From Leptolyngbya sp. PCC 6406 (lineage in GTDB: Bacteria > Cyanobacteriota > Cyanobacteriia > Phormidesmidales > Phormidesmidaceae), in assembly GCF_000332095.2 (NCBI RefSeq), contig NZ_KI913949.1, forward strand, positions 547,912 to 611,911: a stretch of DNA of 64,000 bases, in the 5' to 3' direction. Below, in pieces: positions 1-64,000 of the stretch. How positions within the stretch are numbered: the stretch's first letter is position 1; each line of letters begins with the position of its first letter. The translations under genes were made by a program, and so were the position numbers. The notes beneath the pieces were generated by a model. It was not told where the DNA came from and did no database searches. It saw nothing but the letters and a program-made list of their open reading frames with translations.

Positions 1-94
1 CACCCCCTCACCCCCCCACTCCCACCCCCAGACAGATGACGACAACCCCAAACCCCTCGTAGCATGAAATAACTGTTTCCCCCTTACTGAATCC

Positions 95-1465
95 ATGACC
101 TCCACCGTGGCCCCCTCCGCCCTTGTTGAAACCCTGCGGCAGCGCCGACAGCGGCTGGCGCAACGGATTGATTTCCCGGTGGTGCTGTGGTCTGGTCAGC
201 CCGTCTCTCGTAATTTCCCTGCACTGACCTATCCCTTTCGGGCCAGCAGCCATTTTCTCTACTTTGCGGGGATATCTCTACCCAATGCGGCGATTCGGCT
301 AGACGGGGGACGGCTGACTCTGTTCCTAGACGAGGCCAGTCCCAGTGCGGCCCTGTGGCATGGCCCCACCCCCAGTCGGGAAGACCTAGCCGCAACCCTG
401 GGGGCCGATGCCGCCTATCCCCTGGCAGAACTGCCTCGGTTTGCCTCGGGGGTGGCGACCCTGGCGGTGCAGGATGCCGCTACCGCTGCCGAGCAGTTGC
501 CAATTCGTGGCATCATTCAGCCCGCTCAGGATAAGGCTCTGGCCCTAGCGGTAATTGCCCTACGATTGGAACAGGATGCCGCTGCGATCGCAGATATCCG
601 CACTGCCGCCACCGTTTCTGTTCAAGCCCACCGGGCGGGGATGGCGGCAACAGGAACGGCAACTACGGAAGCCCAAGTACGGGCGGCAATGGAGCAGGTA
701 ATCCTCAGCCACAACCTGACCTGCGCCTACAACAGCATCGTCACCGTTCATGGGGAAGTGCTCCATAACGAGCAGTACCACCATCCCCTCCAGCGGGGGG
801 ATTTACTGCTGGCGGATGTGGGGGCAGAGGCTCCCACAGGCTGGGCCTCGGATATAACCCGCACTTGGCCCGTATCCGGCCAGTTTTCCCCCACCCAACG
901 GGCGGTGTATGACGTGGTGCTGGCCGCCCATGACGCCTGCATTGCCAAAGCCGCCCCCGAGGTGGAATACCGAGATATTCACCTCCTCGCCTGTGAGGTG
1001 TTGGCGATGGGGCTAGTGGACTTGGGTATCCTTCAGGGTGACCCCGTGGGGTTGGTAGAACGGGATGCCCATGCCCTATTCTTTCCCCATGGGGTGGGGC
1101 ATCTACTGGGTTTGGATGTGCATGACATGGAGGATTTGGGCGACATGGCGGGCTACGCCCCCGGTCGCCAACGCAGCGATCGCTTTGGGTTGGGCTATCT
1201 CCGCCTCGATCGTCCCCTTCAGGCCGGGATGGTGGTCACCATTGAACCGGGCTTTTACCAAGTCCCCGGCATTTTGCAGGATCCCGATCGCCGCGATCGC
1301 TACCGCGACTGTGTGAACTGGGATCGCCTAGAGGACTTTGGCGATGTACGGGGCATCCGCATCGAAGATGATGTATTGGTGACCGCCACCGGGGCCGAGG
1401 TACTGACTGCCGATCTCCCCACCCTTGCCAGCGAGATTGAGGCCATAGTCCAATCGGAGTGTTAG
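95..1465 (+). CDS. Xaa-Pro aminopeptidase, M24B metallopeptidase family
   Basis: Predicted cytoplasmic metallopeptidase that removes an N-terminal residue preceding proline. The 456-residue length and two-part layout fit aminopeptidase P: a non-catalytic N-terminal domain (about residues 1-165) and a pita-bread M24 domain (about 175-450). Metal ligands are visible in order: Asp in 'LADVGAEAPTG' and 'SDITRTWP', His in 'HGVGHLLGLDVHD', Glu in 'IEPGFY' and Glu in 'IRIEDDVLVT'. The start at 95 is the first ATG of the frame; 'TTACTGA' just upstream gives no clear ribosome site. It stands alone, 95 bases before the exopolyphosphatase gene on the same strand. Family assignment is secure; the exact substrate is inferred. 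Confidence 0.88.
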   Translation: MTSTVAPSALVETLRQRRQRLAQRIDFPVVLWSGQPVSRNFPALTYPFRASSHFLYFAGISLPNAAIRLDGGRLTLFLDEASPSAALWHGPTPSREDLAATLGADAAYPLAELPRFASGVATLAVQDAATAAEQLPIRGIIQPAQDKALALAVIALRLEQDAAAIADIRTAATVSVQAHRAGMAATGTATTEAQVRAAMEQVILSHNLTCAYNSIVTVHGEVLHNEQYHHPLQRGDLLLADVGAEAPTGWASDITRTWPVSGQFSPTQRAVYDVVLAAHDACIAKAAPEVEYRDIHLLACEVLAMGLVDLGILQGDPVGLVERDAHALFFPHGVGHLLGLDVHDMEDLGDMAGYAPGRQRSDRFGLGYLRLDRPLQAGMVVTIEPGFYQVPGILQDPDRRDRYRDCVNWDRLEDFGDVRGIRIEDDVLVTATGAEVLTADLPTLASEIEAIVQSEC

Positions 1466-1560
1466 GGATCTCTAATTAGGGATCTCTATATCAACGAGTT
1501 CATCTCGACGAGTTCGCATCCCCCTGTAGGATCTGAAGCAAAGACTTCCCTGAACTGGCT

Positions 1561-3207
1561 ATGGTTGAGACTGCTGCTCCTGAACCTGTTGCGATCGCAT
1601 ATCCCGCCCGATTTGAGCGAGACCCCCTACGCCATGACCGTATTTTGGCGGCGATTGATGTGGGCACCAACTCCATCCACATGGTGGTGGTCAAAATTCA
1701 GCCCCAATTTCCCACCTTCACCATCATCGACCGAGAAAAAGAGACCGTCCGTCTAGGTAACTTCAGTGAAGGCACCGGGGAACTGTCGGAGGAGGCCATC
1801 GAACGCGGACTCCGCGCCCTGAAGCGCTGTCGGTCCATTGCCGAAAGCTTCCAAGCCGAGGACATCATTGCCGTGGCCACCAGTGCGGTGCGGGAGGCCG
1901 ATAACGGCCCCGCCTTTCTGGAACGGGTCAAACAGGAGGTGGGTCTAGCCGTCAGTTTGATCTCCGGCACCGAGGAAGCCCGTCGCATCTACCTAGGGGT
2001 GCTATCGGGCATGGAGTTTCACAATCGCCCCCACGCCATCATTGACATCGGCGGCGGATCGACAGAAGTGATCCTAGGCACAGGGGAAATTCATCGGTTT
2101 CTCAGCAGCACCAAGGTGGGCGCAGTGCGCCTGATGTCCCAATTTGTCACCACCGATCCCCTCAGCGACGAAGAATTCACCTACCTGAGAGCCTATGTGC
2201 GGGGTCGCCTAGAACCGCCAGTGGAAGATCTCAAACGCCATCTGGAACCGGAGGAACGCCTGCGACTGGTGGGCACCTCCGGCACAATTGAATGCCTAGC
2301 CACCCTCACCGCCCATGATCGTCTCGGGTTTGTCCCCGACCCCCTAAATGGCTTTCAGATCAGCCGGGAAGAGCTAGATCAGTGGATCAAGCGACTACGC
2401 AAGATGTCCTATGCTGAGCGCCTTGCCCTGCCGGATATGGCGGCCCGTCGAGCAGAAATCATTCTGCCGGGGGCCATCATTTTGCAAGAGGCGATGGCGC
2501 TGTTGGGTACTGAAACCCTCACCATCTGCGAACGGGCTCTACGGGAAGGGGTGGTCGTGGACTGGATGCTCACCCATGGTCTGATCGAAGACCGGATGCA
2601 GTTCCAAAGTTCGGTACGGGAGCGTTATGTGCTCAATACGGCCCAGAAGTATAGTGTGCCGATGGATCGGTGCGATCGCATTGCCCGCTACGCCCTCAAC
2701 CTCTTTGATGCCATCCAGGGCACCCTCCATAACTGGGGTAATCCAGAGCGAGAACTGCTCTGGGCGGCAGCCGTGCTCCATAACTGCGGCCACTTCATTA
2801 GCCACTCTGGTCACCACAAGCATTCCTACTACTTGATTCGCCATGGGGAACTGCTGGGCTATACCGAGGTGGAAATTGAAGTCATTGCCAACGTAGCCCG
2901 TTACCACCGCAAGAGCCTACCGAAGAAAAAACACGAAAACTACAAGAACCTGCCCAGCAAATACCATCGCCAACTGGTGGCTCACCTCAGTGCTATCCTG
3001 CGGGTGGCGGTGGCCCTAGACCGCCGTGGCATTGGCGTGATCTCTGCTGTCAATTACCACTTTATCGATCGCCAGACCCTACAACTAGAACTCACCCCCG
3101 CCCGTCCTGGGGACGACTGCGCTTCGGAACTCTGGAATCTAGAGGACAAGAAGGTCTGGTTTGAAGATCTTTTTCAGGTGGCGATCGTTCCTGTATTGAA
3201 AGCCTAA
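1561..3207 (+). CDS. ppx: Exopolyphosphatase, Ppx/GppA family
   Basis: Predicted to hydrolyse terminal phosphates from polyphosphate, or the pppGpp 5' phosphate, in the cytoplasm. The ASKHA-fold phosphate loops are visible: 'AAIDVGTNSIHMVVV' near residue 30, 'IIDIGGGSTEVILG' near 160 and 'LVGTSGTIECLATL' near 240. The C-terminal half contains an HD-like helical domain ('LHNCGHFISHSGHHKHSYYL', about residue 405). At 548 residues it matches the long bacterial Ppx form. Start is the ATG at 1561, which follows the aminopeptidase gene by 95 bases; that gap holds the near-palindromic 'GAGTTCATCTCGACGAGTTC'. Ppx versus GppA activity cannot be separated by eye. Confidence 0.88.
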   Translation: MVETAAPEPVAIAYPARFERDPLRHDRILAAIDVGTNSIHMVVVKIQPQFPTFTIIDREKETVRLGNFSEGTGELSEEAIERGLRALKRCRSIAESFQAEDIIAVATSAVREADNGPAFLERVKQEVGLAVSLISGTEEARRIYLGVLSGMEFHNRPHAIIDIGGGSTEVILGTGEIHRFLSSTKVGAVRLMSQFVTTDPLSDEEFTYLRAYVRGRLEPPVEDLKRHLEPEERLRLVGTSGTIECLATLTAHDRLGFVPDPLNGFQISREELDQWIKRLRKMSYAERLALPDMAARRAEIILPGAIILQEAMALLGTETLTICERALREGVVVDWMLTHGLIEDRMQFQSSVRERYVLNTAQKYSVPMDRCDRIARYALNLFDAIQGTLHNWGNPERELLWAAAVLHNCGHFISHSGHHKHSYYLIRHGELLGYTEVEIEVIANVARYHRKSLPKKKHENYKNLPSKYHRQLVAHLSAILRVAVALDRRGIGVISAVNYHFIDRQTLQLELTPARPGDDCASELWNLEDKKVWFEDLFQVAIVPVLKA

Positions 3208-3241
3208 ATGAATACCCCAGAGCCGCCTGTAATCTAGACAA

Positions 3242-3341
3242 GGGCATCAACGTAAGCCGAGACAATATGGGTTCCGAGGAATTCAGGAGTTAGGAGCCAG
3301 AAGCCAGGAGGGTGCTGAATTCTAACTCCTAACTCCTCCCC
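3242..3341. repeat. Dispersed repeat A, copy 1
   Basis: This roughly 100-bp sequence recurs in inverted orientation at 23532-23638. The outer part ('GGGCATCAACGTAAGCCGAG' and onward to 'GAATTCAGGAGT') is almost identical between the copies; the inner part is variable and built of alternating GGAGTTAGGAG / CTCCTAACTCC blocks that can fold into a hairpin. It fills the gap between ppx and the DUF2809 gene. Confidence 0.75.
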
Positions 3342-3348
3342 AGAAGAT

Positions 3349-3750
3349 TTATCCCGCTTTGAGTTGACGCGGCAGTGCCCTCAGCCAGAGCCAGCCTAGG
3401 GTACAGCCCAGAGCATAGTAGGGAAAGTCACCCCAGCTAAAGGTGTTGCCCAACACCAGTCTTCCCGGTAATGTGGCGCGGATGGCCTGAAGCCACAAGG
3501 GTTGCCACAGTTGCAGAAACTCCAAGGCGCAGGTGCCCAGAAAAACCCCCAAGGCAATGGCCTCGGGCCGTCCCCGCCGCCACACCATCGCCACCACCAA
3601 CATCCAAAAAATCTCGTAGGGAATGCCACCAAAGCTGTCATTCAGCCAGGACTGGCCCCAGCCCCGATAGAACTTTGTGATCAGGCCAAAGGGCACAATC
3701 ACCCCCACACTAATGACCAATGCTCGCCAGCGATACAGTCCTGGGTACAT
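3349..3750 (-). CDS. DUF2809 family membrane protein
   Basis: Small integral membrane protein of about 133 residues with four likely hydrophobic helices ('ALVISVGVIVPFGLIT', 'IFWMLVVAMVW', 'AIALGVFLGTCALEFLQLW', 'FPYYALGCTLGWLWL'). The 'FxGTxxLExLQLWxPxWLQAIRATLPGRLVLGxTFSWxDFPYYALG' pattern is typical of DUF2809. The frame is open to 3792, but those extra 14 codons would be read from a dispersed repeat (3762-3890), so the ATG at 3750 ('MYPGLYRW') is preferred. Function is unknown. Confidence 0.75.
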   Translation of the reverse strand: MYPGLYRWRALVISVGVIVPFGLITKFYRGWGQSWLNDSFGGIPYEIFWMLVVAMVWRRGRPEAIALGVFLGTCALEFLQLWQPLWLQAIRATLPGRLVLGNTFSWGDFPYYALGCTLGWLWLRALPRQLKAG

Positions 3751-3761
3751 AGAAACCTCAC

Positions 3762-3890
3762 ATAGCAATCCTATTTGATTTCCGAAGGCCATCGTAGTGA
3801 GGGTTGAGCCCTGTATTCCCGTAGCGTCTCCGCCAAGAGAAAACCCACGGAATAAGATGCTTGCTCACAGTTCATGCAGGATCGCCATAG
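3762..3890. repeat. MITE-like repeat B, copy 1 (divergent, with internal insertion)
   Basis: The ends read ATAGCAATCCTATTTGAT and TGCAGGATCGCCATAG, which are imperfect inverted repeats. The same ends and core (AACCCACGGAA..., GTAGCG) occur in the copies at 49447-49550 and 60992-61096, there in opposite orientation. This copy is longer because of extra sequence in the middle. A separate 28-bp sequence, CTGAAGCAAATTGGC...AGCTATATA, lies at about 3967-3994 and recurs directly next to the copy at 60992. Confidence 0.6.
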
Positions 3891-4032
3891 CAGTCGCCAG
3901 TCGAATTAAGGCAAGATTGCGAGTCAATTTGCTGTGGCCCTCACCATCCCAGAGGGCTTCGGTGTCTGAAGCAAATTGGCCAAAGCTATATAAACATATT
4001 AGAAGCACTGCCACCCCCATTTTCTAGTCCCC

Positions 4033-4812
4033 ATGGCTAAATCTCAGATGTCCTACCATCAAATGCTGCGGGCAGAAATGTCCACCATTGTAGATTCGCT
4101 GGAATTACCGGAACTCTACAAACAATCCATGAAAGCCCGCTGGCTCGACCAAGTCATCTGGACCGATCAAAAAGCAAGCCAGTCCCAAAAACGCTACTAT
4201 GCCCTCCGCCTGACCACCGTCATTGGTGGAGTAATTATTCCGGCGTTGGTCGCCTTCAACAACTTTGGCCTTGAGAGTGCTGGTGAACAGTACGTCAGAA
4301 GTATCTTTCCCCTGGCTCTGTTTGGCTTTACCCAGGTGGTTGCTGTCTGCACCGCCATAGAGGAGTTTTTTCAATACGGCGTGCGGTGGCGACAGTATCG
4401 AACCACCGCAGAAAGCCTCAAGAGCGAGGGATGGCAATACTTCCAGATCAGTGGGGCCTATCGCAAAGCCGGTAGTCATCTGCAAGCCTATCCTGTTTTT
4501 TCCACCCGAGTTGAGCGCATCATCCGACGAGATGTGCAAACCTACCTGTCGGAAATTGCCAAGGAACAACAGCGGGAGGATGACGATTCTAACGACAAGA
4601 TGCCTAGTAGTCCCCATCCCTTAAGTCCCCTGAGTAGTGGATTTTTTGCTGGGGTTTCTGCCTCCACTGAGATTGAGCCCCTGGAGCCCAACGATCCTGA
4701 TGCTATTGCCATTGACCCCCACCTAGAGGGTCTGCGCGATTCCTACCGTCGCCCCCCAATGCCCCCACCCAACCCCCAAGTTCCGCCCGATCGGCGTAAG
4801 CCACGACCCTGA
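4033..4812 (+). CDS. DUF4231 domain membrane protein
   Basis: Predicted inner-membrane protein of 259 residues. Two hydrophobic segments (about residues 60-80 'LTTVIGGVIIPALVAF' and 95-115 'FPLALFGFTQVVAVCTAI') are followed by the family-typical stretch with 'WRQYRTTAESLKSEGWQYFQ' around residue 120-140. The C-terminal third (about residue 180 onward) is polar and proline-rich and is probably disordered. DUF4231 proteins are found across bacteria, often near nucleotide-signalling or effector modules, but no function is established. Start is ATG 4033. It lies 231 bases upstream of a TIR-domain gene on the same strand; a shared role is speculation. Confidence 0.75.
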   Translation: MAKSQMSYHQMLRAEMSTIVDSLELPELYKQSMKARWLDQVIWTDQKASQSQKRYYALRLTTVIGGVIIPALVAFNNFGLESAGEQYVRSIFPLALFGFTQVVAVCTAIEEFFQYGVRWRQYRTTAESLKSEGWQYFQISGAYRKAGSHLQAYPVFSTRVERIIRRDVQTYLSEIAKEQQREDDDSNDKMPSSPHPLSPLSSGFFAGVSASTEIEPLEPNDPDAIAIDPHLEGLRDSYRRPPMPPPNPQVPPDRRKPRP

Positions 4813-5043
4813 TGCTCTGTATTAGTACGGATATCATCCAGAGAAGCTAGGATGTTTTCAGGAGTTTTACGGATGTCATCCAACCCCCTACTTTTCCCCG
4901 AGACGATGGTCTGCTAAAGATAGCCCCATCACCTGGTCAGCCTTTTCCTAGGGCTGTAGGGCCAAATAGGACTTTCTTTTCGGGAAACAGCCTTAGGGCG
5001 GAGCGGTCATGCCATCAGGGTCGTCATCTATCGGAGTTGGGGA

Positions 5044-8000
5044 ATGGGAGAGGATCGGTCACTAGACGAGTTGCTAAAAGGGCCATCCCGACGATCGAAG
5101 AATAAATCGGAAGGTTCATCCCCCGTCCCTACCAGCCAAGGGCTGAAGATGGCGGACCTGTTGTTGATGCCCTCGGCTCACCAGTCCCTAGCCAACTGGT
5201 TGATGCGACGGTATGAAGCCACCCTGGAGGAAATTGCCGACCGTATAGATCAAGAGCCTGCTGCGGTGCAGGCTACCTTGGACGCCCTCATACACAGGGG
5301 CTTGTTGAAGGCGGTAGAAGGTGAACAGGGACTGGTGTATCGGGTTAACCTCGCCCCTAAGACTGGGCGACAAATGCCCAAGGACATCTTTAAGGTTCTG
5401 GATAACGCCTCCGAACAGGCCAATGTCTTTATTTCCTATTCCCGCCGGAACAAGCCCTTTGTGGAACGACTCTACACTGCCCTCAGCGCTACGGATCGGG
5501 AGGTCTGGGTAGATTGGGAGAATATTCCCTTGGCGGTGGACTGGTGGCAGGAGATTGAATTGGGGATTGAGCTGGCGGATACCTTTATTTTTGTGCTGAG
5601 TCCTGACTCGGTCCAGTCTCAGGTTTGCCGCCAGGAAATTGATCATGCGGTGCAACATAACAAGCGCTTGGTGCCTGTGGTCTATCAGGATGTCCAACCG
5701 GATCAGGTCCACCCCGAACTGGCGCGGCTCAACTGGATTTTTCTGCGTCCAGAGGACGATTTTGATGGGGGATTACGGGGGCTGCTGGCGGCCCTAGACC
5801 AGAATATTGACTATGTGCGCACCCACACGCGGCTCCTATTGCGAGCCTTGGAGTGGGATAACAATGGGCGGGATGCCAGCTATCTACTCCGGGGGAAGGA
5901 TCTCCATCGGGCTAATGAATACTTGGTTCAGGGTCGAGAAGAGGAACCCAAGCCGACTCCTCTGCACCACCAATATGTGTTGGCCAGTGCGGAGGTGGAG
6001 GCGGCGGCCCGTCAAGCAGAAATGGTGCACCAGGCATCCACGTTGGCGTCTCAGCGCCAGTGGTTGCGGTTGGTGTCGGCGGTGTCGGTGCTGACGATCG
6101 CCTTGGGATTGACCAGTTTGGGGCTCTATCGCCAAACGGCGGTGGCCCAGCGGGCGGCGGAGCGATCGCACCTGGAAGCTTTGAGCCGTTCGGCGGAGGC
6201 ATTATTTCTCTCGGACCAGCGCTTTGAGGCATTGATTACCGCTACCCAGGCGGGCCATCTCCTGAAAACCATCACGCCAGCGGTGGAGGATCCTAAACTC
6301 TATGCCGCTGTCACCAGTGCCCTGCGACAGGCGTTGGTCTGGGTTCATGAACGGAATCGCTTTGAAGGTCACAGCGCTACGATCTGGCATGTGGCCTTTA
6401 ATGGGGATGGTAGCCAGATTCTATCTGCCAGTGCCGATGGCACCCTGCGGCTATGGCACCCCGACGGCACCCTGATTCAACTGTTTGAAAGTCCCGGCGC
6501 GTCTTTCCATGATGGTGCTATCTCTCCCGATGGCCAGAGCATTGCGGCGGTGGATCTGGAGGGGAATGGCTATCTCTGGAATCTGGAGGGACGCCTTCAG
6601 CACCAGTGGCAAGGTGAGGGGAACCAATCTGCCTGGGTGGTGCAGTTTTCCCCTGATGGAGGTGCGATCGCAACGGCAGGGGCGGATGGCCGTATTGACC
6701 TGCGGAATACTGAAAATGGGCAACTGATTCGCAGCCTGGGTGAGCACCGCAACGGTATTCAAGCCCTAGTCTTTAGCCCCGATGGGGATACGCTGATTGC
6801 CGGAGACTATCAGGGTTGGCTCTACCGCTGGTCCATTACTGGGGAACTCCAGGCTGAGGTCCAAGCCCACCAAAGTCCGATTTTGTCCCTGGCTCTACGG
6901 CTAGGAACCGTGGCAGTAGCCAGTGAAGAGGGCCAAGTTTCCCTCTGGGAAGTGGGGCAAAATACCCCCGATCTGACGGCCCTAGAGCAATTTCCAGCCC
7001 ATGAGGGGCCGGTCAATGCGGTGCAATTCACCCCCGATGGCCAGAAACTGGTCACGGCGGGTTCGGACAAAACCATCCGTTTTTGGAATCGCAACGGTCA
7101 ACTTCAAACCACCCTGTTGGGGCATACGGGCCAGATTTTTGCCGTCGCTGTCCATCCCACCGCCTCAGTGTTGATCAGTGGCGGTGGTGATCGCGCCCTA
7201 CGTCTCTGGGATCTGAATCGTCCCCACATTACTGCCCTTCAGGACCACCAAGAGGGGGTTAACAGTGTGGCGATTTCCCCCGATGGCGACACCCTGGCCT
7301 CCGTCGGTGACGACCAAAAACTGCGCTTGTGGGGCAGAGACGGCACCCTTATCAATACCCTGGAAGGCCCCCAGGATCGCATCTTGGCGGTAGAGTTTCA
7401 CCCCGACGGTCAACGTCTGATAGGGGGCAGTGCGGATGGCAATCTCTACCTGTGGCATCGAGATGGACGCCTGCTCCAGACCTTGACGGGGCACCAGGAT
7501 AATGTCAATGGGGTCGCCTTTAGCCCCGATGGCACCCTGATCGCCTCTGCCAGTGATGATAATCGCAGCTACCTGTGGACCCTGGAAGGTACGCAAGTTC
7601 AAACCCTGGAAGGCCACCAAGATGGGGTTATAAGTGTGGACTTTAGCCCTGATGGCACCACCCTGGCCACCACCGGTTGGGATCACCGCATACATCTGTG
7701 GACGGTGGAGGGGGAGCGGTTGAAAACCTTCACGGGTCACCAGGGCTGGGTCTTTGATGTGCAGTTCAGCCCCGATGGTACTCTGCTGGCTTCCGCCAGC
7801 CACGACAACACGGTACGTCTGTGGGATGTGGCTACGGGGCAACCTACGACCACCCTAGAGGGTCATCGCGACAGTGTGCAGTCGGCGGTGTTTACCGCCG
7901 ATGGTGATGGGATCGTTACCGCCAGCAGCGACAATACCATGCGCTTCTGGGATTTGGAGGGTACCTTGCAGTCCACCCTATCTGGCCATAGGATGGCCCT

Positions 8001-8184
8001 CAATGATGTGGCGGTTGATCCCCTGGGGCGCTATGTGGTCTCCGCCAGCCGCGATCGCACGGTCCTGATCTGGAACCTGACCAATATGGATACCTTGGAT
8101 AGCCTGCTGGCCAGTAGCTGTGACTGGCTGGTGGACTACCTGCACACCAATCGCACGGGATTGGAGGATATTTGTCGGGAGTGA
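5044..8184 (+). CDS. Winged-helix / TIR / transmembrane / WD40 repeat protein
   Basis: A 1046-residue multidomain protein. Residues about 38-103 look like a winged helix ('EATLEEIADRIDQEPAAVQA', 'LIHRGLLKAVEG...VYRV'). Residues about 126-250 form a TIR domain ('NVFISYSRRNKPFVERL', 'VWVDWENIPLAVDWWQEIE', 'FIFVLSPDSVQSQVCRQEI'). A linker with 'LLLRALEWDNNGRDASYLLRG' leads to one hydrophobic helix at about 341-363. Residues about 385-1020 hold 14 WD40 repeats by my count, enough for two seven-bladed propellers. TIR domains cleave NAD or mediate assembly; WD40 propellers bind partners. The Glu-rich 'DWWQEIELGIE' segment lies where TIR NADases carry the catalytic Glu, but the exact residue needs a structural alignment. 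Start is ATG 5044. It stands alone with no adjacent second effector gene. Confidence 0.85.
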   Translation: MGEDRSLDELLKGPSRRSKNKSEGSSPVPTSQGLKMADLLLMPSAHQSLANWLMRRYEATLEEIADRIDQEPAAVQATLDALIHRGLLKAVEGEQGLVYRVNLAPKTGRQMPKDIFKVLDNASEQANVFISYSRRNKPFVERLYTALSATDREVWVDWENIPLAVDWWQEIELGIELADTFIFVLSPDSVQSQVCRQEIDHAVQHNKRLVPVVYQDVQPDQVHPELARLNWIFLRPEDDFDGGLRGLLAALDQNIDYVRTHTRLLLRALEWDNNGRDASYLLRGKDLHRANEYLVQGREEEPKPTPLHHQYVLASAEVEAAARQAEMVHQASTLASQRQWLRLVSAVSVLTIALGLTSLGLYRQTAVAQRAAERSHLEALSRSAEALFLSDQRFEALITATQAGHLLKTITPAVEDPKLYAAVTSALRQALVWVHERNRFEGHSATIWHVAFNGDGSQILSASADGTLRLWHPDGTLIQLFESPGASFHDGAISPDGQSIAAVDLEGNGYLWNLEGRLQHQWQGEGNQSAWVVQFSPDGGAIATAGADGRIDLRNTENGQLIRSLGEHRNGIQALVFSPDGDTLIAGDYQGWLYRWSITGELQAEVQAHQSPILSLALRLGTVAVASEEGQVSLWEVGQNTPDLTALEQFPAHEGPVNAVQFTPDGQKLVTAGSDKTIRFWNRNGQLQTTLLGHTGQIFAVAVHPTASVLISGGGDRALRLWDLNRPHITALQDHQEGVNSVAISPDGDTLASVGDDQKLRLWGRDGTLINTLEGPQDRILAVEFHPDGQRLIGGSADGNLYLWHRDGRLLQTLTGHQDNVNGVAFSPDGTLIASASDDNRSYLWTLEGTQVQTLEGHQDGVISVDFSPDGTTLATTGWDHRIHLWTVEGERLKTFTGHQGWVFDVQFSPDGTLLASASHDNTVRLWDVATGQPTTTLEGHRDSVQSAVFTADGDGIVTASSDNTMRFWDLEGTLQSTLSGHRMALNDVAVDPLGRYVVSASRDRTVLIWNLTNMDTLDSLLASSCDWLVDYLHTNRTGLEDICRE

Positions 8185-8268
8185 TGGGTGAGAGAGTTTT
8201 GGGTTTTGAGTTTTGAATTTTGAGTTGCAAGCCTCTTGGGGGCGCGGTTTCCGTGCCTAATGCAGGGT

Positions 8269-8658
8269 TTAGATCACCAGTCGCCAGACAATGACCCACA
8301 GGGCAAAAAATGCGGCGAAAAAGGTGAGGGATCGTAGGGTGGGAATCCCTAGAACGTAAAACACCCCATGGAGAATCCGCATCACCACGATGACAATACT
8401 TGAGATCGCGGTAATGTCATCCGCCTGCCCCGTCACCGCCGTCGTTAAGATCACCACTGCAAACATCACCAAATTGTCGTGGTGATTGCGCTGCGCCCGA
8501 TCTGCCCGTCCCACCCAGAGGGGAACCTCTACCGGCGTCTCTCGATTACTCAGCGCCCATTTCACCCCACCGGCCTGCACCCGTGCGATCGCGGGGCCAT
8601 GGTTCAGTGGCACCGTCCATAGGGCCAGAATTAGCAAACAAATCAAGTCAATCGTCAT
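8269..8658 (-). CDS. MAPEG family membrane protein
   Basis: About 129 residues with four hydrophobic helices, fitting the MAPEG superfamily (membrane-associated proteins in eicosanoid and glutathione metabolism). The family signature is visible in 'RADRAQRNHHDNLVMFAVV' and 'RILHGVFYVLGIPTLRSL'. In bacteria the substrates are mostly unknown. The frame is open to 8688 but the ATG at 8658 ('MTIDLICLL') starts directly with the first helix; the extra codons come from a low-complexity TTTTGAATTTTGA tract. It is flanked on both sides by such AT-rich tracts (about 8196-8225 and 8663-8710). Confidence 0.78.
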   Translation of the reverse strand: MTIDLICLLILALWTVPLNHGPAIARVQAGGVKWALSNRETPVEVPLWVGRADRAQRNHHDNLVMFAVVILTTAVTGQADDITAISSIVIVVMRILHGVFYVLGIPTLRSLTFFAAFFALWVIVWRLVI

Positions 8659-8705
8659 AGAATTCAAACCTGAAAATTCAAAATTCAAAATTCAAAACTC
8701 AAAAC

Positions 8706-9596
8706 TTAAAATTCCAACCCCGCCTGCTGCCGCACACTACGGACGATCGCAGACAAATCTTCATCCCCATACCCCTGGGCGATCAGGCCCGTTTCTATCT
8801 GATCCACATAGGTTGCCATGGGCACCGTCACCCCCAATTCGCGGGCAGCGTCTAGGGCGATCTTCAAATCCTTTTGGTGCAGACGCATCCGAAAGCCGAG
8901 GGGATATTCATTGGCGATCATATTGCCGGAGCGATGGGTGAGGCTCCAGGATCCAGCAGCACCGCTGCCCACGGCTTGCACGACCTGCTCCATATCCAGT
9001 CCTGCTTTCATGCCCAGCGTCATGCCCTCCGCCACGGCCCAGTAGGTGCCCGCCACGATGATTTGGTTAATGGCCTTGGTCAACTGCCCCGACCCCGTGG
9101 GGCCAATGTGGGTGATGGTGTTACCCAGGGCTGACAACAGTGGCCGGACCCGCTCCAGATCCGCCGCTGTGCCCCCCACCATGATCGATAGGGTTCCGTT
9201 TTTGGCCCCTTCGGAGCCGCCGGAAACGGGGGCATCGAGAAAGGCAATGTCCCGTTCTGCCAGCACTGCTGCCATGCGCTGGGTGGCGGTGGGGCTAATG
9301 GTGGACATATCCACCACCACCGTCCCCACTGCGGCTCCGTGGATCACCCCCTGCTCTCCCAGGAGGACGGATTCCACGTCGGGAGTGTCGCTGACACAGG
9401 TGATCACCACCGTTGCGGCTGCCGCTGCTGCCTGGGGCGACTCCGCCCGCTGGGCTCCCGCTGCTGCTAAGGGAATTTCGCGATCGCGGGTGCGATTATG
9501 GACGATTACCGAATATCCCGCCTTGAGCAAGTTCAGGGCCATGGGTGCCCCCATCGTTCCCAGGCCAATCAGCGCCACAGGCATCACCCCGGTCAT
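8706..9596 (-). CDS. NAD(P)-dependent beta-hydroxyacid dehydrogenase (HIBADH/GlxR type)
   Basis: Predicted cytoplasmic oxidoreductase of 296 residues. A Rossmann motif 'VALIGLGTMGAPMALNLLKAG' opens the protein, the substrate motif 'FLDAPVSGGSEGAKNGTLSIMVGG' lies near residue 115-140, and the catalytic Lys sits in 'GSGQLTKAINQIIVAG' near residue 170. These fit 3-hydroxyisobutyrate dehydrogenase, tartronate semialdehyde reductase or succinic semialdehyde reductase; sequence alone does not choose. The start ATG overlaps the TGA of the upstream methyltransferase gene (9593-9596), so the two are probably translationally coupled. Confidence 0.85.
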   Translation of the reverse strand: MTGVMPVALIGLGTMGAPMALNLLKAGYSVIVHNRTRDREIPLAAAGAQRAESPQAAAAAATVVITCVSDTPDVESVLLGEQGVIHGAAVGTVVVDMSTISPTATQRMAAVLAERDIAFLDAPVSGGSEGAKNGTLSIMVGGTAADLERVRPLLSALGNTITHIGPTGSGQLTKAINQIIVAGTYWAVAEGMTLGMKAGLDMEQVVQAVGSGAAGSWSLTHRSGNMIANEYPLGFRMRLHQKDLKIALDAARELGVTVPMATYVDQIETGLIAQGYGDEDLSAIVRSVRQQAGLEF

Positions 9597-10342
9597 TGGC
9601 TGCTCCGGCTGTAGCAGCGGGCCGTCACCAGATAGGGGTGAAACTCCTCAATAAACAGGCTTGGCAGCGTCTCCATAAACCGCCGAATTACCAGGGGATC
9701 ATCCAGATGGAAGGGATATTCGTTGTTTCGGCCCTTATGGAAATACCAGTTGCCAATCAGCTTGCCCTGGGGGTGTAGATGGGCGTGGAACTGGTGTAGT
9801 TGGGCAACGGGATCGGGTAAATGCTCAAACACATCAAAACAGACCACGGTGTCAAAGCGGGCTTCAGGGGCGAGAGTGGCTGCGATCTCAACTTTGTCCG
9901 TGAGCTCCAGCCATTCCACCCGCTTCTCCACAAAAGCCCGGTTAAAGGGATTAATGTCACAGTAGACCACCCGCTCCACCGCTGGACAGAGGGCTGCTGC
10001 CAGAGTGTGGGTGCCAATTCCTCCGCCAAAATCCAACACCGTCCCCTGGGCATAGTCCTGCACCAGTTCCAGAGTATCGGCAATGTAATCCTCGCTGGTC
10101 ATGTGCCAGTCCGCCAGATCAAAGAGATACTCATCTCCCACGGTATCGCGGTAGAAACTCTCCACCGTCTGCCAAGAAAACGCCTGACGACTCAACGCCG
10201 CCAGATTGTCGGTTGCCCCCTTCAGGCGAGTGTCAAGGCACGTATCGGGATTGGCCAGAAACCGCTCTAGATGGGGTCGAAGCTGAAAATGATCCTGGCG
10301 AAAACGTTCAACAGCGGATCTCGTCCTCAATTCCGTAGGCAT
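9593..10342 (-). CDS. Class I SAM-dependent methyltransferase
   Basis: 249-residue predicted methyltransferase. Motif I is 'GTVLDFGGGIGTHTLAAAL' near residue 100, followed by the acidic strand 'RVVYCDINPFNRAF' and motif 'FDTVVCFDVFEHLPDPVAQL'. The N-terminal 90 residues are helical and may bind substrate, which cannot be named. The gene is first in a two-gene unit whose second member is the dehydrogenase at 8706-9596, with a four-base overlap; this hints that both act on one metabolite. Confidence 0.8.
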   Translation of the reverse strand: MPTELRTRSAVERFRQDHFQLRPHLERFLANPDTCLDTRLKGATDNLAALSRQAFSWQTVESFYRDTVGDEYLFDLADWHMTSEDYIADTLELVQDYAQGTVLDFGGGIGTHTLAAALCPAVERVVYCDINPFNRAFVEKRVEWLELTDKVEIAATLAPEARFDTVVCFDVFEHLPDPVAQLHQFHAHLHPQGKLIGNWYFHKGRNNEYPFHLDDPLVIRRFMETLPSLFIEEFHPYLVTARCYSRSSQ

Positions 10343-10453
10343 AGCTGGTCCTATTCAAATCCCATACAGGCGAACATTTCTACTGTGGGGCCGTAGGGGT
10401 CGTCTTGGCTAGCGATCGCAGCAAAATCCCCGCCGTCTAATTCAGCTAATTCG

Positions 10454-10669
10454 CTAATTCAGCTTCAGGGCATTCACCGGCACCTCGTCCCACGACGCCA
10501 CCGTGCGAAGACGGGCAACCCACCCCGACTGTCGTTGAGCTTCCGTCAGATTGGCCTGGAAAGACTCGTGACAAGCTTGGGCTTGGGCCTGATCGCTACA
10601 GGCAATGCAGGAGTAAAGAATACCAGAGGGATCAATCTGCTCGTTGACCCAAATCACAGGATCAGCCAT
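10454..10669 (-). CDS. Small conserved protein downstream of hmpF
   Basis: 71 residues, soluble, without membrane segment or known motif. The sequence 'ADPVIWVNEQIDPSGILYSCIACSDQAQAQACHESF' has several cysteines (Cys-x2-Cys and one further on). The start codon lies two bases after the hmpF stop codon, so it is almost certainly co-transcribed with hmpF. Function unknown; a role in pilus motility is inference from position only. Confidence 0.6.
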   Translation of the reverse strand: MADPVIWVNEQIDPSGILYSCIACSDQAQAQACHESFQANLTEAQRQSGWVARLRTVASWDEVPVNALKLN

Positions 10670-10671
10670 AG

Positions 10672-12429
10672 CTAGGATGCTGCCGTCGCTTGGGAGACAT
10701 CTCCAGAGAAACTGGTGATAATCTGCCGCATTTCCGCGATCGCCTGAAGTTGATAATCACTGGCTTCCTGAAACTTCGCGATGGACGCCGCCGTCTCATC
10801 CAGTTTTTGTCGTAGGGTGGCAATGCCCTCCTTCACTGGCACCACCAATTCCTCTAGAAGGACAGCCCGCCCCCCTAGGGCCGCCACCTCATCTCGCTTG
10901 GTTTGAAGTTCCGCCTCTAGAGCCAGAATTTCGGTTCGAGCCGCTGCTTGAGTTCCCGTCTGCTGTTCGACTTCTTGCTTGAGCTGCTCGATGGTGGCTT
11001 GAATCGCCTTAATCTCCGTTTCTAGCGCCTTAATATCCTCAGAGGTTTGTCCCCGGAGAGTATCAATTTGTGCCATCACAGGTTCTAGATCTACCGCGCT
11101 GGCAGGAGTTTCGTCAGCAGTAATCCCCTGGCGTCGGCGCAAAACCGCCTGATGTTGGCTGAGGATTTCTTCCCGCTCTAGGAGGTTACGCCGCTGACCC
11201 ACTAGGGTCTCATTCAACATCTGGTAGCGATCTTGTTCATCCACCAACTCCGTTTCCAGTTGGAGTCGGTCGTATTCACTGGCCTGCGCAATTTTCTGCT
11301 TCAGTTCATCAATAGCCTCCAGCTCAAAATTGAGCTCCTCTTCCTGGTCGCTGACAAACCGGGAGACCTTCTCCAGATCCTTTTCTAACTCGCTGACGGT
11401 GCTTTTCAGGGCATCTAGGGCCATAGCCTCTAGGGCTGCCACATCAACCTTGTTGCTGAGGCGCACCTTATCAGAGGTGTTGAGCAATTCATAGACCTGT
11501 TGATACAGGCTGCTCTGGGTCTGGAGATGGAGGGAGAGGCGCTGGACCCGATCCTGTTTGACACTGAGGAGCTGCCGCTGGAATTTAAGGTTGGCCTTAG
11601 TCTCACCTAGGGTCGCTTCCCCCTCCTGCCAGGTTTGCCAACGGGCCTGAATGGCTTCTTGCTCCTGCTGGATTTGGGCCTGCTTGTCCGCTAGAGCTGC
11701 TTGTTGATCCGCAAGGGTCTGCTCCTGGGTTGTGAGAGTTCCATTCTGCTGATCTACCGCCTCGTAGGTTAGGTTGAACTGCTCTCGTACCTCCTCCGTA
11801 GGGGCAACCGCCCCCATGAGGCGATCTAGGGCATCTTGGATCTGCTGCATTTGGGATTCGTCTAGACCCGCTTGCTGTTGAACATCCGCTTGGCGCTCTT
11901 CAAAGCGCCGAATCTCACCATTCAGGTGCGCCCAAGCTCCCTCTAGCTCCTGGGTTTTACGTTCTAGCTCCTGCTTCAACGTTTCCATCTCGGCCTGGGA
12001 GGCTTCTAATTCTTGGCGCTGGGCATCGATTTGCTCCGCGTCTGATTCCGCCTGCTCTACCTGCTCTTGACGGGTTTCTAGCTCTAACTCCCGCTGATTC
12101 AGGGCTTGGCTTTGGAAGGTGAGGGACTGCTTCCACTGTTCAATCTCCTCTTCCTGGGCCTTGAATTTTTTGCTCTGGCTGGAAAAGTTTTGCAGAATGC
12201 CCACTAGGGGACGACCGGCATCGTAGTGACGCTGAATCTGGCGGTTTCCCCCCATTTCCAGCATGACTAAGGCTCCGGCGTTATAGGTCGCGTCATCAGG
12301 GGCAGCGACGACTTCATCGCCCGGTACCGTTGTCCACGTCTCGCCCCTCTGGCAGGTCAAAAGCTTAAACTCAGCCTTGCCACTGCCAAAGACTCCACTT
12401 TTCTTTTGAACTTCAGCCAGATAAAGCAC
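10672..12429 (-). CDS. hmpF: Pilus motility/taxis coiled-coil protein HmpF
   Basis: 585-residue protein with a short N-terminal globular part ('MLYLAEVQKKSGVFGSGKAE', 'WTTVPGDEVVAAPDDATYNAGALV', to about residue 75) and a very long Gln/Glu-rich coiled coil (about 85-560). This layout and N-terminus match cyanobacterial HmpF, which in Nostoc hormogonia is needed for type IV pilus motility and phototaxis. Start is ATG 12429. The 71-residue gene follows by two bases. A PATAN-REC/CheY pair of the same taxis pathway begins about 50 kb away at 62074. The coiled coil makes family assignment rest mainly on the N-terminal 75 residues. Confidence 0.75.
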   Translation of the reverse strand: MLYLAEVQKKSGVFGSGKAEFKLLTCQRGETWTTVPGDEVVAAPDDATYNAGALVMLEMGGNRQIQRHYDAGRPLVGILQNFSSQSKKFKAQEEEIEQWKQSLTFQSQALNQRELELETRQEQVEQAESDAEQIDAQRQELEASQAEMETLKQELERKTQELEGAWAHLNGEIRRFEERQADVQQQAGLDESQMQQIQDALDRLMGAVAPTEEVREQFNLTYEAVDQQNGTLTTQEQTLADQQAALADKQAQIQQEQEAIQARWQTWQEGEATLGETKANLKFQRQLLSVKQDRVQRLSLHLQTQSSLYQQVYELLNTSDKVRLSNKVDVAALEAMALDALKSTVSELEKDLEKVSRFVSDQEEELNFELEAIDELKQKIAQASEYDRLQLETELVDEQDRYQMLNETLVGQRRNLLEREEILSQHQAVLRRRQGITADETPASAVDLEPVMAQIDTLRGQTSEDIKALETEIKAIQATIEQLKQEVEQQTGTQAAARTEILALEAELQTKRDEVAALGGRAVLLEELVVPVKEGIATLRQKLDETAASIAKFQEASDYQLQAIAEMRQIITSFSGDVSQATAAS

Positions 12430-12810
12430 GCCGGTCGTCCTCTCCCATTGCGATAGTCACCAGGCCAGAAAACCGTAGGCTTACCAAAGGTGGCTCCACA
12501 GTAACCCGACCGATGCGGCTACAGCAATCGCTACCTTTGCCCTGCGACTTTCCCCAGACCAAAACGGAGCGATGCACCCTAGGCTCCACATCCATAATGC
12601 CTTTAAGCTAGCGCATGATCATCATATTAAGTGACGCATCTACTGTGAAGTTGCTTTGAAGTTACAACGGGGAAATCCAGATCATGCTCTGGGGTGGCTC
12701 TATTCCCTTGGACTGGCCTTGCCCGACCCGGTCAAGAACCCTAGGACTAACCTGGGGTGAGATAGGCTAGGGAAGATTTTCATCCTGTTCGCCTGCGCGA
12801 TCTCACCTCC
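12430..12810. other. Divergent intergenic region between hmpF and dusA
   Basis: 381 bases without a convincing gene. Outward-facing genes on both sides mean it should contain two promoters, but no clear -35/-10 pair is apparent. A 60-codon minus-strand frame at 12413-12595 overlaps the hmpF start and has no family features. GAAGTTGCTTTGAAGTTAC at about 12645-12664 is a short imperfect direct repeat. Confidence 0.4.
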
Positions 12811-13848
12811 ATGTCTCGGCCCGCTCTGTCCCCTTTGACCCATCCCCTAGCTCCGCAGCAGGGAGGCTCTTCAGAAGTCGTCCAGGGGTTTCCCCTCAGT
12901 GTGGCCCCAATGATGGACCGCACCGATCGCCATTTTCGCTACATGATGCGTCAGATCACCCGTCACACGCTGCTGTATACAGAGATGGTGACCTCCCAAG
13001 CCATTCTTCGGGGCGATCGGGATCATCTCCTCAGCTTTACCCCGGATGAAAAGCCGTTGGTTCTGCAAGTGGGCGGTGATGATCCCCAGGATTTAGCCGC
13101 CTGTGCCCGGATTGCGGCGGACTATGGCTACGACGAAATCAACTTGAATGTGGGCTGCCCTAGCGATCGCGTTCAGAGTGGCCACTTTGGGGCCTGTCTC
13201 ATGGCCCAGCCCCAGCGGGTGGCGGACTGTGTGGCGACAATGATGGCGGCCAGCCCCCTCCCCGTTAGTGTCAAACACCGCATCGGCATTGATGATCTGG
13301 ACCACTATGAGCATCTATTCAGCTTTGTGGCTACCGTCGCCGCCACCGGATGTCAGCGGTTTACGGTCCATGCCCGCAAGGCATGGCTCCAGGGCTTAAG
13401 CCCCAAGGAGAACCGCACGGTGCCACCTCTCCGTTACGGCGAGGTTCACCGCCTCAAGCAGGACTTTCCCCAGCTATGGATTGAGATCAATGGTGGGTTT
13501 ACCGACTTGGACCAAGTCGAGCAACAACTCCAGGCGGTAGATGCGGTCATGATTGGCCGCGCCGCCTACGATACCCCCTACCTCTTTGCGGAGGTGGATC
13601 AGCGTTTCTTTGGCGCTGATATGTCTCCCCCTTCACGGGCGCAGGTGGTAGCCACCATGCTGCCCTACATCGACTACTGGACAGGCCGGGGGCTTAAGTT
13701 GTACAAAATCACTCGACACCTGCTGATGCTGTTCCATGGCCAACCGGGCAGCCGCCGTTGGCGACAAATTCTGACGGAGCAGTCTTCCAAGCCAGGAGCT
13801 GGGGTTGAGGTGGTAGAGCAGGGGCTCACTCAGGTCTTGCGTGGATAG
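12811..13848 (+). CDS. dusA: tRNA-dihydrouridine(20/20a) synthase DusA
   Basis: FMN enzyme reducing uridine 20/20a in the tRNA D-loop. FMN-barrel motifs are visible: 'SVAPMMDRTDRHFRYMMR' near residue 30, the catalytic Cys in 'NLNVGCPSDRVQSG' (about Cys116), 'VKHRIGIDD' near 155, 'FTVHARKAWLQGLSPKENR' near 195 (a DusA hallmark) and 'VMIGRAAYDTPY' near 250. Length 345 fits DusA rather than DusB or DusC. Start is ATG 12811; about 25 residues precede the barrel. A hairpin at 13866-13886 follows the stop. Confidence 0.93.
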   Translation: MSRPALSPLTHPLAPQQGGSSEVVQGFPLSVAPMMDRTDRHFRYMMRQITRHTLLYTEMVTSQAILRGDRDHLLSFTPDEKPLVLQVGGDDPQDLAACARIAADYGYDEINLNVGCPSDRVQSGHFGACLMAQPQRVADCVATMMAASPLPVSVKHRIGIDDLDHYEHLFSFVATVAATGCQRFTVHARKAWLQGLSPKENRTVPPLRYGEVHRLKQDFPQLWIEINGGFTDLDQVEQQLQAVDAVMIGRAAYDTPYLFAEVDQRFFGADMSPPSRAQVVATMLPYIDYWTGRGLKLYKITRHLLMLFHGQPGSRRWRQILTEQSSKPGAGVEVVEQGLTQVLRG

Positions 13849-13865
13849 CCGTCCCGGCTGTCCAC

Positions 13866-13886
13866 GGTCAGGCAAGATGCCTGACC
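13866..13886. terminator. Hairpin downstream of dusA
   Basis: Perfect 9-bp stem GGTCAGGCA / TGCCTGACC with an AGA loop, 17 bases after the dusA stop codon. No T run follows, so Rho-independent termination is uncertain; it may instead be one of the short palindromes common in cyanobacterial genomes. Confidence 0.45.
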
Positions 13887-13935
13887 CACAAGAATTTCAC
13901 ATTATAAGGATCCGGGTTTCTTAGGAGGATTATTA

Positions 13936-14348
13936 ATGGATACTGTTTCAACCATTGCTGAACATATTGAGATTACCCCAGGTGTGTGCGGCGGCAAGCC
14001 CCGCATTGCTGGGCACCGGATCCGGGTACAGGATATCGCGGCTTGGCATGAGCAGATGAACCTTTCTCCCGATGCCTTTCTCCCGATGAAATTGTTTATC
14101 ACCATCCCAGCATTTCCCTGGCGGATATCTATGCGGCGCTGGCGTATTATTACGACCATCGGGAAGCGATTCAGGCTGATATCCGAGCTGGGGAAAGGTT
14201 AGTCGCTGAGATTCAGGCTCAGACACCTTCTAAATTGCAGCAAAAGCTTCAGCAGCAGCGCGGCACTGTCTTTGGCGGCAAGATTAACAACACGCCTCCA
14301 GGGCGGAGAAGGCTTTCACAGCGGCGGGCAAATAGGGCCGACTGGTAG
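13936..14348 (+). pseudogene. DUF433 antitoxin-like gene broken by a 14-bp tandem duplication
   Basis: The intact start (ATG 13936, preceded by the strong site TAGGAGGATTATTA) encodes 'EHIEITPGVCGGKPRIAGHR' and 'IRVQDIAAWHEQMNLSPD', diagnostic of DUF433. The 14-mer CCTTTCTCCCGATG then occurs twice in tandem (14061-14074 and 14075-14088). Removing one copy restores an uninterrupted DUF433 ending: 'DEIVYHHPSISLADIYAALA', 'YYYDHREAIQADIRAGERLV', 'AEIQAQTPSKLQQKLQQQRG'. As it stands the frame shifts after residue 50 and stops at 14202. The restored frame runs to a stop at 14346-14348, overlapping the truncated methyltransferase on the other strand, so its natural stop seems lost too. DUF433 genes commonly pair with a DUF5615 toxin gene; none is present. 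Confidence 0.85.
14061..14088. repeat. 14-bp tandem duplication (two copies)
   Basis: CCTTTCTCCCGATG is repeated exactly and without spacer. Because 14 is not a multiple of three it shifts the DUF433 reading frame. Exact identity suggests a recent slip or an assembly artefact. Confidence 0.95.
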
Positions 14349-16132
14349 AGGGCGCGGGGGAGGGTACCCCGTTGGGGAGGGCTGTAGTGGCGACTGCGAC
14401 GACAATAGTCCCCCAGTAGGAAAATATGGCTGGCGTATTGACTCCAGGCGGCAGCTAGGTCGGGGTATCGCTGTAATAGGGATTGACGCTGTTTGCGAAA
14501 GGTTTTGAGATCAATCCCCAAGGCTTGGAAGCGATCGCAATGGTCGCGATAGAAGGGCTCCATTCTGGGGCGCAGGGTGCCTTGGGGGGGCTGGGTGAGG
14601 ATGACGGCAAACCCCCCCTCGGTTTCAATGGCATCGCTGAAATGAAATCCCCAGTGGCAGGGGTTGAGGGCGTCGATATCTGCCAGGGTCAGCAGCCGTT
14701 TGCGGTGGCGGCCATCGGGCCTGGGTTCTCGCAGACGAATTCCCAGGGTTTGGCTAAATTCATCCAGCAGCAGTTGGTTGAGCTTGGCCTGAGCCACTTG
14801 GTTGAGGTCGGAAATGCGATGGTCTTCGACTGGCCTTTTGCCATCGCGCAAAAATGTCGCCTGGGCATACTGGGGCAGGGGATTTCCTTCCTCCAGTACT
14901 TGATTTTGAGCCTGGTAATGCTCAATGCGAATGTGTTTCTCTTGGCGGATCGATCGGTAGTTCTCCGCCGCTAGGGGCTGAAGGAGACTTCCCTGTACGA
15001 CCGTTTCTACTGGCATGGCTGTTGGCGTTTCTGCGGTCGTTTTCGCGGTCGATGTCGGTACTAGCGTTTGGTCAAAGCTGGCCGCATCCACCCGAATCAG
15101 CCCGACCAGAGCATTCCCTTCCAACACGGTAAAGGCAAGGGAGGGCAAGGGAGCTAGCCCTTGGGCGGGGGTCGTCGTCGCCAACAGCGCCCAGTACAGT
15201 TGACACCGGGTAGCGGCCACGGCTTCGGGCCGTAGATCCACCCCGTAGAGGTGGCGCGTCAGGATGTGGGCTGTCAAGCGCCAAGCGGGGTTTGGCCCCT
15301 GGGGGTGGAGGGCCTCTGCCCAGCGCCCTAGGGCCAGACTGGAACTGTGGCGGGCATAGCGCCAGCAGGCGTCATAGAGGCGATACAGGGGCGGCAGGGC
15401 GGCCCGGAGTAGTCGCCCGGAGCCACAGGCGGGGTCTAGCACCGTGGTCCGGGGCAGGATGGTCTCGACTAACCGCTGGCAGAGATCATCCCCCAGATCG
15501 GCGATCAAGGACTCCAGGTCAGGAAAGGTCTGGCCTGTCTCCTGGGCTAGGGCGGAGAGCATCGCGTCCCCAATTACCGCTTCCACGGTGGCAGTGAGTC
15601 CAGGGTCAGGACTCTCCGAAGTCATCGGGGCAGAGGCGAGCCACTGCTCAAAGGCGATCGCAAGGGTATCTAGGGGAATGACATCGGGCTGCTCTGCCAA
15701 CCAGGCCAGCAGCGCTTCCCAGGGCTCGTCGGCCATCTGGAGGTCAGGGCGCAATTCCCAGGGCTGAGGTTCAAATAGGCTAGAACCCAGGTAGGGGAGC
15801 GTCCCCAGTTGGGGGCCTAGGGCCGGGGGCCGTTCTGGGGGAGGCAGGCCAAACCCCTGGCAGCATAGGGGTAGGATCACTTGGGAAAAAAAGCGATCGC
15901 GACCCTGCTCCTGGCTATAGCCCAGCAGGGTTTGCAGATACCAGGGATCGGCCCCCGGTAGCCATCCCCCCCGTTGCAATACGTGAATGAGTAGTAACCG
16001 ACAGATCAGCAAATGGGCGTAGTAGCGACGCTGAGGCTCACTCAGGCCCATCCCAATGGCCGCTTCTATGGCTTGGGTATGCCGCTGGAGGTCAGTCCCC
16101 AGGGCCATGGCGGTGGTTGGGGTTGCGCCCAC
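14249..16132 (-). pseudogene. C-terminally truncated adenine-specific DNA methyltransferase (Eco57I/type IIG-like)
   Basis: The 627-residue frame has the N-terminal helical region and SAM motif of large N6-adenine methylases: motif I 'VLDPACGSGRLLRAAL' near residue 231, 'LYGVDLRPEAVAATRCQLYW' near 295 and 'VLEGNALVG' near 337. Motif IV, normally (N/D)PP(Y/F), reads 'AVILTQPPQGTLRP' near 508-520, so the catalytic Asn/Asp and aromatic residue are both changed. The frame then ends soon after 'LLRPGGVLLILPP', where relatives continue with a target-recognition domain. The last codons read into DNA belonging to the neighbouring DUF433 gene. The gene is best read as an inactive remnant, though a non-catalytic DNA-binding role is possible. 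The start could also be the ATG nine codons further in. Confidence 0.65.
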
Positions 16133-16140
16133 CCGTGCCG

Positions 16141-16587
16141 CTACTGCCGCCGCTGGGCAGCGAGGGCATAGTCGCGAAAGCGGTCTAGGTCGGCTTGAAT
16201 GGTGGACTCCACCACTCGACCGAGGAAAAGATTGTCCATCAGCTTGCCCAGGAGACTGGGAATCGAATAGGCCACGGTCATTTTTACCGTACTGCGACCC
16301 TTGCGATCATAGAACCGAATTGCCCCACGATTGGGTAGGCCATCCACTGACTCCCATTGGATGATCTGGTGGGGCACCAGCTTAACAATGCGGGAGAGCC
16401 AGCTAAACTCTAGGCCCCCAGTGGCTAACTTCCAGCGAGACAGTTCGGGATCTTCCTCTAGAATGCGCACCGACTCGATCCACTTCATCCAGTTGGGCAT
16501 TTGTTCTAGGTCTGACCACAAACTCCAGGCCAGATCGATGGGCACGTCTACTTCGACGAATACGCTGTGTTCTAACCAATCGGCCAT
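16141..16587 (-). CDS. SRPBCC (START-like) family protein
   Basis: 148-residue protein of the polyketide cyclase/dehydrase and lipid-transport superfamily. The pattern 'HSVFVEVDVPIDLAWSLWSDLEQMPNWMKWIESV', then 'WKLATGGLEFSW', 'IIQWESVDGLPNRGAIRFY' and a long C-terminal helix is typical of the helix-grip fold, which binds hydrophobic ligands. It lies three bases after the zds stop codon and is surely co-transcribed with it. The same neighbour occurs next to zds in other cyanobacteria, so a role in carotenoid handling is a reasonable inference. Confidence 0.8.
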   Translation of the reverse strand: MADWLEHSVFVEVDVPIDLAWSLWSDLEQMPNWMKWIESVRILEEDPELSRWKLATGGLEFSWLSRIVKLVPHQIIQWESVDGLPNRGAIRFYDRKGRSTVKMTVAYSIPSLLGKLMDNLFLGRVVESTIQADLDRFRDYALAAQRRQ

Positions 16588-16590
16588 GGG

Positions 16591-18045
16591 CTACACGGGT
16601 ACAGGAATAGGGTCAAGGATGGCCAGGATAGCCTTGGCGGCTTGACGGCCCGACAGGGTCGCCCCCTCCATACTATCGATGTAGTCCTGCTGAGTGTAGC
16701 TGCCGGCCAAGAAGAAATTCCCCACCGGGGTAATTTGATTGGGGCGATAGGGGTCCATTCCCGGTGCTTCCCGATAGAGGGACTGGGCCAGCTTTACCAC
16801 ATTGAACCAGGTCATCGTCAGTTCCCGAGAACTGGGGAAGAGGTCGTGGATTTGCTTCAGGGCATGCTGGGCAATTGCCTCGCTGCTAAGCGCGATGAAG
16901 GGATCCCCCGGTGTCAACACCACCTGCATCAGGGAGCCTTGGCCCTCACGGTAGTAGTCCTTGGGGCTGGCTAGGGCTAAGTCGGCAAAGCAAGAGAAGT
17001 CGGCATCGGCGCTATAGAGCAGATTGTCGATGCCCGCTGCCTGTTGTACTTGGCGACGCTGGGCTTCATCTACCATTTCTGTCACCCAGCCGTCAAAGCG
17101 GAGCTGCACCGTGACTACGGGGACTGCTTCTAGTTTGTAAATGTTGTCAAACTGGGGCCATTGCCGCCAAGCTTCCGGCAGCAAACGCTGAATGCCGGGA
17201 ACATCACAGGCGGCTAGGTAGGCGTCGGCGGTGACCACTTCTTCGGTGCTCCCCTGGGCGATGACTAATCCCGTTACCTGAGTTTTACCGTCGATGTCTT
17301 CAAATAGGATACGTCGGGTCTGGCGGCGGGTGTGAATCTTGGTTCCCCGCGCTTGCAGGTAGTTCAAAATCGGCTGGTGGAGATGTTCCTGGGGGGAGCC
17401 CGCTAGTAGGTTCAGCCGGGAGGCGTCGGTTTTTGCTGCGAACATCATGAAGATGGTGAGCATGCAGCGGGCGGAAATGTTCTCGGTGTCAATAAAGCCT
17501 AGGGCTAGGGCAATGGGATCCCACAGGCGTTTGAGGCTGTTTTGGGATCCGCCGTGGCGGCGAAACCAGTCGGCAAAGCTGACTTTGTCTAGGGCGCGGA
17601 TCCATTTCATGGCTTGGTCATAGTTGACTAAGCCGGGGACGATGGGGCTGGTACCGAGTGCGATCGCGTTTTGCAGCTTGTCTTGGAGGGTGAGTTGTCC
17701 GGTGGTGAAGAAGGCTTTTAGGCCATGGAAGGGAGCCCCGAGGAGGAAACGAAAGTCCAGGGTGGCAATTTCGCCACCCCGATTGATAAAGGTGTGGACA
17801 TGGTCCTTGGGCAGCAGGTTCTCAAAGGCCCCTACCCGTTGCATCAGGGCAAAGAGGTTGGTGTAGTTATTGAAGAAGACGTGCAGGCCCATTTCGATAT
17901 GGTTGCCGTCTTGGTCTACCCAACTGCCGACCTTGCCCCCGACAAAGGGACGCGACTCAAAAATCTCGACCTCGTGACCCGCATCCGCCAGATCAACGGC
18001 GGTGGATAACCCGGCCAGCCCCGCTCCAACAATCGCAACTCGCAT
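16591..18045 (-). CDS. zds: Zeta-carotene desaturase (9,9'-dicis type)
   Basis: FAD enzyme converting zeta-carotene via neurosporene to (pro)lycopene with quinone as acceptor, bound to thylakoid or plasma membrane. Residues 1-35 give the dinucleotide motif '[20 protein letters not shown]' with Glu in '[16 protein letters not shown]'. Further family features are '[20 protein letters not shown]', '[20 protein letters not shown]' and the C-terminal FAD contact '[20 protein letters not shown]'. Length 484 is normal. It belongs to the plant-type CrtQ family and is distinct from the CrtI type. Start is ATG 18045. The SRPBCC gene follows immediately. Confidence 0.95.
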
Positions 18046-18143
18046 GGGCCGTTAATGATCCTTTCAGAATGGCTTTACTTATTTTAATATTTCGCCGCCT
18101 ATTTCGCTGACATCCTGTTCTGGCAGGTTACCCGGCACGGGGC

Positions 18144-18310
18144 AGGGCGGGTTTTGAGCCTCTCATCCTGGATGCCCCAGTCAATACGAGCCAGGGCGGG
18201 TTTTGAGCCTCCCATCCTGGATGCCCCAGTCAATACGAGCCAAACCCGCCCCAATACCCCATCACCCCAATACCCCATCACCCCAATACCCCAATACCCC
18301 AATACCCCAT
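18144..18310. repeat. Repeat family C (duplicated) plus ACCCC minisatellite
   Basis: A 49-bp unit beginning AGGGCGGGTTTTGAGCCT occurs twice in tandem (18144-18192, 18193-18241) and is closed by AAACCCGCCC, the inverse complement of GGGCGGGTTT. Single copies of this element with the same 10-bp inverted ends lie at 34913-34969, 55204-55261 and 55512-55569. It is followed by a tract of AATACCCC and ATCACCCC units up to the stop codon of the next gene. Confidence 0.8.
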
Positions 18311-19956
18311 CACTCCCAATCCAACGCATAGGTCATCTGCAACGGCGGCAAGCTCAAGTCAGCGGGGGTGCGCGATCGCGTTTCAAAGAAGGCGACGCTT
18401 TCCCGAACGCCGGGTTTACCTCGGAAGGCTCCGGTGACACCGCTGGCAATCATGACAACGCAGCGGTCGCCATAGGTGTCTTGCCACTTGTGCCAGTTCT
18501 GGACAATGCGACGCTCTTCGGGATCTTCTTCAGAGAACTCCACGAATAGATGAAACTCCCCATCCCCAGTTTGCAAGAGTCCCAGGTGAAACTGCTCCCC
18601 GGTCATGGGGTCACGGCCCGGATTGAAGCACACCGCCGTCACTGCCTGGGCGGATTGGAGCTGTTCTGCCAGTTTTTTGGCCTTGGGTCGAGAGGTCTGA
18701 ATCACCACCATAGGCACCTCATTTACCAAGGGAGGCTGGTGCTCCGCCCCGTAGTAATGCCGTAGCTCGCGCCAGCCATTCAGTACAGAAGCCGGGAAGT
18801 GGGTCAACAAAATCAGTGCCCCCTCTGGGATGTAGTCATCGCGAAAGGTGGGGAAGAGGCTCAGGTCCGGAGCGATGCCATCGTCGGAAACTTCGGCATC
18901 CATATCCTCCAGGGTCTGGGTCAGTTGGGGGTGGGTGGCTACGGTCACCGAGATGGAACTCCCATCCAGGGGATCGGGGAGGGTATAGTTGGCGCTGAGG
19001 GTCGGGAAGACCGCTTTAGAGAGCGCTCGTTCATGGGCGCTAAAAAACTTATGTAACGCCGTGAGGCTGACCCGAAGGGCTGCTGCCTCCTCTACTTCTA
19101 GACCGTGGCGCAACCCCTCTAGGGGATGGATGCTGCCAAAGTCTGGCTCCACTGCCGAGGGGGCTGCCTTCATCCAGGGTAAGGCAATGGGGGGGGTATC
19201 CTCCTCGTCTTCGAAGAGTTCAAAGTTCAGAAATAGGCAATCCTGGGACAAAAACGCCTGCTGCATTTGCTGGGTGCTGCGCCCCTTCATCAGGGCTGTC
19301 TCCCGGAATTTCTTGAGAGACTCCTCGGAACGATACAGCAGCAGACCGTATTCCATCCCCAGCATCCCCAGAACAGAGACGTAGAGGGTGTCTAGTTCCC
19401 AGCGGTTGAGGGTGATGGTAATGATGTGGTGATCGCTCAGCTCATTCCAGGGGGAAACATCCCACATATCCTGAGCCAGTTTATTCAGAATTTCCTGCCA
19501 ACCCTCCGGTAGTTCGGGTTCGGCCACCATTTCCTGCTGCTCTAGGCTGTCGAAAATGTCATCAATTAGGGGTAGATGGGCGGTATGGTCGATGGCCACA
19601 TCCAGGTTCTGGAGTGCTCCCCGCAGAAAAAACTGAATTTCGCGATCGCGCACCACTAATTTGTGGGGACGAGCGGGGGGCATAGCTCCCTGGGGATGCT
19701 CCATGGCTTGGAGCAGAGTACGGGCTACTGCTTCCGGACCAGTATCCGCCGGGACAATGCTGACTGCCCGCAGGACCCCCTCGGTGCCATCTACCCAGAT
19801 GATGCAGTCGCTGGCGTCATTTTCCTCTACTTCGCTGTCATAGCCAAAGGCACTCAGCATGCCATGGGCGATGGGGCGGCGGTCGCCTTCCCAAACTACG
19901 GGGAGTTTAGGCAGACGACTGAGGCGAGCACAGGCAAGGGGGCTGAGGGTATACAT
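18310..19956 (-). CDS. Conserved uncharacterised protein
   Basis: About 548 residues, soluble, no membrane segment or signal peptide. I do not recognise an enzyme family with confidence; the opening 'LSPLACARLSRLPKLPVVWEGDRRPI' and the paired alpha/beta segments ('SDCIIWVDGTEGVLRAVSIV', 'NEVPMVVIQTSRPKAKKLAEQL') suggest a two-part protein related to a domain of unknown function seen mainly in cyanobacteria. The frame opens at 20019, but ATG 19956 ('MYTLSPLACARL') is preferred because the upstream 21 codons are Cys-rich and unlike the rest. Its stop codon abuts a minisatellite tract. Confidence 0.6.
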   Translation of the reverse strand: MYTLSPLACARLSRLPKLPVVWEGDRRPIAHGMLSAFGYDSEVEENDASDCIIWVDGTEGVLRAVSIVPADTGPEAVARTLLQAMEHPQGAMPPARPHKLVVRDREIQFFLRGALQNLDVAIDHTAHLPLIDDIFDSLEQQEMVAEPELPEGWQEILNKLAQDMWDVSPWNELSDHHIITITLNRWELDTLYVSVLGMLGMEYGLLLYRSEESLKKFRETALMKGRSTQQMQQAFLSQDCLFLNFELFEDEEDTPPIALPWMKAAPSAVEPDFGSIHPLEGLRHGLEVEEAAALRVSLTALHKFFSAHERALSKAVFPTLSANYTLPDPLDGSSISVTVATHPQLTQTLEDMDAEVSDDGIAPDLSLFPTFRDDYIPEGALILLTHFPASVLNGWRELRHYYGAEHQPPLVNEVPMVVIQTSRPKAKKLAEQLQSAQAVTAVCFNPGRDPMTGEQFHLGLLQTGDGEFHLFVEFSEEDPEERRIVQNWHKWQDTYGDRCVVMIASGVTGAFRGKPGVRESVAFFETRSRTPADLSLPPLQMTYALDWE

Positions 19957-20265
19957 ACACCTATAGAAAGCAAACACTTCGGCTATGGAGCATCCCGTCC
20001 CGCAGCAGGGACGAGGCATTCACATTTTCCTGAGAAACCAGTCCTGGAAAACTAGCGCTACCAACCCCATCCCGATGGCCCCCATGAGGCCGGGAGATAA
20101 GGCAAAGGGCTAGTTGAATACCTTAGCGGAGATTTAGGGTCACGGGCGATCTCGTCGTGTCTTTGGCAAGAGCTTAAGCCAGACTCTACAGGGTTTAAAT
20201 CCCAAATTAAGGTCTTGTTAACATTCGATTGATAGCGTGGCCCCAGGCCGTGAGGAGAAAATGCC
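19957..20265. other. Divergent intergenic region
   Basis: 309 bases between two outward-facing genes. It holds the ribosome site GAGGAG (20252-20257) for the TTG-started gene at 20266. No tRNA-like fold, repeat copy or convincing promoter pair was seen. Confidence 0.4.
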
Positions 20266-20790
20266 TTGGACGTTATCAAAGCATTAGCGGCGGCAGGACT
20301 ACTGCTGCTGTTGGGAGATTTTGTCGCCACATTTTGTTACCACGTGCCCGAGCACGTATTTGGTAAGTTTCATAACATTGTCCACCATAGTCCCCGCCGC
20401 AGCTTTGTCCGCTACGCCCTGCGGACCCGTCAGCCCCTTGCCCTTCTGGATGGGTTTTGCAGCGCTCTGCCCTACTTCGCCTTTGTGCCGCTGTTGTGGC
20501 TTCTCTCCCCCTGGGGCATTGCCCTGGGGCTGCTGCTAGCGGAGGGCCATGTGATCTGGCGGCATCGGTTCCCTCCCCAGTATTGCACCCCCGACTGGCT
20601 GAAAATCCTGTGTCGCTGGATCGGCATTACTACCCCCGAGCGCCACTGGATTCACCATCGCTATGGCTACCGGGCCTTTGGCGATATTTTCAGTTTCTAT
20701 GGCAAACCTGCTGAAATGTGGCTGATTTGGCTACGCTGGGTCAAGCGCAAGGGGCTAGCCTCGGGGACCGAGGCCAGTCCGGCTCCCTAG
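20266..20790 (+). CDS. Fatty acid hydroxylase-like His-box membrane protein
   Basis: 174-residue membrane protein with about four hydrophobic segments. Histidine clusters sit where membrane diiron hydroxylases and desaturases have theirs: 'FGKFHNIVHHSPRRSF' near residue 35, 'EGHVIWRHRF' near 90 and 'ERHWIHHRYGYRAFGDIFSFYG' near 125. This matches the fatty acid hydroxylase/sterol desaturase superfamily; substrate unknown. The frame opens after an in-frame TGA at 20251, leaving TTG 20266 as the only early start, eight bases after GAGGAG. It is followed after 33 bases by the phosphoesterase gene. Confidence 0.65.
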   Translation: MDVIKALAAAGLLLLLGDFVATFCYHVPEHVFGKFHNIVHHSPRRSFVRYALRTRQPLALLDGFCSALPYFAFVPLLWLLSPWGIALGLLLAEGHVIWRHRFPPQYCTPDWLKILCRWIGITTPERHWIHHRYGYRAFGDIFSFYGKPAEMWLIWLRWVKRKGLASGTEASPAP

Positions 20791-20823
20791 GGGGCGCGCC
20801 ACGGTCACCCTCGGGAGGAATCC

Positions 20824-21636
20824 ATGCTGATTGCCCAAATTACGGACCTGCATGTGGGGGTCATGGGTCAGAAGGTCTATGGTCTGGTAGATACTCCAGG
20901 CTTTTTGGCCGCCGCGATCGCGCATCTGAACCGCCTCAATCCCCAGCCCGATCTGGTCATCGCCACGGGGGATTTGGTGGATGAAGGGACGGTGGCGGAA
21001 TATCAGACTCTGGCAGATCTCCTGGCTCCCCTCCGCGCCCCGCTCTACTTGGCCCTGGGCAACCATGACGATCGCGATGCCTTTCGTCAGATCTTTGGTG
21101 ATCTGCCTTACGTGCCTGCCGAAGGGGTTCTCCAGTACGCCGTGGAGGACTATCCAGTGCGGTTGCTGGTGCTGGATACCCTGGTGCCGGGGGCTAGCCA
21201 TGGGGAACTGGATGCGGACCGTCTCGCTTGGCTAGAGCAGCAGCTTGCAGCACAACCCCATCGGCCTACGGTGATCTGTATGCACCATCCTCCCTTTGTT
21301 ACTGGGCTTCCTGGCATGGACAAGCTGTTTTGCCGGGGAGCAGAGCCCCTAGCGGCCTTGGTGAGCCAGTATCCCGCCGTGGAAAGAATTCTATGTGGCC
21401 ACCTCCACCGCCCGATTCAACTGCGGTGGGCAGGCACCCTGGGTAGCATTGCCCCCAGCGTCGCCCATCAGGTGGCCCTCCGCTTCCCTCCAGCGCGGGA
21501 GAATGCCTTTGTCATGGAGCCCCCCGCCTTTCAACTCCATCTGTGGCATCCCCAGGCGGGGCTGGTGACCCACACGGCCTACGTTGGAAATTTTGACGCC
21601 TATTCCTACGCCACTAAAGCCCCTATTGCCTTGTAG
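20824..21636 (+). CDS. Calcineurin-like metallophosphoesterase (CpdA-type cyclic nucleotide phosphodiesterase)
   Basis: 270-residue dinuclear metallophosphoesterase. Metal-binding motifs are complete: 'QITDLHVG' near residue 6, 'VIATGDLVDEG' near 44, 'LALGNHDDRDAF' near 75, 'VICMHHPPF' near 157 and 'ILCGHLHRP' near 197. These fit class III cyclic nucleotide phosphodiesterases, which hydrolyse cAMP in Proteobacteria; in cyanobacteria the substrate is less certain. ATG 20824 is preceded by GGGAGGAA (20813-20820). Probably transcribed with the gene at 20266-20790. Confidence 0.85.
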   Translation: MLIAQITDLHVGVMGQKVYGLVDTPGFLAAAIAHLNRLNPQPDLVIATGDLVDEGTVAEYQTLADLLAPLRAPLYLALGNHDDRDAFRQIFGDLPYVPAEGVLQYAVEDYPVRLLVLDTLVPGASHGELDADRLAWLEQQLAAQPHRPTVICMHHPPFVTGLPGMDKLFCRGAEPLAALVSQYPAVERILCGHLHRPIQLRWAGTLGSIAPSVAHQVALRFPPARENAFVMEPPAFQLHLWHPQAGLVTHTAYVGNFDAYSYATKAPIAL

Positions 21637-21917
21637 GGGACTTGCACTTCAATAGCCGAATGTTTCTCCCAAATCCTGGAGTGGGCCTAGGGGCAGGGTT
21701 CAGACCGGATCTATCGCTTTCTTGATCCCGTCCCCGGTAGCCGCCTAGGGCAGTCAATGATATGTTTGTTGACACTCTGTAATAGGGACGATTGTGTGTC
21801 CGTGTTTGTTGTAGGGTGCATCGGGTTTTGAGGGTCTTGAATAAGGATCTTGAAACCGCGATCGCAGATTCCCCCTACCCGTCTGGATCCCTGACTGGCC
21901 CTGAGACTGAATACCCT

Positions 21918-23498
21918 ATGTTGACTGCATTTTCATGGCTGTCCCTTGCCCACATAACTCTGGCAACTCCAGCCCTTCCGGTCGAGGCGGCAACGGCTCC
22001 GCCCCAGCTAGCCCAAGCACAACAGTACGCTGAGGTCATTCGTCAACAACCGATCCGTCCCCTACCGGGACAATTAGACTCAGTCCCCGTTTTTAATAGC
22101 AACAGTCCCGAACTGGTGCAACGGGAAGGCATTCTCCTCTCCACCTTTCCCGCCGAGGGCATGGGTAACCCCGAGGCCCACCTGGATTTTCCCTTTGAAG
22201 GTCGCTTCGATATCTTTGCCCACCACGTCGCACGGGGGTTAACCCATGAGGATCGACGCACCCTATTCATGGGCACCGTGGTCTATAACCCCACCAATCG
22301 TCCGATCACCCTTCGGGTATTGCAGGGGGTCAGCTACCTGAGCCAAGAGGCCCCCTTTAACGCTCTCCCTCCCTACGTTTTGAACCCCTACGGGCAGGTT
22401 TTTGCAGGGCCGGGAAGCCGTACAGCGACGGATATTTTGCAGGGCCGCAACCAAAACCAGTGGCCAGAATCAGTGGAGATTCCGCCCCAGCAGGCATACC
22501 TGTTGATGAATGCCCCCATTCCCCTGCGGCGGCTGCCCTTTCCCGTAGACGCCACCTTGCCCCCCGGATCGGTGCTCCCCCTAGCCTCAGTCCGAGAAAC
22601 GGGGATATTTATTGCCTCCGCCGAAGCTCTGCGGGCAAACCTGCCCTCCGTAGCCCCCGACCGACCCTTGCCCAGCAATGGCCGATCGGCCCTGCTGTAT
22701 ATGGAAAGTAGCGGCCCAGTGTATGTGGCCAATATGGCCATGTATGCCCCCCGCACCAACCGGGGCGAAGAGCGGGCTCCTACCCTGCGGGAGTGGCTGA
22801 ATATGCTCGTCAACCAGGGTGTAGCCGGACCTCGGGATTTACCCCCCAGTGACCCTAGCACCTATCGGACGGGGCGCTTTTTTTACGGTCGTGTGGCAGG
22901 GGTGGCCCAGGGATCGAAGTGGACTGCCCGCGTTACGGAGGGGCCAAACGCCAACCACTTGACCATTCCCAATCCGGGGCAGGGATTCTCCTATGTGCTG
23001 AGTACGGTGGATCGCAACACCCTGGGCACGGGTCAGGTGCAAAGTGCCGAGATGCTGGTGCGCTATCCCGACACCGCCTACCGCGCCCATGGCAACTATG
23101 GCATCCATTACCAGGTGTCGATGCCGCTGAAAAACCCTACCGATGTGGAGCAAACTGTCGTTGTCAAACTGCAAACCCCCTTGCAGGATGAGGCGCTGAC
23201 GGAGGGCCTGCGGTTTCGTCAACCCCCGGAGGACCGCATCTTTTTCCGGGGTACAGTGCGGATTCGCCATGTAGGTAACTTGCTGGGACGAAGGCGGAAT
23301 CGCTATATTCACGTGGTCCAGCGGCGGGGCCAAGAGGGCGAGCCCTTGGTGCAAGTTCGCATTCCTCCCCAGGCGGATAGCTTGGTGGAGGTGGATTTAA
23401 TCTATCCTCCAGATGCGACCCCGCCCCAGGTCTTGACGGTCAAAACCTTGGGCGGCACTGAGTTAGCGGGGGTGACGGTTCCTGCTGAAGCCGACTAG
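21918..23498 (+). CDS. DUF3370 family protein, probably exported
   Basis: About 526 residues from ATG 21918. The family-typical segment 'LPGQLDSVPVFNSNSPELVQ', 'EGILLSTFPAEGMGNPEAHLDFPFEGRFDIFAHH' lies near residue 45-110. The N-terminus ('MLTAFSWLSLAHITLATPAL') is hydrophobic with 'VEAATA' as a possible cleavage region, so export is likely but the positive n-region is missing. The frame extends to a TTG at 21792, which would bury this leader. DUF3370 proteins are nearly confined to cyanobacteria and have no assigned function. The gene stands alone. Confidence 0.78.
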   Translation: MLTAFSWLSLAHITLATPALPVEAATAPPQLAQAQQYAEVIRQQPIRPLPGQLDSVPVFNSNSPELVQREGILLSTFPAEGMGNPEAHLDFPFEGRFDIFAHHVARGLTHEDRRTLFMGTVVYNPTNRPITLRVLQGVSYLSQEAPFNALPPYVLNPYGQVFAGPGSRTATDILQGRNQNQWPESVEIPPQQAYLLMNAPIPLRRLPFPVDATLPPGSVLPLASVRETGIFIASAEALRANLPSVAPDRPLPSNGRSALLYMESSGPVYVANMAMYAPRTNRGEERAPTLREWLNMLVNQGVAGPRDLPPSDPSTYRTGRFFYGRVAGVAQGSKWTARVTEGPNANHLTIPNPGQGFSYVLSTVDRNTLGTGQVQSAEMLVRYPDTAYRAHGNYGIHYQVSMPLKNPTDVEQTVVVKLQTPLQDEALTEGLRFRQPPEDRIFFRGTVRIRHVGNLLGRRRNRYIHVVQRRGQEGEPLVQVRIPPQADSLVEVDLIYPPDATPPQVLTVKTLGGTELAGVTVPAEAD

Positions 23499-23531
23499 TG
23501 GGGTATCAACTCAAAGTGGGACAACTCTCGT

Positions 23532-23638
23532 GGGGAGGAGTTAGGAGCCAGAATCTAGGAAAGTACTGGATTCTGACTCCTAGCTCATGACTCCTGAATT
23601 CCTCGGAGCCCATATTGTCTCGGCTTACGTTGATGCCC
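23532..23638. repeat. Dispersed repeat A, copy 2 (inverted relative to 3242-3341)
   Basis: The reverse complement of this sequence matches 3242-3341: both carry GGGGAGGAGTTAGGAG at one end and CTCGGCTTACGTTGATGCCC at the other, with a variable GGAGTTAGGAG/CTCCTAACTCC hairpin core. It sits between the DUF3370 gene and the permease gene. Confidence 0.75.
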
Positions 23639-23663
23639 CTTTGGCATATAACTTTGGCAGCCG

Positions 23664-24308
23664 ATGGAACTCCTCCACCAAGCCTATGGCTATGCTCTGG
23701 CCAATAGTGATAAGTTCTGGGCCGCTTGTCAGCAGCACCTGTTGCTGGTGGCGGTGCCTCTGGCGGTGAGTTTGCTGCTGGGGTTACCCCTGGGCCTCTG
23801 GAGTGCGCGATCGCAACGGGTCTCCAACCTCGTGATCAATGGGTTCAACATTCTGCGAGTGATTCCCAGCTTGGCAATCTTGTTCTTGGCCATTCCGGTA
23901 CTGGGACTCAGCTTCAACGCCGCTGCGATCGCCTTGACCCTACTGGCCATGCCCCCAATTCTGATCGGCACTGACGTAGCCTTCCGCACCATTGACCCGG
24001 CGGTGCAAGAAGCTGCCAAGGGTATGGGCATGTCTGGTAGCGACATTCTGCGGCGGGTGGAAATTCCCCTAGCGCTTCCGGTGGTAGTCTCTGGTATCAA
24101 GACCGCCACCGTGGAGGTGATCGCCAGCGCCACCCTGGCCGCCTTTGTCGGGGCGGGGGGACTGGGGGAATTTATCGTCCTGGGATTTGCCGCCTACGAT
24201 TCCGCCATTTTGCTGGTGGGGGCGGTGCCCGTGGCGCTGCTGGCGCTGCTGGCGGAGGTGAGCCTCAGCGCCCTACAGCACTTCCTCCAGCCCCCAATCG
24301 CCCCATAA
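23664..24308 (+). CDS. ABC transporter permease, glycine betaine/choline (OpuCB/ProW-like)
   Basis: 214-residue inner-membrane permease with about five or six transmembrane helices. The coupling-loop motif 'EAAKGMGMSGSDILRRVEIPLALPVVVSGIKTA' (near residue 115-145) and 'ASATLAAFVGAGGLGEFIVLG' are typical of the osmoprotectant-uptake subfamily. The usual partners (ATPase and substrate-binding protein) are not next to it: DUF3370 lies upstream and a Uma2 gene downstream. It may work with components encoded elsewhere. Start is ATG 23664. Confidence 0.85.
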   Translation: MELLHQAYGYALANSDKFWAACQQHLLLVAVPLAVSLLLGLPLGLWSARSQRVSNLVINGFNILRVIPSLAILFLAIPVLGLSFNAAAIALTLLAMPPILIGTDVAFRTIDPAVQEAAKGMGMSGSDILRRVEIPLALPVVVSGIKTATVEVIASATLAAFVGAGGLGEFIVLGFAAYDSAILLVGAVPVALLALLAEVSLSALQHFLQPPIAP

Positions 24309-24456
24309 CTCTGCTTCTGAAAACAAAGCCCTAAGAACATTGAGATCGCTACCCTATAAGAACGCTCCAAGATGCTGTGCAACGTGGATGGCAGGTTTCC
24401 TGCCCCAAAGAATGTATGGTTAGAAAATTCTGTCGGTCAATCGTGGAGGAGACAGG

Positions 24457-25194
24457 ATGGTTCTTTCCGTCGACGTACTAACACAATCCCTGTTCTCCCC
24501 GACCGTTACCTGGAAAGCGCTGCCGGATGACTTTCCCCTGGCAGATGAGCCTGTGGAGAATACGAGTCAGCCTTTGATCGCTGGGGCGCTGCGAGAGTCC
24601 CTAGAACTTGCGGGCTACCTTCGCTCTGACATGCTGATTGCCTCCAATCTCGGCATCTGTGCCACGGTCAATGGCACGTTAGTCATTAAAGCCCCAGATT
24701 GGTTTTGCGTTACCGCTGTACTACCAATCCCTGAAGGCCATGATCGGCGCAGTTACACGCCGTATCTGGAGGGTGAAGCCCCCAAGGTGGTGATGGAATT
24801 TCTCTCGGAAACTGACGGGGGTGAATATTCCTCCAAGCGCACATTTCCCCTGGGCAAATGGTTTTTCTATGAACAGATTTTGCGAGTACCGGTGTACGCA
24901 ATCTTTGCTCCGTCTACCGGCACATTAGAGGTACATCAGTTGCAAGATGATCGGTACGAGCTTGTTGTCCCCAATGCAGGCCAGGGCTATTGGCTAGCGG
25001 AGATGGGCCTATGCTTGGGGGTATGGCAGGGCAAAAAGGAAGGCCGCAGTGGTTACTGGCTACGGTGGTGGGATGAAGCGGGTAATCTGCTCCCCTGGGC
25101 GGTTGAGCAGATTGAACAGGAACGTCGCCGTGCAGACCAACTGGCGGAACTGTTGCGATCGCAAGGCATAGATCCTGATGACATTATTCTCTAA
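24457..25194 (+). CDS. Uma2 family PD-(D/E)XK endonuclease-like protein
   Basis: 245 residues, DUF820/Uma2 family, expanded in cyanobacteria. The core 'APDWFCVTAVLPIPEG', 'APKVVMEFLSETDGGEYSSK' and 'WFFYEQILRVPVYAIFAPST' matches the restriction-endonuclease-like fold: the Asp of 'APDW' and the Glu of 'VVMEFLS' are the expected catalytic pair. The C-terminus ('VEQIEQERRRADQLAELLRS') is a short coiled coil common in the family. ATG 24457 follows the ribosome site GGAGGAGACAGG. Physiological role unknown. Confidence 0.85.
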   Translation: MVLSVDVLTQSLFSPTVTWKALPDDFPLADEPVENTSQPLIAGALRESLELAGYLRSDMLIASNLGICATVNGTLVIKAPDWFCVTAVLPIPEGHDRRSYTPYLEGEAPKVVMEFLSETDGGEYSSKRTFPLGKWFFYEQILRVPVYAIFAPSTGTLEVHQLQDDRYELVVPNAGQGYWLAEMGLCLGVWQGKKEGRSGYWLRWWDEAGNLLPWAVEQIEQERRRADQLAELLRSQGIDPDDIIL

Positions 25195-25518
25195 ACACAC
25201 CCAAATATATTGATTCTCCGCGCCCTCGCCATTTCCACAACTCCGGAATGGAGTTGGGGGCGGTGCAGAGGGACCACCACGCCGTAACATTTGTTAAAGT
25301 GGCCCTAGTCCAGTTCATCTCGATCCAGTTCATCTCGATCCAGTTCATCTCGATCCAGTTCATCTCGATCCAGTTCATCTCGATCCAGTTCATCTCGATC
25401 TTTGCAGCCGCTTCCTGGGGCTAACCCGGTTCTAGCCTCGGACCGGGCTGAGTTCACTGGATTGGCCCCGGTTCTCAAGGGCCACACCCCCTCGCGACAG
25501 TCAACGGAAACCCTGCCC
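25195..25518. other. Intergenic region with tandem repeats upstream of the ABC-F gene
   Basis: 324 bases without a real gene. The main content is six tandem 15-bp units (25310-25399). Minus-strand frames here simply read the repeat as MNWIE or DELDR pentapeptides and have no homologue features. Confidence 0.5.
25310..25399. repeat. Six exact tandem copies of a 15-bp unit
   Basis: CCAGTTCATCTCGAT is repeated six times without spacer or visible mismatch, ending 119 bases before the ABC-F start codon. The unit length is a multiple of three and every copy is identical, so copy-number changes by slippage are expected. A related string GTTCATCTCGA occurs once upstream of ppx near 1499. Confidence 0.97.
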
Positions 25519-27246
25519 ATGCTACGTCTGGAAAATATCAGCAAGATCTACCCCACCGGGGAAGTTCTCAAAAACGTGAACTGGGAGGTGAAACCCGGCG
25601 ATCGCATTGGCCTAGTGGGGGTAAATGGGGCGGGAAAATCTACCCAGCTCAAAATTATTTTGGGCGAAGTCGAGCCCACTACGGGGACCGTGGTGCGTCC
25701 CAATAGCCTGCGTATTGGCTATCTGAACCAGGAATTTGACGTGGAAACTGCCCGCACAGTGCGGGAGGAATTTTGGACCGTCTTTCATGAAGCTAATGCC
25801 ATCCATCACAAGCTAATGGATTTGCCTCACCGGATGGAGGTGGCGGATCCCGAAGAATTGGATACGTTGATCCACGAGCTGGATCGACAACAGCGCAAAT
25901 TTGAAGCCCTAGATGGCTACGGGCTAGAATCCCGCATTGAGAAAATCTTGCCGGAGATGGGGTTTACTGCCGAGGAGGGCGATCGCTTCGTCAGTGAATT
26001 TAGCGGCGGCTGGCAGATGCGGATGGGTCTCGGCAAGGTGCTGCTGCAAGAGCCTGATATTTTGCTGCTGGACGAGCCCACTAACCATCTAGATTTAGAA
26101 ACCATTGAATGGCTGGAGACCTACCTCAAGGGCGTAAATACGCCTATGGTGATCGTCTCCCACGATCGCGAGTTTCTAGACCGCCTCTGTACCCAAATTG
26201 TGGAAACGGAGCGGGGGGTATCCTCTACCTTCCTGGGTAACTACAGCGCCTACCTGACTCAAAAGGCGGAAACCCGTGCGGTGCAACTGAGCGCCTACGA
26301 ACGGCAGCAAAAGGAGATTTCCCAGCAGCAAACCTTTGTAGATCGGTTCCGGGCCAGTGCCACCCGCAGTACCCAAGCCAAGAGTCGCGAAAAACAACTG
26401 GAAAAAATTGAGCGCATTGAGGCCCCCATCGCCGATGTCCGCACCCTGCGGTTTCAGTTTCCCCCCGCCCCCCGCAGCGGTCGCGAGATGGTGACCATCT
26501 CTAACCTGACCCACTATTACGATGATAAAATTCTCTTTCTCGATGCCAATCTAGAGATTGAACGCGGCGATCGCATTGCCTTTTTAGGCCCCAATGGTTG
26601 CGGCAAATCCACCCTGCTGCGAATGATTTTAGGCCGCGAGAAACCAGTGGAAGGTCAGGTGGCGTTGGGGCAACACAATGTTCTACCCCAATACTTCGAG
26701 CAAAATCAGGCGGAAGCCCTAGACCTGGAAAAAACGGTCTTAGATACGCTTCATAGCATTGTTCCCGATTGGAAAATGGAGGAGGTCCGCACGCTACTGG
26801 GGCAGTTTTTATTCAGCGGAGAGATGGCCTACAAAACTGTGGCGGCCCTCAGTGGTGGCGAAAAGGCTCGTCTGGCCTTGGCCTGTATGCTGGTGCGTCC
26901 AGCCAATCTCCTGATCCTAGACGAGCCGACAAACCACCTGGATATCCCCGCGAAGGAAACCCTGGAGGCCGCCCTATGCCAGTATGACGGCACGGTGTTG
27001 TTGGTGTCCCACGATCGCTATTTTATCTCCCAGGTGGCGAATAAAATTGTTGAGGTTCGGGAGGGAGAACTGCGCCTCTACCGTGGCGACTATCACTACT
27101 ACCTAGACAAGGTAGAGGAGGAGCGGGAGCAGGCTCGTCAGGCGGCGCTGTCAGCAGAGCAGGCGGCCAAGGCGGCGGCCCGTCGGCAAAAGGATAAGGA
27201 AAAGCAAAAAGCCAAAGCTGAGACCCGTAAGGCTACTCGAGCCTAG
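25519..27246 (+). CDS. ABC-F family ATPase (ribosome-associated, Uup/EttA-like)
   Basis: 575 residues with two ATP-binding cassettes and no membrane segments, the hallmark of ABC-F proteins that act on the ribosome. Domain 1 has Walker A 'GLVGVNGAGKST', signature 'EFSGGWQMRMGLGKVLL' and Walker B 'ILLLDEPTNHLDLETIEW'. Domain 2 has 'FLGPNGCGKST', 'LSGGEKARLALACML' and 'LILDEPTNHLDIPA'. The linker between them ('QLSAYERQQKEISQQQTFVD' onward) is the P-site tRNA-interaction motif region. The C-terminus ends in a Lys/Ala/Arg-rich helix. ATG 25519 is chosen because the upstream frame (to a TTG at 25402) is encoded next to the tandem repeats and lacks family sequence. Confidence 0.88.
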   Translation: MLRLENISKIYPTGEVLKNVNWEVKPGDRIGLVGVNGAGKSTQLKIILGEVEPTTGTVVRPNSLRIGYLNQEFDVETARTVREEFWTVFHEANAIHHKLMDLPHRMEVADPEELDTLIHELDRQQRKFEALDGYGLESRIEKILPEMGFTAEEGDRFVSEFSGGWQMRMGLGKVLLQEPDILLLDEPTNHLDLETIEWLETYLKGVNTPMVIVSHDREFLDRLCTQIVETERGVSSTFLGNYSAYLTQKAETRAVQLSAYERQQKEISQQQTFVDRFRASATRSTQAKSREKQLEKIERIEAPIADVRTLRFQFPPAPRSGREMVTISNLTHYYDDKILFLDANLEIERGDRIAFLGPNGCGKSTLLRMILGREKPVEGQVALGQHNVLPQYFEQNQAEALDLEKTVLDTLHSIVPDWKMEEVRTLLGQFLFSGEMAYKTVAALSGGEKARLALACMLVRPANLLILDEPTNHLDIPAKETLEAALCQYDGTVLLVSHDRYFISQVANKIVEVREGELRLYRGDYHYYLDKVEEEREQARQAALSAEQAAKAAARRQKDKEKQKAKAETRKATRA

Positions 27247-27952
27247 AGAGCGGCTATAGGTCTACCCTCAGAGAGCGTGGTGGATCCTCTTTATGGGGGC
27301 TGTTGTGCACAGATCACACCTCTCCTTTTTCTTATTTCCTTACGCTCTGCCAGGGCTACGATGGCCTCTTGGCTCCTCTGAAGCAGAAAGCCGCAGAGTC
27401 GCTAGAGAGTACTGTCAGGGTATGCTGAGCCAGGGGCTGGGGACTGGGGGACAGGGTTAAGACCGAGGGTCCATCGGACATACCGAAAAGGGAAGATCAT
27501 GATCCCAATCCTGATTACTCCCATTTTTAATCCGAATTAGTTGATCCCCGAGATCGATTGCAGTGCTGTTCCTCTTTCTATCGCTACCTAGAAGTCAGAT
27601 GGGTAGGGAGCGCGATCGCAGATCCAATACCCGTTCCAGATGCCATGGTCGAGGAAATTAGATACAGGCGGATAAAGTATGCTCAAACGTGACGGAGCTG
27701 CTCATAACGCTCCCAAGACATCTCCCCAGGATTGCTGAGGGACAAAATTGATTCTGCCCAAGCATCGCTTTAATAGTCTTTGATGCTGGAGACAGGGGTC
27801 ACCCCCCCCATCCTGATCTCACGGATTCTGCACTTGTCAAAGGTGCAGAAATCAGGTAGATATGCCATTAATTGAGCCGCCATCAGCCGCATAAATTCAA
27901 AGTGGTATGATCGCTGCGATCTGTGTCTAGCTTGTAAGGACTCTTTTACCCC
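27247..27952. other. 706-bp region without a recognised gene
   Basis: No frame of credible length or codon pattern was found on either strand. No tRNA cloverleaf, SRP, tmRNA or RNase P motif was recognised. A possible -10 box TATGAT lies at 27906-27911, 42 bases before the gpmI start, without a good -35. The region could hold an unannotated small RNA; nothing in the sequence proves it. Confidence 0.35.
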
Positions 27953-29551
27953 ATGGCAAAAGCATCAGTCTCGCCTATGGTGCTCGTTATTCTCGATGGC
28001 TGGGGATATAGTGCCGACACGGATGGAAATGCAGTCACCGCAGCCAAAACCCCTGTGATGGATAGCCTCTGGGATGTCTATCCCCACACGCTTATTCAGA
28101 CTTCGGGAAAGGATGTGGGATTGCCCGACGGCCAGATGGGAAACTCCGAAGTCGGTCACCTCAACATTGGTGCGGGGCGGGTCGTGCCCCAGGAGCTCGT
28201 TCGTATCTCTGATGCCGTCGCCGATGGCAGCATTCAGGAAAACCCAGCTCTTTTAGAAATTTGCCAGACGGTACGCTACCGCAACAGCAAACTGCACTTG
28301 ATTGGCCTCTGCTCCGATGGCGGTGTTCATTCCCATATTGAGCACCTATTTGGCCTCCTGGAAATGGCCAAAGCCCAGGATATTGAGGATATCTGCATTC
28401 ACGCCATTACCGATGGCCGGGATACCAAACCGACGGCGGGTCACGCCTCTATTCAGGCAATCCAGGATCACCTCGATTACTTGGGCTGTGGCCGTTTGGT
28501 CACCCTCAGCGGACGCTACTATGCCATGGACCGCGATCACCGCTGGGATCGCGTGGAGCGGGTCTATCGTGTCATGACGGAGGATGGCGAGGGTACTGAA
28601 CGATCGGCGGTGGAAATCATGCAGGCCGCCTATGCGGAGGGCATTAACGATGAATTTATCAACCCAGTGCGTTTGGCTCCCGGTGCTGTAGAGCCGGGGG
28701 ATGGCATTATATTTTTCAACTTCCGTCCAGACCGGGCTCGTCAGCTCACCCAGGTCTTTGTCGATCCCAAGTTCACAGGCTTTGAACGGACCCAGATCGA
28801 ACCCCTGGCCTTTGTTTCTATGACCCAGTACGACAGTATGCTGCCGGTCAAGGTCGCCTTTGAGCCCCAGAACCTGAGCAATATTTTGGGGGAAGTGATT
28901 GCTAATCACGGCTTGAAACAGTTCCGCACCGCTGAAACAGAGAAGTATGCCCATGTCACCTACTTTTTCAACGGTGGTCTGGAGGATCCCCTAGAGGGAG
29001 AGGATCGAGAGCTGATCCAGAGTCCCATGGTGTCTACCTACGACAAGGCTCCCCCCATGTCTGCCTCTCAGGTGACCGATGCCGCGATCGCAGCCATCGA
29101 GAAGCAAATCTATACCCTCATCGTTATTAACTACGCCAATCCTGACATGGTGGGTCATACGGGCAATATGGAGGCCACGGTTCAGGCCCTAGAAACAGTA
29201 GATGCAGAGATTGGTCGTCTCTTAGCCAGCGTGGGGCGTGCCGGAGGCACCGCGATCTTGATTGCAGACCATGGCAACGCCGAGCGCATGTGGGATGAAA
29301 ATGGTAAGCCCTGGACCGCCCACACTACTAATCCAGTCCCCTTCATCTTGGTGGAGGGGGAAGGGCTGAAGGTTCCGGGTTTTGGGACCGACGTGCAACT
29401 CCGCGAGCAGGGCCGCCTAGCGGACATTGCCCCCACTATTTTGGATATTCTGAATCTTCCTCAGCCAGAGGAAATGACCGGGCAGTCTATGCTTCGCCCC
29501 GCCGCCCTCGACGTGCGTCCTAACCGTACTCCGGTTCAGTTGCGTTTGTAG
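27953..29551 (+). CDS. gpmI: 2,3-bisphosphoglycerate-independent phosphoglycerate mutase
   Basis: Cytoplasmic Mn-dependent enzyme interconverting 3- and 2-phosphoglycerate, linking the Calvin cycle to lower glycolysis. Alkaline-phosphatase-fold motifs are visible: 'VLVILDGWGYS' (metal Asp), the phosphorylated Ser in 'DGQMGNSEVGHLNIGAGR' (about Ser65), 'HAITDGRDTKP', 'RYYAMDRDHRWDR', 'NYANPDMVGHTG' and 'LIADHGNAERMWDE'. Length 532 is normal. Start is ATG 27953 and the gene is monocistronic. Confidence 0.96.
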   Translation: MAKASVSPMVLVILDGWGYSADTDGNAVTAAKTPVMDSLWDVYPHTLIQTSGKDVGLPDGQMGNSEVGHLNIGAGRVVPQELVRISDAVADGSIQENPALLEICQTVRYRNSKLHLIGLCSDGGVHSHIEHLFGLLEMAKAQDIEDICIHAITDGRDTKPTAGHASIQAIQDHLDYLGCGRLVTLSGRYYAMDRDHRWDRVERVYRVMTEDGEGTERSAVEIMQAAYAEGINDEFINPVRLAPGAVEPGDGIIFFNFRPDRARQLTQVFVDPKFTGFERTQIEPLAFVSMTQYDSMLPVKVAFEPQNLSNILGEVIANHGLKQFRTAETEKYAHVTYFFNGGLEDPLEGEDRELIQSPMVSTYDKAPPMSASQVTDAAIAAIEKQIYTLIVINYANPDMVGHTGNMEATVQALETVDAEIGRLLASVGRAGGTAILIADHGNAERMWDENGKPWTAHTTNPVPFILVEGEGLKVPGFGTDVQLREQGRLADIAPTILDILNLPQPEEMTGQSMLRPAALDVRPNRTPVQLRL

Positions 29552-29567
29552 GGGGTGGAGGGGTCAT

Positions 29568-30533
29568 CTACAGCCAAGCCTGGGTGACGCGGCTCAGTTG
29601 GGCTTGCTCTTCGGGTGTCATGGCCCACCCTAACGCTCCTGCATTTTGACGGGCTTGGTCCGCTGTTTTTGCGCCGGGAATAGGGACAACATTGCCATGA
29701 CAGACCAGCCAGTTGAGGGCAACCTGGGCCAGGGTCTTATTGTGATTGGCGGCAATCACGCCCAGGGTTGCCAGCACCAGCTCAATCTTGGCCAGCCCCT
29801 TTTGGCTAAAGCGGGAGCTATACTGGCGTGCTCCCTTGGGCTGTTCTGAATTCTTGAAGCGATACTTGCCGGTCAAAAGGCCCTGGGCTAAGGGGCAATA
29901 GGCCAGGATAAGAACCCCTAAATCCTGTGCCGTGGCCAGGACATGATTGGTCTCGATTTTGCGGTGGAGTAGGGAATACTGCACTTGATTCACGGCTAAG
30001 GGCACCCCTAAATCCGCGAGATAGTCGTAGGCTGCGCGCATTTGCTGGGCGGAATAGTTGCTGACCCCTACGGCCCGAATCCGGCCCCGCTTTACCTCTT
30101 GCCCCAGGGCCTGCATTAAGGTCCGTTGCCCCATGAGGAAGTCAAAGGGCCAGTGCACTTGGTACAGGTCGATGGTGCCGCACTGCAACCGCTCTAAACT
30201 GGCGGTGAGGGTATCAGTCACTGCCTGGGTATTAAATCGCCAGGGTAGGGGAAAATACTTGGTTGCGATCGCAATGGGCTGATCTGTAGCTTGCTGAAAC
30301 CGCCCTAGCAACCGCTCAGATTCCCCCCAGCCATAGATCTCAGCGGTATCAAAGAAGGTAATGCCTGCTGCGATCGCAGCCTCAAAGGTAGCCCACAGAT
30401 CCGCCTCGGTATAGTCCTTGCCATAGCTCCAGAACAGGGAGTCGCCCCAGGCCCAAGTCCCCACCCCCAAGGCGGGAATTTCTGTCCCTTCCGGCCCTAA
30501 CATGACCCGTTGTATTCCGGTTTGCAGTTCCAT
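29568..30533 (-). CDS. Aldo/keto reductase
   Basis: About 321 residues, NADPH-dependent (beta/alpha)8 barrel. The catalytic tetrad is visible: Asp and Tyr in 'FFDTAEIYGWGESERLLG', Lys in 'IATKYFPLPW' and His in 'YQVHWPFD'. The nucleotide-binding segment is 'NVVPIPGAKTADQARQNAGA'. The 'YSLLHRKIE' and 'LAYCPLAQGLLTGKY' motifs place it with YajO/PLR-like cyanobacterial reductases. The start at 30533 ('MELQTGIQRV') is preferred to 30560. It converges on gpmI with 16 bases between stops. Substrate unknown. Confidence 0.88.
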   Translation of the reverse strand: MELQTGIQRVMLGPEGTEIPALGVGTWAWGDSLFWSYGKDYTEADLWATFEAAIAAGITFFDTAEIYGWGESERLLGRFQQATDQPIAIATKYFPLPWRFNTQAVTDTLTASLERLQCGTIDLYQVHWPFDFLMGQRTLMQALGQEVKRGRIRAVGVSNYSAQQMRAAYDYLADLGVPLAVNQVQYSLLHRKIETNHVLATAQDLGVLILAYCPLAQGLLTGKYRFKNSEQPKGARQYSSRFSQKGLAKIELVLATLGVIAANHNKTLAQVALNWLVCHGNVVPIPGAKTADQARQNAGALGWAMTPEEQAQLSRVTQAWL

Positions 30534-30891
30534 TTCGGTGACCCATCCACCCACTATCATCTGTTGCGAAATGTAACACGTCTGCCTAGATCTTGCCGAT
30601 TAAGGGCAGTCCAGCCGCTTCACAATCGCACCATCTGCTGCAACCTCACCCTTTTCTCCGGGCATCCTCTGATAGCATACCCATGGTTGAATACCAGGCC
30701 CTTTCCGTTTTCCCTGGATTTCAGCGGAATATTTCAGCGGACATTTCTTCTGGAAAAGTTTCCTGTAGCGGGCGATATCCCTTGATCCAGGGATTGACCA
30801 TCAGGAGTAACCTTTCTTTAGGAATCATGGACTGGTCAGCCCATGTGTCTTTATCCATACATCCACTGACGTGTTAAAGCGAGGACACTCC
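30534..30891. other. Divergent intergenic region
   Basis: 358 bases between two outward-facing genes. It includes the ribosome site GCGAGGAC just before the ATG at 30892 and a short direct repeat TTTCAGCGGA (about 30719-30742). No gene, RNA or strong promoter consensus was seen. Confidence 0.4.
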
Positions 30892-32049
30892 ATGAAAGCC
30901 ATGATTTTGGCCGCAGGTAAGGGAACTCGGGTTCGTCCCATCACCTATACGACTCCGAAACCGATGATTCCCATCCTGCAAAAACCCGTTATGGAGTTCT
31001 TGCTGGAGCTGTTGCGGCAACATGGGTTTGACCAAATCATGGTGAACGTCAGCCACCTAGCCAACGAGATTGAAGGCTACTTCCGGGATGGTCAACGGTT
31101 TGGAGTGGAACTGGCCTACTCCTTTGAGGGGCACATTGTTGATGGGGAACTGGTGGGTAAGGCCCGAGGCTCGGCGGGGGGAATGCGGAAGATTCAGGAC
31201 TTCTATCCCTTTTTCGACGATACCTTTGTGGTGCTTTGTGGCGATGCCCTGATCGACCTAGATTTAACCGAGGCAGTTCGCCAGCACAAGGAAAAAGGTG
31301 CCATCGCCACTATTGTCATGAAGTCTGTGCCCATTAAGCAGGTGCCCAGCTACGGGGTGGTGGTCACAGACAGTGATGGTCGGGTGAAATCCTTTCAGGA
31401 AAAGCCCAAGGTCGAAGAAGCCCTCAGCACCGACATCAACACGGGGATCTACGTCTTTGAGCCGGAGATCTTTGACTACATTCCCTCCGGTCAAGAATTT
31501 GACATCGGCGGCGACCTGTTTCCCAAGCTGGTGGAAGCGGGGGCTCCCTTCTACGGCATTTCCATGGACTTTGAATGGGTGGATATCGGCAAGGTGCCCG
31601 ACTACTGGCAGGCGATTCAGGATGTCCTCACAGGCAAGGTGAATCTGGTCACGATCCCCGGCTACGAAGTCCAACCCGGTGTGTTTGTGGGCATGAATGT
31701 CAAGGCCAATTGGGACAAGATCAATATCCAAGGCCCGGTTTACATCGGTGGCATGACGGAAATTGAGGATGGAGCCACCATTCTTGGTCCCAGCATGATT
31801 GGCCCCAACTGTTCCATTTGCAGTAATGCCATCGTCGATCGCAGTGTCATTTTTGAATATTCCCGCATCGGCTCCGGCGTCCGCCTAGTGGACAAGCTGG
31901 TGTTTGGCCGCTACTGCGTTGATAAAACCGGGGCCTCTATTGATATGCAGGCAGCAGCCCTCAACTGGCTCATCACTGACACCCGCCAAGCCTTCCCTGA
32001 CCCACCCCCCATCGAGCACCATGAGATTGCCGAACTCCTGAGCCAGTAA
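30892..32049 (+). CDS. Sugar-phosphate nucleotidyltransferase (mannose-1-phosphate guanylyltransferase-like)
   Basis: 385 residues. The N-terminal nucleotidyltransferase domain opens with 'MKAMILAAGKGTRVRPITYT' and 'PKPMIPILQKPVMEF', with 'VVLCGDALIDLDL' and 'FEWVDIGKVPDYW' further on. The C-terminal part (about residue 250-345) carries left-handed beta-helix hexads ('ATILGPSMIGPNCSICSNAIV'). It makes an NDP-sugar from a sugar 1-phosphate for cell-wall or exopolysaccharide synthesis; GDP-mannose is the best guess, but UDP- or dTDP-sugars are not excluded. ATG 30892 is preferred over GTG 30871 because it carries GAGGAC at suitable spacing. A hairpin follows at 32121-32139. Confidence 0.85.
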   Translation: MKAMILAAGKGTRVRPITYTTPKPMIPILQKPVMEFLLELLRQHGFDQIMVNVSHLANEIEGYFRDGQRFGVELAYSFEGHIVDGELVGKARGSAGGMRKIQDFYPFFDDTFVVLCGDALIDLDLTEAVRQHKEKGAIATIVMKSVPIKQVPSYGVVVTDSDGRVKSFQEKPKVEEALSTDINTGIYVFEPEIFDYIPSGQEFDIGGDLFPKLVEAGAPFYGISMDFEWVDIGKVPDYWQAIQDVLTGKVNLVTIPGYEVQPGVFVGMNVKANWDKINIQGPVYIGGMTEIEDGATILGPSMIGPNCSICSNAIVDRSVIFEYSRIGSGVRLVDKLVFGRYCVDKTGASIDMQAAALNWLITDTRQAFPDPPPIEHHEIAELLSQ

Positions 32050-32120
32050 CAATCCCACCCCACCTTCCGTTTAGCCTAGGGACTCGCAGGAAAATAACGT
32101 ACCCGCTCCGCTGATCGGTC

Positions 32121-32139
32121 TTTCTCCCTTCGGGAGAAA
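32121..32139. terminator. Hairpin downstream of the nucleotidyltransferase gene
   Basis: An 8-bp perfect stem TTTCTCCC / GGGAGAAA with a TTC loop lies about 70 bases after the stop codon. The run of A/T within the stem is compatible with a bidirectional terminator, though no long T tract follows. Confidence 0.45.
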
Positions 32140-32250
32140 ACCTGGCCACTGGGTACACGATTAACCCGCAGATCCCCTAGGGGGAACCAAGGCTTTGAGG
32201 GGCCTTCTGGATAGGCTCTAAGCTAGAGACAGTCATCGAGGTAGGCTGCC

Positions 32251-33039
32251 ATGGCATCGCCCTTCCCTGGGATGAATCCCTATCTGGAAAATCCTGAGAT
32301 CTGGCCAGAGGTTCACAGTCGTCTGATCGTCGCGATCGCAGATGCCCTCAACCCCCAGATCCTGCCCAAATATCGGGCCGCGATCGAGCAGCGGATCTAC
32401 ACCATAGAGAACTCAGAAGATAGCTCAGAGGCATTACTGGTGGGCATCCCCGATGTCACCGTGGCGGTACGTCCTACCCCGACGACCCCGCCCGTGGCGG
32501 TGTTGGCTCCCCCGGCTACGCCCATCCAGGTGCGGGTACCGATGCCTCTGGAGATTCGAGAAAGCTATCTCCAGGTGCGAGATCGGGCCACAGGAGATGT
32601 GGTGACGGTGGTGGAAGTACTCTCCCCCAGCAACAAGCGACCTGGACCAGGTCGCACAGCCTATATCGAAAAGCGGCGGCAGGTGCTGGCGAGTGCGACT
32701 CATTTGGTAGAACTGGATCTTCTTCGCCACGGCGAACCCATGGCGTTGCAGTCTGGTCACGTCAGCAGCCACTACCGCATCCTCGTCAGCCGGGGGGATC
32801 AGCGTCCCCAGGCCGATCTCTATGCCTTCAACCTTCCCCAGCCCCTGCCTAGCTTTCCCCTGCCCCTGAAGGGGGATGATCCGGAACCCCTGGTGAAGGG
32901 GCAGGCGCTGCTGAATCAGGTCTATGACCGAGCTGGATATGGGGTCGTGATTGACTACGATTCCATGCCTGTGCCTCCACTGTCGGAGGCGGATTGGGCC
33001 TGGGTGCGATCCTGGTGGCGGGCAAACAAGGCACAATAG
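32251..33039 (+). CDS. DUF4058 family protein
   Basis: 262 residues. The opening 'FPGMNPYLENPEIWPEVHSRLI' and 'TVVEVLSPSNKRPGPGRTAY' are diagnostic of DUF4058, common in cyanobacteria and planctomycetes. The 'VVEVLSPSNK' segment resembles the Glu-x-Lys strand of restriction-like folds, but activity is not established. Start is ATG 32251. No operon partner is evident. Confidence 0.88.
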   Translation: MASPFPGMNPYLENPEIWPEVHSRLIVAIADALNPQILPKYRAAIEQRIYTIENSEDSSEALLVGIPDVTVAVRPTPTTPPVAVLAPPATPIQVRVPMPLEIRESYLQVRDRATGDVVTVVEVLSPSNKRPGPGRTAYIEKRRQVLASATHLVELDLLRHGEPMALQSGHVSSHYRILVSRGDQRPQADLYAFNLPQPLPSFPLPLKGDDPEPLVKGQALLNQVYDRAGYGVVIDYDSMPVPPLSEADWAWVRSWWRANKAQ

Positions 33040-33143
33040 ACAAAGATTAAGAAGACAAAGATTAAGAAACGTTGCTATTGCTCCCGTGTGACGGCAGCAC
33101 GATTAGCAATCATTTGTTTTCACCATTTTTTTAGGAGGCTCCG

Positions 33144-34865
33144 ATGGTCGCAGCCGCACCCACGGTTCAAAAACGCTTAACGATTCAGGTGGAGGATATC
33201 GCTCCCACAACCACCACCATCCGTTCCCTGGATTGGGATCGCGATCGCTTTGACATTGAGTTTGGGCTGCAAAACGGCACCACCTACAACTCCTTCATCA
33301 TTCGTGGTGAAAAGGTCGCCTTGGTGGACACCTCCCACGCCAAGTTTCGCCAGCTTTATCTAGATGCCCTGACGGGACAGATTGATCCCGCCACTATTGA
33401 CTACATCGTCATCAGCCATACGGAACCGGATCACAGTGGGTTGGTGGCCGATGTGTTGGCCCTGGCTCCCCAGGCAACTGTTGTGGGAGCAAAAGTTGCG
33501 ATCGCATTTCTCGAAGATCTGGTCCACCGCCCCTTCGAGCGCATCCAAGTCAAAAACGGTGACACTCTGGATCTGGGCAAAGGCCATCGGCTGGAATTCA
33601 TCAGTGCCCCCAACCTGCACTGGCCCGACACCATCTTCACCTACGACCACCAGAGCCAGATTCTCTTCACCTGCGACGCCTTTGGGATGCACTTTTGCAG
33701 TGAGGCCACCTACGACGAAAACCTAGAGGTCATCGCCCCCGACTTTCGCTTTTACTACGAATGTCTGATGGCTCCCAATGCCCGCTCGGTCCTGTCCGCC
33801 ATGAAGCGCATGGATGCCCTACCGGAGGTGAGAACCGTGGCCACGGGCCACGGTCCCCTACTGCGCCACAATGTCACGGAACTGACCGGGCGCTATCGCC
33901 GCTGGAGCCAAGAAAAGAGCCAGTCGGAAACCCTGGTCGCATTGTTCTATATGTCGGACTATGGCTATAGCGATCGCCTCTCCCAAGCCATTGCCCACGG
34001 CATCACCAAAACCGACATCACCGTCGAGATGATGGACCTGCGTTCCGCCGACCCCCAGGAGGTGAACGAACTGGTGGGGCGAGCCACTGGGTTGGTGATT
34101 GGGATGCCGCCCTCCCAGGGTAATCCCACCGCTCAGGCCGCCATTGGCACCATTCTGGCGGCGGTAAAGGACAAGCAAACCGTGGGCCTGTTTGAGTCCT
34201 ACGGGGGGGATGATGAACCCATCGATACCCTGGCCACCCGGTTCCAAGACTTGGAATTGCGCGCTGCCTTTACCCCCATTCGCATCAAAGACACCCCCCA
34301 CGAAACCACCTACCAACTCTGCGAAGAAGCGGGGGTAGATCTGGGACAACTCCTGAGCCAGTCCAAAAAGCTGAAGAAAATTAAGGCCCTCGACGCTGAC
34401 CTGCAAAAGGCATTGGGGCGTCTCAGCAGCGGCCTCTACATCATCACCGCCAAGAAGGGGGAACTCACTGGAGCCATGGTGGCCTCCTGGGTGGCTCAAG
34501 CCAGTTTCCAACCCCTAGGATTCACCGTATCAGTGGCGAAAGATCGGGCCATTGAGTCTCTCATGCAGGTGGGGGATCGGTTTGTCCTCAACGTTCTGGA
34601 AGAGGGGAACTACAGCGATCTGATGAAGCACTTCCTAAAGCGCTTCCCCCCTGGAGCCGACCGCTTTGCCGGGGTCCGTACCCGTCCTGCCACCAATGGC
34701 TCTCCCCTGCTGGGGGACGCCTTGGCCTACCTGGAGTGCATCGTCACCAGTCGCATGGAGGTTAGCGATCACTGGGTAGTGTACTGCACGGTCCAGGACG
34801 GCAAGGTGTCGGATCCCGATGCCGTCACCGCCATTCATCACCGGAAGGTTGGTACTTATTATTGA
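33144..34865 (+). CDS. flv3: Flavodiiron protein with C-terminal flavin reductase domain (Flv3/Flv4 class)
   Basis: 573 residues in three domains: metallo-beta-lactamase-like diiron domain (1 to about 255), flavodoxin-like domain (about 262-410, 'LVALFYMSDYGYSDRLSQAI') and flavin reductase domain (about 425-573, ending 'HHRKVGTYY'). All canonical diiron ligands are present: His92, Glu94, Asp96 and His97 in 'SHTEPDHSG', His159 in 'APNLHWPD', Asp178 in 'FTCDAFGMH' and His236 in 'TGHGPLL'. This separates it from Flv1/Flv2 types with altered ligands. Such proteins reduce O2 to water using photosynthetic electrons, as heterodimers in cyanobacteria. It is solitary, unlike flv4 which usually sits with flv2, so flv3 is favoured. 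ATG 33144 follows TTAGGAGGCTCCG. Confidence 0.85.
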   Translation: MVAAAPTVQKRLTIQVEDIAPTTTTIRSLDWDRDRFDIEFGLQNGTTYNSFIIRGEKVALVDTSHAKFRQLYLDALTGQIDPATIDYIVISHTEPDHSGLVADVLALAPQATVVGAKVAIAFLEDLVHRPFERIQVKNGDTLDLGKGHRLEFISAPNLHWPDTIFTYDHQSQILFTCDAFGMHFCSEATYDENLEVIAPDFRFYYECLMAPNARSVLSAMKRMDALPEVRTVATGHGPLLRHNVTELTGRYRRWSQEKSQSETLVALFYMSDYGYSDRLSQAIAHGITKTDITVEMMDLRSADPQEVNELVGRATGLVIGMPPSQGNPTAQAAIGTILAAVKDKQTVGLFESYGGDDEPIDTLATRFQDLELRAAFTPIRIKDTPHETTYQLCEEAGVDLGQLLSQSKKLKKIKALDADLQKALGRLSSGLYIITAKKGELTGAMVASWVAQASFQPLGFTVSVAKDRAIESLMQVGDRFVLNVLEEGNYSDLMKHFLKRFPPGADRFAGVRTRPATNGSPLLGDALAYLECIVTSRMEVSDHWVVYCTVQDGKVSDPDAVTAIHHRKVGTYY

Positions 34866-34912
34866 TGGGTAGGTGATGGGGTGTTGGGAATTTTGAATGG
34901 AATGTCTCGTAG

Positions 34913-34969
34913 GGGCGGGTTTAGCCGGATTGGGTGGGTGATTCAGGAATGGGCTGGCAAAACCCGCCC
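34913..34969. repeat. Repeat family C, single copy
   Basis: 57 bp with inverted ends GGGCGGGTTT and AAACCCGCCC, matching the elements near 18144, 55204 and 55512. The IS1-like element inserted only a few bases beyond its right end. Confidence 0.8.
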
Positions 34970-34980
34970 TGCCCCGTACC

Positions 34981-36046
34981 GGCACTGTCCTGTTAAGGGG
35001 TGATCCATTCAAATCCTCTGGATAAGAGGATCTCAGAGATTTTCAGTGGGCGCTGAATGAATCCCATTGCCATTGCTGGTGTTCTGGCTTTGCCTAAACT
35101 CCAATGGGGCCGCACCCAGTTGTGAATCAGGCGCTGTACATTTAAAGCCCGCTGCAATCCTTCTAACTGCTTAGCGTAGTGGTTCTGACGTCTTCGATAG
35201 GCCGTTGCTCGACGCCTCAAGGCACTGTTAAAGGCTTCAAGGTGATTGGCATGAACCTCTGCTATGGAACTCATCGCTGTCCAGGGATGCTCCACTTGGA
35301 GCCACTCCACCCGGGCCTTGCCTTGAGAGCCTTTGATCTTGATGGCCACTTCTAAACCTTCACGCCAGACCTTCTGATAGGGATATGCCTCTGAGGTCAG
35401 GTGGCTCGGTAGATAGACGCTGGCCAGTTTCCACAATTCCTTGCCATAGCGCCGCTCGCCATCGGTAAACCATCGAATCCAAGCACTGGACACAGCCCAC
35501 TGCCAGGCCCGCTCCACCCCCTGCTCAAACAACTGAGCCGCCTTGAGTCCCGCACTGGCTTCTAGCCAGTAACGACTCTCTCGCTCAATGAAGCTGATCG
35601 TCCAGCCTTCTGAGGCTTCGGGGGGAAGGTTCTCTCCCACCCGGGTATAGAGTTCATCGCCCTCTATGGTGACTTCTCCGCCCTCAGGTGCAGGGGGAGA
35701 CCAGGCGGGCAGATGAGATGATAAGCGCTCTTCCCAAGCGCTAATACTGCTCGGGGATGTCCCCACGACCCTAGCGGCGGCTCTGATGCCAAGACCTTCG
35801 CCTCTGGCATTCAGGGCCATCTCTACCGTGGCTGCTGGCGTTCGTAGGCGGGCCATCGGGGTACCGCTACGTTCATTGAAGCGACGGCCACACGTCTTAC
35901 AGAGGTAGCGTTGCACGACTTGATCGCTCTTCAAGGTTTTGCTACCGTTCTTGACGACCTCTTCACTCTGGCAATAAATACAGTGCATTGGGCTTAAGGC
36001 TTGCTGCATCTACAGTCTAGCTCTCACCCCCTAAGCTGACAGTGCC
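34981..36046 (-). mobile_element. Complete IS1-like insertion sequence with 8-bp target duplication
   Basis: The element is 1066 bp. Its ends are inverted repeats: left GGCACTGTCCTGTTAAGGGG and right, in complement, GGCACTGTCAGCTTAGGGGG (16 of 20 identical). Direct 8-bp copies of CCCGTACC flank it at 34973-34980 and 36047-36054. One transposase gene fills it. Intact ends, target duplication and open frame suggest a recent, potentially active copy. Joining the flanks restores the sequence CCCGTACCGGGTAATCC next to a repeat C copy. Confidence 0.9.
34993..36009 (-). CDS. IS1-family-like transposase
   Basis: 338 residues in one frame. The N-terminus is a zinc ribbon ('HCIYCQSEE' and 'YLCKTCGRRF') followed by a helix-turn-helix ('GIRAAARVVGTSPSSISAWE'), the InsA-like part of IS1. 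The catalytic part follows with acidic residues in 'VTIEGDELYTRV' and 'IRWFTDGERRYGKELW' and the late 'HANHLEAFNSALRRRA'. Fusion of the two parts in one frame, without the frameshift of classical IS1, is known in some archaeal and cyanobacterial members. The ATG seven codons in is an alternative start. Confidence 0.82.
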   Translation of the reverse strand: MQQALSPMHCIYCQSEEVVKNGSKTLKSDQVVQRYLCKTCGRRFNERSGTPMARLRTPAATVEMALNARGEGLGIRAAARVVGTSPSSISAWEERLSSHLPAWSPPAPEGGEVTIEGDELYTRVGENLPPEASEGWTISFIERESRYWLEASAGLKAAQLFEQGVERAWQWAVSSAWIRWFTDGERRYGKELWKLASVYLPSHLTSEAYPYQKVWREGLEVAIKIKGSQGKARVEWLQVEHPWTAMSSIAEVHANHLEAFNSALRRRATAYRRRQNHYAKQLEGLQRALNVQRLIHNWVRPHWSLGKARTPAMAMGFIQRPLKISEILLSRGFEWITP

Positions 36047-36178
36047 CCCGTACCGGGTAATCCAGTCCTTTCGTTTTGAATTTTGAATTGATCCCGTAGG
36101 GGCGCGGTTTCCGCGCCCAATGCAGGGTGAAACGAAGTGCAACCCACGGATTCTGGCTTAAGCATCACTCAGGTCGTT

Positions 36179-36790
36179 TCAGACAAAGGGGGTGCCCCAA
36201 AAGCGCCAGTTTTCCTTGTTGAAGGGGGATCGCCATTTGTAGATCAGGGCTGACTCTAGAGCTTGGCGGGCCTGACGATCTTCTGGGGCATGGGGCCAAA
36301 AGCCGATATTCACCTGCACCGGCAGGTCGTGTTGGCGGTGGATAGCGACATAGTTCAGGATGTAGCGCTTGCAGTCGTGGGTGCCCTTCCAGCGCTGGTT
36401 GGCCTTGATAGTTTCCCCCACGTACAGCAGCAGGGGAATTTCATGGTCCACTACGAAATATAGGGCGGCATTGCCCGCGTCGCTGAACTGCTCGCGCCAA
36501 AATTCGGCATTGCGCTGGGGCAAGTCAAAGGGTGCGATGGTCAGGGACCGGCCCAAAGGGGCCATCGCATCTACTGGACTAGCGGCGGGAGCAGGGTCAA
36601 ACAGCGACCCCTGGGTCGGGGGTTGGGCCACCGACACCGTGGTTTGGAAGGTGTGAATCCGCTGTTTCCACCCCTGCAACTCCGCCGGGGTAAAGGGACT
36701 CTGCTGAGGAGTCTGGTTGTAGGCCCAGGACACCTCAGCGGCCCGCAGATCCGCCCCGGAGAGCAGAGAGGGTTGGTACTCGGCAGTCAC
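36179..36790 (-). CDS. GIY-YIG nuclease-like protein
   Basis: 203 residues. The C-terminal half (from about residue 105) has the GIY-YIG pattern: 'ALYFVVDHEIPLLLYVGETIKANQRWKGTH', then 'ALESALIYKWRSPFNKENW', with the Tyr, Arg/Lys and Glu positions in place. The N-terminal half is low in recognisable features. Codons near residue 75-88 ('DAMAPLGRSLTIAPF') are encoded by a dispersed palindromic repeat (36533-36569), which appears inserted in frame. The start codon is two bases from the cyclophilin stop codon, so the two form an operon. Role unknown; DNA-repair or mobile functions are typical of the fold. Confidence 0.7.
   Translation of the reverse strand: MTAEYQPSLLSGADLRAAEVSWAYNQTPQQSPFTPAELQGWKQRIHTFQTTVSVAQPPTQGSLFDPAPAASPVDAMAPLGRSLTIAPFDLPQRNAEFWREQFSDAGNAALYFVVDHEIPLLLYVGETIKANQRWKGTHDCKRYILNYVAIHRQHDLPVQVNIGFWPHAPEDRQARQALESALIYKWRSPFNKENWRFWGTPFV
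36533..36569. repeat. Palindromic repeat D, copy inside the GIY-YIG gene
   Basis: 37 bp starting TGCGATGGTCAGGGACCGGC and ending GGGGCCATCGCA; the ends TGCGATGG and CCATCGCA are exact inverted repeats. Related copies are at 43545-43576, 45728-45763, 53963-53998 and 57139-57202. In this gene it is translated without a stop and adds about 12 residues. Confidence 0.85.
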
Positions 36791-36792
36791 GG

Positions 36793-37218
36793 TTAGGCGT
36801 CGGCTTCAATCTTGACGGACACAATCTTGTCTCCCTGGCGCAGAGCATTCACCACGTCCATATCCTGGGTTTGACCAAAGACCGTATGGACGCCATCCAA
36901 ATGGCGCTGGGGAGAATGGCAGATAAAAAACTGACTGCCCCCGGTATCCCGTCCCGCGTGGGCCATGGATAGGGTGCCCGCCACATGCTTGTTGGCGTTG
37001 ATCTCGCACTTGATCTTGTAGCCCGGACCGCCTGTGCCATTGCCCTGAGGACAGCCCCCCTGAACCATGAAGTTGGGGATGACCCGGTGAAAGTTGAGGC
37101 CGTCGTAAAAGCCATCTTGGGACAGCTTGACAAAGTTGGCCACGGTGTTGGGAGCATCCTGGTCAAACAATTCCAGGGTGATGGTGCCCTTATCCGTTTC
37201 CATAATGGCGCGGGTCAT
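36793..37218 (-). CDS. Peptidyl-prolyl cis-trans isomerase, cyclophilin type
   Basis: About 141 residues, single cyclophilin domain without signal peptide, so cytoplasmic. Active-site residues are visible: Arg in '[21 protein letters not shown]', Gln/Phe in 'GSQFFICH' and the His in '[11 protein letters not shown]'. ATG 37218 is chosen over 37290 because GGAGAG precedes it at good spacing and the domain starts right there. The GIY-YIG gene follows after two bases. Confidence 0.93.
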
Positions 37219-37503
37219 AGTCTCTCCTTGTACTTTGGCTTGATGATATAACGCTTCGCCAACCCCAGGCTTAGAACAATGACACCTCATTGCCTATTCC
37301 CCCTCAGAATTTCCGCTCAAAAATTGCCCCCTGGGTTAGACAAAGGCGTCGCTCTGGCGGATTCTTGCTGTAGCCTCTGGCTTTGACCCCTGATTCAGAT
37401 CCGGGCCAGGACTTTCTCTAGAACTGTCTCAAGCGTACCGAGAACGTTTGCCGTCTTCAGAAGCTCCTACAATTGGGAGCTAGACGTACTCGGTAACAGA
37501 AAC

Positions 37504-38823
37504 GTGGCAGTTAAGGTTGGCCTGCTAGGGCTTGGAACGGTGGGGACAGGGACGGCGCAGATTTTGCTGGATCCGGCGGAGCGGCATCCGCTGGTGAAGG
37601 AAATTGCGATCGCGCGGGTGGGAGTGCGATCGCTGGACAAGCCCCGAGCAGTGGAATTTCCCCCTGACTGCCTCACCACGGACTTGGAGGCCATCGTCAC
37701 CGATCCTGACATTGCCATTGTGGTGGAACTGCTGGGGGGACTAGAGCCAGCGCGATCGCTAATTCTCAAAGCCATCCACCAGGGTAAACACGTTGTCACC
37801 GCCAACAAGGCCGTGATTGCCCGCTATGGGGACGAGATTTTCACCGCCGCCAACAAAGCGGGCGTGTACGTGATGCTAGAGGCGGCGGTGGGGGGCGGCA
37901 TTCCAGTCATTCAACCCCTGAAGCAAGCCCTAGGGGTGAATCGCATCCATGGGGTGACGGGCATTGTCAATGGCACCACCAACTACATCCTGACGCGGAT
38001 GCAACAGGAGGGGGGCGATTTTGAGGCGATCTTGGCGGACGCCCAGCGGTTGGGCTATGCCGAGGCAGACCCGTCAGCGGATGTGGATGGACTGGACGCT
38101 GCCGACAAGATTGCCATTCTGGCTTCCCTGGCCTTTGGGGGCCGGATTAAACTATCCGAGGTCTACAGCGAAGGGATTCGCCACGTTACAGCGGCGGATA
38201 TCGCCTATGCCGAACGGCTGGGGTTTGTGATCAAGCTACTTGCGATCGCGCGCCGGGACACCTGCCCCATCTCCAATGAAGTGCTAGATCAACTCCAGCT
38301 CCGCGTCCACCCCACTCTGGTACCCAAGCACCATCCCCTAGCCAGCGTCAACGACGTGTACAACGCCATTCTGGTGGAAGGGGAACCCATCGGTCAGGTG
38401 ATGTTCTTCGGGCCAGGGGCAGGGGCTGGCCCCACCGCCAGCGCGGTGGTTTCCGACATCATCAATATTGCCGCCACCTTGCAGTCTCAGCAGGGCAGCA
38501 CTGCTACGCCCTCCGCCAATCCTCTCTTGGCCTGTAGCCACCAGCACTACTGCAAAGTCAGCCCCATGGCAGATATCGTCAGCCGCTTCTACGTGCGGTT
38601 GCTGGCGAAGGATCAGCCGGGAGTCATTGGTCGAGTGGGCCTCTGCTTTGGCAACCACGAGGTCAGCATCGAGTCTGTGGTGCAGATCGATATGCGGGGA
38701 GATGTGGCGGAAATTGTGGTGGTCACCCACGAGGTGCGGGAGGCCAATATTCAATCCGCCCTGGATGAACTGCGGAGCTACCCCGATATTCAATCGGTTC
38801 CCAGTGTCCTACGGGTGCTGTAG
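37504..38823 (+). CDS. hom: Homoserine dehydrogenase
   Basis: 439 residues; reduces aspartate semialdehyde to homoserine with NAD(P)H in the threonine/methionine pathway. The N-terminal Rossmann motif is 'VGLLGLGTVGTGTAQIL', the catalytic region has 'VVTANKAVIARYGDEIF' and 'GIVNGTTNYILTRM', and 'YAEADPSADVDGLDAADKIAIL' is the substrate loop. A C-terminal ACT domain ('FYVRLLAKDQPGVIGRVGLCFG', from about residue 358) suggests feedback control by threonine. The start is GTG 37504. It runs into prmC with a 14-base gap. Confidence 0.95.
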   Translation: MAVKVGLLGLGTVGTGTAQILLDPAERHPLVKEIAIARVGVRSLDKPRAVEFPPDCLTTDLEAIVTDPDIAIVVELLGGLEPARSLILKAIHQGKHVVTANKAVIARYGDEIFTAANKAGVYVMLEAAVGGGIPVIQPLKQALGVNRIHGVTGIVNGTTNYILTRMQQEGGDFEAILADAQRLGYAEADPSADVDGLDAADKIAILASLAFGGRIKLSEVYSEGIRHVTAADIAYAERLGFVIKLLAIARRDTCPISNEVLDQLQLRVHPTLVPKHHPLASVNDVYNAILVEGEPIGQVMFFGPGAGAGPTASAVVSDIINIAATLQSQQGSTATPSANPLLACSHQHYCKVSPMADIVSRFYVRLLAKDQPGVIGRVGLCFGNHEVSIESVVQIDMRGDVAEIVVVTHEVREANIQSALDELRSYPDIQSVPSVLRVL

Positions 38824-38837
38824 CCAGGACGGTGTCA

Positions 38838-39779
38838 ATGGCTTCCTTGCCTTCCGAATCTTCCGACCCTACCCGCCGCAGTGTTGCCGGTAGAGACCTT
38901 TGGGCATGGCGACAGCGGGCCTGCGAGTCTGCCCAAGCCCATGGCATTGACGATGCCGAGGTGGACTGGCTACTCCAACAGATCTACCCTGTAGACCGTC
39001 TGGCGCTACGCCTAGGGACTCTGGCAACCCAGGGAGAGGTTCCCGCTAAACTCTCCTTGGCAGAATTGGAGCAGCGCTGGCAGCGGCGGCTCCAGGATCG
39101 GGTGCCGATCCAATACCTTGTGGGCCAAACCCCTTGGCGAGACTTTACCCTGCGGGTTTCGCCAGCGGTGTTGATTCCTCGCCCCGAGACGGAATTAATC
39201 ATTGACTATCTGGTGGCGGCGGTGGATCTGAGTCCCCATGCAGAGGTGCTGCGGCGGGGTGTCTGGGCCGATCTGGGGACGGGCAGCGGCGCGATCGCAA
39301 TCGGCCTTGCCGCAGTTTTTCCGGAAGCCCTGATCGTCGCCATCGACATCAGCCCCGAGGCGTTGAAGGTGGCCCAAGCCAATGTTGCTCTGAACGGCTT
39401 CAGCGATCGCATTCTCCTGCGTCAGGGTACCTGGTTTGAACCGTTGGAACGGTTAGCCATGGCGGGCCAATTGGTGGGGGTGGTGGCCAATCCCCCTTAC
39501 ATCCCCTCGGCGATGCTCCCCACGCTGCAACCAGAAGTGGCGCACCATGAACCCGCGATCGCGCTAGATGGCGGCGAAGACGGCCTCGCCAGTCTCCGCC
39601 ATCTCGTCACCCACGCCCCCCAGTTCCTTCAGTCCGGGGGACTCTGGGCCGTGGAACTCATGGCAGGCCAAGCCCCCGCCGTAGCAACCGCCCTGGCCCA
39701 AAATGGCCACTATGACCCAATCCAGACCCAGCGGGATCTGGCGGGGATCGACCGTTTTGTCCTGGCCCAGAGACGTTAG
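38838..39779 (+). CDS. prmC: Peptide chain release factor N5-glutamine methyltransferase
   Basis: About 313 residues; methylates the Gln of the GGQ motif in RF1 and RF2. The N-terminal helical domain is followed by 'RVPIQYLVGQTPWRDFTLRV', SAM motif 'WADLGTGSGAIAIGLA' and the catalytic 'VVANPPYIPSAMLP'. The frame starts with GTG 38832 and ATG 38838; the ATG has the better distance to AGGAC. Co-transcription with hom is likely because only 14 bases separate them. Confidence 0.93.
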   Translation: MASLPSESSDPTRRSVAGRDLWAWRQRACESAQAHGIDDAEVDWLLQQIYPVDRLALRLGTLATQGEVPAKLSLAELEQRWQRRLQDRVPIQYLVGQTPWRDFTLRVSPAVLIPRPETELIIDYLVAAVDLSPHAEVLRRGVWADLGTGSGAIAIGLAAVFPEALIVAIDISPEALKVAQANVALNGFSDRILLRQGTWFEPLERLAMAGQLVGVVANPPYIPSAMLPTLQPEVAHHEPAIALDGGEDGLASLRHLVTHAPQFLQSGGLWAVELMAGQAPAVATALAQNGHYDPIQTQRDLAGIDRFVLAQRR

Positions 39780-39790
39780 AGGGTGATGGA

Positions 39791-40267
39791 TTAGGATTTC
39801 AGCGCTTCGTCGAGCACCTGACGGGCTGCTTCTGCCTGCGATCGCGCTTCCCGGAACTTGAGATTGCTCTGGGCGAAATTCTTGAGGCTCTTGAAGCCAT
39901 CCTTGAGGCTGGCGATCTGCTCTTCCGTAATGGGCTCATCAGTAAAGAGGAGATCCACCAATTCCCGCACCTCTAGGGCTTCCCCGCGAGACTCCTGGGT
40001 TTTGACCTTCAGCGTAGCCAGATGACTGAGCACCTGCACCGCTTCCACAACGGCGTCTTCCTTTTCCTTGAGATCGGGGGTAGATTCGGGTTCTTTCACT
40101 TCAATAAATTGGTGGGGGCCAAAACCATCGGCAAGGTTTGTAGGCAACTTGCCATCATCCATCAGTTCCACAAGCTGATCCATCGCTTTTTCTCGCGCCT
40201 TACGGGAATCTTTGCCTGATACCGCCAGAATCACTTCTGGGCTCTGGGCTAGGGTGTACTGAACCAT
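39791..40267 (-). CDS. Conserved cyanobacterial protein, helical
   Basis: 158 residues, soluble, acidic and largely alpha-helical. The opening 'VQYTLAQSPEVILAVSGKDSRKAREKAMDQLVELMDDGKL' looks like a compact alpha/beta start and the rest is helical with a likely coiled coil at the end ('NLKFREARSQAEAARQVLDE'). No known domain is recognised. It faces prmC tail to tail with 11 bases between stops. Confidence 0.65.
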   Translation of the reverse strand: MVQYTLAQSPEVILAVSGKDSRKAREKAMDQLVELMDDGKLPTNLADGFGPHQFIEVKEPESTPDLKEKEDAVVEAVQVLSHLATLKVKTQESRGEALEVRELVDLLFTDEPITEEQIASLKDGFKSLKNFAQSNLKFREARSQAEAARQVLDEALKS

Positions 40268-40345
40268 GTCATTGGTGCATTTGAACTAGCTTGATTCTAG
40301 AGTGGATTGAAGCAAATAAATCATGATCGCCCGAAATGTAACACA

Positions 40346-41278
40346 TCATCCTTGTCCCGGAGACCTGCGATGCTGTCCAGGGTTAGCTAATTCCCCCACT
40401 CGCCTCTCGCCCACGGCCTCCTGTGTCAATTCCAAATATCGATGCAGATACTCCGTTGTGATCCCGTGGAGCAGCAGTGCCCGCGCTGCCCCAAAGGGAC
40501 TGGTGGGGGCTAGGGGATGACGATTGGTGATTAGGTGATTCCAGCGGTAGTCGTTGATCACGGCGCTGACATAGCAGCCAAAGTTTTCGTCGAACTGGAG
40601 AGACAGCACTGCCCGCTCAAATTCCTGGTTTGTCAACAGCAGCGAATAGAACACCTTGAACAGCTCGATGGCGGATTCCAGATCTAGGATGCGATGCCAG
40701 CGAGGGGTGAAGTCGATGTTGATCTCCACCGGGCGAACGCTATCGAAGGTGACACCTCTCTGGTGCACCGCGTCAATCCAATGGGGATTGGCGGTCTGGG
40801 CCTGGTGATAGTCGTAGACAAAGTTGTAGAGAATTAGGTCATGCTCTAAAAATGCGTTATCCGCCAGATCTGCCTCAGTTTTGGGATACAGACCGGATTT
40901 GGGGATGGTGGGGTCGGGGCCATTGTCGATCAGAAAGTTGACGATATTGGACCCTAGGCCCAGATGACGCACGATCAGGTAGCAGGCTTCGGGACGCACC
41001 CAGGTTTTGAGAAACCAGGCGGCGGCTTGGTGCATGAGCCAGTAGCCCTTGAACTCAAAGGGCAACAGCCGCTTGACCACTAGGATGATTGCCAGCAGTA
41101 GGTTCGCCACCATGCGGATGGGGTTGAGTAGGTAAACCCGACTCCAACTGCGGAGGTCGCGAATCATGTGGGCCTTAGCTACGGGGTCTACGGGGATCGC
41201 TTGATCCAGATACAGCACGTCCCAACCATTGGGATCGCGGCGATTGTAGGGATGGAGTTTGAGGGGGGAGGGGGTCAT
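40346..41278 (-). CDS. Uncharacterised His/Glu-rich helical protein of the ketosynthase cluster
   Basis: 310 residues. One hydrophobic stretch ('MVANLLLAIILVVKRLLPF', near residue 57-75) may be a membrane anchor. Downstream helices carry conserved-looking metal-type residues: 'WLMHQAAAWFLKTWVRPEACYLIVRHLG' and 'NAFLEHDLILYNFVYDYHQAQ', with a Glu-His pair and spaced His. I do not recognise a named family; a metal-binding enzyme or membrane-associated partner is possible. It is the third gene on the minus strand after the membrane methyltransferase and the KASIII fusion, 205 bases beyond the latter with a minisatellite between. The C-terminal 20 residues ('ELANPGQHRRSPGQG') look non-conserved. 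Confidence 0.6.
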   Translation of the reverse strand: MTPSPLKLHPYNRRDPNGWDVLYLDQAIPVDPVAKAHMIRDLRSWSRVYLLNPIRMVANLLLAIILVVKRLLPFEFKGYWLMHQAAAWFLKTWVRPEACYLIVRHLGLGSNIVNFLIDNGPDPTIPKSGLYPKTEADLADNAFLEHDLILYNFVYDYHQAQTANPHWIDAVHQRGVTFDSVRPVEINIDFTPRWHRILDLESAIELFKVFYSLLLTNQEFERAVLSLQFDENFGCYVSAVINDYRWNHLITNRHPLAPTSPFGAARALLLHGITTEYLHRYLELTQEAVGERRVGELANPGQHRRSPGQG

Positions 41279-41280
41279 GG

Positions 41281-41350
41281 GGAGTGGGGGTGTTGGGGTA
41301 TTGGGGTATTGGGGTATTGGGGTATTGGGGTATTGGGGTAGGGAGTATTG
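41281..41350. repeat. GGGGTATT minisatellite
   Basis: A run of about six or seven octamers GGGGTATT with slight variants separates the KASIII-fusion gene from the gene at 40346-41278. The complementary ACCCC-type tracts recur at 18253-18310 and around 55465-55612. Confidence 0.85.
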
Positions 41351-41483
41351 GGGTAGGGGCTTCGCGTCCTCCGTAGGGGCAATCCCTTGTGGTTGCCCTG
41401 TCGCCGGGTGATTCGTATTGATCTATCAACACCTGCCCTGTGGAGGACGACCCGTGATGGACTGTTAGGGTATTTGGGGGCAA

Positions 41484-43433
41484 TTAGCGGACCTCTTCGA
41501 GCTGTAGGAGGTAGAGGCGGGCGGTAACTTGGGCGGTTTTGAGAATACGGGCCGCGATCGCGGGGGTCATCCAGTCAGCATTCAAGATGGCTTCAATTTT
41601 GCCGATGTGGGCCTCGTCGTTGTCGCTGTGGTAGGCCAGGAAGGAGACTTGATCTCGCCGTAGGTTCAGGGTCCGCTGGATCTGTTCTGCCCATTGACCG
41701 GCGAGGCGGTTGCCTAAGCCTTCGATGATGAACATACTGCCGACGAGGTCGATGGGGTTAGGTTGGGAGGCTTGGTGAAAGATAAAGGCGGAGAGGGCTT
41801 CGCTGCCAATGTTCTTCTCGGCGTTGGTGATGTCCGCTAGGGCACCGCCGACGGACACATAATTGCGCTCCAGCATTTGGAAATCTCGGTGTTCATCCTG
41901 GGCGTGGCCGATGAACAGCGATCGCATTTCAAACTCCATCATGTTGGAGGCGGCGCGGGCGATCCAGCGGGCTCCTTCAACGACTTGGGGCCGTAGGTTT
42001 CGCAGCAGGGCTTGGTAGTCTTTTAGGGTAAATTCGCTGCGATTCAGCCGCCGCACTAGGGGGACGCCCTGCAATCGCCGCTCAAAATCTAGCCAGGTCA
42101 ACATCAGTTGCCGCAGGAGTTCCGGCCCAATTTCTGGGGCATCTGAGAGGGCAGCGGGGTTGGGGGGCTCCATCGATTCCCTGGCCGGGGGCTCTGCACC
42201 CTTGGGCGCAGCGCTTGGCGCTGGGGGGAGGTGTGGATCCTGAATCATTGCGGGGGCGGAGGACTGGATTGTCGGACTTGACGCTTCCCTAGCCTGATGC
42301 CCCCGGCCCTCTACCACCCGTAGCATCATGTAGGCGGTAGTGAAGCGGCCACTTTCGGGGATAAAGCAAAAGATCGTTTGTCCTGGTTCTAATTTGCCCG
42401 AGTTGAACAGTTCCTCCAACATCAGGTAAATCGAAGCACAGCCTGTATTGCCTCGGGTATAGAGATTGGTGAACCATTTTTCCTCGGGAATCATGCAGTT
42501 GGCCTTCTCCAACAACTCCACAATCTGACTGCGAAAGAAGTGGGAGGAGTAGTGGCACAGCAGCCAGTCCACTTGGTCGGGTTGCACCCGGCCTTGGTCA
42601 ATCAGGCGCAGCCAGCCTTCGACGCCGAGCTTGATCACCTTGTCTAGGAGACGAATGTTTTGGCGTAGATGGGTGGCCCCAGCTTGGGCGGCCTGTAGGG
42701 TACTGGGGTAGTCCATCCAACTCTTTTCCCCCTGGCCATCGGTGGTTCCTGCGTACATACAGAGGGGGTGGGTGCTGGCGTGGGACACCAGCTCGATCCA
42801 CTCCACCTTGAGGCTCAGACCCTGGGGCTGGGGGCGATCGCGCACCACCATGGCTCCGGCTCCATCGGAGAGCATCCAGCGCAAAAATTCTGTGTCAAAG
42901 GGTAGGGCTTGCCCCGCTTGGATTTCGGGTTGGGCTTCAAATTGGCGATGCTTGAACAGGCGCGAGGCCAGTTCCGAGGCGACGGTAACGGCGCATTGCT
43001 TTTCTCCCCGCGCCACTTGGGCGGTGGCATATTTCAGGGCAGCCACTCCGGCGCAGCAAACCCCTTGGTGGGAGGTGGCTTCCAAGGGGGGCAGTTCTGT
43101 CAAGGTGCCGTGGACCATGCTGGCAAAACCAGGGACTAGGAGATCGGGCCAAGTGGTGGCAGCGCAGAGTAGATCAACTTGGGCCGGATCGAGGGCGCTT
43201 TGGGTCAGGGCATCGCGAACTGCGATCGCGGCCATCTGGTGATTCAGATGGGTGGTGTGCTGATGGCGATCAAGGGCGTAGTGGCGTTGGCGAATGCCGT
43301 TGCTGGCTAGGATGCGCCGCCGCACCTTGGAGGGCTTGCCATTGATGCAGCCTAGGTAGGTTTCCATCTCATCGTTGGCAATGGGGGCACCGGGCAGACA
43401 TTTACCGAGATGGGTGATGTAGGCACTGGACAT
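41484..43433 (-). CDS. Ketoacyl-ACP synthase III fused to a haem-oxygenase-like diiron domain
   Basis: 649 residues from ATG 43433. Residues 1 to about 378 are a thiolase-fold KASIII: active-site Cys in 'HQGVCCAGVAALKYA' (about Cys127), His in 'CHYSSHFF' (about 294) and Asn in 'TRGNTGCASIYL' (about 329). A Pro/Ala/Ser-rich linker spans about 380-432. Residues about 433-649 are helical with 'FIGHAQDEHRDF' (about 508-518), Glu in 'FIIEGLGN' (about 571) and 'YHSDNDEAHIGK', a His-x3-Asp-x2-His pattern as in haem-oxygenase-like diiron oxidases (the UndA/BesC/CADD superfamily). KASIII enzymes join acyl groups; diiron domains oxidise or cleave C-C bonds. Coupling both in one chain suggests a modified fatty-acid or polyketide product. 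The frame is open to 43577, but that stretch includes a repeat D copy and lacks family sequence. Confidence 0.75.
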   Translation of the reverse strand: MSSAYITHLGKCLPGAPIANDEMETYLGCINGKPSKVRRRILASNGIRQRHYALDRHQHTTHLNHQMAAIAVRDALTQSALDPAQVDLLCAATTWPDLLVPGFASMVHGTLTELPPLEATSHQGVCCAGVAALKYATAQVARGEKQCAVTVASELASRLFKHRQFEAQPEIQAGQALPFDTEFLRWMLSDGAGAMVVRDRPQPQGLSLKVEWIELVSHASTHPLCMYAGTTDGQGEKSWMDYPSTLQAAQAGATHLRQNIRLLDKVIKLGVEGWLRLIDQGRVQPDQVDWLLCHYSSHFFRSQIVELLEKANCMIPEEKWFTNLYTRGNTGCASIYLMLEELFNSGKLEPGQTIFCFIPESGRFTTAYMMLRVVEGRGHQAREASSPTIQSSAPAMIQDPHLPPAPSAAPKGAEPPARESMEPPNPAALSDAPEIGPELLRQLMLTWLDFERRLQGVPLVRRLNRSEFTLKDYQALLRNLRPQVVEGARWIARAASNMMEFEMRSLFIGHAQDEHRDFQMLERNYVSVGGALADITNAEKNIGSEALSAFIFHQASQPNPIDLVGSMFIIEGLGNRLAGQWAEQIQRTLNLRRDQVSFLAYHSDNDEAHIGKIEAILNADWMTPAIAARILKTAQVTARLYLLQLEEVR

Positions 43434-43544
43434 GGGACACCATTGGGGTTGGAGCAGGTGGGTTGGAGCAGGGGCAGTCAGGCCCATGGCTCCGACAGTA
43501 ACTCTGGGCTCGGAACCTGTGCCAGTATGGTGTGACAATTCCCG

Positions 43545-43576
43545 TGATGGTCTTTGACCGGCCAAAGGCCATCGCA
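43545..43576. repeat. Palindromic repeat D, divergent copy upstream of the KASIII fusion
   Basis: TGATGGTCTTTGACCGGCCA continuing to CATCGCA. It aligns with repeat D over its whole length with several substitutions and lies between the membrane methyltransferase gene and the KASIII start codon. Confidence 0.6.
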
Positions 43577-43605
43577 CCCATCTGCCTGATTGGGATTGAT
43601 TGGGA

Positions 43606-44118
43606 TTAATACAGCCAGGGAATCAGCTTTTTCACCCGGTGGCGATAGTCTTCATAGTCGGGATAACGCGCCATCAGCCAGATTTCCTCCTGACGAGCCT
43701 TGGCATCCAGCAGCACAAACAGCGCCAGGGTCACCATAAAGTGGGACAGGCTTAGGGTCCAAAAACTGTAGGCAGCGGTGCCCAGAATTAAGCCGCTATA
43801 GAGGCAGTGGCGCACCAGGCTATAGACTCCGGTTTGCACCAGTTCGCCATCCTCACGGGGATAGGGCAACGGCGTTAGACTCGGACCTAAATCTACCAAC
43901 CCCTTGCCCAATAACAGCAGGGCCAACAGGGCTAGTCCAACTGCGATCGCACGGGTACCCAACCGGGTCCAGATCGGCAAACTGTCCAGAATCGCTGGTT
44001 GCCACAGCGGTACGAGGCCAAACCCCACCAGCAGGACGGCCTGCCCCAGCACCCAATATTCCCCCCGTTCCCCCTTCCAACTGGCTTTAGAAAAGCCCCA
44101 GTCCTGCCAGAGTCCCAT
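43606..44118 (-). CDS. Isoprenylcysteine carboxyl methyltransferase-like membrane protein
   Basis: About 170 residues with four or five hydrophobic helices. The C-terminal motif 'LVQTGVYSLVRHCLYSGLIL' and 'AKARQEEIWLMARYPDYEDYRHRVKKLIPWL' matches the ICMT/PEMT membrane methyltransferase family, which binds SAM between its last helices. Bacterial members mostly lack known substrates. Two ATGs lie close together (44124 and 44118); the second has GAGGA at better spacing. It is the first gene of the set running into the KASIII fusion, so methylation of that product is plausible. Confidence 0.78.
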   Translation of the reverse strand: MGLWQDWGFSKASWKGERGEYWVLGQAVLLVGFGLVPLWQPAILDSLPIWTRLGTRAIAVGLALLALLLLGKGLVDLGPSLTPLPYPREDGELVQTGVYSLVRHCLYSGLILGTAAYSFWTLSLSHFMVTLALFVLLDAKARQEEIWLMARYPDYEDYRHRVKKLIPWLY

Positions 44119-44209
44119 TGTCATTCCTCACGAATTACATCAAAAGAGATTGGGTGAAAAGCCCAACCCCTCTATTGATTAGTATGGGTTCAGGAACTGT
44201 GAATCGAAA

Positions 44210-44842
44210 ATGACAACGCCAGTCACCCTCGAAGATATCTATGACCTCTTCCGCACTTCCCAGGCGGAGGCGGATCGCCGTTTTGCAGAGGCAGATCGCC
44301 AGACTGCGGAACTTAGGGCAGCCGAGGAACGGCGTTCGGCAGAGGCGGATCGTCGGGCAGCAGAGGCAGATCGCCGTTTGGAAAAATTAGAGCGCATCGC
44401 TGCCCACACCAGTCGCGAGGTGGCGGGGTTGACGAGCCGCTGGGGCCAGTTTGTAGAAAACCTGGTGGAACCTGCGGTGGTGAAACTGTTCCAGGCGCGG
44501 GGCATTGAGGTGCAGGAAACGGCCCGTCGGATTAAGTCTCAGCGTCCAGGGGCGCAGATGGAAATTGACATCATTGCGGTGAATGGGGATGTTGCAGTTG
44601 CCATTGAAGTAAAATCTCGCCTCTCCCGACGGGATGTGGATGATGTGTTGGAGAAAATGGGCCGTTTTCGACTGGCCTTTCCCCACTACAGCGCCTATCA
44701 ACTCTATGGTGCGGTGGCGGGAATTGAGATCGATGCAGGGGTAGACCGCTATGCCTATCAACGGGGCTTGTTTGTGATCCGGCAGAGTGGGGAAACCGTT
44801 GCGATCGCAAATGATGCCACCTTTCGACCAGCCGTGTGGTGA
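44210..44842 (+). CDS. PD-(D/E)XK nuclease-like protein with N-terminal coiled coil (DUF3782-like)
   Basis: 210 residues. Residues about 15-65 are an unusual Ala/Glu/Arg/Asp-rich coiled coil built from 'AEADRR' repeats. The C-terminal domain has 'AQMEIDIIAVNGDVAVAIEVKSRL', which supplies the Asp and Glu-x-Lys of the restriction-endonuclease-like fold. Such proteins are common in cyanobacteria in many copies with no demonstrated substrate. Start is ATG 44210. It converges on the DUF1997 gene. Confidence 0.75.
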   Translation: MTTPVTLEDIYDLFRTSQAEADRRFAEADRQTAELRAAEERRSAEADRRAAEADRRLEKLERIAAHTSREVAGLTSRWGQFVENLVEPAVVKLFQARGIEVQETARRIKSQRPGAQMEIDIIAVNGDVAVAIEVKSRLSRRDVDDVLEKMGRFRLAFPHYSAYQLYGAVAGIEIDAGVDRYAYQRGLFVIRQSGETVAIANDATFRPAVW

Positions 44843-44863
44843 AGGTTTTCTTGCCCAGTTTGT

Positions 44864-45448
44864 CTACTGAGGGGTCTGGGGGGAAATGCGGCCTAGGGTG
44901 GGGGGAACCGTGGGTTCCACCGACTGCTCTGCACTCCACCGGATGTAATCCGTCGCCAGTTGCCGCATCAAGCGCTGCTTCATGGTTAGCAGGCTACCCC
45001 GCAGCAGTTGGTTTCCCGTAGTTTCTAGCAACGATCGTGGGGTCAGGGCCAAAATTGGCGGCAGGTCCACCGTAATCTTGAGGTCGGCGCGTCCGGTGAG
45101 ATGGGTCTGGTCAGCTTGGGGATAGGGGTGGAGATAGCCCACCAGCTTCAGGTCAAACCGTTGATCGACAAAGGTATTGCCCCGGATCTCGCAGCCTACG
45201 GATTGGAGGTGCAGTCGCCCGTTGTCCCCCACCTGAATGACAAGATCCACTACGGGCTGAATCCGTAATGTAAAAAACTGCAAGGCCCGCAGGTGCAGCC
45301 GAAATACGTCATTACCCAACTCCGTCACTTGAGAAGGACTAATCAGGGCAGATACCAAGCGTCGGGGCTGACGCAGATAGTGTTGGATGGGAACGGGCTG
45401 CCGAGCCACGACTAAGGTAACGGACTGGGAGGCATGGAGGTGGAGCAT
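44864..45448 (-). CDS. DUF1997 family protein
   Basis: 194 residues. A START-like lipid-binding fold is suggested by 'QPVPIQHYLRQPRRLVSALISPSQVTELGNDVFRLHLRAL' and 'TGRADLKITVDLPPILALTP' with a long final helix. The family is restricted to cyanobacteria and plastids. Function not established. Start is ATG 45448, divergent from pheA. Confidence 0.8.
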   Translation of the reverse strand: MLHLHASQSVTLVVARQPVPIQHYLRQPRRLVSALISPSQVTELGNDVFRLHLRALQFFTLRIQPVVDLVIQVGDNGRLHLQSVGCEIRGNTFVDQRFDLKLVGYLHPYPQADQTHLTGRADLKITVDLPPILALTPRSLLETTGNQLLRGSLLTMKQRLMRQLATDYIRWSAEQSVEPTVPPTLGRISPQTPQ

Positions 45449-45649
45449 GGCAAATTCAGCCCAGGGACAATGGAGAGCTAGCCGTAGTTTGCGGAAGTCT
45501 GTACAAGTCTGTCTAACAGGTTAACACCTCGTAATAGATCTTAATGGATCTCTCAGATGGAACGGGTCTTGGAACTAGAGGCGTCTGCGAAACCTGCGGG
45601 GGGTATGGTAAGGAAACTGAATCCGATCCACCGTTATTCCGGCGCAACT

Positions 45650-46516
45650 ATGGCCTTGTCCCTTGCCTTCCTCGGTCCCCAGGGCACCTATTCCGAACAG
45701 GCGGCCTTAGCCTATAGCCAACGGCTGCGCAATGGCCCCTTTGGGCCGGTCTCTGACCATCGTGGTGAGTCCGGGGTAGAGCTGAAGGCGTTTCCCAGTA
45801 TTCTGCAGGCGATTCAGGCCGTCTTTACGGAGGAAACAGACCTGGCAATTGTGCCAGTGGAGAACTCGATTGAGGGCAGTGTGGCGGTTACCCTAGATGC
45901 CCTGTGGCAATGGCCCACCCTCCGCATCCAGGAAGCCTTGGTGCTGCCCATCGCTAATACATTGATTACCCATGCCACTAACTTGGCGGCGGTCAAAACC
46001 CTCTATTCCCATCCCCAGCCTCTAGGGCAGTGCCAACAGTGGATTAAAACCCACTGCCCCCAAGCGGTTTTAGTGCCCACTCGCTCTACGGCGGAGGCGC
46101 TGGGGTATCTAGCGGAGGACCGGACGGCTGCTGCGATCGCATCTCAGCGGGCGGCGCAGATCTACGATCTGCCAATCTTGGCCTGGGAGATCAATGATCA
46201 GGTAGACAACTGCACCAAGTTTTTGATCCTGGGCCACCACGCCTCAGATCAGGGTACCTATACATCCCTAGCCTTTAGTCTGTCAGCCAATGAGCCGGGA
46301 GCCCTGTTGAAGCCGCTGCAACTTCTGGCAGATGCACCCATCAACCTGAGTCGAATTGAGTCGCGCCCGACAAAGCGATCCCTGGGAGAATATCTGTTTT
46401 TTCTAGAACTGGAGGCTCCTGTGGCATCCCCCGTTACCCAAGTAGCCCTAGCGCAATTGCAGCACTGCACGGAAACCCTTCGGGTTTTCGGCAGCTACGA
46501 TGTCTTGCCGATTTGA
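45650..46516 (+). CDS. pheA: Prephenate dehydratase
   Basis: About 288 residues; converts prephenate to phenylpyruvate in phenylalanine synthesis. Family motifs are 'LAFLGPQGTYSEQAALAY', 'DLAIVPVENSIEGSVAVTLD', 'NCTKFLILG' (the Thr-x-Phe catalytic motif) and the ACT regulatory domain with 'NLSRIESRPTKRSLGEYLFF'. Near residue 25-40, codons for 'RNGPFGPVSDHRGES' come from a copy of dispersed repeat D, inserted in frame between the first helix and the next strand. The frame is open from ATG 45557; ATG 45650 ('MALSLAFLG') is where homology begins, though the upstream start cannot be ruled out. Confidence 0.92.
   Translation: MALSLAFLGPQGTYSEQAALAYSQRLRNGPFGPVSDHRGESGVELKAFPSILQAIQAVFTEETDLAIVPVENSIEGSVAVTLDALWQWPTLRIQEALVLPIANTLITHATNLAAVKTLYSHPQPLGQCQQWIKTHCPQAVLVPTRSTAEALGYLAEDRTAAAIASQRAAQIYDLPILAWEINDQVDNCTKFLILGHHASDQGTYTSLAFSLSANEPGALLKPLQLLADAPINLSRIESRPTKRSLGEYLFFLELEAPVASPVTQVALAQLQHCTETLRVFGSYDVLPI
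45728..45763. repeat. Palindromic repeat D, copy inside pheA
   Basis: Reverse complement reads CACGATGGTCAGAGACCGGC then CCAAAGGGGCCATTGCG, matching 36533-36569 with few differences. It is translated in pheA in a different frame from that used in the GIY-YIG gene. Confidence 0.85.
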
Positions 46517-46776
46517 TGCTTATTGGCAAAGTCAATTGGCCTCAAAGGGGTGCCCTAATCGGGCTGGTGACTGCCATATCCTAGATCCATCCAAAATATT
46601 CCCTAGGCAGGACGTGTATCTTGTGTCTTGTCAGACTCAGGGTTTTCTAATGTGGCTTTAACTTGCATCTCCTCTGAAGCTATTAGCCTGAATTTAGTTG
46701 GCAACATAAAATTTTGCTTTAACTGTGATCTGGACAAGATTAGTTAGTGAAATCATGTCGAAAGAGGTGAGATGTC

Positions 46777-47805
46777 ATGACTTTGAAAAGATTTTTGATT
46801 GGGACGTTGTCAGCATCTACAGTTGCCATTCTTCTTATTAGTTCTGCCATTGTCCAAGCTGGGGGCTGGTCAAACTTTAAACTGCAATATTATGCTTTGA
46901 CCCGGATTTTTAATGATCAAGGTCAGGAATTAGATGACCTACGAGAGCAAAATCTAAATCCAGAAGACGTTACTCGTATTGATTTAGATCAATTGCTCGA
47001 TGGAGGCCCTCCTAAAGATGGTATTCCTAGCATTGATCAGCCAAAATTTGACACGGCTACAACCACCCCATTTCATGCGGATGATTTAGTCGTAGGGATG
47101 GTGATAAATGGTGAGGCAAAGGCATATCCCTTTAATATTCTAAACTGGCATGAAATTGTCAATGATACAGTCGGAGGCATCAATGTAACGGTATCCTACT
47201 GTCCCCTTTGCGATACTATCGTAGCCTTTCAGCGAGGCGAGACTACTTTTGGTGTTTCTGGTAAGTTATACCAAAGTTGCTTAGTGATGTATGACCGAGC
47301 AGACGATACTTTGTACGCCCAGCCTTGGGCAATCGGGGTAGTGGGGCCAGCCGTAAATCATGCCCTAGAGCGGGTACCCGCAGTCAAAACGACCCTGGGA
47401 GAATGGTTGGCTCAACATCCTGATAGTCAAGTCCTCTCTAACCAGACTGGACATGTGCGCAATTATGAAGACTACCCCTACGGAACCTACTATACCGATG
47501 AGCAAATCATCTTTCCGGTGCGCAACCAAGATCAACGGCAGCTACATCCCAAGGACATTGTAAGTTATGTCTGGCAAGTGGATGATCAAGCCCCCCATGA
47601 TCGTTTTTCCGGAGATAGTCAGCTCTTCGTTCACGAAGAGTTAAGACAAGTGGGTAGTCTTACGGTTGAATTGGCAGGACGAACCATCCAGGCTCGTTGG
47701 GATCAGAACTTATCCACAGTTGTTGTGGAGGAACTAGACGGGACTGAGATTCCCAGTACAACCGCTTTTGCCTTTGTCTACCCGGCATTTTATGGGACGC
47801 TATAA
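46777..47805 (+). CDS. DUF3179 domain protein, exported
   Basis: 342 residues. A Sec signal peptide is clear ('MTLKRFLIGTLSASTVAILL' with 'VQAGG' as likely cleavage). The DUF3179 core includes 'AYPFNILNWHEIVNDTVGG', 'VTVSYCPLCDTIVAFQRG' with two conserved Cys, 'FGVSGKLYQSCLVMYDR' and 'RNYEDYPYGTYYT'. DUF3179 proteins are extracytoplasmic and of unknown function. Composition here is visibly more AT rich than in the housekeeping genes around it, and it borders an IS256 element, which suggests lateral origin. GAGGTGAGATGTC precedes ATG 46777. Confidence 0.87.
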   Translation: MTLKRFLIGTLSASTVAILLISSAIVQAGGWSNFKLQYYALTRIFNDQGQELDDLREQNLNPEDVTRIDLDQLLDGGPPKDGIPSIDQPKFDTATTTPFHADDLVVGMVINGEAKAYPFNILNWHEIVNDTVGGINVTVSYCPLCDTIVAFQRGETTFGVSGKLYQSCLVMYDRADDTLYAQPWAIGVVGPAVNHALERVPAVKTTLGEWLAQHPDSQVLSNQTGHVRNYEDYPYGTYYTDEQIIFPVRNQDQRQLHPKDIVSYVWQVDDQAPHDRFSGDSQLFVHEELRQVGSLTVELAGRTIQARWDQNLSTVVVEELDGTEIPSTTAFAFVYPAFYGTL

Positions 47806-47880
47806 GTAGCCGGGACTAATCAAACGTCACACCCGCCGCTGATTTTCTCCCAAAGGGATAAAATCCGAGATATAGTCAAA

Positions 47881-49245
47881 TCTGGTGTATGGCAGGAAAT
47901 CAAGCGGCGTCCTGCTGTGGGGTTAAATCAGTCTTGTCATCGGCTCGACAGCCATCTTTGAATGGGACTCCTTCAATCACATCAGCGAGGTATTTGAAGC
48001 CTCGAATTCTGAGCCAGCTTTTCTGAGCACTCTCGACCAGCTTGAACACCAGGGCCAGGATGGTGTCCTTGGAAACACAGCCTCGGGTCTTATCGGTTCT
48101 GAGGCGCACGGTGGCAAAGGTAGACTCAATGGGATTGGTGGTGCGAATATGCGCCCAATGCTCAGCGGGGAAATCGAAGAAGGTGAGCAGGACATCTCGG
48201 TCTTTGAGCAGACAGGTGACGGCTTCTGGATACTTGGCCTGGTAGGTCTTGCTAAAGCGGTCTAAGGCCTGATTCGCCTCTGTTTTAGACTCAGCTCGAT
48301 AAATCTCCCAAATCGCTCGTTTGGCCTCCGGTTGCTGACGCTTCGGTAATTTGTTGAGCACGTTAGCCGTCTTATGCACCCAGCAGCGTTGTATCTGGGT
48401 GGTTGGAAACACTTGAGGTAGCGCTTTCCAGAAGCCTAAGGCTCCGTCACCGATGGCCAATTCAGGAGCCTGCGAGAGCCCTTGGTCCTTAAGGCGCAAC
48501 AACAGTGATGTCCAACTCAATTCAGACTCCCGATAGCCCGCATCGAGGCCCAGGAGTTCTTTGTGGCCGTTATCGGTGACCCCGATGATGACCAGAATGC
48601 ACTGCCGTTCATCGGCACGAATGTTGAAATAAATGCCATCGGCCCAAATATAGACGTAGCGCTGCTGTCGTAATGACCGCTGCTGCCAGTCGTGGTGCTC
48701 GTCACTCCACTTCGCCTTCAACCGGCTAATCGTGGCGGGAGAGACCCCTTTGGCCTCACTCCCTAACAACGCGCTCAGAGCCTCGCTAAAGTCGCCCGTT
48801 GACACCCCTTTGAGATACAGCCATGGCAGCAGTTCCTCCACGCTGCGGGCACGTTTCAGGTACGGTGGCAGCAACTGGGAGGTGAACTTTATCCCACTGC
48901 CACTGCGGTCTCGCACTTTCGGCACTTGAATTTCCACCTCGCCTACTCCAGTCGTAATCGTCCGTTCGGGCAAGTAGCCGTTGCGCACCACCACCTGCCG
49001 TCCTTGCTCATCTCGACGGTCTTGGTACTGCCCTAAAAACTCTTGCAGTTCTGCCTCCACCGCCTGGGCGATGATCTGCCGGGCTCCTCGTCGAATCAGA
49101 TCGCTCAGCGCATCGCTGAAGGTCTCCGTTGTCTGGGGCGTGGGTAATGAAATAAGATTGTCGCTATTCATGGTGTATTCCTTCTCTGGTGCTTGGTTTC
49201 ATCCAGCAGGATACGCCCTTCCTCCTTTTCCCTCCATACACCAGA
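47881..49245 (-). mobile_element. IS256-family insertion sequence
   Basis: 1365 bp. The left end TCTGGTGTATGGCAGGAAA and the complement of the right end TCTGGTGTATGGAGGGAAA are inverted repeats, with further similarity inwards (CCTGCTG). The flanks (ATAGTCAAA and AATGAGCAT) do not form a target duplication, so the element is old or has recombined. One full-length transposase gene is inside. Confidence 0.82.
47900..49171 (-). CDS. IS256-family transposase
   Basis: 423 residues with the IS256 catalytic triad: Asp in 'YVYIWADGIYFNIR', Asp in 'LAIGDGALGFWKALPQVF' and Glu in 'HIRTTNPIESTFATVRLRT'. The family motif 'TQIQRCWVHKTANVLNKLPK' is intact. No frameshift is seen. Start is ATG 49171. Confidence 0.93.
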   Translation of the reverse strand: MNSDNLISLPTPQTTETFSDALSDLIRRGARQIIAQAVEAELQEFLGQYQDRRDEQGRQVVVRNGYLPERTITTGVGEVEIQVPKVRDRSGSGIKFTSQLLPPYLKRARSVEELLPWLYLKGVSTGDFSEALSALLGSEAKGVSPATISRLKAKWSDEHHDWQQRSLRQQRYVYIWADGIYFNIRADERQCILVIIGVTDNGHKELLGLDAGYRESELSWTSLLLRLKDQGLSQAPELAIGDGALGFWKALPQVFPTTQIQRCWVHKTANVLNKLPKRQQPEAKRAIWEIYRAESKTEANQALDRFSKTYQAKYPEAVTCLLKDRDVLLTFFDFPAEHWAHIRTTNPIESTFATVRLRTDKTRGCVSKDTILALVFKLVESAQKSWLRIRGFKYLADVIEGVPFKDGCRADDKTDLTPQQDAA

Positions 49246-49373
49246 AATGAGCATAGCTCATAAAATCCATCTACAAGATAATTGAGCCTACCTACCTACT
49301 TAGTGACAGTCTGGAGGTCACATTTAAATGAGAATTCAGCCATATAGCGGTTTTCCCTCGGGTTAAGGACTGG

Positions 49374-49393
49374 CAAGGGGCTTAAGCCCCTTG
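49374..49393. repeat. Perfect 20-bp palindrome
   Basis: CAAGGGGCTTAAGCCCCTTG reads the same on both strands. It sits in the 323-bp gap between the IS256 element and the Adk-Trx gene, together with repeat B copy 2. Such GGGGCTTAAGCCCC palindromes are common in cyanobacterial intergenic DNA; no function is visible. Confidence 0.75.
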
Positions 49394-49446
49394 TTCGCCG
49401 AAGTGTCATTAAGTTGAGGTGTCCCTCATACATTAGGGAACCGCCC

Positions 49447-49550
49447 TATCGCGATCCTGCATGAGCTTTGAGCAAGCGTTTTGTTCCGTGGGTTACGCTT
49501 CGCCTCACCCACGCTACGAAGATCTTCAAAAATAAAATGGGATTGCTATA
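49447..49550. repeat. MITE-like repeat B, copy 2
   Basis: Ends TATCGCGATCCTGCATGAG and GGGATTGCTATA are inverted repeats. The core GTTCCGTGGGTTACGCTTCG and CACCCACGCTACGAAG forms a hairpin and is nearly identical to the copy at 60992-61096. It ends 19 bases from the stop codon of the Adk-Trx gene. Confidence 0.8.
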
Positions 49551-49568
49551 GAGAAGAAGGCTCTCACT

Positions 49569-50462
49569 TTACCTTGCCAGCAAGCGAGTTGCCGCAGCGC
49601 TGTATTCTTGGTAAGACTTGACGCCCGTTAGGGTCTCTATCCGTTCACCGTCTTTAAAAAACATCACTGCTGGTATTCCCTTTAGCTCAAATCGCTTGGT
49701 GATCTGTCGGTTGGTATCAAAGTCGATTTTCATCACGGTGACCTGATTCCCGTAAGTCTCGGCTAGGCGATCAATCATTGGTGTAACTTGTTTGCAAGAG
49801 CCACACCATGAAGCCATACAATCGACGACCAGCCGTGATTCATGGGCTAAGAGGGCATCGAGTTCTGCTTCATCGTTAATCAATTTAGCCGCCCCCGTGT
49901 TCTCTTGACCCATCTGAGCTAATTCATGGGCGACTTCAGCAAACGACAGACTGGCGTTGACAGTGGCCAGTTTTGATTGCTCTCGATAATACGCCAGTAA
50001 AGGTGCAGTCTCTTCCTCATGGAGAGCCAAACGATTACGAATGCTAGAGAGGGATTCAGCTTGACCTTTCTCAGTGGAGAGTCGGTTAATCAACAGCCCT
50101 GTCATCGCCTTTAGATAAACCACCGTTACTGCTGATTGCCCCATCGCGAGGCACCACTCATCAAATGCCTGAGCCTGAGTCAAGGTGCGCGGAAATCCAT
50201 CCAAAACCCAGCCCTTGAGGATGGTATCTGGTTGCTCAAATCGCTTCCGGATTAGCTTCATCACCCATTCATCGGGCACTAAGTTCCCTGTTTCCAGGTA
50301 GGGACGGCACTCGATGCCGATGGCGGTTTCTTTTTCAATAGCCTCACGACAAAGATCCCCTACAGAAATATGGGGAATATGCCAGCGTTTAGCTAGGGCA
50401 TTTGCTTGGGCTTTAACCCCCACACCAGGAGGTCCTAAAAGGATAAACTGCTTGGTTTTCAT
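49569..50462 (-). CDS. Adenylate-kinase-like domain fused to thioredoxin
   Basis: 297 residues. Residues 1 to about 185 resemble adenylate kinase: 'FILLGPPGVGVKAQANALAK', 'HISVGDLCREAI', 'PYLETGNLVPDEWVMKLI' and the hallmark 'GWVLDGFPRTLTQAQAFDEW'. The P-loop, normally GPPGxGKGTQ, reads GPPGVGVKAQ, so the nucleotide-binding Lys and the Thr are displaced or lost, and the LID is short. Residues about 192-297 are a thioredoxin with active site 'VDCMASWCGSCKQVTP' (Cys220, Cys223) and cis-Pro in 'GIPAVMFFKDGERI'. The kinase half may be inactive or a nucleotide sensor; the thioredoxin half looks functional. AT content is higher than in neighbouring core genes. Confidence 0.83.
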   Translation of the reverse strand: MKTKQFILLGPPGVGVKAQANALAKRWHIPHISVGDLCREAIEKETAIGIECRPYLETGNLVPDEWVMKLIRKRFEQPDTILKGWVLDGFPRTLTQAQAFDEWCLAMGQSAVTVVYLKAMTGLLINRLSTEKGQAESLSSIRNRLALHEEETAPLLAYYREQSKLATVNASLSFAEVAHELAQMGQENTGAAKLINDEAELDALLAHESRLVVDCMASWCGSCKQVTPMIDRLAETYGNQVTVMKIDFDTNRQITKRFELKGIPAVMFFKDGERIETLTGVKSYQEYSAAATRLLAR

Positions 50463-50542
50463 GGGATTTTAATACTCTAAGAGCATTCCATCTGAAAAAT
50501 TATTCTGTGGTGCTCCAAAAAGAAGGTGATCAGGGGTCTGGC

Positions 50543-52387
50543 TTACACGTCCGAAGATCGGGTGAGGACGTAGATGCGTTGGGTTTCTAGGCGGGTCATT
50601 AGGTCAGAGGGGCGGGTCACGCCGGACTGAGTGGGGGGCACTAAGGGAATTATCTCCCGATCTAGGCGGACCTGAAGTCGGGTGATGGGATCGCTGCCGG
50701 CAGAGACTAGAAACTCTAGTTGGCTCAAGTCTGGCCAGTCGCTGAGGTCATCTAGCAAAGGTGCGATCGCGCCTATAGCGGGATGCTCGGGTTGGGTGTA
50801 CCAATCGGGTTCTACTGCCTGGAGCCGATCCATCCCGATTTGCACTATCAACGTGCCCCGCCCAAAGAGGGCTACCGCCACCGATCTTGCCTCTTCCTGG
50901 GCTAGGAGTTGGTGGCTGCGGGCCATCATGCGGATTTTTTCCAAGCGATCGTGCCGCTGCTGTGCCGTTAGGGGGGGGCCGGTCCAGTGGAGGGCAGCGG
51001 TGACTAAGTGGGTTTGCAACAGTAAATGCCCCAATTTCTCGGCCTTGGTTTCCAGGTAATGAGAGTTGTAGGCGGTGGCTTCAATAATTAGCGGTACCCG
51101 ATCCACCATGTCCAGACCGTAGCCCTTGAGGCCAGCAATCTTGCGGGGATTATTGGTGATCAGACAAAATTGCTGCACCCCAATATCGTTGAGAATTTGG
51201 GCTCCAATGCCGTAGTTACGCTGGTCTACGGGTAAGCCCAGCTTTTCATTAGCCTCTACCGTATCTAGGCCCCGATCCTGGAGAGAATAGGCTTTGAGCT
51301 TGTTTACCAGACCAATGCCTCGCCCTTCCTGACGTAGGTACACGACTACCCCCCGCCCCGCCGAGGCGATCATCTTCAGTGCTGCCTGGAGTTGCATTCG
51401 ACAGTCACAGCGGAGGGAGCCGAAGGCATCGCCGGTCAAACATTCCGAATGCACCCGTACCATTACGGGTTTGTCGCCAAAGGTGGCGGGATCCCCCTTG
51501 ACGAGGGCTACATGCTCGGACCCATCCAGCAGGTTGCGGTAGGCATAGATTTGAAACTCCCCATACTGGGTGGGTAGCTCTGCCACCGCCTCCCGTTTCA
51601 CAAAGCGCTCGTGTTCTAGACGGTAGCTGATCAAGTCAGCAATGCTGATCAGCTTCAACCCATGCTGGCGGGCATAGTCCACCAGTTCTGGCAGCCGTGC
51701 CATGGAGCCGTCGGGGTTTTGAATTTCACAGATGACGCCGGAGGGGTATAGCCCCGCCAACCGGGCTAGATCGACAGCGGCCTCGGTGTGGCCCGCTCGC
51801 TTCAGCACGCCCCCTTCCTTGGCCCGTAGGGGAAAAATATGGCCCGGTCGCCGCAGATCTTCGGGGCGAGCCTCGGGATTTAGAGCTATCTGGATAGTGC
51901 GGGCACGATCTTCAGCGGAGATGCCGGTGGTGACGCCCCAGCGCAGGGCTGCGTCAATGCTGACGGTGAAGGCGGTTTGCTCGTTTTCATCTTCAAAGGA
52001 CCGCTGGGTCACCATTAGGGGTAGGTCTAGCTCGTCTAGACGATCTCCCGTCATGGCTAGACAGATTAGCCCCCGTGCTTCCACCGCCATAAAGTTGATC
52101 AGATCTGGGGTGGCAAATTGGGCGGCGCAGATCACGTCTCCTTCGTTTTCCCGGTTTTCGTCATCCACGACGACAATGGCCCGCCCCGCCGCCAAATCCA
52201 ACAGGGCCGATTCGATGGTGTCAAATTTGCAGGTGTCGAAGTCGTCGAAGTCACAGAGGAAGGGATCTCCCGTCCTTTCTGGTGCTGTACCCTCTATTGC
52301 TGCGCTATTGCCTATGTTCTGATGGGATATGTTCTGATGGGAACTTTTCCTCTGGGTCTCGGTATCGTCCACGGCCCTATCCTGCAT
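50543..52387 (-). CDS. ribBA: Bifunctional DHBP synthase / GTP cyclohydrolase II
   Basis: About 614 residues; supplies both precursors of riboflavin. The RibB part (about residue 50-260) has '[20 protein letters not shown]', '[15 protein letters not shown]' and '[27 protein letters not shown]'. The RibA part follows with zinc ligands in '[20 protein letters not shown]' and '[18 protein letters not shown]'. A C-terminal tail of roughly 110 residues is typical of cyanobacterial enzymes. ATG 52387 is chosen because GGAGAG precedes it; the frame extends to 52528 without family sequence. The N-terminus has an imperfect 'SHQNI' duplication. Divergent from argC. Confidence 0.93.
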
Positions 52388-52555
52388 TGCTCTCCATGAC
52401 GATTGTAATGTGGTGGCTAAACGCGGCGGGTCAATGGTGGAGTTTAGTATTACAATGCTGCCTTTAGAACCTGGGCTGAAGTGGGCCTGTGACCCGTGGG
52501 TTGATCTGCTGGTGCATCCCGCAGACATCTTTAAGAGCAGTCATTTTGTGGAATT

Positions 52556-53629
52556 ATGGGTGAGTCAAGACGGATCCGGACGGGCATTATTGGCGCGTCT
52601 GGCTATGGTGGCATTCAATTAGTACGTTTGCTGAATGAGCACCCCCAGGTCCAGATCACCTATTTGGGGGGAAACAGCAGTGCAGGGCGGCCCTATACCG
52701 ATATCTATCCCCATCTGACTGGCGCGGATCCCCATGGGGAGATGGCGCTGACAGTGGAAGCGGTGGATGTGGATGCGATCGCGGATCGCTGTGACGCAGT
52801 ATTTTTGTCCCTGCCCAATGGTTTGGCTTGTACCCTTGCCCCCACACTCCTGGTGAAGGGGTGCAAGGTACTGGATCTATCCGCCGACTATCGCTTTAGC
52901 AATCTGGAAACCTACAGCACTTGGTACGGTGAATCCCGCAGTGATAGCGGAACCAATGCCCAGGCGGTGTACGGTCTGCCGGAGCTCTACCGCGATCGCA
53001 TCCGTACCAGTAACTTGGTCGGTTGCCCCGGCTGCTACCCCACCGCTAGCCTCCTCGCCCTCGCCCCCCTTTTGAAGCAGGGGCTGGCCCAGCCCGACAG
53101 CCTGATCATCGACGCTAAATCCGGTGTCTCCGGCGGCGGACGCCAGCGCAAGGAACATCTGTTGCTGGCGGAGGCGGACAATTCTGTAGGGGCCTACGGC
53201 GTTGCCAAGCACCGCCATACCCCAGAAATTGAACAGGTTTGCTCCGATCTTGCCCGTAATGAGGTGCTGGTCCAGTTCACCCCCCACCTAATCCCCATGG
53301 TGCGGGGCATTTTGGCCACGGTCTACGCCAACCTTCGGGATCCCGGTTTGGTGCGCGATGATCTCAACACGATTTACACCGCCTTTTATCGTCATTCTCC
53401 CTGGGTAACGGTGCTGCCCAACGGCACCTATCCCCAAACTAAATGGGCTTGGGGCACCAATCGTTGCTACCTATCGGTGGAGGTGGATGCCCGCACCGGG
53501 CGAGTGATTGTCATGGCCGCCATCGACAATTTAATGAAGGGCCAAGCGGGGCAGGCGGTGCAATGCTTTAATCTGATGCACGGGTTAGACGAGCAACTGG
53601 GGCTGCCCCGGATTAGTTTTTATCCCTAG
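52556..53629 (+). CDS. argC: N-acetyl-gamma-glutamyl-phosphate reductase
   Basis: 357 residues; third step of arginine synthesis. The NADP-binding motif '[19 protein letters not shown]' starts the protein, the catalytic Cys is in '[17 protein letters not shown]' (about Cys160), and '[42 protein letters not shown]' holds the catalytic His. C-terminus '[20 protein letters not shown]' is typical. Start is ATG 52556, 168 bases from the divergent ribBA start. Confidence 0.95.
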
Positions 53630-53970
53630 TACACCTAGGCTGAAATAGGCTTACTATTCTGTCGCACCAGCCCAACATTTTCTGATTCCCTCTCCCCGTG
53701 GGCTACTGTGTATACATAAGTCTTCGGTTGAGTCTTGTTTAGGGTTTGATCCCCCCAACCCCCCTTTTCAAGGGGGGCAGTCCTATCCAGAATTGGAGTA
53801 GCCCCCTTGAAAAGGGGGCGGCGATCGCGGGGGATTCGCCAAAATGTGACTGCTCAGAGAGATGTGTGTACACAGTAGCCCCGTGGGAGAGGGCTAGGGT
53901 GAGGGGCCGAGGTGTGCCCCGATGAACGGTCAGAGTACTTACGCCGCACAGTCCTAGGGAGTTGCGATGG
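53630..53970. other. 341-bp repeat-filled gap after argC
   Basis: No gene. It holds a 180-bp MITE-like element (53701-53880) inserted in a CTCTCCCCGTGGGAGAGGGC-type hairpin repeat, and the start of a repeat D copy (53963 onward). Confidence 0.7.
53701..53880. mobile_element. MITE-like element with terminal inverted repeats and 5-bp target duplication
   Basis: 180 bp with ends GGCTACTGTGTATACATAAG and, in complement, GGCTACTGTGTACACACATC. CCGTG flanks both sides (53696-53700 and 53881-53885). The interior carries CCCCCCTTTTCAAGGGGGG and GCCCCCTTGAAAAGGGGGC as nested palindromes. It encodes nothing. Deleting the element and one CCGTG restores a CCCTCTCCCCGTGGGAGAGGG hairpin repeat. Confidence 0.82.
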
Positions 53971-53998
53971 TCAGAGACCGGCCCAAAGGGCCATCGCA
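53963..53998. repeat. Palindromic repeat D, copy at the 3' end of a DUF202 gene
   Basis: 36 bp from TGCGATGGTCAGAGACCGGC to GGGCCATCGCA, one base shorter than the copy at 36533. It encodes the last eight residues (from 'AMALWAGL') and the TGA stop codon of the minus-strand DUF202 gene. Confidence 0.88.
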
Positions 53999-54429
53999 CT
54001 GAGGAGTAGGACTGCTGCAAGGACGCAAACTCCTAGGATGATAATGACGACAATGGTCAGGCGATTTAACCACTGCACCCTTGACAAGGGAGGAGAGGTT
54101 CCAGCGAGGGCTGCCATTGTCAGACGATATTGGCCCATGGCGATCAACAGCAGGAGAACCCCCGTGGCAATAAAGGCCAAGCTCAGTTCCCGCTCAACCG
54201 TAGGAAATAGATGCCAGGACAAGCTGGGTGCGCTAGCCCTAAAGGGCTGGTTTAGCCCCTGCGGGGCCGCTACGTTAAGGACCGTCGCACCCAATAGAGG
54301 TTCCAAGGCAAGACCAAACAGCATCAGCGCCAAACAGTTCTGCATCCAAGCTAGAAGGGTGCGCTCTGCGGCCCTCTGATTCCGCGCTTTCGCCAATTCT
54401 GTTTGAGTCGATATTGCCACGGACCGCAT
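53971..54429 (-). CDS. DUF202 family membrane protein (long form)
   Basis: About 152 residues from ATG 54429, which has CTGGAGAAAG five bases upstream. The DUF202 signature 'TELAKARNQRAAERTLLAWMQNCLALMLFG' is at residue 9-38, followed by two more hydrophobic helices ('LSLAFIATGVLLLLIAMG', 'LTIVVIIILGVCVLAAVLLL'). The C-terminal end and stop codon are supplied by a repeat D copy, so the original end was probably altered. The frame is open far upstream to 54774, but that part is the complement of the neighbouring DUF202 gene. Function unknown; YidH-like. Confidence 0.8.
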   Translation of the reverse strand: MRSVAISTQTELAKARNQRAAERTLLAWMQNCLALMLFGLALEPLLGATVLNVAAPQGLNQPFRASAPSLSWHLFPTVERELSLAFIATGVLLLLIAMGQYRLTMAALAGTSPPLSRVQWLNRLTIVVIIILGVCVLAAVLLLSAMALWAGL

Positions 54430-54481
54430 GGGCTTTCTCCAGGGCATACCCTGGGTGTAGGTTTCAACAGTTGCACAGCCC

Positions 54482-54886
54482 ATGATATCTCCCCAGTCTG
54501 ATCCCCCCACCCCCGCCGTTGAACTGGCCAAGGAACGCAATCGAGCAGCGGAAGAACGGACGTTGATGGCCTGGATCCGCACCTGTTTGGCCTTGATTAG
54601 TTTTGGCTTTGGCATCGAGCGGATTTTGACGGTGTTGCACCAGAGTGCTGGTGATCCCCCCATGCCGCTACGCCTCTCTCGCATCCTGGGGCTATCCTTT
54701 GTCGTCTTGGGGACTGGGGCCATGGTGGCGGCGACAGTGGATTGCCAGCGGCAACTGCATCGCATTCGCCACAATGATTTGAGCTACAATCCCCGACGAT
54801 CTCCCTCCCTTGTTGTGGCTTGGGTTCTGGTGGTCTTGGGGATAGTGGCCTTTGTGGGCATTGTCCTGAGTCCTCTGGGTCGCTAA
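54482..54886 (+). CDS. DUF202 family membrane protein
   Basis: 134 residues with signature 'ELAKERNRAAEERTLMAWIRTCLALISFGFGIE' followed by two hydrophobic helices ('ILGLSFVVLGTGAMVAA', 'LVVAWVLVVLGIVAFVGIV'). It is divergently arranged with the other DUF202 gene; their starts are only 52 bases apart, so their promoters must overlap. The pair may have arisen by inverted duplication or may form a heteromeric membrane complex. Confidence 0.85.
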   Translation: MISPQSDPPTPAVELAKERNRAAEERTLMAWIRTCLALISFGFGIERILTVLHQSAGDPPMPLRLSRILGLSFVVLGTGAMVAATVDCQRQLHRIRHNDLSYNPRRSPSLVVAWVLVVLGIVAFVGIVLSPLGR

Positions 54887-54947
54887 GGCGCTGTAAACTG
54901 GTGCCACAATCCACATTCGCATGGGACGCTGAGGTGTCAACGGGGTT

Positions 54948-55199
54948 ATGGGCGATCGCATTTTGAGGGGACTAAACTGGCTCCTCGTGGCCAACTTATT
55001 TTTTGTCTTGCTGAGCTTTGCTTGGTTTGCCGCCTCCGTTGTGGGGCGCAGCTTCCACGTCGATTTGGGGCTAGACCTCTGGTACAGTCTTTGGACTCCG
55101 CTGTTTCAGCCCTCCATTGGACTGTTGATGGCAGGTGCGATCGCGGTCGGCGTCCTACGCTGGCTCTCCAACAAACTCGCCACCCTGCGCCAAGACTAG
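54948..55199 (+). CDS. Small membrane protein, uncharacterised
   Basis: 83 residues with two hydrophobic helices ('WLLVANLFFVLLSFAWFAAS', 'PSIGLLMAGAIAVGVLRWL') and a short polar loop. The hydrophobic pattern and the clean start ATG at 54948 after the DUF202 gene (61-base gap) suggest a real gene in the same transcript. No named family is recognised. Confidence 0.6.
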   Translation: MGDRILRGLNWLLVANLFFVLLSFAWFAASVVGRSFHVDLGLDLWYSLWTPLFQPSIGLLMAGAIAVGVLRWLSNKLATLRQD

Positions 55200-55614
55200 G
55201 GCAGGGCGGGTTTTGAGCCTCCCAGCCCGGATTACCCGACAAATACGAGCCAAACCCGCCCCTACGGCGACATCCTGCATTGGGCGTGGAAACCCTGCCC
55301 ACACCCCATCACGGGTCACCCGCCACAAGGGCAACCATCCTATGCCCTCCGGGCAGGCTCCGCCCTAGCGTGAGCCATGCCCGAAGGGCTATACGGCTCC
55401 GTTGCTCCTGCGGAGCTGCTACGCGAACAGGACAGGCAAGGGATTGCCCCTACGGTTCGGTAACACCCCATCACCCCAACACCCCAATACCGATCACCCG
55501 GCGACTGGGCAGGGCGGGTTTTGAGTCTCCCATCCTGCATTACCCGGTATATCCGAGCCAAACCCGCCCCTACGGTGACCTCACCCCCCAACACCCCATC
55601 ACCCCATCACCCCC
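55200..55614. repeat. 415-bp repeat region: two repeat C copies and ACCCC minisatellites
   Basis: Repeat C copies occupy 55204-55261 and 55512-55569, both in the same orientation with GGGCGGGTTT / AAACCCGCCC ends. Between them are CCTACGG-type motifs shared with other gaps (for example CAAGGGATTGCCCCTACGG, also near 41375 in complement) and ACCCC tracts. Nothing here looks coding; short frames merely read the repeats. Confidence 0.75.
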
Positions 55615-57003
55615 CTACACCAACCTCACCGTCCGGGAATACCACCGCATCAACACCCGCGCCAACCGTGCTGGATGGTGACGCACCGCTCCCGTTTCTT
55701 CTTCTTCAATCACGTTAGCCAGGACAATGCGTCGGCCCGAGGCGATCACCGCCTCACGGTCTAGGGTCACAGGTTCGCTGCCCACCTGGGCATAGCGATG
55801 CTGAGCCAGGGGCGATGGGGGCCGACGTTGTACCAGCACCGCATCAAAAAGGGGGCGATCATAGGCTGCATCAATGGCGCGGATATGGTCAGATACGGTA
55901 AAACCCTGGGTTTCCCCCGGCTCTGTCATGACATTGCAGACGTAGATGCTGGGGACTCGCCGTTGCGCGATCGCGACGGCAATTTCCGGCACCAGCAGGT
56001 TGGGAATAATACTGGTGTAGAGGCTACCCGGCCCCATGACAATGTAGTCCGCCTCGTGAATCGCCTGGATGGCTCGGGGCAGGGCGGGGGGATCCGCCGG
56101 AACACAGCCAATAGCTACAATTCGCCCTTTGGCCTCCGTAATTTTCGACTCCCCCTCAATGCGACGCCCATCACTGAGTTGCGCCCAGAGTCGAACATCG
56201 CTGAGGGTAGAGGGCAGAACCTGTCCCCGCACCGCTAGGACTTTAGAACTGGCCGCGATCGCCTGCTCCACATCCCCCGTCACCTCATTCATGGCCGTTA
56301 AGAACAGGTTGCCAAAGCTATGGCCCACAAGCCCTGCCCCCGCTCGGAAGCGGTACTGAAATAGCTCCGTCATTAGATGCTCCTCATCCGCCAGCGCCGC
56401 CAAGCAATTGCGAATATCCCCCGGCGGCAACATGCCAATTTCCCGTCGGATGCGTCCAGAGGAGCCGCCATCATCGGCCACCGTCACAATGGCAGTGATA
56501 TTAGAGCTGAAATGCTTCAGCCCCCGCAACAGCGTTGAGAGCCCCGTGCCGCCCCCCAGCACCACAATCTTTGGCCCCCGTAGTAGCCGCCGCTGAGTAA
56601 TCAGCACATCCACCAGTTCCGCGTCGCCCCCCGGCATCAGCACCTCGGTGATCGCCCCTAGGGTGCGGGTCTGGCCCCAAAAAATCAGCCATAGCCCCCC
56701 CAAAATTACCAAGGGACCGCTGATGTAGTTGGGAACTAGGTTAGTGAGGAACCTCAGCGTCGCCCCCAAAAACTGCACAGTGTAAAATACCGGGGTCAGC
56801 TTGAGGGCAATCATTAAACCAAACCCAATCAGCAGCACTCCCCCCACACTCAAGAAAATCCAGCGCTTCACCAATAGCCCAGGGGCTAGCCATTTGACGA
56901 GCTGGTGGACCCGGTGGGGGGGAGTAGGCGTCAACAGTAAGGTTTCGTGGCGGACCCGCCGCGCAAAGTGAGAGGTCCATTTCAGCAAAAACTTGAAAAC
57001 CAT
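55615..57003 (-). CDS. YvcK/CofD-like protein (gluconeogenesis factor family)
   Basis: 462 residues. Two N-terminal hydrophobic helices ('[20 protein letters not shown]' and '[17 protein letters not shown]', up to about residue 120) precede a CofD-like domain: '[21 protein letters not shown]', '[29 protein letters not shown]', 'GHSFGNLFL' and '[19 protein letters not shown]'. In Bacillus, YvcK binds UDP-sugars and is needed for growth on gluconeogenic carbon and for cell shape. The membrane-anchored form is typical of cyanobacteria. Start is ATG 57003; the stop abuts repeat sequence. Confidence 0.88.
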
Positions 57004-57328
57004 GAGACTAGTCGTAACGATCCTGGGCAGAAAACCTGGGCAGAAAACGATCCTGGGCAGAAGAAAATGAAGAGCTCTGTTGGGAAGGATACGAGGTTAG
57101 AGCGGGATCACGCCACCGTTGAAGACCTTCAGAAAAAGTGCGATGGTCAGAGACCGCCCCAAATGGGCCGGTCTCTGACCATGGCCCATTTGGGCTATTG
57201 CACCCCTAACAGCGCTAGTCCGTCCCATTTCCGTCCAAGATGGCCTTAAAAAATCATTGAGTCATTGGGTCATTCCTTGTCCCAGTTTCAACCGATTCAT
57301 CCAGCGCACCTATCAGCAAACTTCTCCC
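57004..57328. other. Divergent gap with short tandem repeats and a composite repeat D
   Basis: 325 bases. CGATCCTGGGCAGAAAA and shortened versions are repeated three times at about 57018-57065, right before the YvcK-like start. At 57139-57202 two repeat D halves lie head to head, giving inverted arms GGTCAGAGACC and GGTCTCTGACC about 14 bases apart, a strong potential hairpin upstream of the Mla-type ATPase gene. Confidence 0.7.
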
Positions 57329-58147
57329 ATGGCAGATGATTCCTCCCTTCCTTCCTTAGACTGTGGTGACGGTACCCCGCTCCTAGAACTGCGCGGGATC
57401 AGCAAAAATTTCGGCTCCACCCGTGTTCTAGATGGTCTTAATCTGACGATGAACCGGGGAGAAGCCATCGCCATTATCGGCCCCTCTGGCACAGGGAAAT
57501 CCACCATCCTACGCATCGTAGCTGGACTGCTGGCCGCTGATCGGGGGGAAATCTGGGTGGATGGACACCGGCGACAGGGACTGATTGAAGATGCCCCCGA
57601 TCCCGTCGGCATTGGTATGGTCTTTCAGCAGGCGGCCCTGTTCGATTCCCTCACCGTAGAAGAAAACGTGGGCTTTCTCCTATACCAGCACTCCGACCTG
57701 TCTGGCCAGGAAATCCGCCACCTAGTTTCAGAAGTGCTAGATATGGTCGGGCTCCCCGGCATCGCCGATAGCTACCCCGCCCAACTTTCTGGGGGGATGC
57801 GCAAGCGAGTCAGCTTTGCCCGAGCTATCATCTCCAACCCCCAAAATCCCACCGACCGCCCTGCTCTGCTCCTCTACGATGAGCCCACAGCGGGACTAGA
57901 TCCCATCGCCTCCACCATCATTGAAGACCTGATTCGGAGTATTCAAAGAGGTCAGGGCTGTAGCTCCTACGTCATTGTCACCCACCAAGACAGCACCATT
58001 CGCCGCACTGCCGATCGGGTCATTTTTCTGCATCAGGGCGAAATCCAATGGGATGGCAGCGTAGAAACCATCGACACCACCGATAATCCTTATATGCGTC
58101 AGTTCTTTAGTGGTCGGGTAGAAGGGCCAATTCAACTGGTCCATTGA
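57329..58147 (+). CDS. ABC transporter ATP-binding protein, MlaF/TGD3-like
   Basis: About 272 residues. Walker A 'AIIGPSGTGKSTILRIVAGL', Q-loop 'GIGMVFQQAALFDSLTVEENVGFLL', signature 'YPAQLSGGMRKRVSFARAII' and Walker B 'LLLYDEPTAGLDPIAS' are all intact. The 'FQQAALFDSLTVEENV' and 'GGMRKRV' forms are typical of lipid-transport ATPases that work with MCE proteins. ATG 57329 ('MADDSSLP') is preferred to the in-frame TTG upstream. The MCE gene follows after 132 bases. No MlaE-type permease gene is next to it. Confidence 0.87.
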   Translation: MADDSSLPSLDCGDGTPLLELRGISKNFGSTRVLDGLNLTMNRGEAIAIIGPSGTGKSTILRIVAGLLAADRGEIWVDGHRRQGLIEDAPDPVGIGMVFQQAALFDSLTVEENVGFLLYQHSDLSGQEIRHLVSEVLDMVGLPGIADSYPAQLSGGMRKRVSFARAIISNPQNPTDRPALLLYDEPTAGLDPIASTIIEDLIRSIQRGQGCSSYVIVTHQDSTIRRTADRVIFLHQGEIQWDGSVETIDTTDNPYMRQFFSGRVEGPIQLVH

Positions 58148-58279
58148 CGAGTCCATTAACAGAAGGACCATTGACAGAGATAGCAGGCTCGGCTAACACA
58201 GTTTAGCGGAGGCCAGTCTACAACCATTACGGTTTAGACTACCGGGGCAAGGCGGGCTGGTGATGGGGAGGATATCCAG

Positions 58280-59551
58280 ATGCGGGCACGGGCAATTCGG
58301 GAAGGATCGGTAGGGCTACTCATCCTCATTGGGGTGGGATTGTTTGGGGGCCTAGTGCTGTGGTTGCGGGGGATCAACCCCGGTAGCCGCAACTACGTCA
58401 TTCTGCTGCAATTTGACAACACCATGGGGATGCAAATTGGCACTATCGTGCGCTATCGGGGCGTCCCTGTCGGGCGGGTATTGGCAATTCAGCCCAGCAG
58501 TAATCAGGTGGAGATCCGCGCTGAAATCACTGATGCCACCCTCCGGATTCCTCGGGACGTGGTGATTGAGGCCAACCAATCGGGATTCATTGGCGAGACC
58601 ACCATCGACATTACCCCGCTCTCGACCCTAAGCGAGTCCCAGCAGGCCATCAATCCCGTTGCCGCCGATTGTGACAGCGCGGTCATCCTTTGCAATGGTG
58701 ATACCCTGCCAGGGGTAGTGGGGGTGAGCTACGAATCTTTGTTGAAATCAGCGGATAAGCTTGCAACGCTATTCGCTGATCCCGCCATCATTGAGAGTAT
58801 TAAGGCTACTCTGGCCAATGCGGTGATCCTGACGGAAAAGGTGAGCACCCTGACAGATGAACTCACGGAACTAACGCTGACCGCCCAGGCGGAGGTACAG
58901 CCCCTAGCCGCATCAGCGCGACAGGCTACGGATAATGCGGCAGAAGCAGCTCGGGAAATTCAGCTCACAGCGACAGATGTCCGCAGTTTGATTGGAGCCA
59001 ATCAGGCCAATGTGACCGGGACGCTGGTGAATATCAACCGCAGCAGCGATCGCCTGCTGAGCCTCCTGAACACGGTGGGTACTGCTGTGGATGACGGGGA
59101 GTTTATGGCCAATCTAGAGCTTCTGTCCGCCAACGCCGCAGAGGCATCTGCTAACCTGCGCGTGGCCTCTGCTGATGTTCGCGCCATCACCGGAACCCTC
59201 AATACCCCGACTAATCTTCTCTTGATCCAGCAGACCCTAGAGTCAGCTCGCGCCGTCTTCCAGGGAGCCCAAAAACTCCTCTCAGATGTGGATGAGCTGA
59301 CGGGAGATCCGGTCCTACGTAATAATCTTCGAAACCTGATCAACGGCCTCAGCAATTTGCTCTCTAGCACCCAAAATCTAGAGCAGCAGATGGAACTGGC
59401 GCAAGTTTTGACTCAACTTAATGCCCTCTCTACACCCCTAACGGTCACCATTCCTTCCAGATCCAGTTCTACCCCCGTCACCCTGAGTTATAGCAGCCTC
59501 CAATCCCAATTGGAGGCTCTAGCAGCAGAGGAGCCCTCTCCCTCCGATTAG
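58280..59551 (+). CDS. MCE (MlaD) family lipid-transport protein
   Basis: 423 residues: N-terminal membrane anchor ('GSVGLLILIGVGLFGGLVLWL', about 9-29), then one MCE domain (about 38-115, 'YVILLQFDNTMGMQIGTIVRYRGVPVGRVLAI', 'GFIGETTIDITPL'), then a long helical, Ala/Leu/Thr/Asn-rich region (about 160-385) that may form a channel, and a Ser-rich tail. This architecture matches cyanobacterial/plastid TGD2-like proteins moving lipids across the envelope. Start is ATG 58280. Probably transcribed with the ATPase. Confidence 0.88.
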   Translation: MRARAIREGSVGLLILIGVGLFGGLVLWLRGINPGSRNYVILLQFDNTMGMQIGTIVRYRGVPVGRVLAIQPSSNQVEIRAEITDATLRIPRDVVIEANQSGFIGETTIDITPLSTLSESQQAINPVAADCDSAVILCNGDTLPGVVGVSYESLLKSADKLATLFADPAIIESIKATLANAVILTEKVSTLTDELTELTLTAQAEVQPLAASARQATDNAAEAAREIQLTATDVRSLIGANQANVTGTLVNINRSSDRLLSLLNTVGTAVDDGEFMANLELLSANAAEASANLRVASADVRAITGTLNTPTNLLLIQQTLESARAVFQGAQKLLSDVDELTGDPVLRNNLRNLINGLSNLLSSTQNLEQQMELAQVLTQLNALSTPLTVTIPSRSSSTPVTLSYSSLQSQLEALAAEEPSPSD

Positions 59552-59639
59552 TTGGGCGCACGATTAGTTGGCTGTACAACTGTGCTCCTTCACAGGGATT
59601 TCGGTTCTGAAGCGGGGGTGTGGAAGCTGCATTCCGTGA

Positions 59640-60860
59640 TTACTCAGGGTCTAAACGGATGAGACGCCCATTGGCATCGTCGGTGAGGACGTAGAGCCAG
59701 CCGTCTGGTCCCTGCCGTACATCTCGCACCCGCTGGCCAATAGCGATAGAGGTTTCGGCAATGACAGCCCCAGTATCATCCACTTCAATGCGCCGGATAT
59801 CCTGAGAGACAAGACCGCCACTAAACAATTGTCCTTGCCATTGGGGATAGCGATCGCCGCGATAGACCACTAGACCTGAGGGGGCTTTGGAGGGGGTCCA
59901 AACCAATTTGGGATCCACCATGTTAGGACGCGATCGCTCCGAGGAAATTTCACCGCCGCTATATTCTCGACTGTGGGTTACCAGGGGCCAGCCGTAATTT
60001 TCCCCTACCTCCAGTAGATTTAACTCGTCTCCCCCTCGGGCTCCATGCTCTGTGGCCCAGACCTGTTGAGTGAGGGGATCTACGACTAGCCCCTGAATGT
60101 TGCGGTGGCCATAGGTCCATATCAGCTCATCGGTGTCAGGGGTACCAATAAAGGGATTGTCTCTAGGGACCGATCCATCGTCATTGATCCGCACCACTTT
60201 GCCCAAACGGCTGTCTAAGCGCTGAGCTTGGTTGCGACTGAGTTCCCCATCCAACTGGAGGGGGGGATTACCCCCATCCCCAATCGCCACCAGCAGCTTA
60301 TTGTCGGGCAACCAAGCCAGCCGTGCCCCAAAATGCTGGCCATCAGGTTTCAACTTCCCTACTTCAAAGACGACGGTCCAGTCCGTCAGGGCGTTGCCAT
60401 CAAAGCGTGCCCGCGCCACCCGTGTTTCATTGGCATCGCGACTGCCATGGGCATAGGTGAAGTAGACCCATTGGTTTTCTGCAAAGTTTGGATGCACTGC
60501 TACGTCCAGCAGCCCACCCTGTCCGAAGGCTAGAACTTCCGGGATACCAGGCACTGGGGTGGGGTCTAGATCTCCATCACGAATAATTCGCAGGCGTCCA
60601 GGCCGCTCAGTCACTAAGAGGCTGCCGTCCGGGAGCCAGTCCATGCCCCAGGGATGTTCAAGCGACTCCACCAAGGTGACGGGCCGCACCGATGTTACAA
60701 CAGGAGGCGTCGCATTTCCTTGGGAAACAGACTCACCACTGTCCCCAGAGTCGGGGGGACCGGGCTCTGGAGGATCGGAAGGAGAAAGGGTGCAGCCCAG
60801 GAATAATAGGGCTGCCAGCCCAGAGGTTAGGGGTAACTGATAACGAATTCTGGAAAACAT
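59640..60860 (-). CDS. PQQ-dependent sugar dehydrogenase-like lipoprotein (GSDH family)
   Basis: About 406 residues from ATG 60860. A lipoprotein signal is visible ('LPLTSGLAALLFLGCTLSPS', lipid-modified Cys at about residue 23), followed by a polar linker and a six-bladed beta-propeller: 'EHPWGMDWLPDGSLLVTERPGRLRIIRDG', 'GQGGLLDVAVHPNF', 'WTYGHRNIQGLVVDP' and 'ATEHGARGGDELNLLEVGENYGWP'. These are soluble aldose-sugar dehydrogenase motifs with PQQ/calcium ligands. Located in the periplasm or on the membrane. The frame extends to 61022 through a MITE-like repeat, so that extension is rejected. Confidence 0.88.
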   Translation of the reverse strand: MFSRIRYQLPLTSGLAALLFLGCTLSPSDPPEPGPPDSGDSGESVSQGNATPPVVTSVRPVTLVESLEHPWGMDWLPDGSLLVTERPGRLRIIRDGDLDPTPVPGIPEVLAFGQGGLLDVAVHPNFAENQWVYFTYAHGSRDANETRVARARFDGNALTDWTVVFEVGKLKPDGQHFGARLAWLPDNKLLVAIGDGGNPPLQLDGELSRNQAQRLDSRLGKVVRINDDGSVPRDNPFIGTPDTDELIWTYGHRNIQGLVVDPLTQQVWATEHGARGGDELNLLEVGENYGWPLVTHSREYSGGEISSERSRPNMVDPKLVWTPSKAPSGLVVYRGDRYPQWQGQLFSGGLVSQDIRRIEVDDTGAVIAETSIAIGQRVRDVRQGPDGWLYVLTDDANGRLIRLDPE

Positions 60861-60991
60861 TTTTCCCAATGATGGGCATTGCCCGCCCGAAAGCACCTGC
60901 AATCGCTGAGTTCCAACTGGGATTATCTTTTCTGGGAATTTTCTAGGCATCCCATAGGTTCTCAGTGGCTGAAGCAAATTGGCAACAGCTA

Positions 60992-61096
60992 TATAGCAAT
61001 CCTGCATGAGCTTTGAGGACACCTCTTGTTCCGTGGGTTACGCTTCGCTTCACCCACGCTACGAAGGTCTTCAGAAATCAAATAGGATTGCTATAT
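60992..61096. repeat. MITE-like repeat B, copy 3
   Basis: About 105 bp with inverted ends ATATAGCAATCCTGCATG and AGGATTGCTATAT. The core GTTCCGTGGGTTACGCTTCG / CACCCACGCTACGAAGG is shared with 49447-49550, and a more divergent, inverted version lies at 3762-3890. Short T/A flanks allow a TA-type target duplication, but this is not certain. Confidence 0.82.
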
Positions 61097-61117
61097 CTAG
61101 GTCGGATATATCTATAA

Positions 61118-61171
61118 CCAAGTCCAGCAGTAGAGTTTTCCCGGTAGGGAAAACTCTACTGCTGGACTTGG
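61118..61171. terminator. Perfect 25-bp stem hairpin after groES
   Basis: The arms CCAAGTCCAGCAGTAGAG...CCC (61118-61142) and its exact complement (61147-61171) enclose a four-base loop GGTA. It starts eight bases beyond the groES stop codon on the minus strand. An uninterrupted 25-bp stem is unusually long for a terminator, and there is no strong T run after it. Confidence 0.75.
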
Positions 61172-61178
61172 GCAAGGT

Positions 61179-61490
61179 TTAGATCAGAGTCGCCAGCACG
61201 TCCGATTCCCGCAGCAGCACATAGTCATCGGTACCCAGCTTGATGTCCGTGCCAGCATATTTGGAATACAGCACCTTGTCGCCTATTTTGACTTCAATGG
61301 TTTGTACAGATCCGTCATCGTTGCGCTTGCCTGGACCAACCTGCACTACTTCCCCTACCTGGGGCTTTTCTTTGGCGGTATCTGGGAGCAAGATGCCACC
61401 AGCAGTCTTTTCTTCGGCATCACTCACCTGTACGAGGATGCGATCGCCTAAGGGCTTTACGGTTGAAACGTTGAGAGATATTGCGGCCAT
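61179..61490 (-). CDS. groES: Co-chaperonin GroES
   Basis: 103 residues, the normal GroES length. Forms the heptameric lid of the GroEL folding chamber in the cytoplasm. Motifs: '[34 protein letters not shown]' including the mobile loop, and '[17 protein letters not shown]' and '[13 protein letters not shown]'. ATG 61490 is chosen over 61556. Normally groEL follows groES directly; here the next gene downstream is the sugar dehydrogenase, with a MITE-like repeat and a large hairpin between. A CIRCE-like site lies 115 bases upstream. Confidence 0.96.
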
Positions 61491-61604
61491 GGCTAGTCCT
61501 CCGTGGGGTGTGAATTGAGATCGGGTACATCGAGTCCGATTGAGGCCAATGTTCATCCCTCGGGATGAACTCGAATCCTTGCGGCCCTCGCTATCCTAGG
61601 GAAT

Positions 61605-61631
61605 TTAGCATTCTTCCTCTCTCGGTGTTAA
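61605..61631 (-). promoter_or_regulatory. CIRCE-like HrcA operator upstream of groES
   Basis: TTAGCATTC, nine bases, CGGTGTTAA. The CIRCE consensus is TTAGCACTC-N9-GAGTGCTAA. The left arm matches 8 of 9, the right arm 6 of 9, and the nine-base spacing is exact. Position 115-141 bases before the groES start fits HrcA repression of a heat-shock gene; the match is degenerate on the right arm. Confidence 0.6.
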
Positions 61632-61687
61632 TGTACAGAGCCCGGTGGAATTCGGACAATTCCTGGGGAGTGTGGTTTGCCGAACCG

Positions 61688-61822
61688 CTAGGGGCTGTGG
61701 ACAATCAAGGCCAGATTCCTGGTTAATAAGGGGCGGTGACAGCCCCTAGCTTGATTTAGTAGGGCGGGCGTGGTCATGCCTACCCCGCAAGGGTTTCCCC
61801 GTTAATTGTCCACACCCCCTAG
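61688..61822. repeat. 135-bp element with inverted ends
   Basis: CTAGGGGCTGTGGACAAT at 61688-61705 and its near-exact complement ATTGTCCACACCCCCTAG at 61805-61822 bound the element (17 of 18 positions pair). An inner copy ACAGCCCCTAGC sits at about 61740-61751. The interior is non-coding. It may be a MITE or the joined ends of a lost insertion sequence; no target duplication is obvious. Confidence 0.65.
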
Positions 61823-62073
61823 TCGGCTCAAGGGGCACTGGGGTCTGATTCAGGATTTGCCCTAGTCTCGCTCCGTTTCTAAGGTAAAGTCCTGGGGGGC
61901 GAGGCTCTGGAGAGGGACTGGGGTAGGGTCTGGATAGGGAGACCCAGAGAACTATACTAAGGGCAGACTAGACTGCCCTGATTGCTGAGGATAACTGAAT
62001 TGGATGAAGACCTCTCCGCCATGGGCAATCTGAAGGAAATACAGGCGATCGCGCCAGGGGCAGGCGGGGACGT

Positions 62074-63330
62074 ATGCAGGGTCAACTCAGTGAAATTGAT
62101 ATTCGCAGTATTCTCCAACTGATTGAGTTGGGTCAGCGAACCGGGGAACTTTATGTAGAAGCTTATGCGGGACCTGAGAATACTGGGTTATCGGGGCTAG
62201 CTATCCCCAGGACAGCCCAGTCTTGGCTCGTATTTTTGCTGAATGGCCAAATTGTCTATGCCGGTACGACAGATGGGCAGTTAACTCGCCTGCGAGACTA
62301 TCTCCATCGCTATGAGCTAGATAGTGCTCTAGATACTACGACTGCCTCCGCGATCGCACCCTTCAACTCCCCAGAGTATGGCTATCTCTGGGCCTTGATG
62401 GAAAACCACGTCCTTACCCCAGAGCAAGGTCGCGCCATTCTCAGTGGCATGGTTCATGAAACCCTGTTTGATCTGCTCAGCCTGCACCAAGGAGCCTTCG
62501 TTTTTAAGCTCAGCACTGCCCTCAGTCCCCAACTCACCACCTTCCACAGCGGCCCGCTGGTGACCACCATTACCCAGCAGATTCAAGAGTGGAAACAATT
62601 CCATCCCCATATTCAGTCGCCCCACCAGTGCCCCACCATTGTGGATGCCAAGGGTATTGCCACAGAGTTGGCGGGACCCCAGGGCAGCCGCCTCCTGAAC
62701 TGGATGGATGGTCGGACCTCAATGCAGCAAATTGCCCGCTATCTCGGACGGGATGTGGTCACTTTGGCCAAGGGGCTCTATCCCTACGCCCGTCGAGGTT
62801 TAATCCAGTTGCCCCACCCTCCCCAGCCGACCCAGCCGGACCCTGACCGGGAAGAGTGGGATGCGGCTCGGGTGCCCCGTGTGGTGTGCGTAGACGATGG
62901 AGTCACTGTGCGCCAAACCGTGGAGCAAATTTTGGAGGAGCAGGGCTATGAAGCGACCTCCATTGGCAATCCCCTCCGGGCCTTGAGCCTGCTGTTTCAG
63001 CTTCAGCCCGACCTGATTTTGTGTGACATTGCCATGCCGGAACTAGAGGGCTACCAGCTCTGTGCCATGCTGCGCCAGTCCACCGCCTTTCGCCAGACCC
63101 CTATTGTCATGTTGACGGGCAAGGACGGCTTTATCGATCGCGTCAAAGCCCGTATGGCGGGGGCCACAGACTATCTTACCAAACCCTTCGGGGCTCAGGA
63201 GCTGCTGACCCTGGTGGAAAAATATGTTGGTCTCGGCAATCCGCAACGGCCCGAGCCCGAGCTGCTGTTGGCGGAGGCCATCCAAGATGACCTTGAAATG
63301 GGGGCAGGGCCAACCCCACCCTTGAGGTAG
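62074..63330 (+). CDS. PatA-type response regulator (PATAN + REC), PixG/HmpA-like
   Basis: 418 residues. The N-terminal part (1 to about 245) is a PATAN/DUF4388-type domain ('GQLSEIDIRSILQLIELGQRTGELYVE', 'WLVFLLNGQIVYAGTTDG'). The C-terminal REC domain (about 268-390) has acidic residues in 'VVCVDDGVTVRQTV', phospho-acceptor Asp about 318 in 'LILCDIAMPELEGYQLC', Thr in 'VMLTGKD' and Lys in 'DYLTKPFG'. Proteins of this type open cyanobacterial taxis operons (pixG, hmpA) and act on pilus extension motors. The CheY-like gene follows after 279 bases; the rest of the operon would be beyond the window. Confidence 0.87.
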   Translation: MQGQLSEIDIRSILQLIELGQRTGELYVEAYAGPENTGLSGLAIPRTAQSWLVFLLNGQIVYAGTTDGQLTRLRDYLHRYELDSALDTTTASAIAPFNSPEYGYLWALMENHVLTPEQGRAILSGMVHETLFDLLSLHQGAFVFKLSTALSPQLTTFHSGPLVTTITQQIQEWKQFHPHIQSPHQCPTIVDAKGIATELAGPQGSRLLNWMDGRTSMQQIARYLGRDVVTLAKGLYPYARRGLIQLPHPPQPTQPDPDREEWDAARVPRVVCVDDGVTVRQTVEQILEEQGYEATSIGNPLRALSLLFQLQPDLILCDIAMPELEGYQLCAMLRQSTAFRQTPIVMLTGKDGFIDRVKARMAGATDYLTKPFGAQELLTLVEKYVGLGNPQRPEPELLLAEAIQDDLEMGAGPTPPLR

Positions 63331-63609
63331 CCTGCCCCATTCCCAACGAGCTTGGCCCAGAATGGCCCTGCTTGTCACGGTCTAGGTACAATTAGGCTTG
63401 GACCTATATCCTGTGGTGAGTTTCGTCAACCAAGTAAAGCAATTTGTGCAAACTTTCAGCGTTTTGGTGGTTTAGGGGTACCTTAATAGTCACAGGATGG
63501 CCTGTAGGGGGTTCTGGCTGCTGTCCCCCTCACCCATAAAAGACCTAAAATTACTGAGTTTTACTCAGACATTTGACCCAGGGGAGCCGATTGGCGAGTC
63601 ATTAAATAT

Positions 63610-63978
63610 ATGAGTATGGTTTTAGTGGTGGAAGACAGCATCCCCCAACGGGAAATGATCACAGAACTCCTGCGAGGCAGTGGCCTAGACGTGACCGCCG
63701 CCAGCGATGGAGTAGAGGCGCTAGAGCATATTCAGTCCGGGCATCCCCCTGATCTCGTTGTGCTGGATATCGTCATGCCTCGGATGAATGGCTATGAACT
63801 CTGCCGCCGTCTCAAGGCGGACCCTTCGACCCAGGATGTGCCCGTAGTGATGTGCTCTTCTAAGGGAGAAGAGTTTGATCGTTATTGGGGTATGAAGCAG
63901 GGGGCTGATGCCTACATCGCCAAGCCATTTCAACCTACCGAACTGGTGGGAACTGTAAAACAACTTCTCAGGGGTTAA
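63610..63978 (+). CDS. CheY-like response regulator, PixH/HmpB type
   Basis: 122 residues, a single REC domain. Acidic pocket in 'VLVVEDSIPQREMI', phospho-acceptor Asp53 in 'LVVLDIVMPRMNGYELC', Ser/Thr in 'VVMCSSKGEEFD' and Lys in 'DAYIAKPFQPTEL' are present. The 'WGMKQGADAYIAKPF' form is typical of the CheY proteins of pilus-taxis operons. It follows the PATAN-REC gene in the order known from pix and hmp operons. Start is ATG 63610; the ATG two codons on is an alternative. Confidence 0.9.
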   Translation: MSMVLVVEDSIPQREMITELLRGSGLDVTAASDGVEALEHIQSGHPPDLVVLDIVMPRMNGYELCRRLKADPSTQDVPVVMCSSKGEEFDRYWGMKQGADAYIAKPFQPTELVGTVKQLLRG

Positions 63979-64000
63979 TCCGTAGGTAAAACGCATGGTA

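Follow-up and report, generated by a model that had tools for sequence, protein, structure and literature searches.

The ketosynthase StlD, from the bacterial stilbene pathway, is a cyclohexanedione synthase, and enzymes of the StlD/DarB type form dialkyl-cyclohexanediones and resorcinols; DarA, found with DarB, is a flavodoxin-like aromatase. DarB-type ketosynthases yield cyclohexanediones, DarA has been assigned as the DAR aromatase (PMC3949708), and cyanobacterial clusters of the bartoloside type contain both proteins (PMC8406957). The haem-oxygenase-like oxidases (HDOs) typically carry the motif E-H-X-H-D/E-H, whose initial Glu-His is present in about 85% of 150 HDO groups surveyed (PMC11363339). 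A ketosynthase-fused HDO is not described in the 2026 review of these enzymes (PMC13108848), no paper on a ketosynthase-HDO fusion was found among the open-access papers searched, and the one open-access paper naming PF14518 was irrelevant.

The locus analysed here lies within the window, the whole stretch of 64,000 nt, and consists of three ORFs on the minus strand (40346-41278, 41484-43577 and 43606-44124). All three same-strand ORFs of the preliminary description are present; its span, 40346-44118, is correct at the start, whereas the methyltransferase ORF at the other end reaches 44124, 6 bases further. The central ORF encodes 697 aa from a GTG at 43577 and 649 aa from an ATG at 43433. The ATG agrees with homologous starts in most of the 33 cyanobacterial loci described below, the first 48 codons from the GTG are not conserved, and residue numbers are therefore counted from the ATG. 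In the alignment, the protein is 66-71% identical to 25 homologues. From N- to C-terminus, it comprises a StlD/DarB-like ketosynthase (KAS) domain, a linker of variable length and an HDO domain (Table 1). Between the fusion gene and the DUF6999 gene, a tandem repeat of GGGGTATT extends over 8.8 copies (41271-41355). Transposase-like ORFs flank the region on either side (34993-36009 and 47900-49171), the latter resembling the IS256 family when judged by eye.

Table 1 Features of the KAS-HDO locus in the window (all on the minus strand).
Feature	Position	Strand	Basis or remark
DUF6999 (PF22523) protein, 310 aa	40346..41278	-	Pfam; conserved partner of the fusion
KAS-HDO fusion gene, 649 aa	41484..43433	-	Conserved ATG; homologue alignment
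HDO domain (haem-oxygenase-like, PF14518), residues 435-649 + stop	41484..42131	-	Pfam, fold
Core helix 3 motif His602-x3-Asp606-x2-His609	41607..41630	-	Invariant; aligns with the same motif in 3dde
Core helix 2 candidate ligand Glu571	41721..41723	-	Invariant, 28 sequences
Core helix 1 candidate ligands His510-x3-Glu514-x2-Asp517, non-canonical	41883..41906	-	Invariant, 28 sequences
Pro/Ala/Ser-rich linker, residues 375-434, length variable	42132..42311	-	pLDDT low at 378-432; KAS and HDO unfused in Pseudoalteromonas
StlD/DarB-like KAS domain, residues 1-374	42312..43433	-	phmmer, NF005293, VIA-align
Catalytic Asn329 codon	42447..42449	-	Invariant in 28 sequences
Catalytic His294 codon (StlD His302)	42552..42554	-	Alignment to StlD; invariant in 28 sequences
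Catalytic Cys126 codon	43056..43058	-	Invariant, 28 sequences, three phyla
ICMT/PEMT-like membrane methyltransferase, 172 aa	43606..44124	-	PF04191/PF04140; not in the conserved unit

A single scan of a genome collection yielded 33 cyanobacterial fusion loci, and in every one of them a DUF6999 gene lies downstream of the fusion on the same strand, mostly less than 200 bp away. The DUF6999 gene is cut by the contig end in L009, and a short ORF sits between it and the fusion in L008 and L012. The fusion itself is split within the linker by a short duplication in L035 and carries an internal deletion in L034. When 386 cyanobacterial genomes were sampled evenly, DUF6999 scored over the cut-off in nine, all of which contain the fusion (Fisher p 2e-17 for co-occurrence, with kinship among genomes ignored). 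The tenth fusion genome of this sample, G099, is without DUF6999, and its fusion has a KAS broken by stops and an HDO truncated before core helix 3. An MsrA-like gene adjoins this decayed copy (L077). Beyond cyanobacteria, DUF6999 was found in three Bacteroidota genomes (G573, G610 and G949), and in each of them the fusion adjoins it. Proteobacteria were sampled through plasmids only; on a megaplasmid of Pseudoalteromonas sp. THAF3, KAS, HDO and DUF6999 are three consecutive separate genes. The genome of Caulobacter vibrioides, used as a control, contains both DUF6999 and PF14518. The KASIII-like/HDO fusion proposed in the preliminary description is thus real and old: two phyla have it in fused form, and a third has its parts as neighbouring but separate genes. 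The conserved unit is KAS-HDO together with DUF6999. The presence of this set, fused and unfused, in distant phyla makes it very likely that KAS, HDO and DUF6999 are functionally coupled. The first membrane gene of the THAF3 cluster was considered as a further shared part and rejected; it belongs to no Pfam family, and its relatives are annotated as diguanylate cyclase or hypothetical.

The window protein is a full-length member of the DUF6999 family (336 bits against a cut-off of 27, with profile positions 2-273 of 275 matched), and the analysis newly ties this family to KAS-HDO. It is the protein previously described as His/Glu-rich and membrane-associated, now recognised as the conserved partner adjoining the fusion. 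It is probably a membrane-associated helical protein, with a single clear hydrophobic segment and a helical model of mean pLDDT 80.9. R104, H105, H146-D147, D199, H271 and E276 are among the residues invariant in 30 DUF6999 sequences. PDB sequence searches, Foldseek and VIA-align produced nothing usable (E 1.4 and Z 3.5 at best), which is no proof that the fold is new. No DUF6999 was found in viral contigs, and no paper on the family was found among the open-access papers searched.

The KAS domain is closest to StlD, both in sequence (phmmer against 5gk0, E 7.5e-85, compared with 0.002-0.09 for OleA chains) and in fold. The AlphaFold model of this half is modest (mean pLDDT 66.7, shallow alignment); its nearest structure in VIA-align is 5gk2, the H302A mutant of StlD (Z 29.1, 4.9 Å over 313 residues, 37% identity), and OleA structures come second among ketosynthases in the fold ranking. 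On NF005293, the NCBI StlD/DarB model, the window KAS scores 436 bits, below the cut-off of 450, the THAF3 KAS scores 372 bits, and ordinary DarB controls score 551-552; on NF053539, the window KAS scores 377 bits against a cut-off of 550. The earlier label of KASIII is to be corrected: the domain is KASIII-like, but of StlD/DarB type by sequence and fold and not a generic KASIII. Its Cys-His-Asn triad, already described as intact, is invariant in 28 sequences. So is Glu154, in KAS sequences from the same three phyla, at a position which we take to be catalytic in StlD.

With StlD/DarB (5gk0-5gk2), the window KAS shares the fold, the triad and an FLRxMLSD motif, with about 37-41% of residues identical along the KAS, and C126, E154, H294, N329 and FLRxMLSD are common to HDO-linked KAS and DarA-linked DarB enzymes. 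The HDO-linked enzymes differ by a fused or neighbouring HDO, by DUF6999 and by having no DarA nearby. Sixteen positions are invariant among them and different in every DarA-linked KAS compared, including F103, H218 and C293, which adjoins the catalytic His294, so that the substrate and the ring may differ from those of DarB. In the KAS tree, the HDO-linked KAS stand apart from the DarB branch (100/99); the branch that has all their rows on one side is weakly supported (59-67%), and the placement of the root and of the Streptomyces row is unsure. A Streptomyces plasmid (L101:10058-12161) carries what may be a resorcinol-type cluster, in which a StlD/DarB-like KAS adjoins a DarA homologue and is accompanied by ACPs, a P450 and FabF. 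Plasmids of Bacteroides and Prevotella (L109, L110) each carry a lone StlD/DarB-type ketosynthase by a putative regulator; neither DarA nor an HDO accompanies it.

A contrast with the described clusters lies in DarA, which stands beside the ketosynthase in 27 of 29 DarB-only loci but in none of 37 HDO-linked loci within the fetched flanks. A search that succeeded on two positive controls found no DarA in 10 fusion genomes, and a search run without a positive control found none in five more; with the window's genome in both sets, DarA was found neither there nor in 14 further fusion genomes. The Bacteroidota genome G573 has a separate DarA on another contig, so the exclusion holds by locus and not by genome, one genome can have both pathways, and the fusion need not yield a resorcinol. 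The ketosynthase of the DarA/DarB dialkylresorcinol and bartoloside-type clusters belongs to the same superfamily branch and similar ring chemistry is expected, but their DarA aromatase is replaced at the fusion locus by HDO and DUF6999. From these locus counts, HDO and DUF6999 probably take over the oxidation step.

The PF14518 profile and structure prediction, both named in the preliminary description as checks on the C-terminal domain, agree on its family. The window HDO passes the PF14518 cut-off narrowly (29.3-29.5 bits against 28.9), and all 26 aligned homologues match the profile (E ≤ 0.001). The model of residues 434-649 has seven helices with pLDDT mostly 75-94, and it superposes on 3dde_A (Z 25.6, 1.9 Å over 213 residues) and on CADD, 1rcw (Z 23.2, 2.1 Å over 208 residues). 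Since E-H-X-H-D/E-H is a majority feature only, membership of the superfamily rests on fold and profile. Two more PF14518 matches were seen in the window's genome (G000; L117 and L118), that of L118 with canonical-looking ligand motifs.

UndA, CADD, SznF, BesC and AetD have in common with the window HDO the seven-helix fold, the Glu of core helix 2 and the His-x3-Asp-x2-His of core helix 3. They differ in core helix 1, where they carry Glu...His, and in that the fusion HDO is tethered to a ketosynthase. The canonical Glu/Asp...His pair is missing from the window HDO, and His510-x3-Glu514-x2-Asp517 takes its place. In core helix 1 of the closest further HDO clade found, the motif is Glu-x2-His; its His position corresponds to Asp517, and His510 lies two turns before it. 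Asp76-x2-His79 of AetD is comparable to this Glu-x2-His (PMC11611611). The core helix 1 set and the core helix 3 motif recur in cyanobacteria, Bacteroidota, including two further Bacteroidota fusions, and Pseudoalteromonas. The core helix 3 motif is not a chance occurrence, because it and Glu571 are invariant across these three phyla, and the earlier reading of His-x3-Asp-x2-His with further Glu/His residues is thereby sustained. Three His and at least four carboxylates are kept but rearranged, and they are candidate metal ligands. Glu/Asp486 of the fusion, on a preceding helix, is a possible counterpart of the fourth carboxylate in enzymes of the SznF type. A dimetal (diiron) centre is likely, and only likely because the core helix 1 ligands are non-canonical; the fold and the ligands of core helices 2 and 3 agree with the diiron assignment first made, and the canonical set of core helix 1 does not.

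Among plasmids, the HDOs outside the unit that come nearest, at about 27-30% to that of THAF3, belong to a cluster of thermostable haemolysin, AMP-binding, HDO and SDR genes in Citrobacter, Vibrio and Pantoea, whose HDO has the canonical Glu-x2-His in core helix 1 and whose partner genes differ. This set, with canonical HDO ligands, was seen on plasmids of Citrobacter, Vibrio, Pantoea and Salinivibrio (L103, L104, L105 and L106).

At roughly even odds (about 0.5), KAS-HDO and DUF6999 constitute a three-component lipid-ring synthase in which the HDO oxidises the ring product in place of DarA. As expected from its family, the KAS would join two acyl-thioester units, at least one of them a beta-ketoacyl, and would close the joined units to a ring of the 2,5-dialkyl-cyclohexane-1,3-dione type. 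The tethered HDO dimetal domain would then use O2 to give an oxidised ring product, with desaturation to a dialkylresorcinol or hydroxylation towards a quinol or quinone as the likeliest reaction, a step that would stand in for the flavodoxin-like DarA aromatase. DUF6999, with its invariant His105, His146-Asp147, His271 and Glu276, would probably receive, modify or help oxidise the lipid at the membrane. The most likely product would be an oxidised lipid of the dialkyl-cyclohexanedione, resorcinol or quinol kind. The KAS score below the NF005293 cut-off, the sixteen differing KAS positions, the separate DarA of G573 and the failure to see a dedicated ACP gene linked to the unit count against this reading.

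Other redox and lipid genes lie near some loci. A Coq4-like protein of about 155-220 aa with the motif HDIMHVVTGY or HDxxHVxTG is encoded near 11 of the 33 cyanobacterial loci (L008:7096-7605, with homologues in L003, L004, L006, L009, L010, L012, L015, L032, L033 and L035), only a few kb from the fusion and either divergent or downstream; G060 and G170 likewise have it close to their fusion. Among 60 genomes sampled, strong matches to it occurred in two fusion carriers only, and its similarity to Coq4 is consistent but weak (E 0.007-0.1). In two of the three Bacteroidota loci, an FA_hydroxylase gene (PF04116) lies directly upstream of the fusion (L121:11273-11998 and L130:5349-6080). Together, the Coq4-like protein and the Bacteroidota FA_hydroxylase hint at further oxidation of the ring or chain.

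The order of the two reactions might be reversed, with the HDO oxidising or desaturating the acyl substrate before condensation to give a 2-enoyl or activated acyl unit and DUF6999 presenting the acyl donor. Characterised HDOs indeed work mainly on fatty and amino acids (PMC13108848), and no dedicated dehydratase or ACP gene linked to the KAS-HDO/DUF6999 unit was seen at the loci. The enzyme missing from HDO-linked loci, however, is DarA, which acts after condensation, so that oxidation after condensation fits better and the reversed order appears unlikely. A pathway without a ring can also be drawn, in which an OleA-like head-to-head condensation would yield a beta-keto acid and an UndA-like HDO would decarboxylate or cleave it to an olefin, ketone or hydrocarbon. 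It accords with the rank of OleA right behind StlD in the fold comparison and with the activity of UndA as a fatty-acid decarboxylase (PMC11363339), but the KAS sequence is so much nearer StlD than OleA that we regard this outcome as quite unlikely. The C-terminal domain might, finally, hold one metal or none and be a mononuclear enzyme or a module with a structural or regulatory role, as the replacement of Glu...His by His-x3-Glu-x2-Asp in core helix 1 would allow and as FlcD illustrates, HDOs being able to be mononuclear. Nearly all His and carboxylate candidates of the HDO are nevertheless invariant across three phyla, core helix 3 is canonical, and the composition still permits three His with four to five carboxylates, which leaves a domain other than a dimetal oxidase improbable.

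The remaining alternative concerns the third ORF, whose product would methylate the lipid in a three-gene pathway. Its methyltransferase scores lie just above the Pfam cut-offs (27.4 against 25 for PF04191, 25.9 against 24 for PF04140) and miss that of NF040696, the NCBI isoprenylcysteine methyltransferase model (41.9 against 160 bits); the ICMT-like identity suggested at the outset thus stands weakly by Pfam and falls short by NF040696. In the window, the gene lies some 170 bp ahead of the fusion's conserved ATG and on the strand of the fusion, and no terminator-like site was found between it and the fusion gene. Against a shared pathway, no match to it occurs in the 33 cyanobacterial fusion loci (flanks up to 8 kb) or in the other fusion loci tested, including a stretch from G170, of the same family. 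The ICMT-like gene was accordingly rejected as a pathway member, and its involvement is very improbable. The preliminary description had named conserved co-occurrence of all three genes as support for its claim, and such co-occurrence is seen for the fusion and DUF6999 (33/33) and not for the ICMT-like gene (0/33). From its proposal of condensation, oxidation and methylation towards an unusual lipid, condensation and oxidation remain a sound inference and methylation drops out.

The preferred reading, a ring-forming KAS whose product is oxidised by the tethered HDO, would in its widest form describe a new bacterial lipid pathway in at least three phyla, dependent on DUF6999 and on a KAS-tethered, O2-dependent HDO with a rearranged metal site, in which a polyketide-type ring would be oxidatively aromatised or hydroxylated to a membrane resorcinol or quinone by a reaction new for HDOs. 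This wider proposal is tentative, and we consider it possible but doubtful; to our knowledge, no characterised HDO aromatises a ring. If true, DUF6999 would gain its first functional context, and the HDO superfamily would gain a ketosynthase-tethered member with a rearranged metal site. The aromatase step of the dialkylresorcinol type would be replaced by an unrelated oxidase. In conclusion, the fusion and DUF6999 would form a discrete, easily expressed two-gene unit, probably making an unknown lipid of cyanobacteria and marine bacteria.
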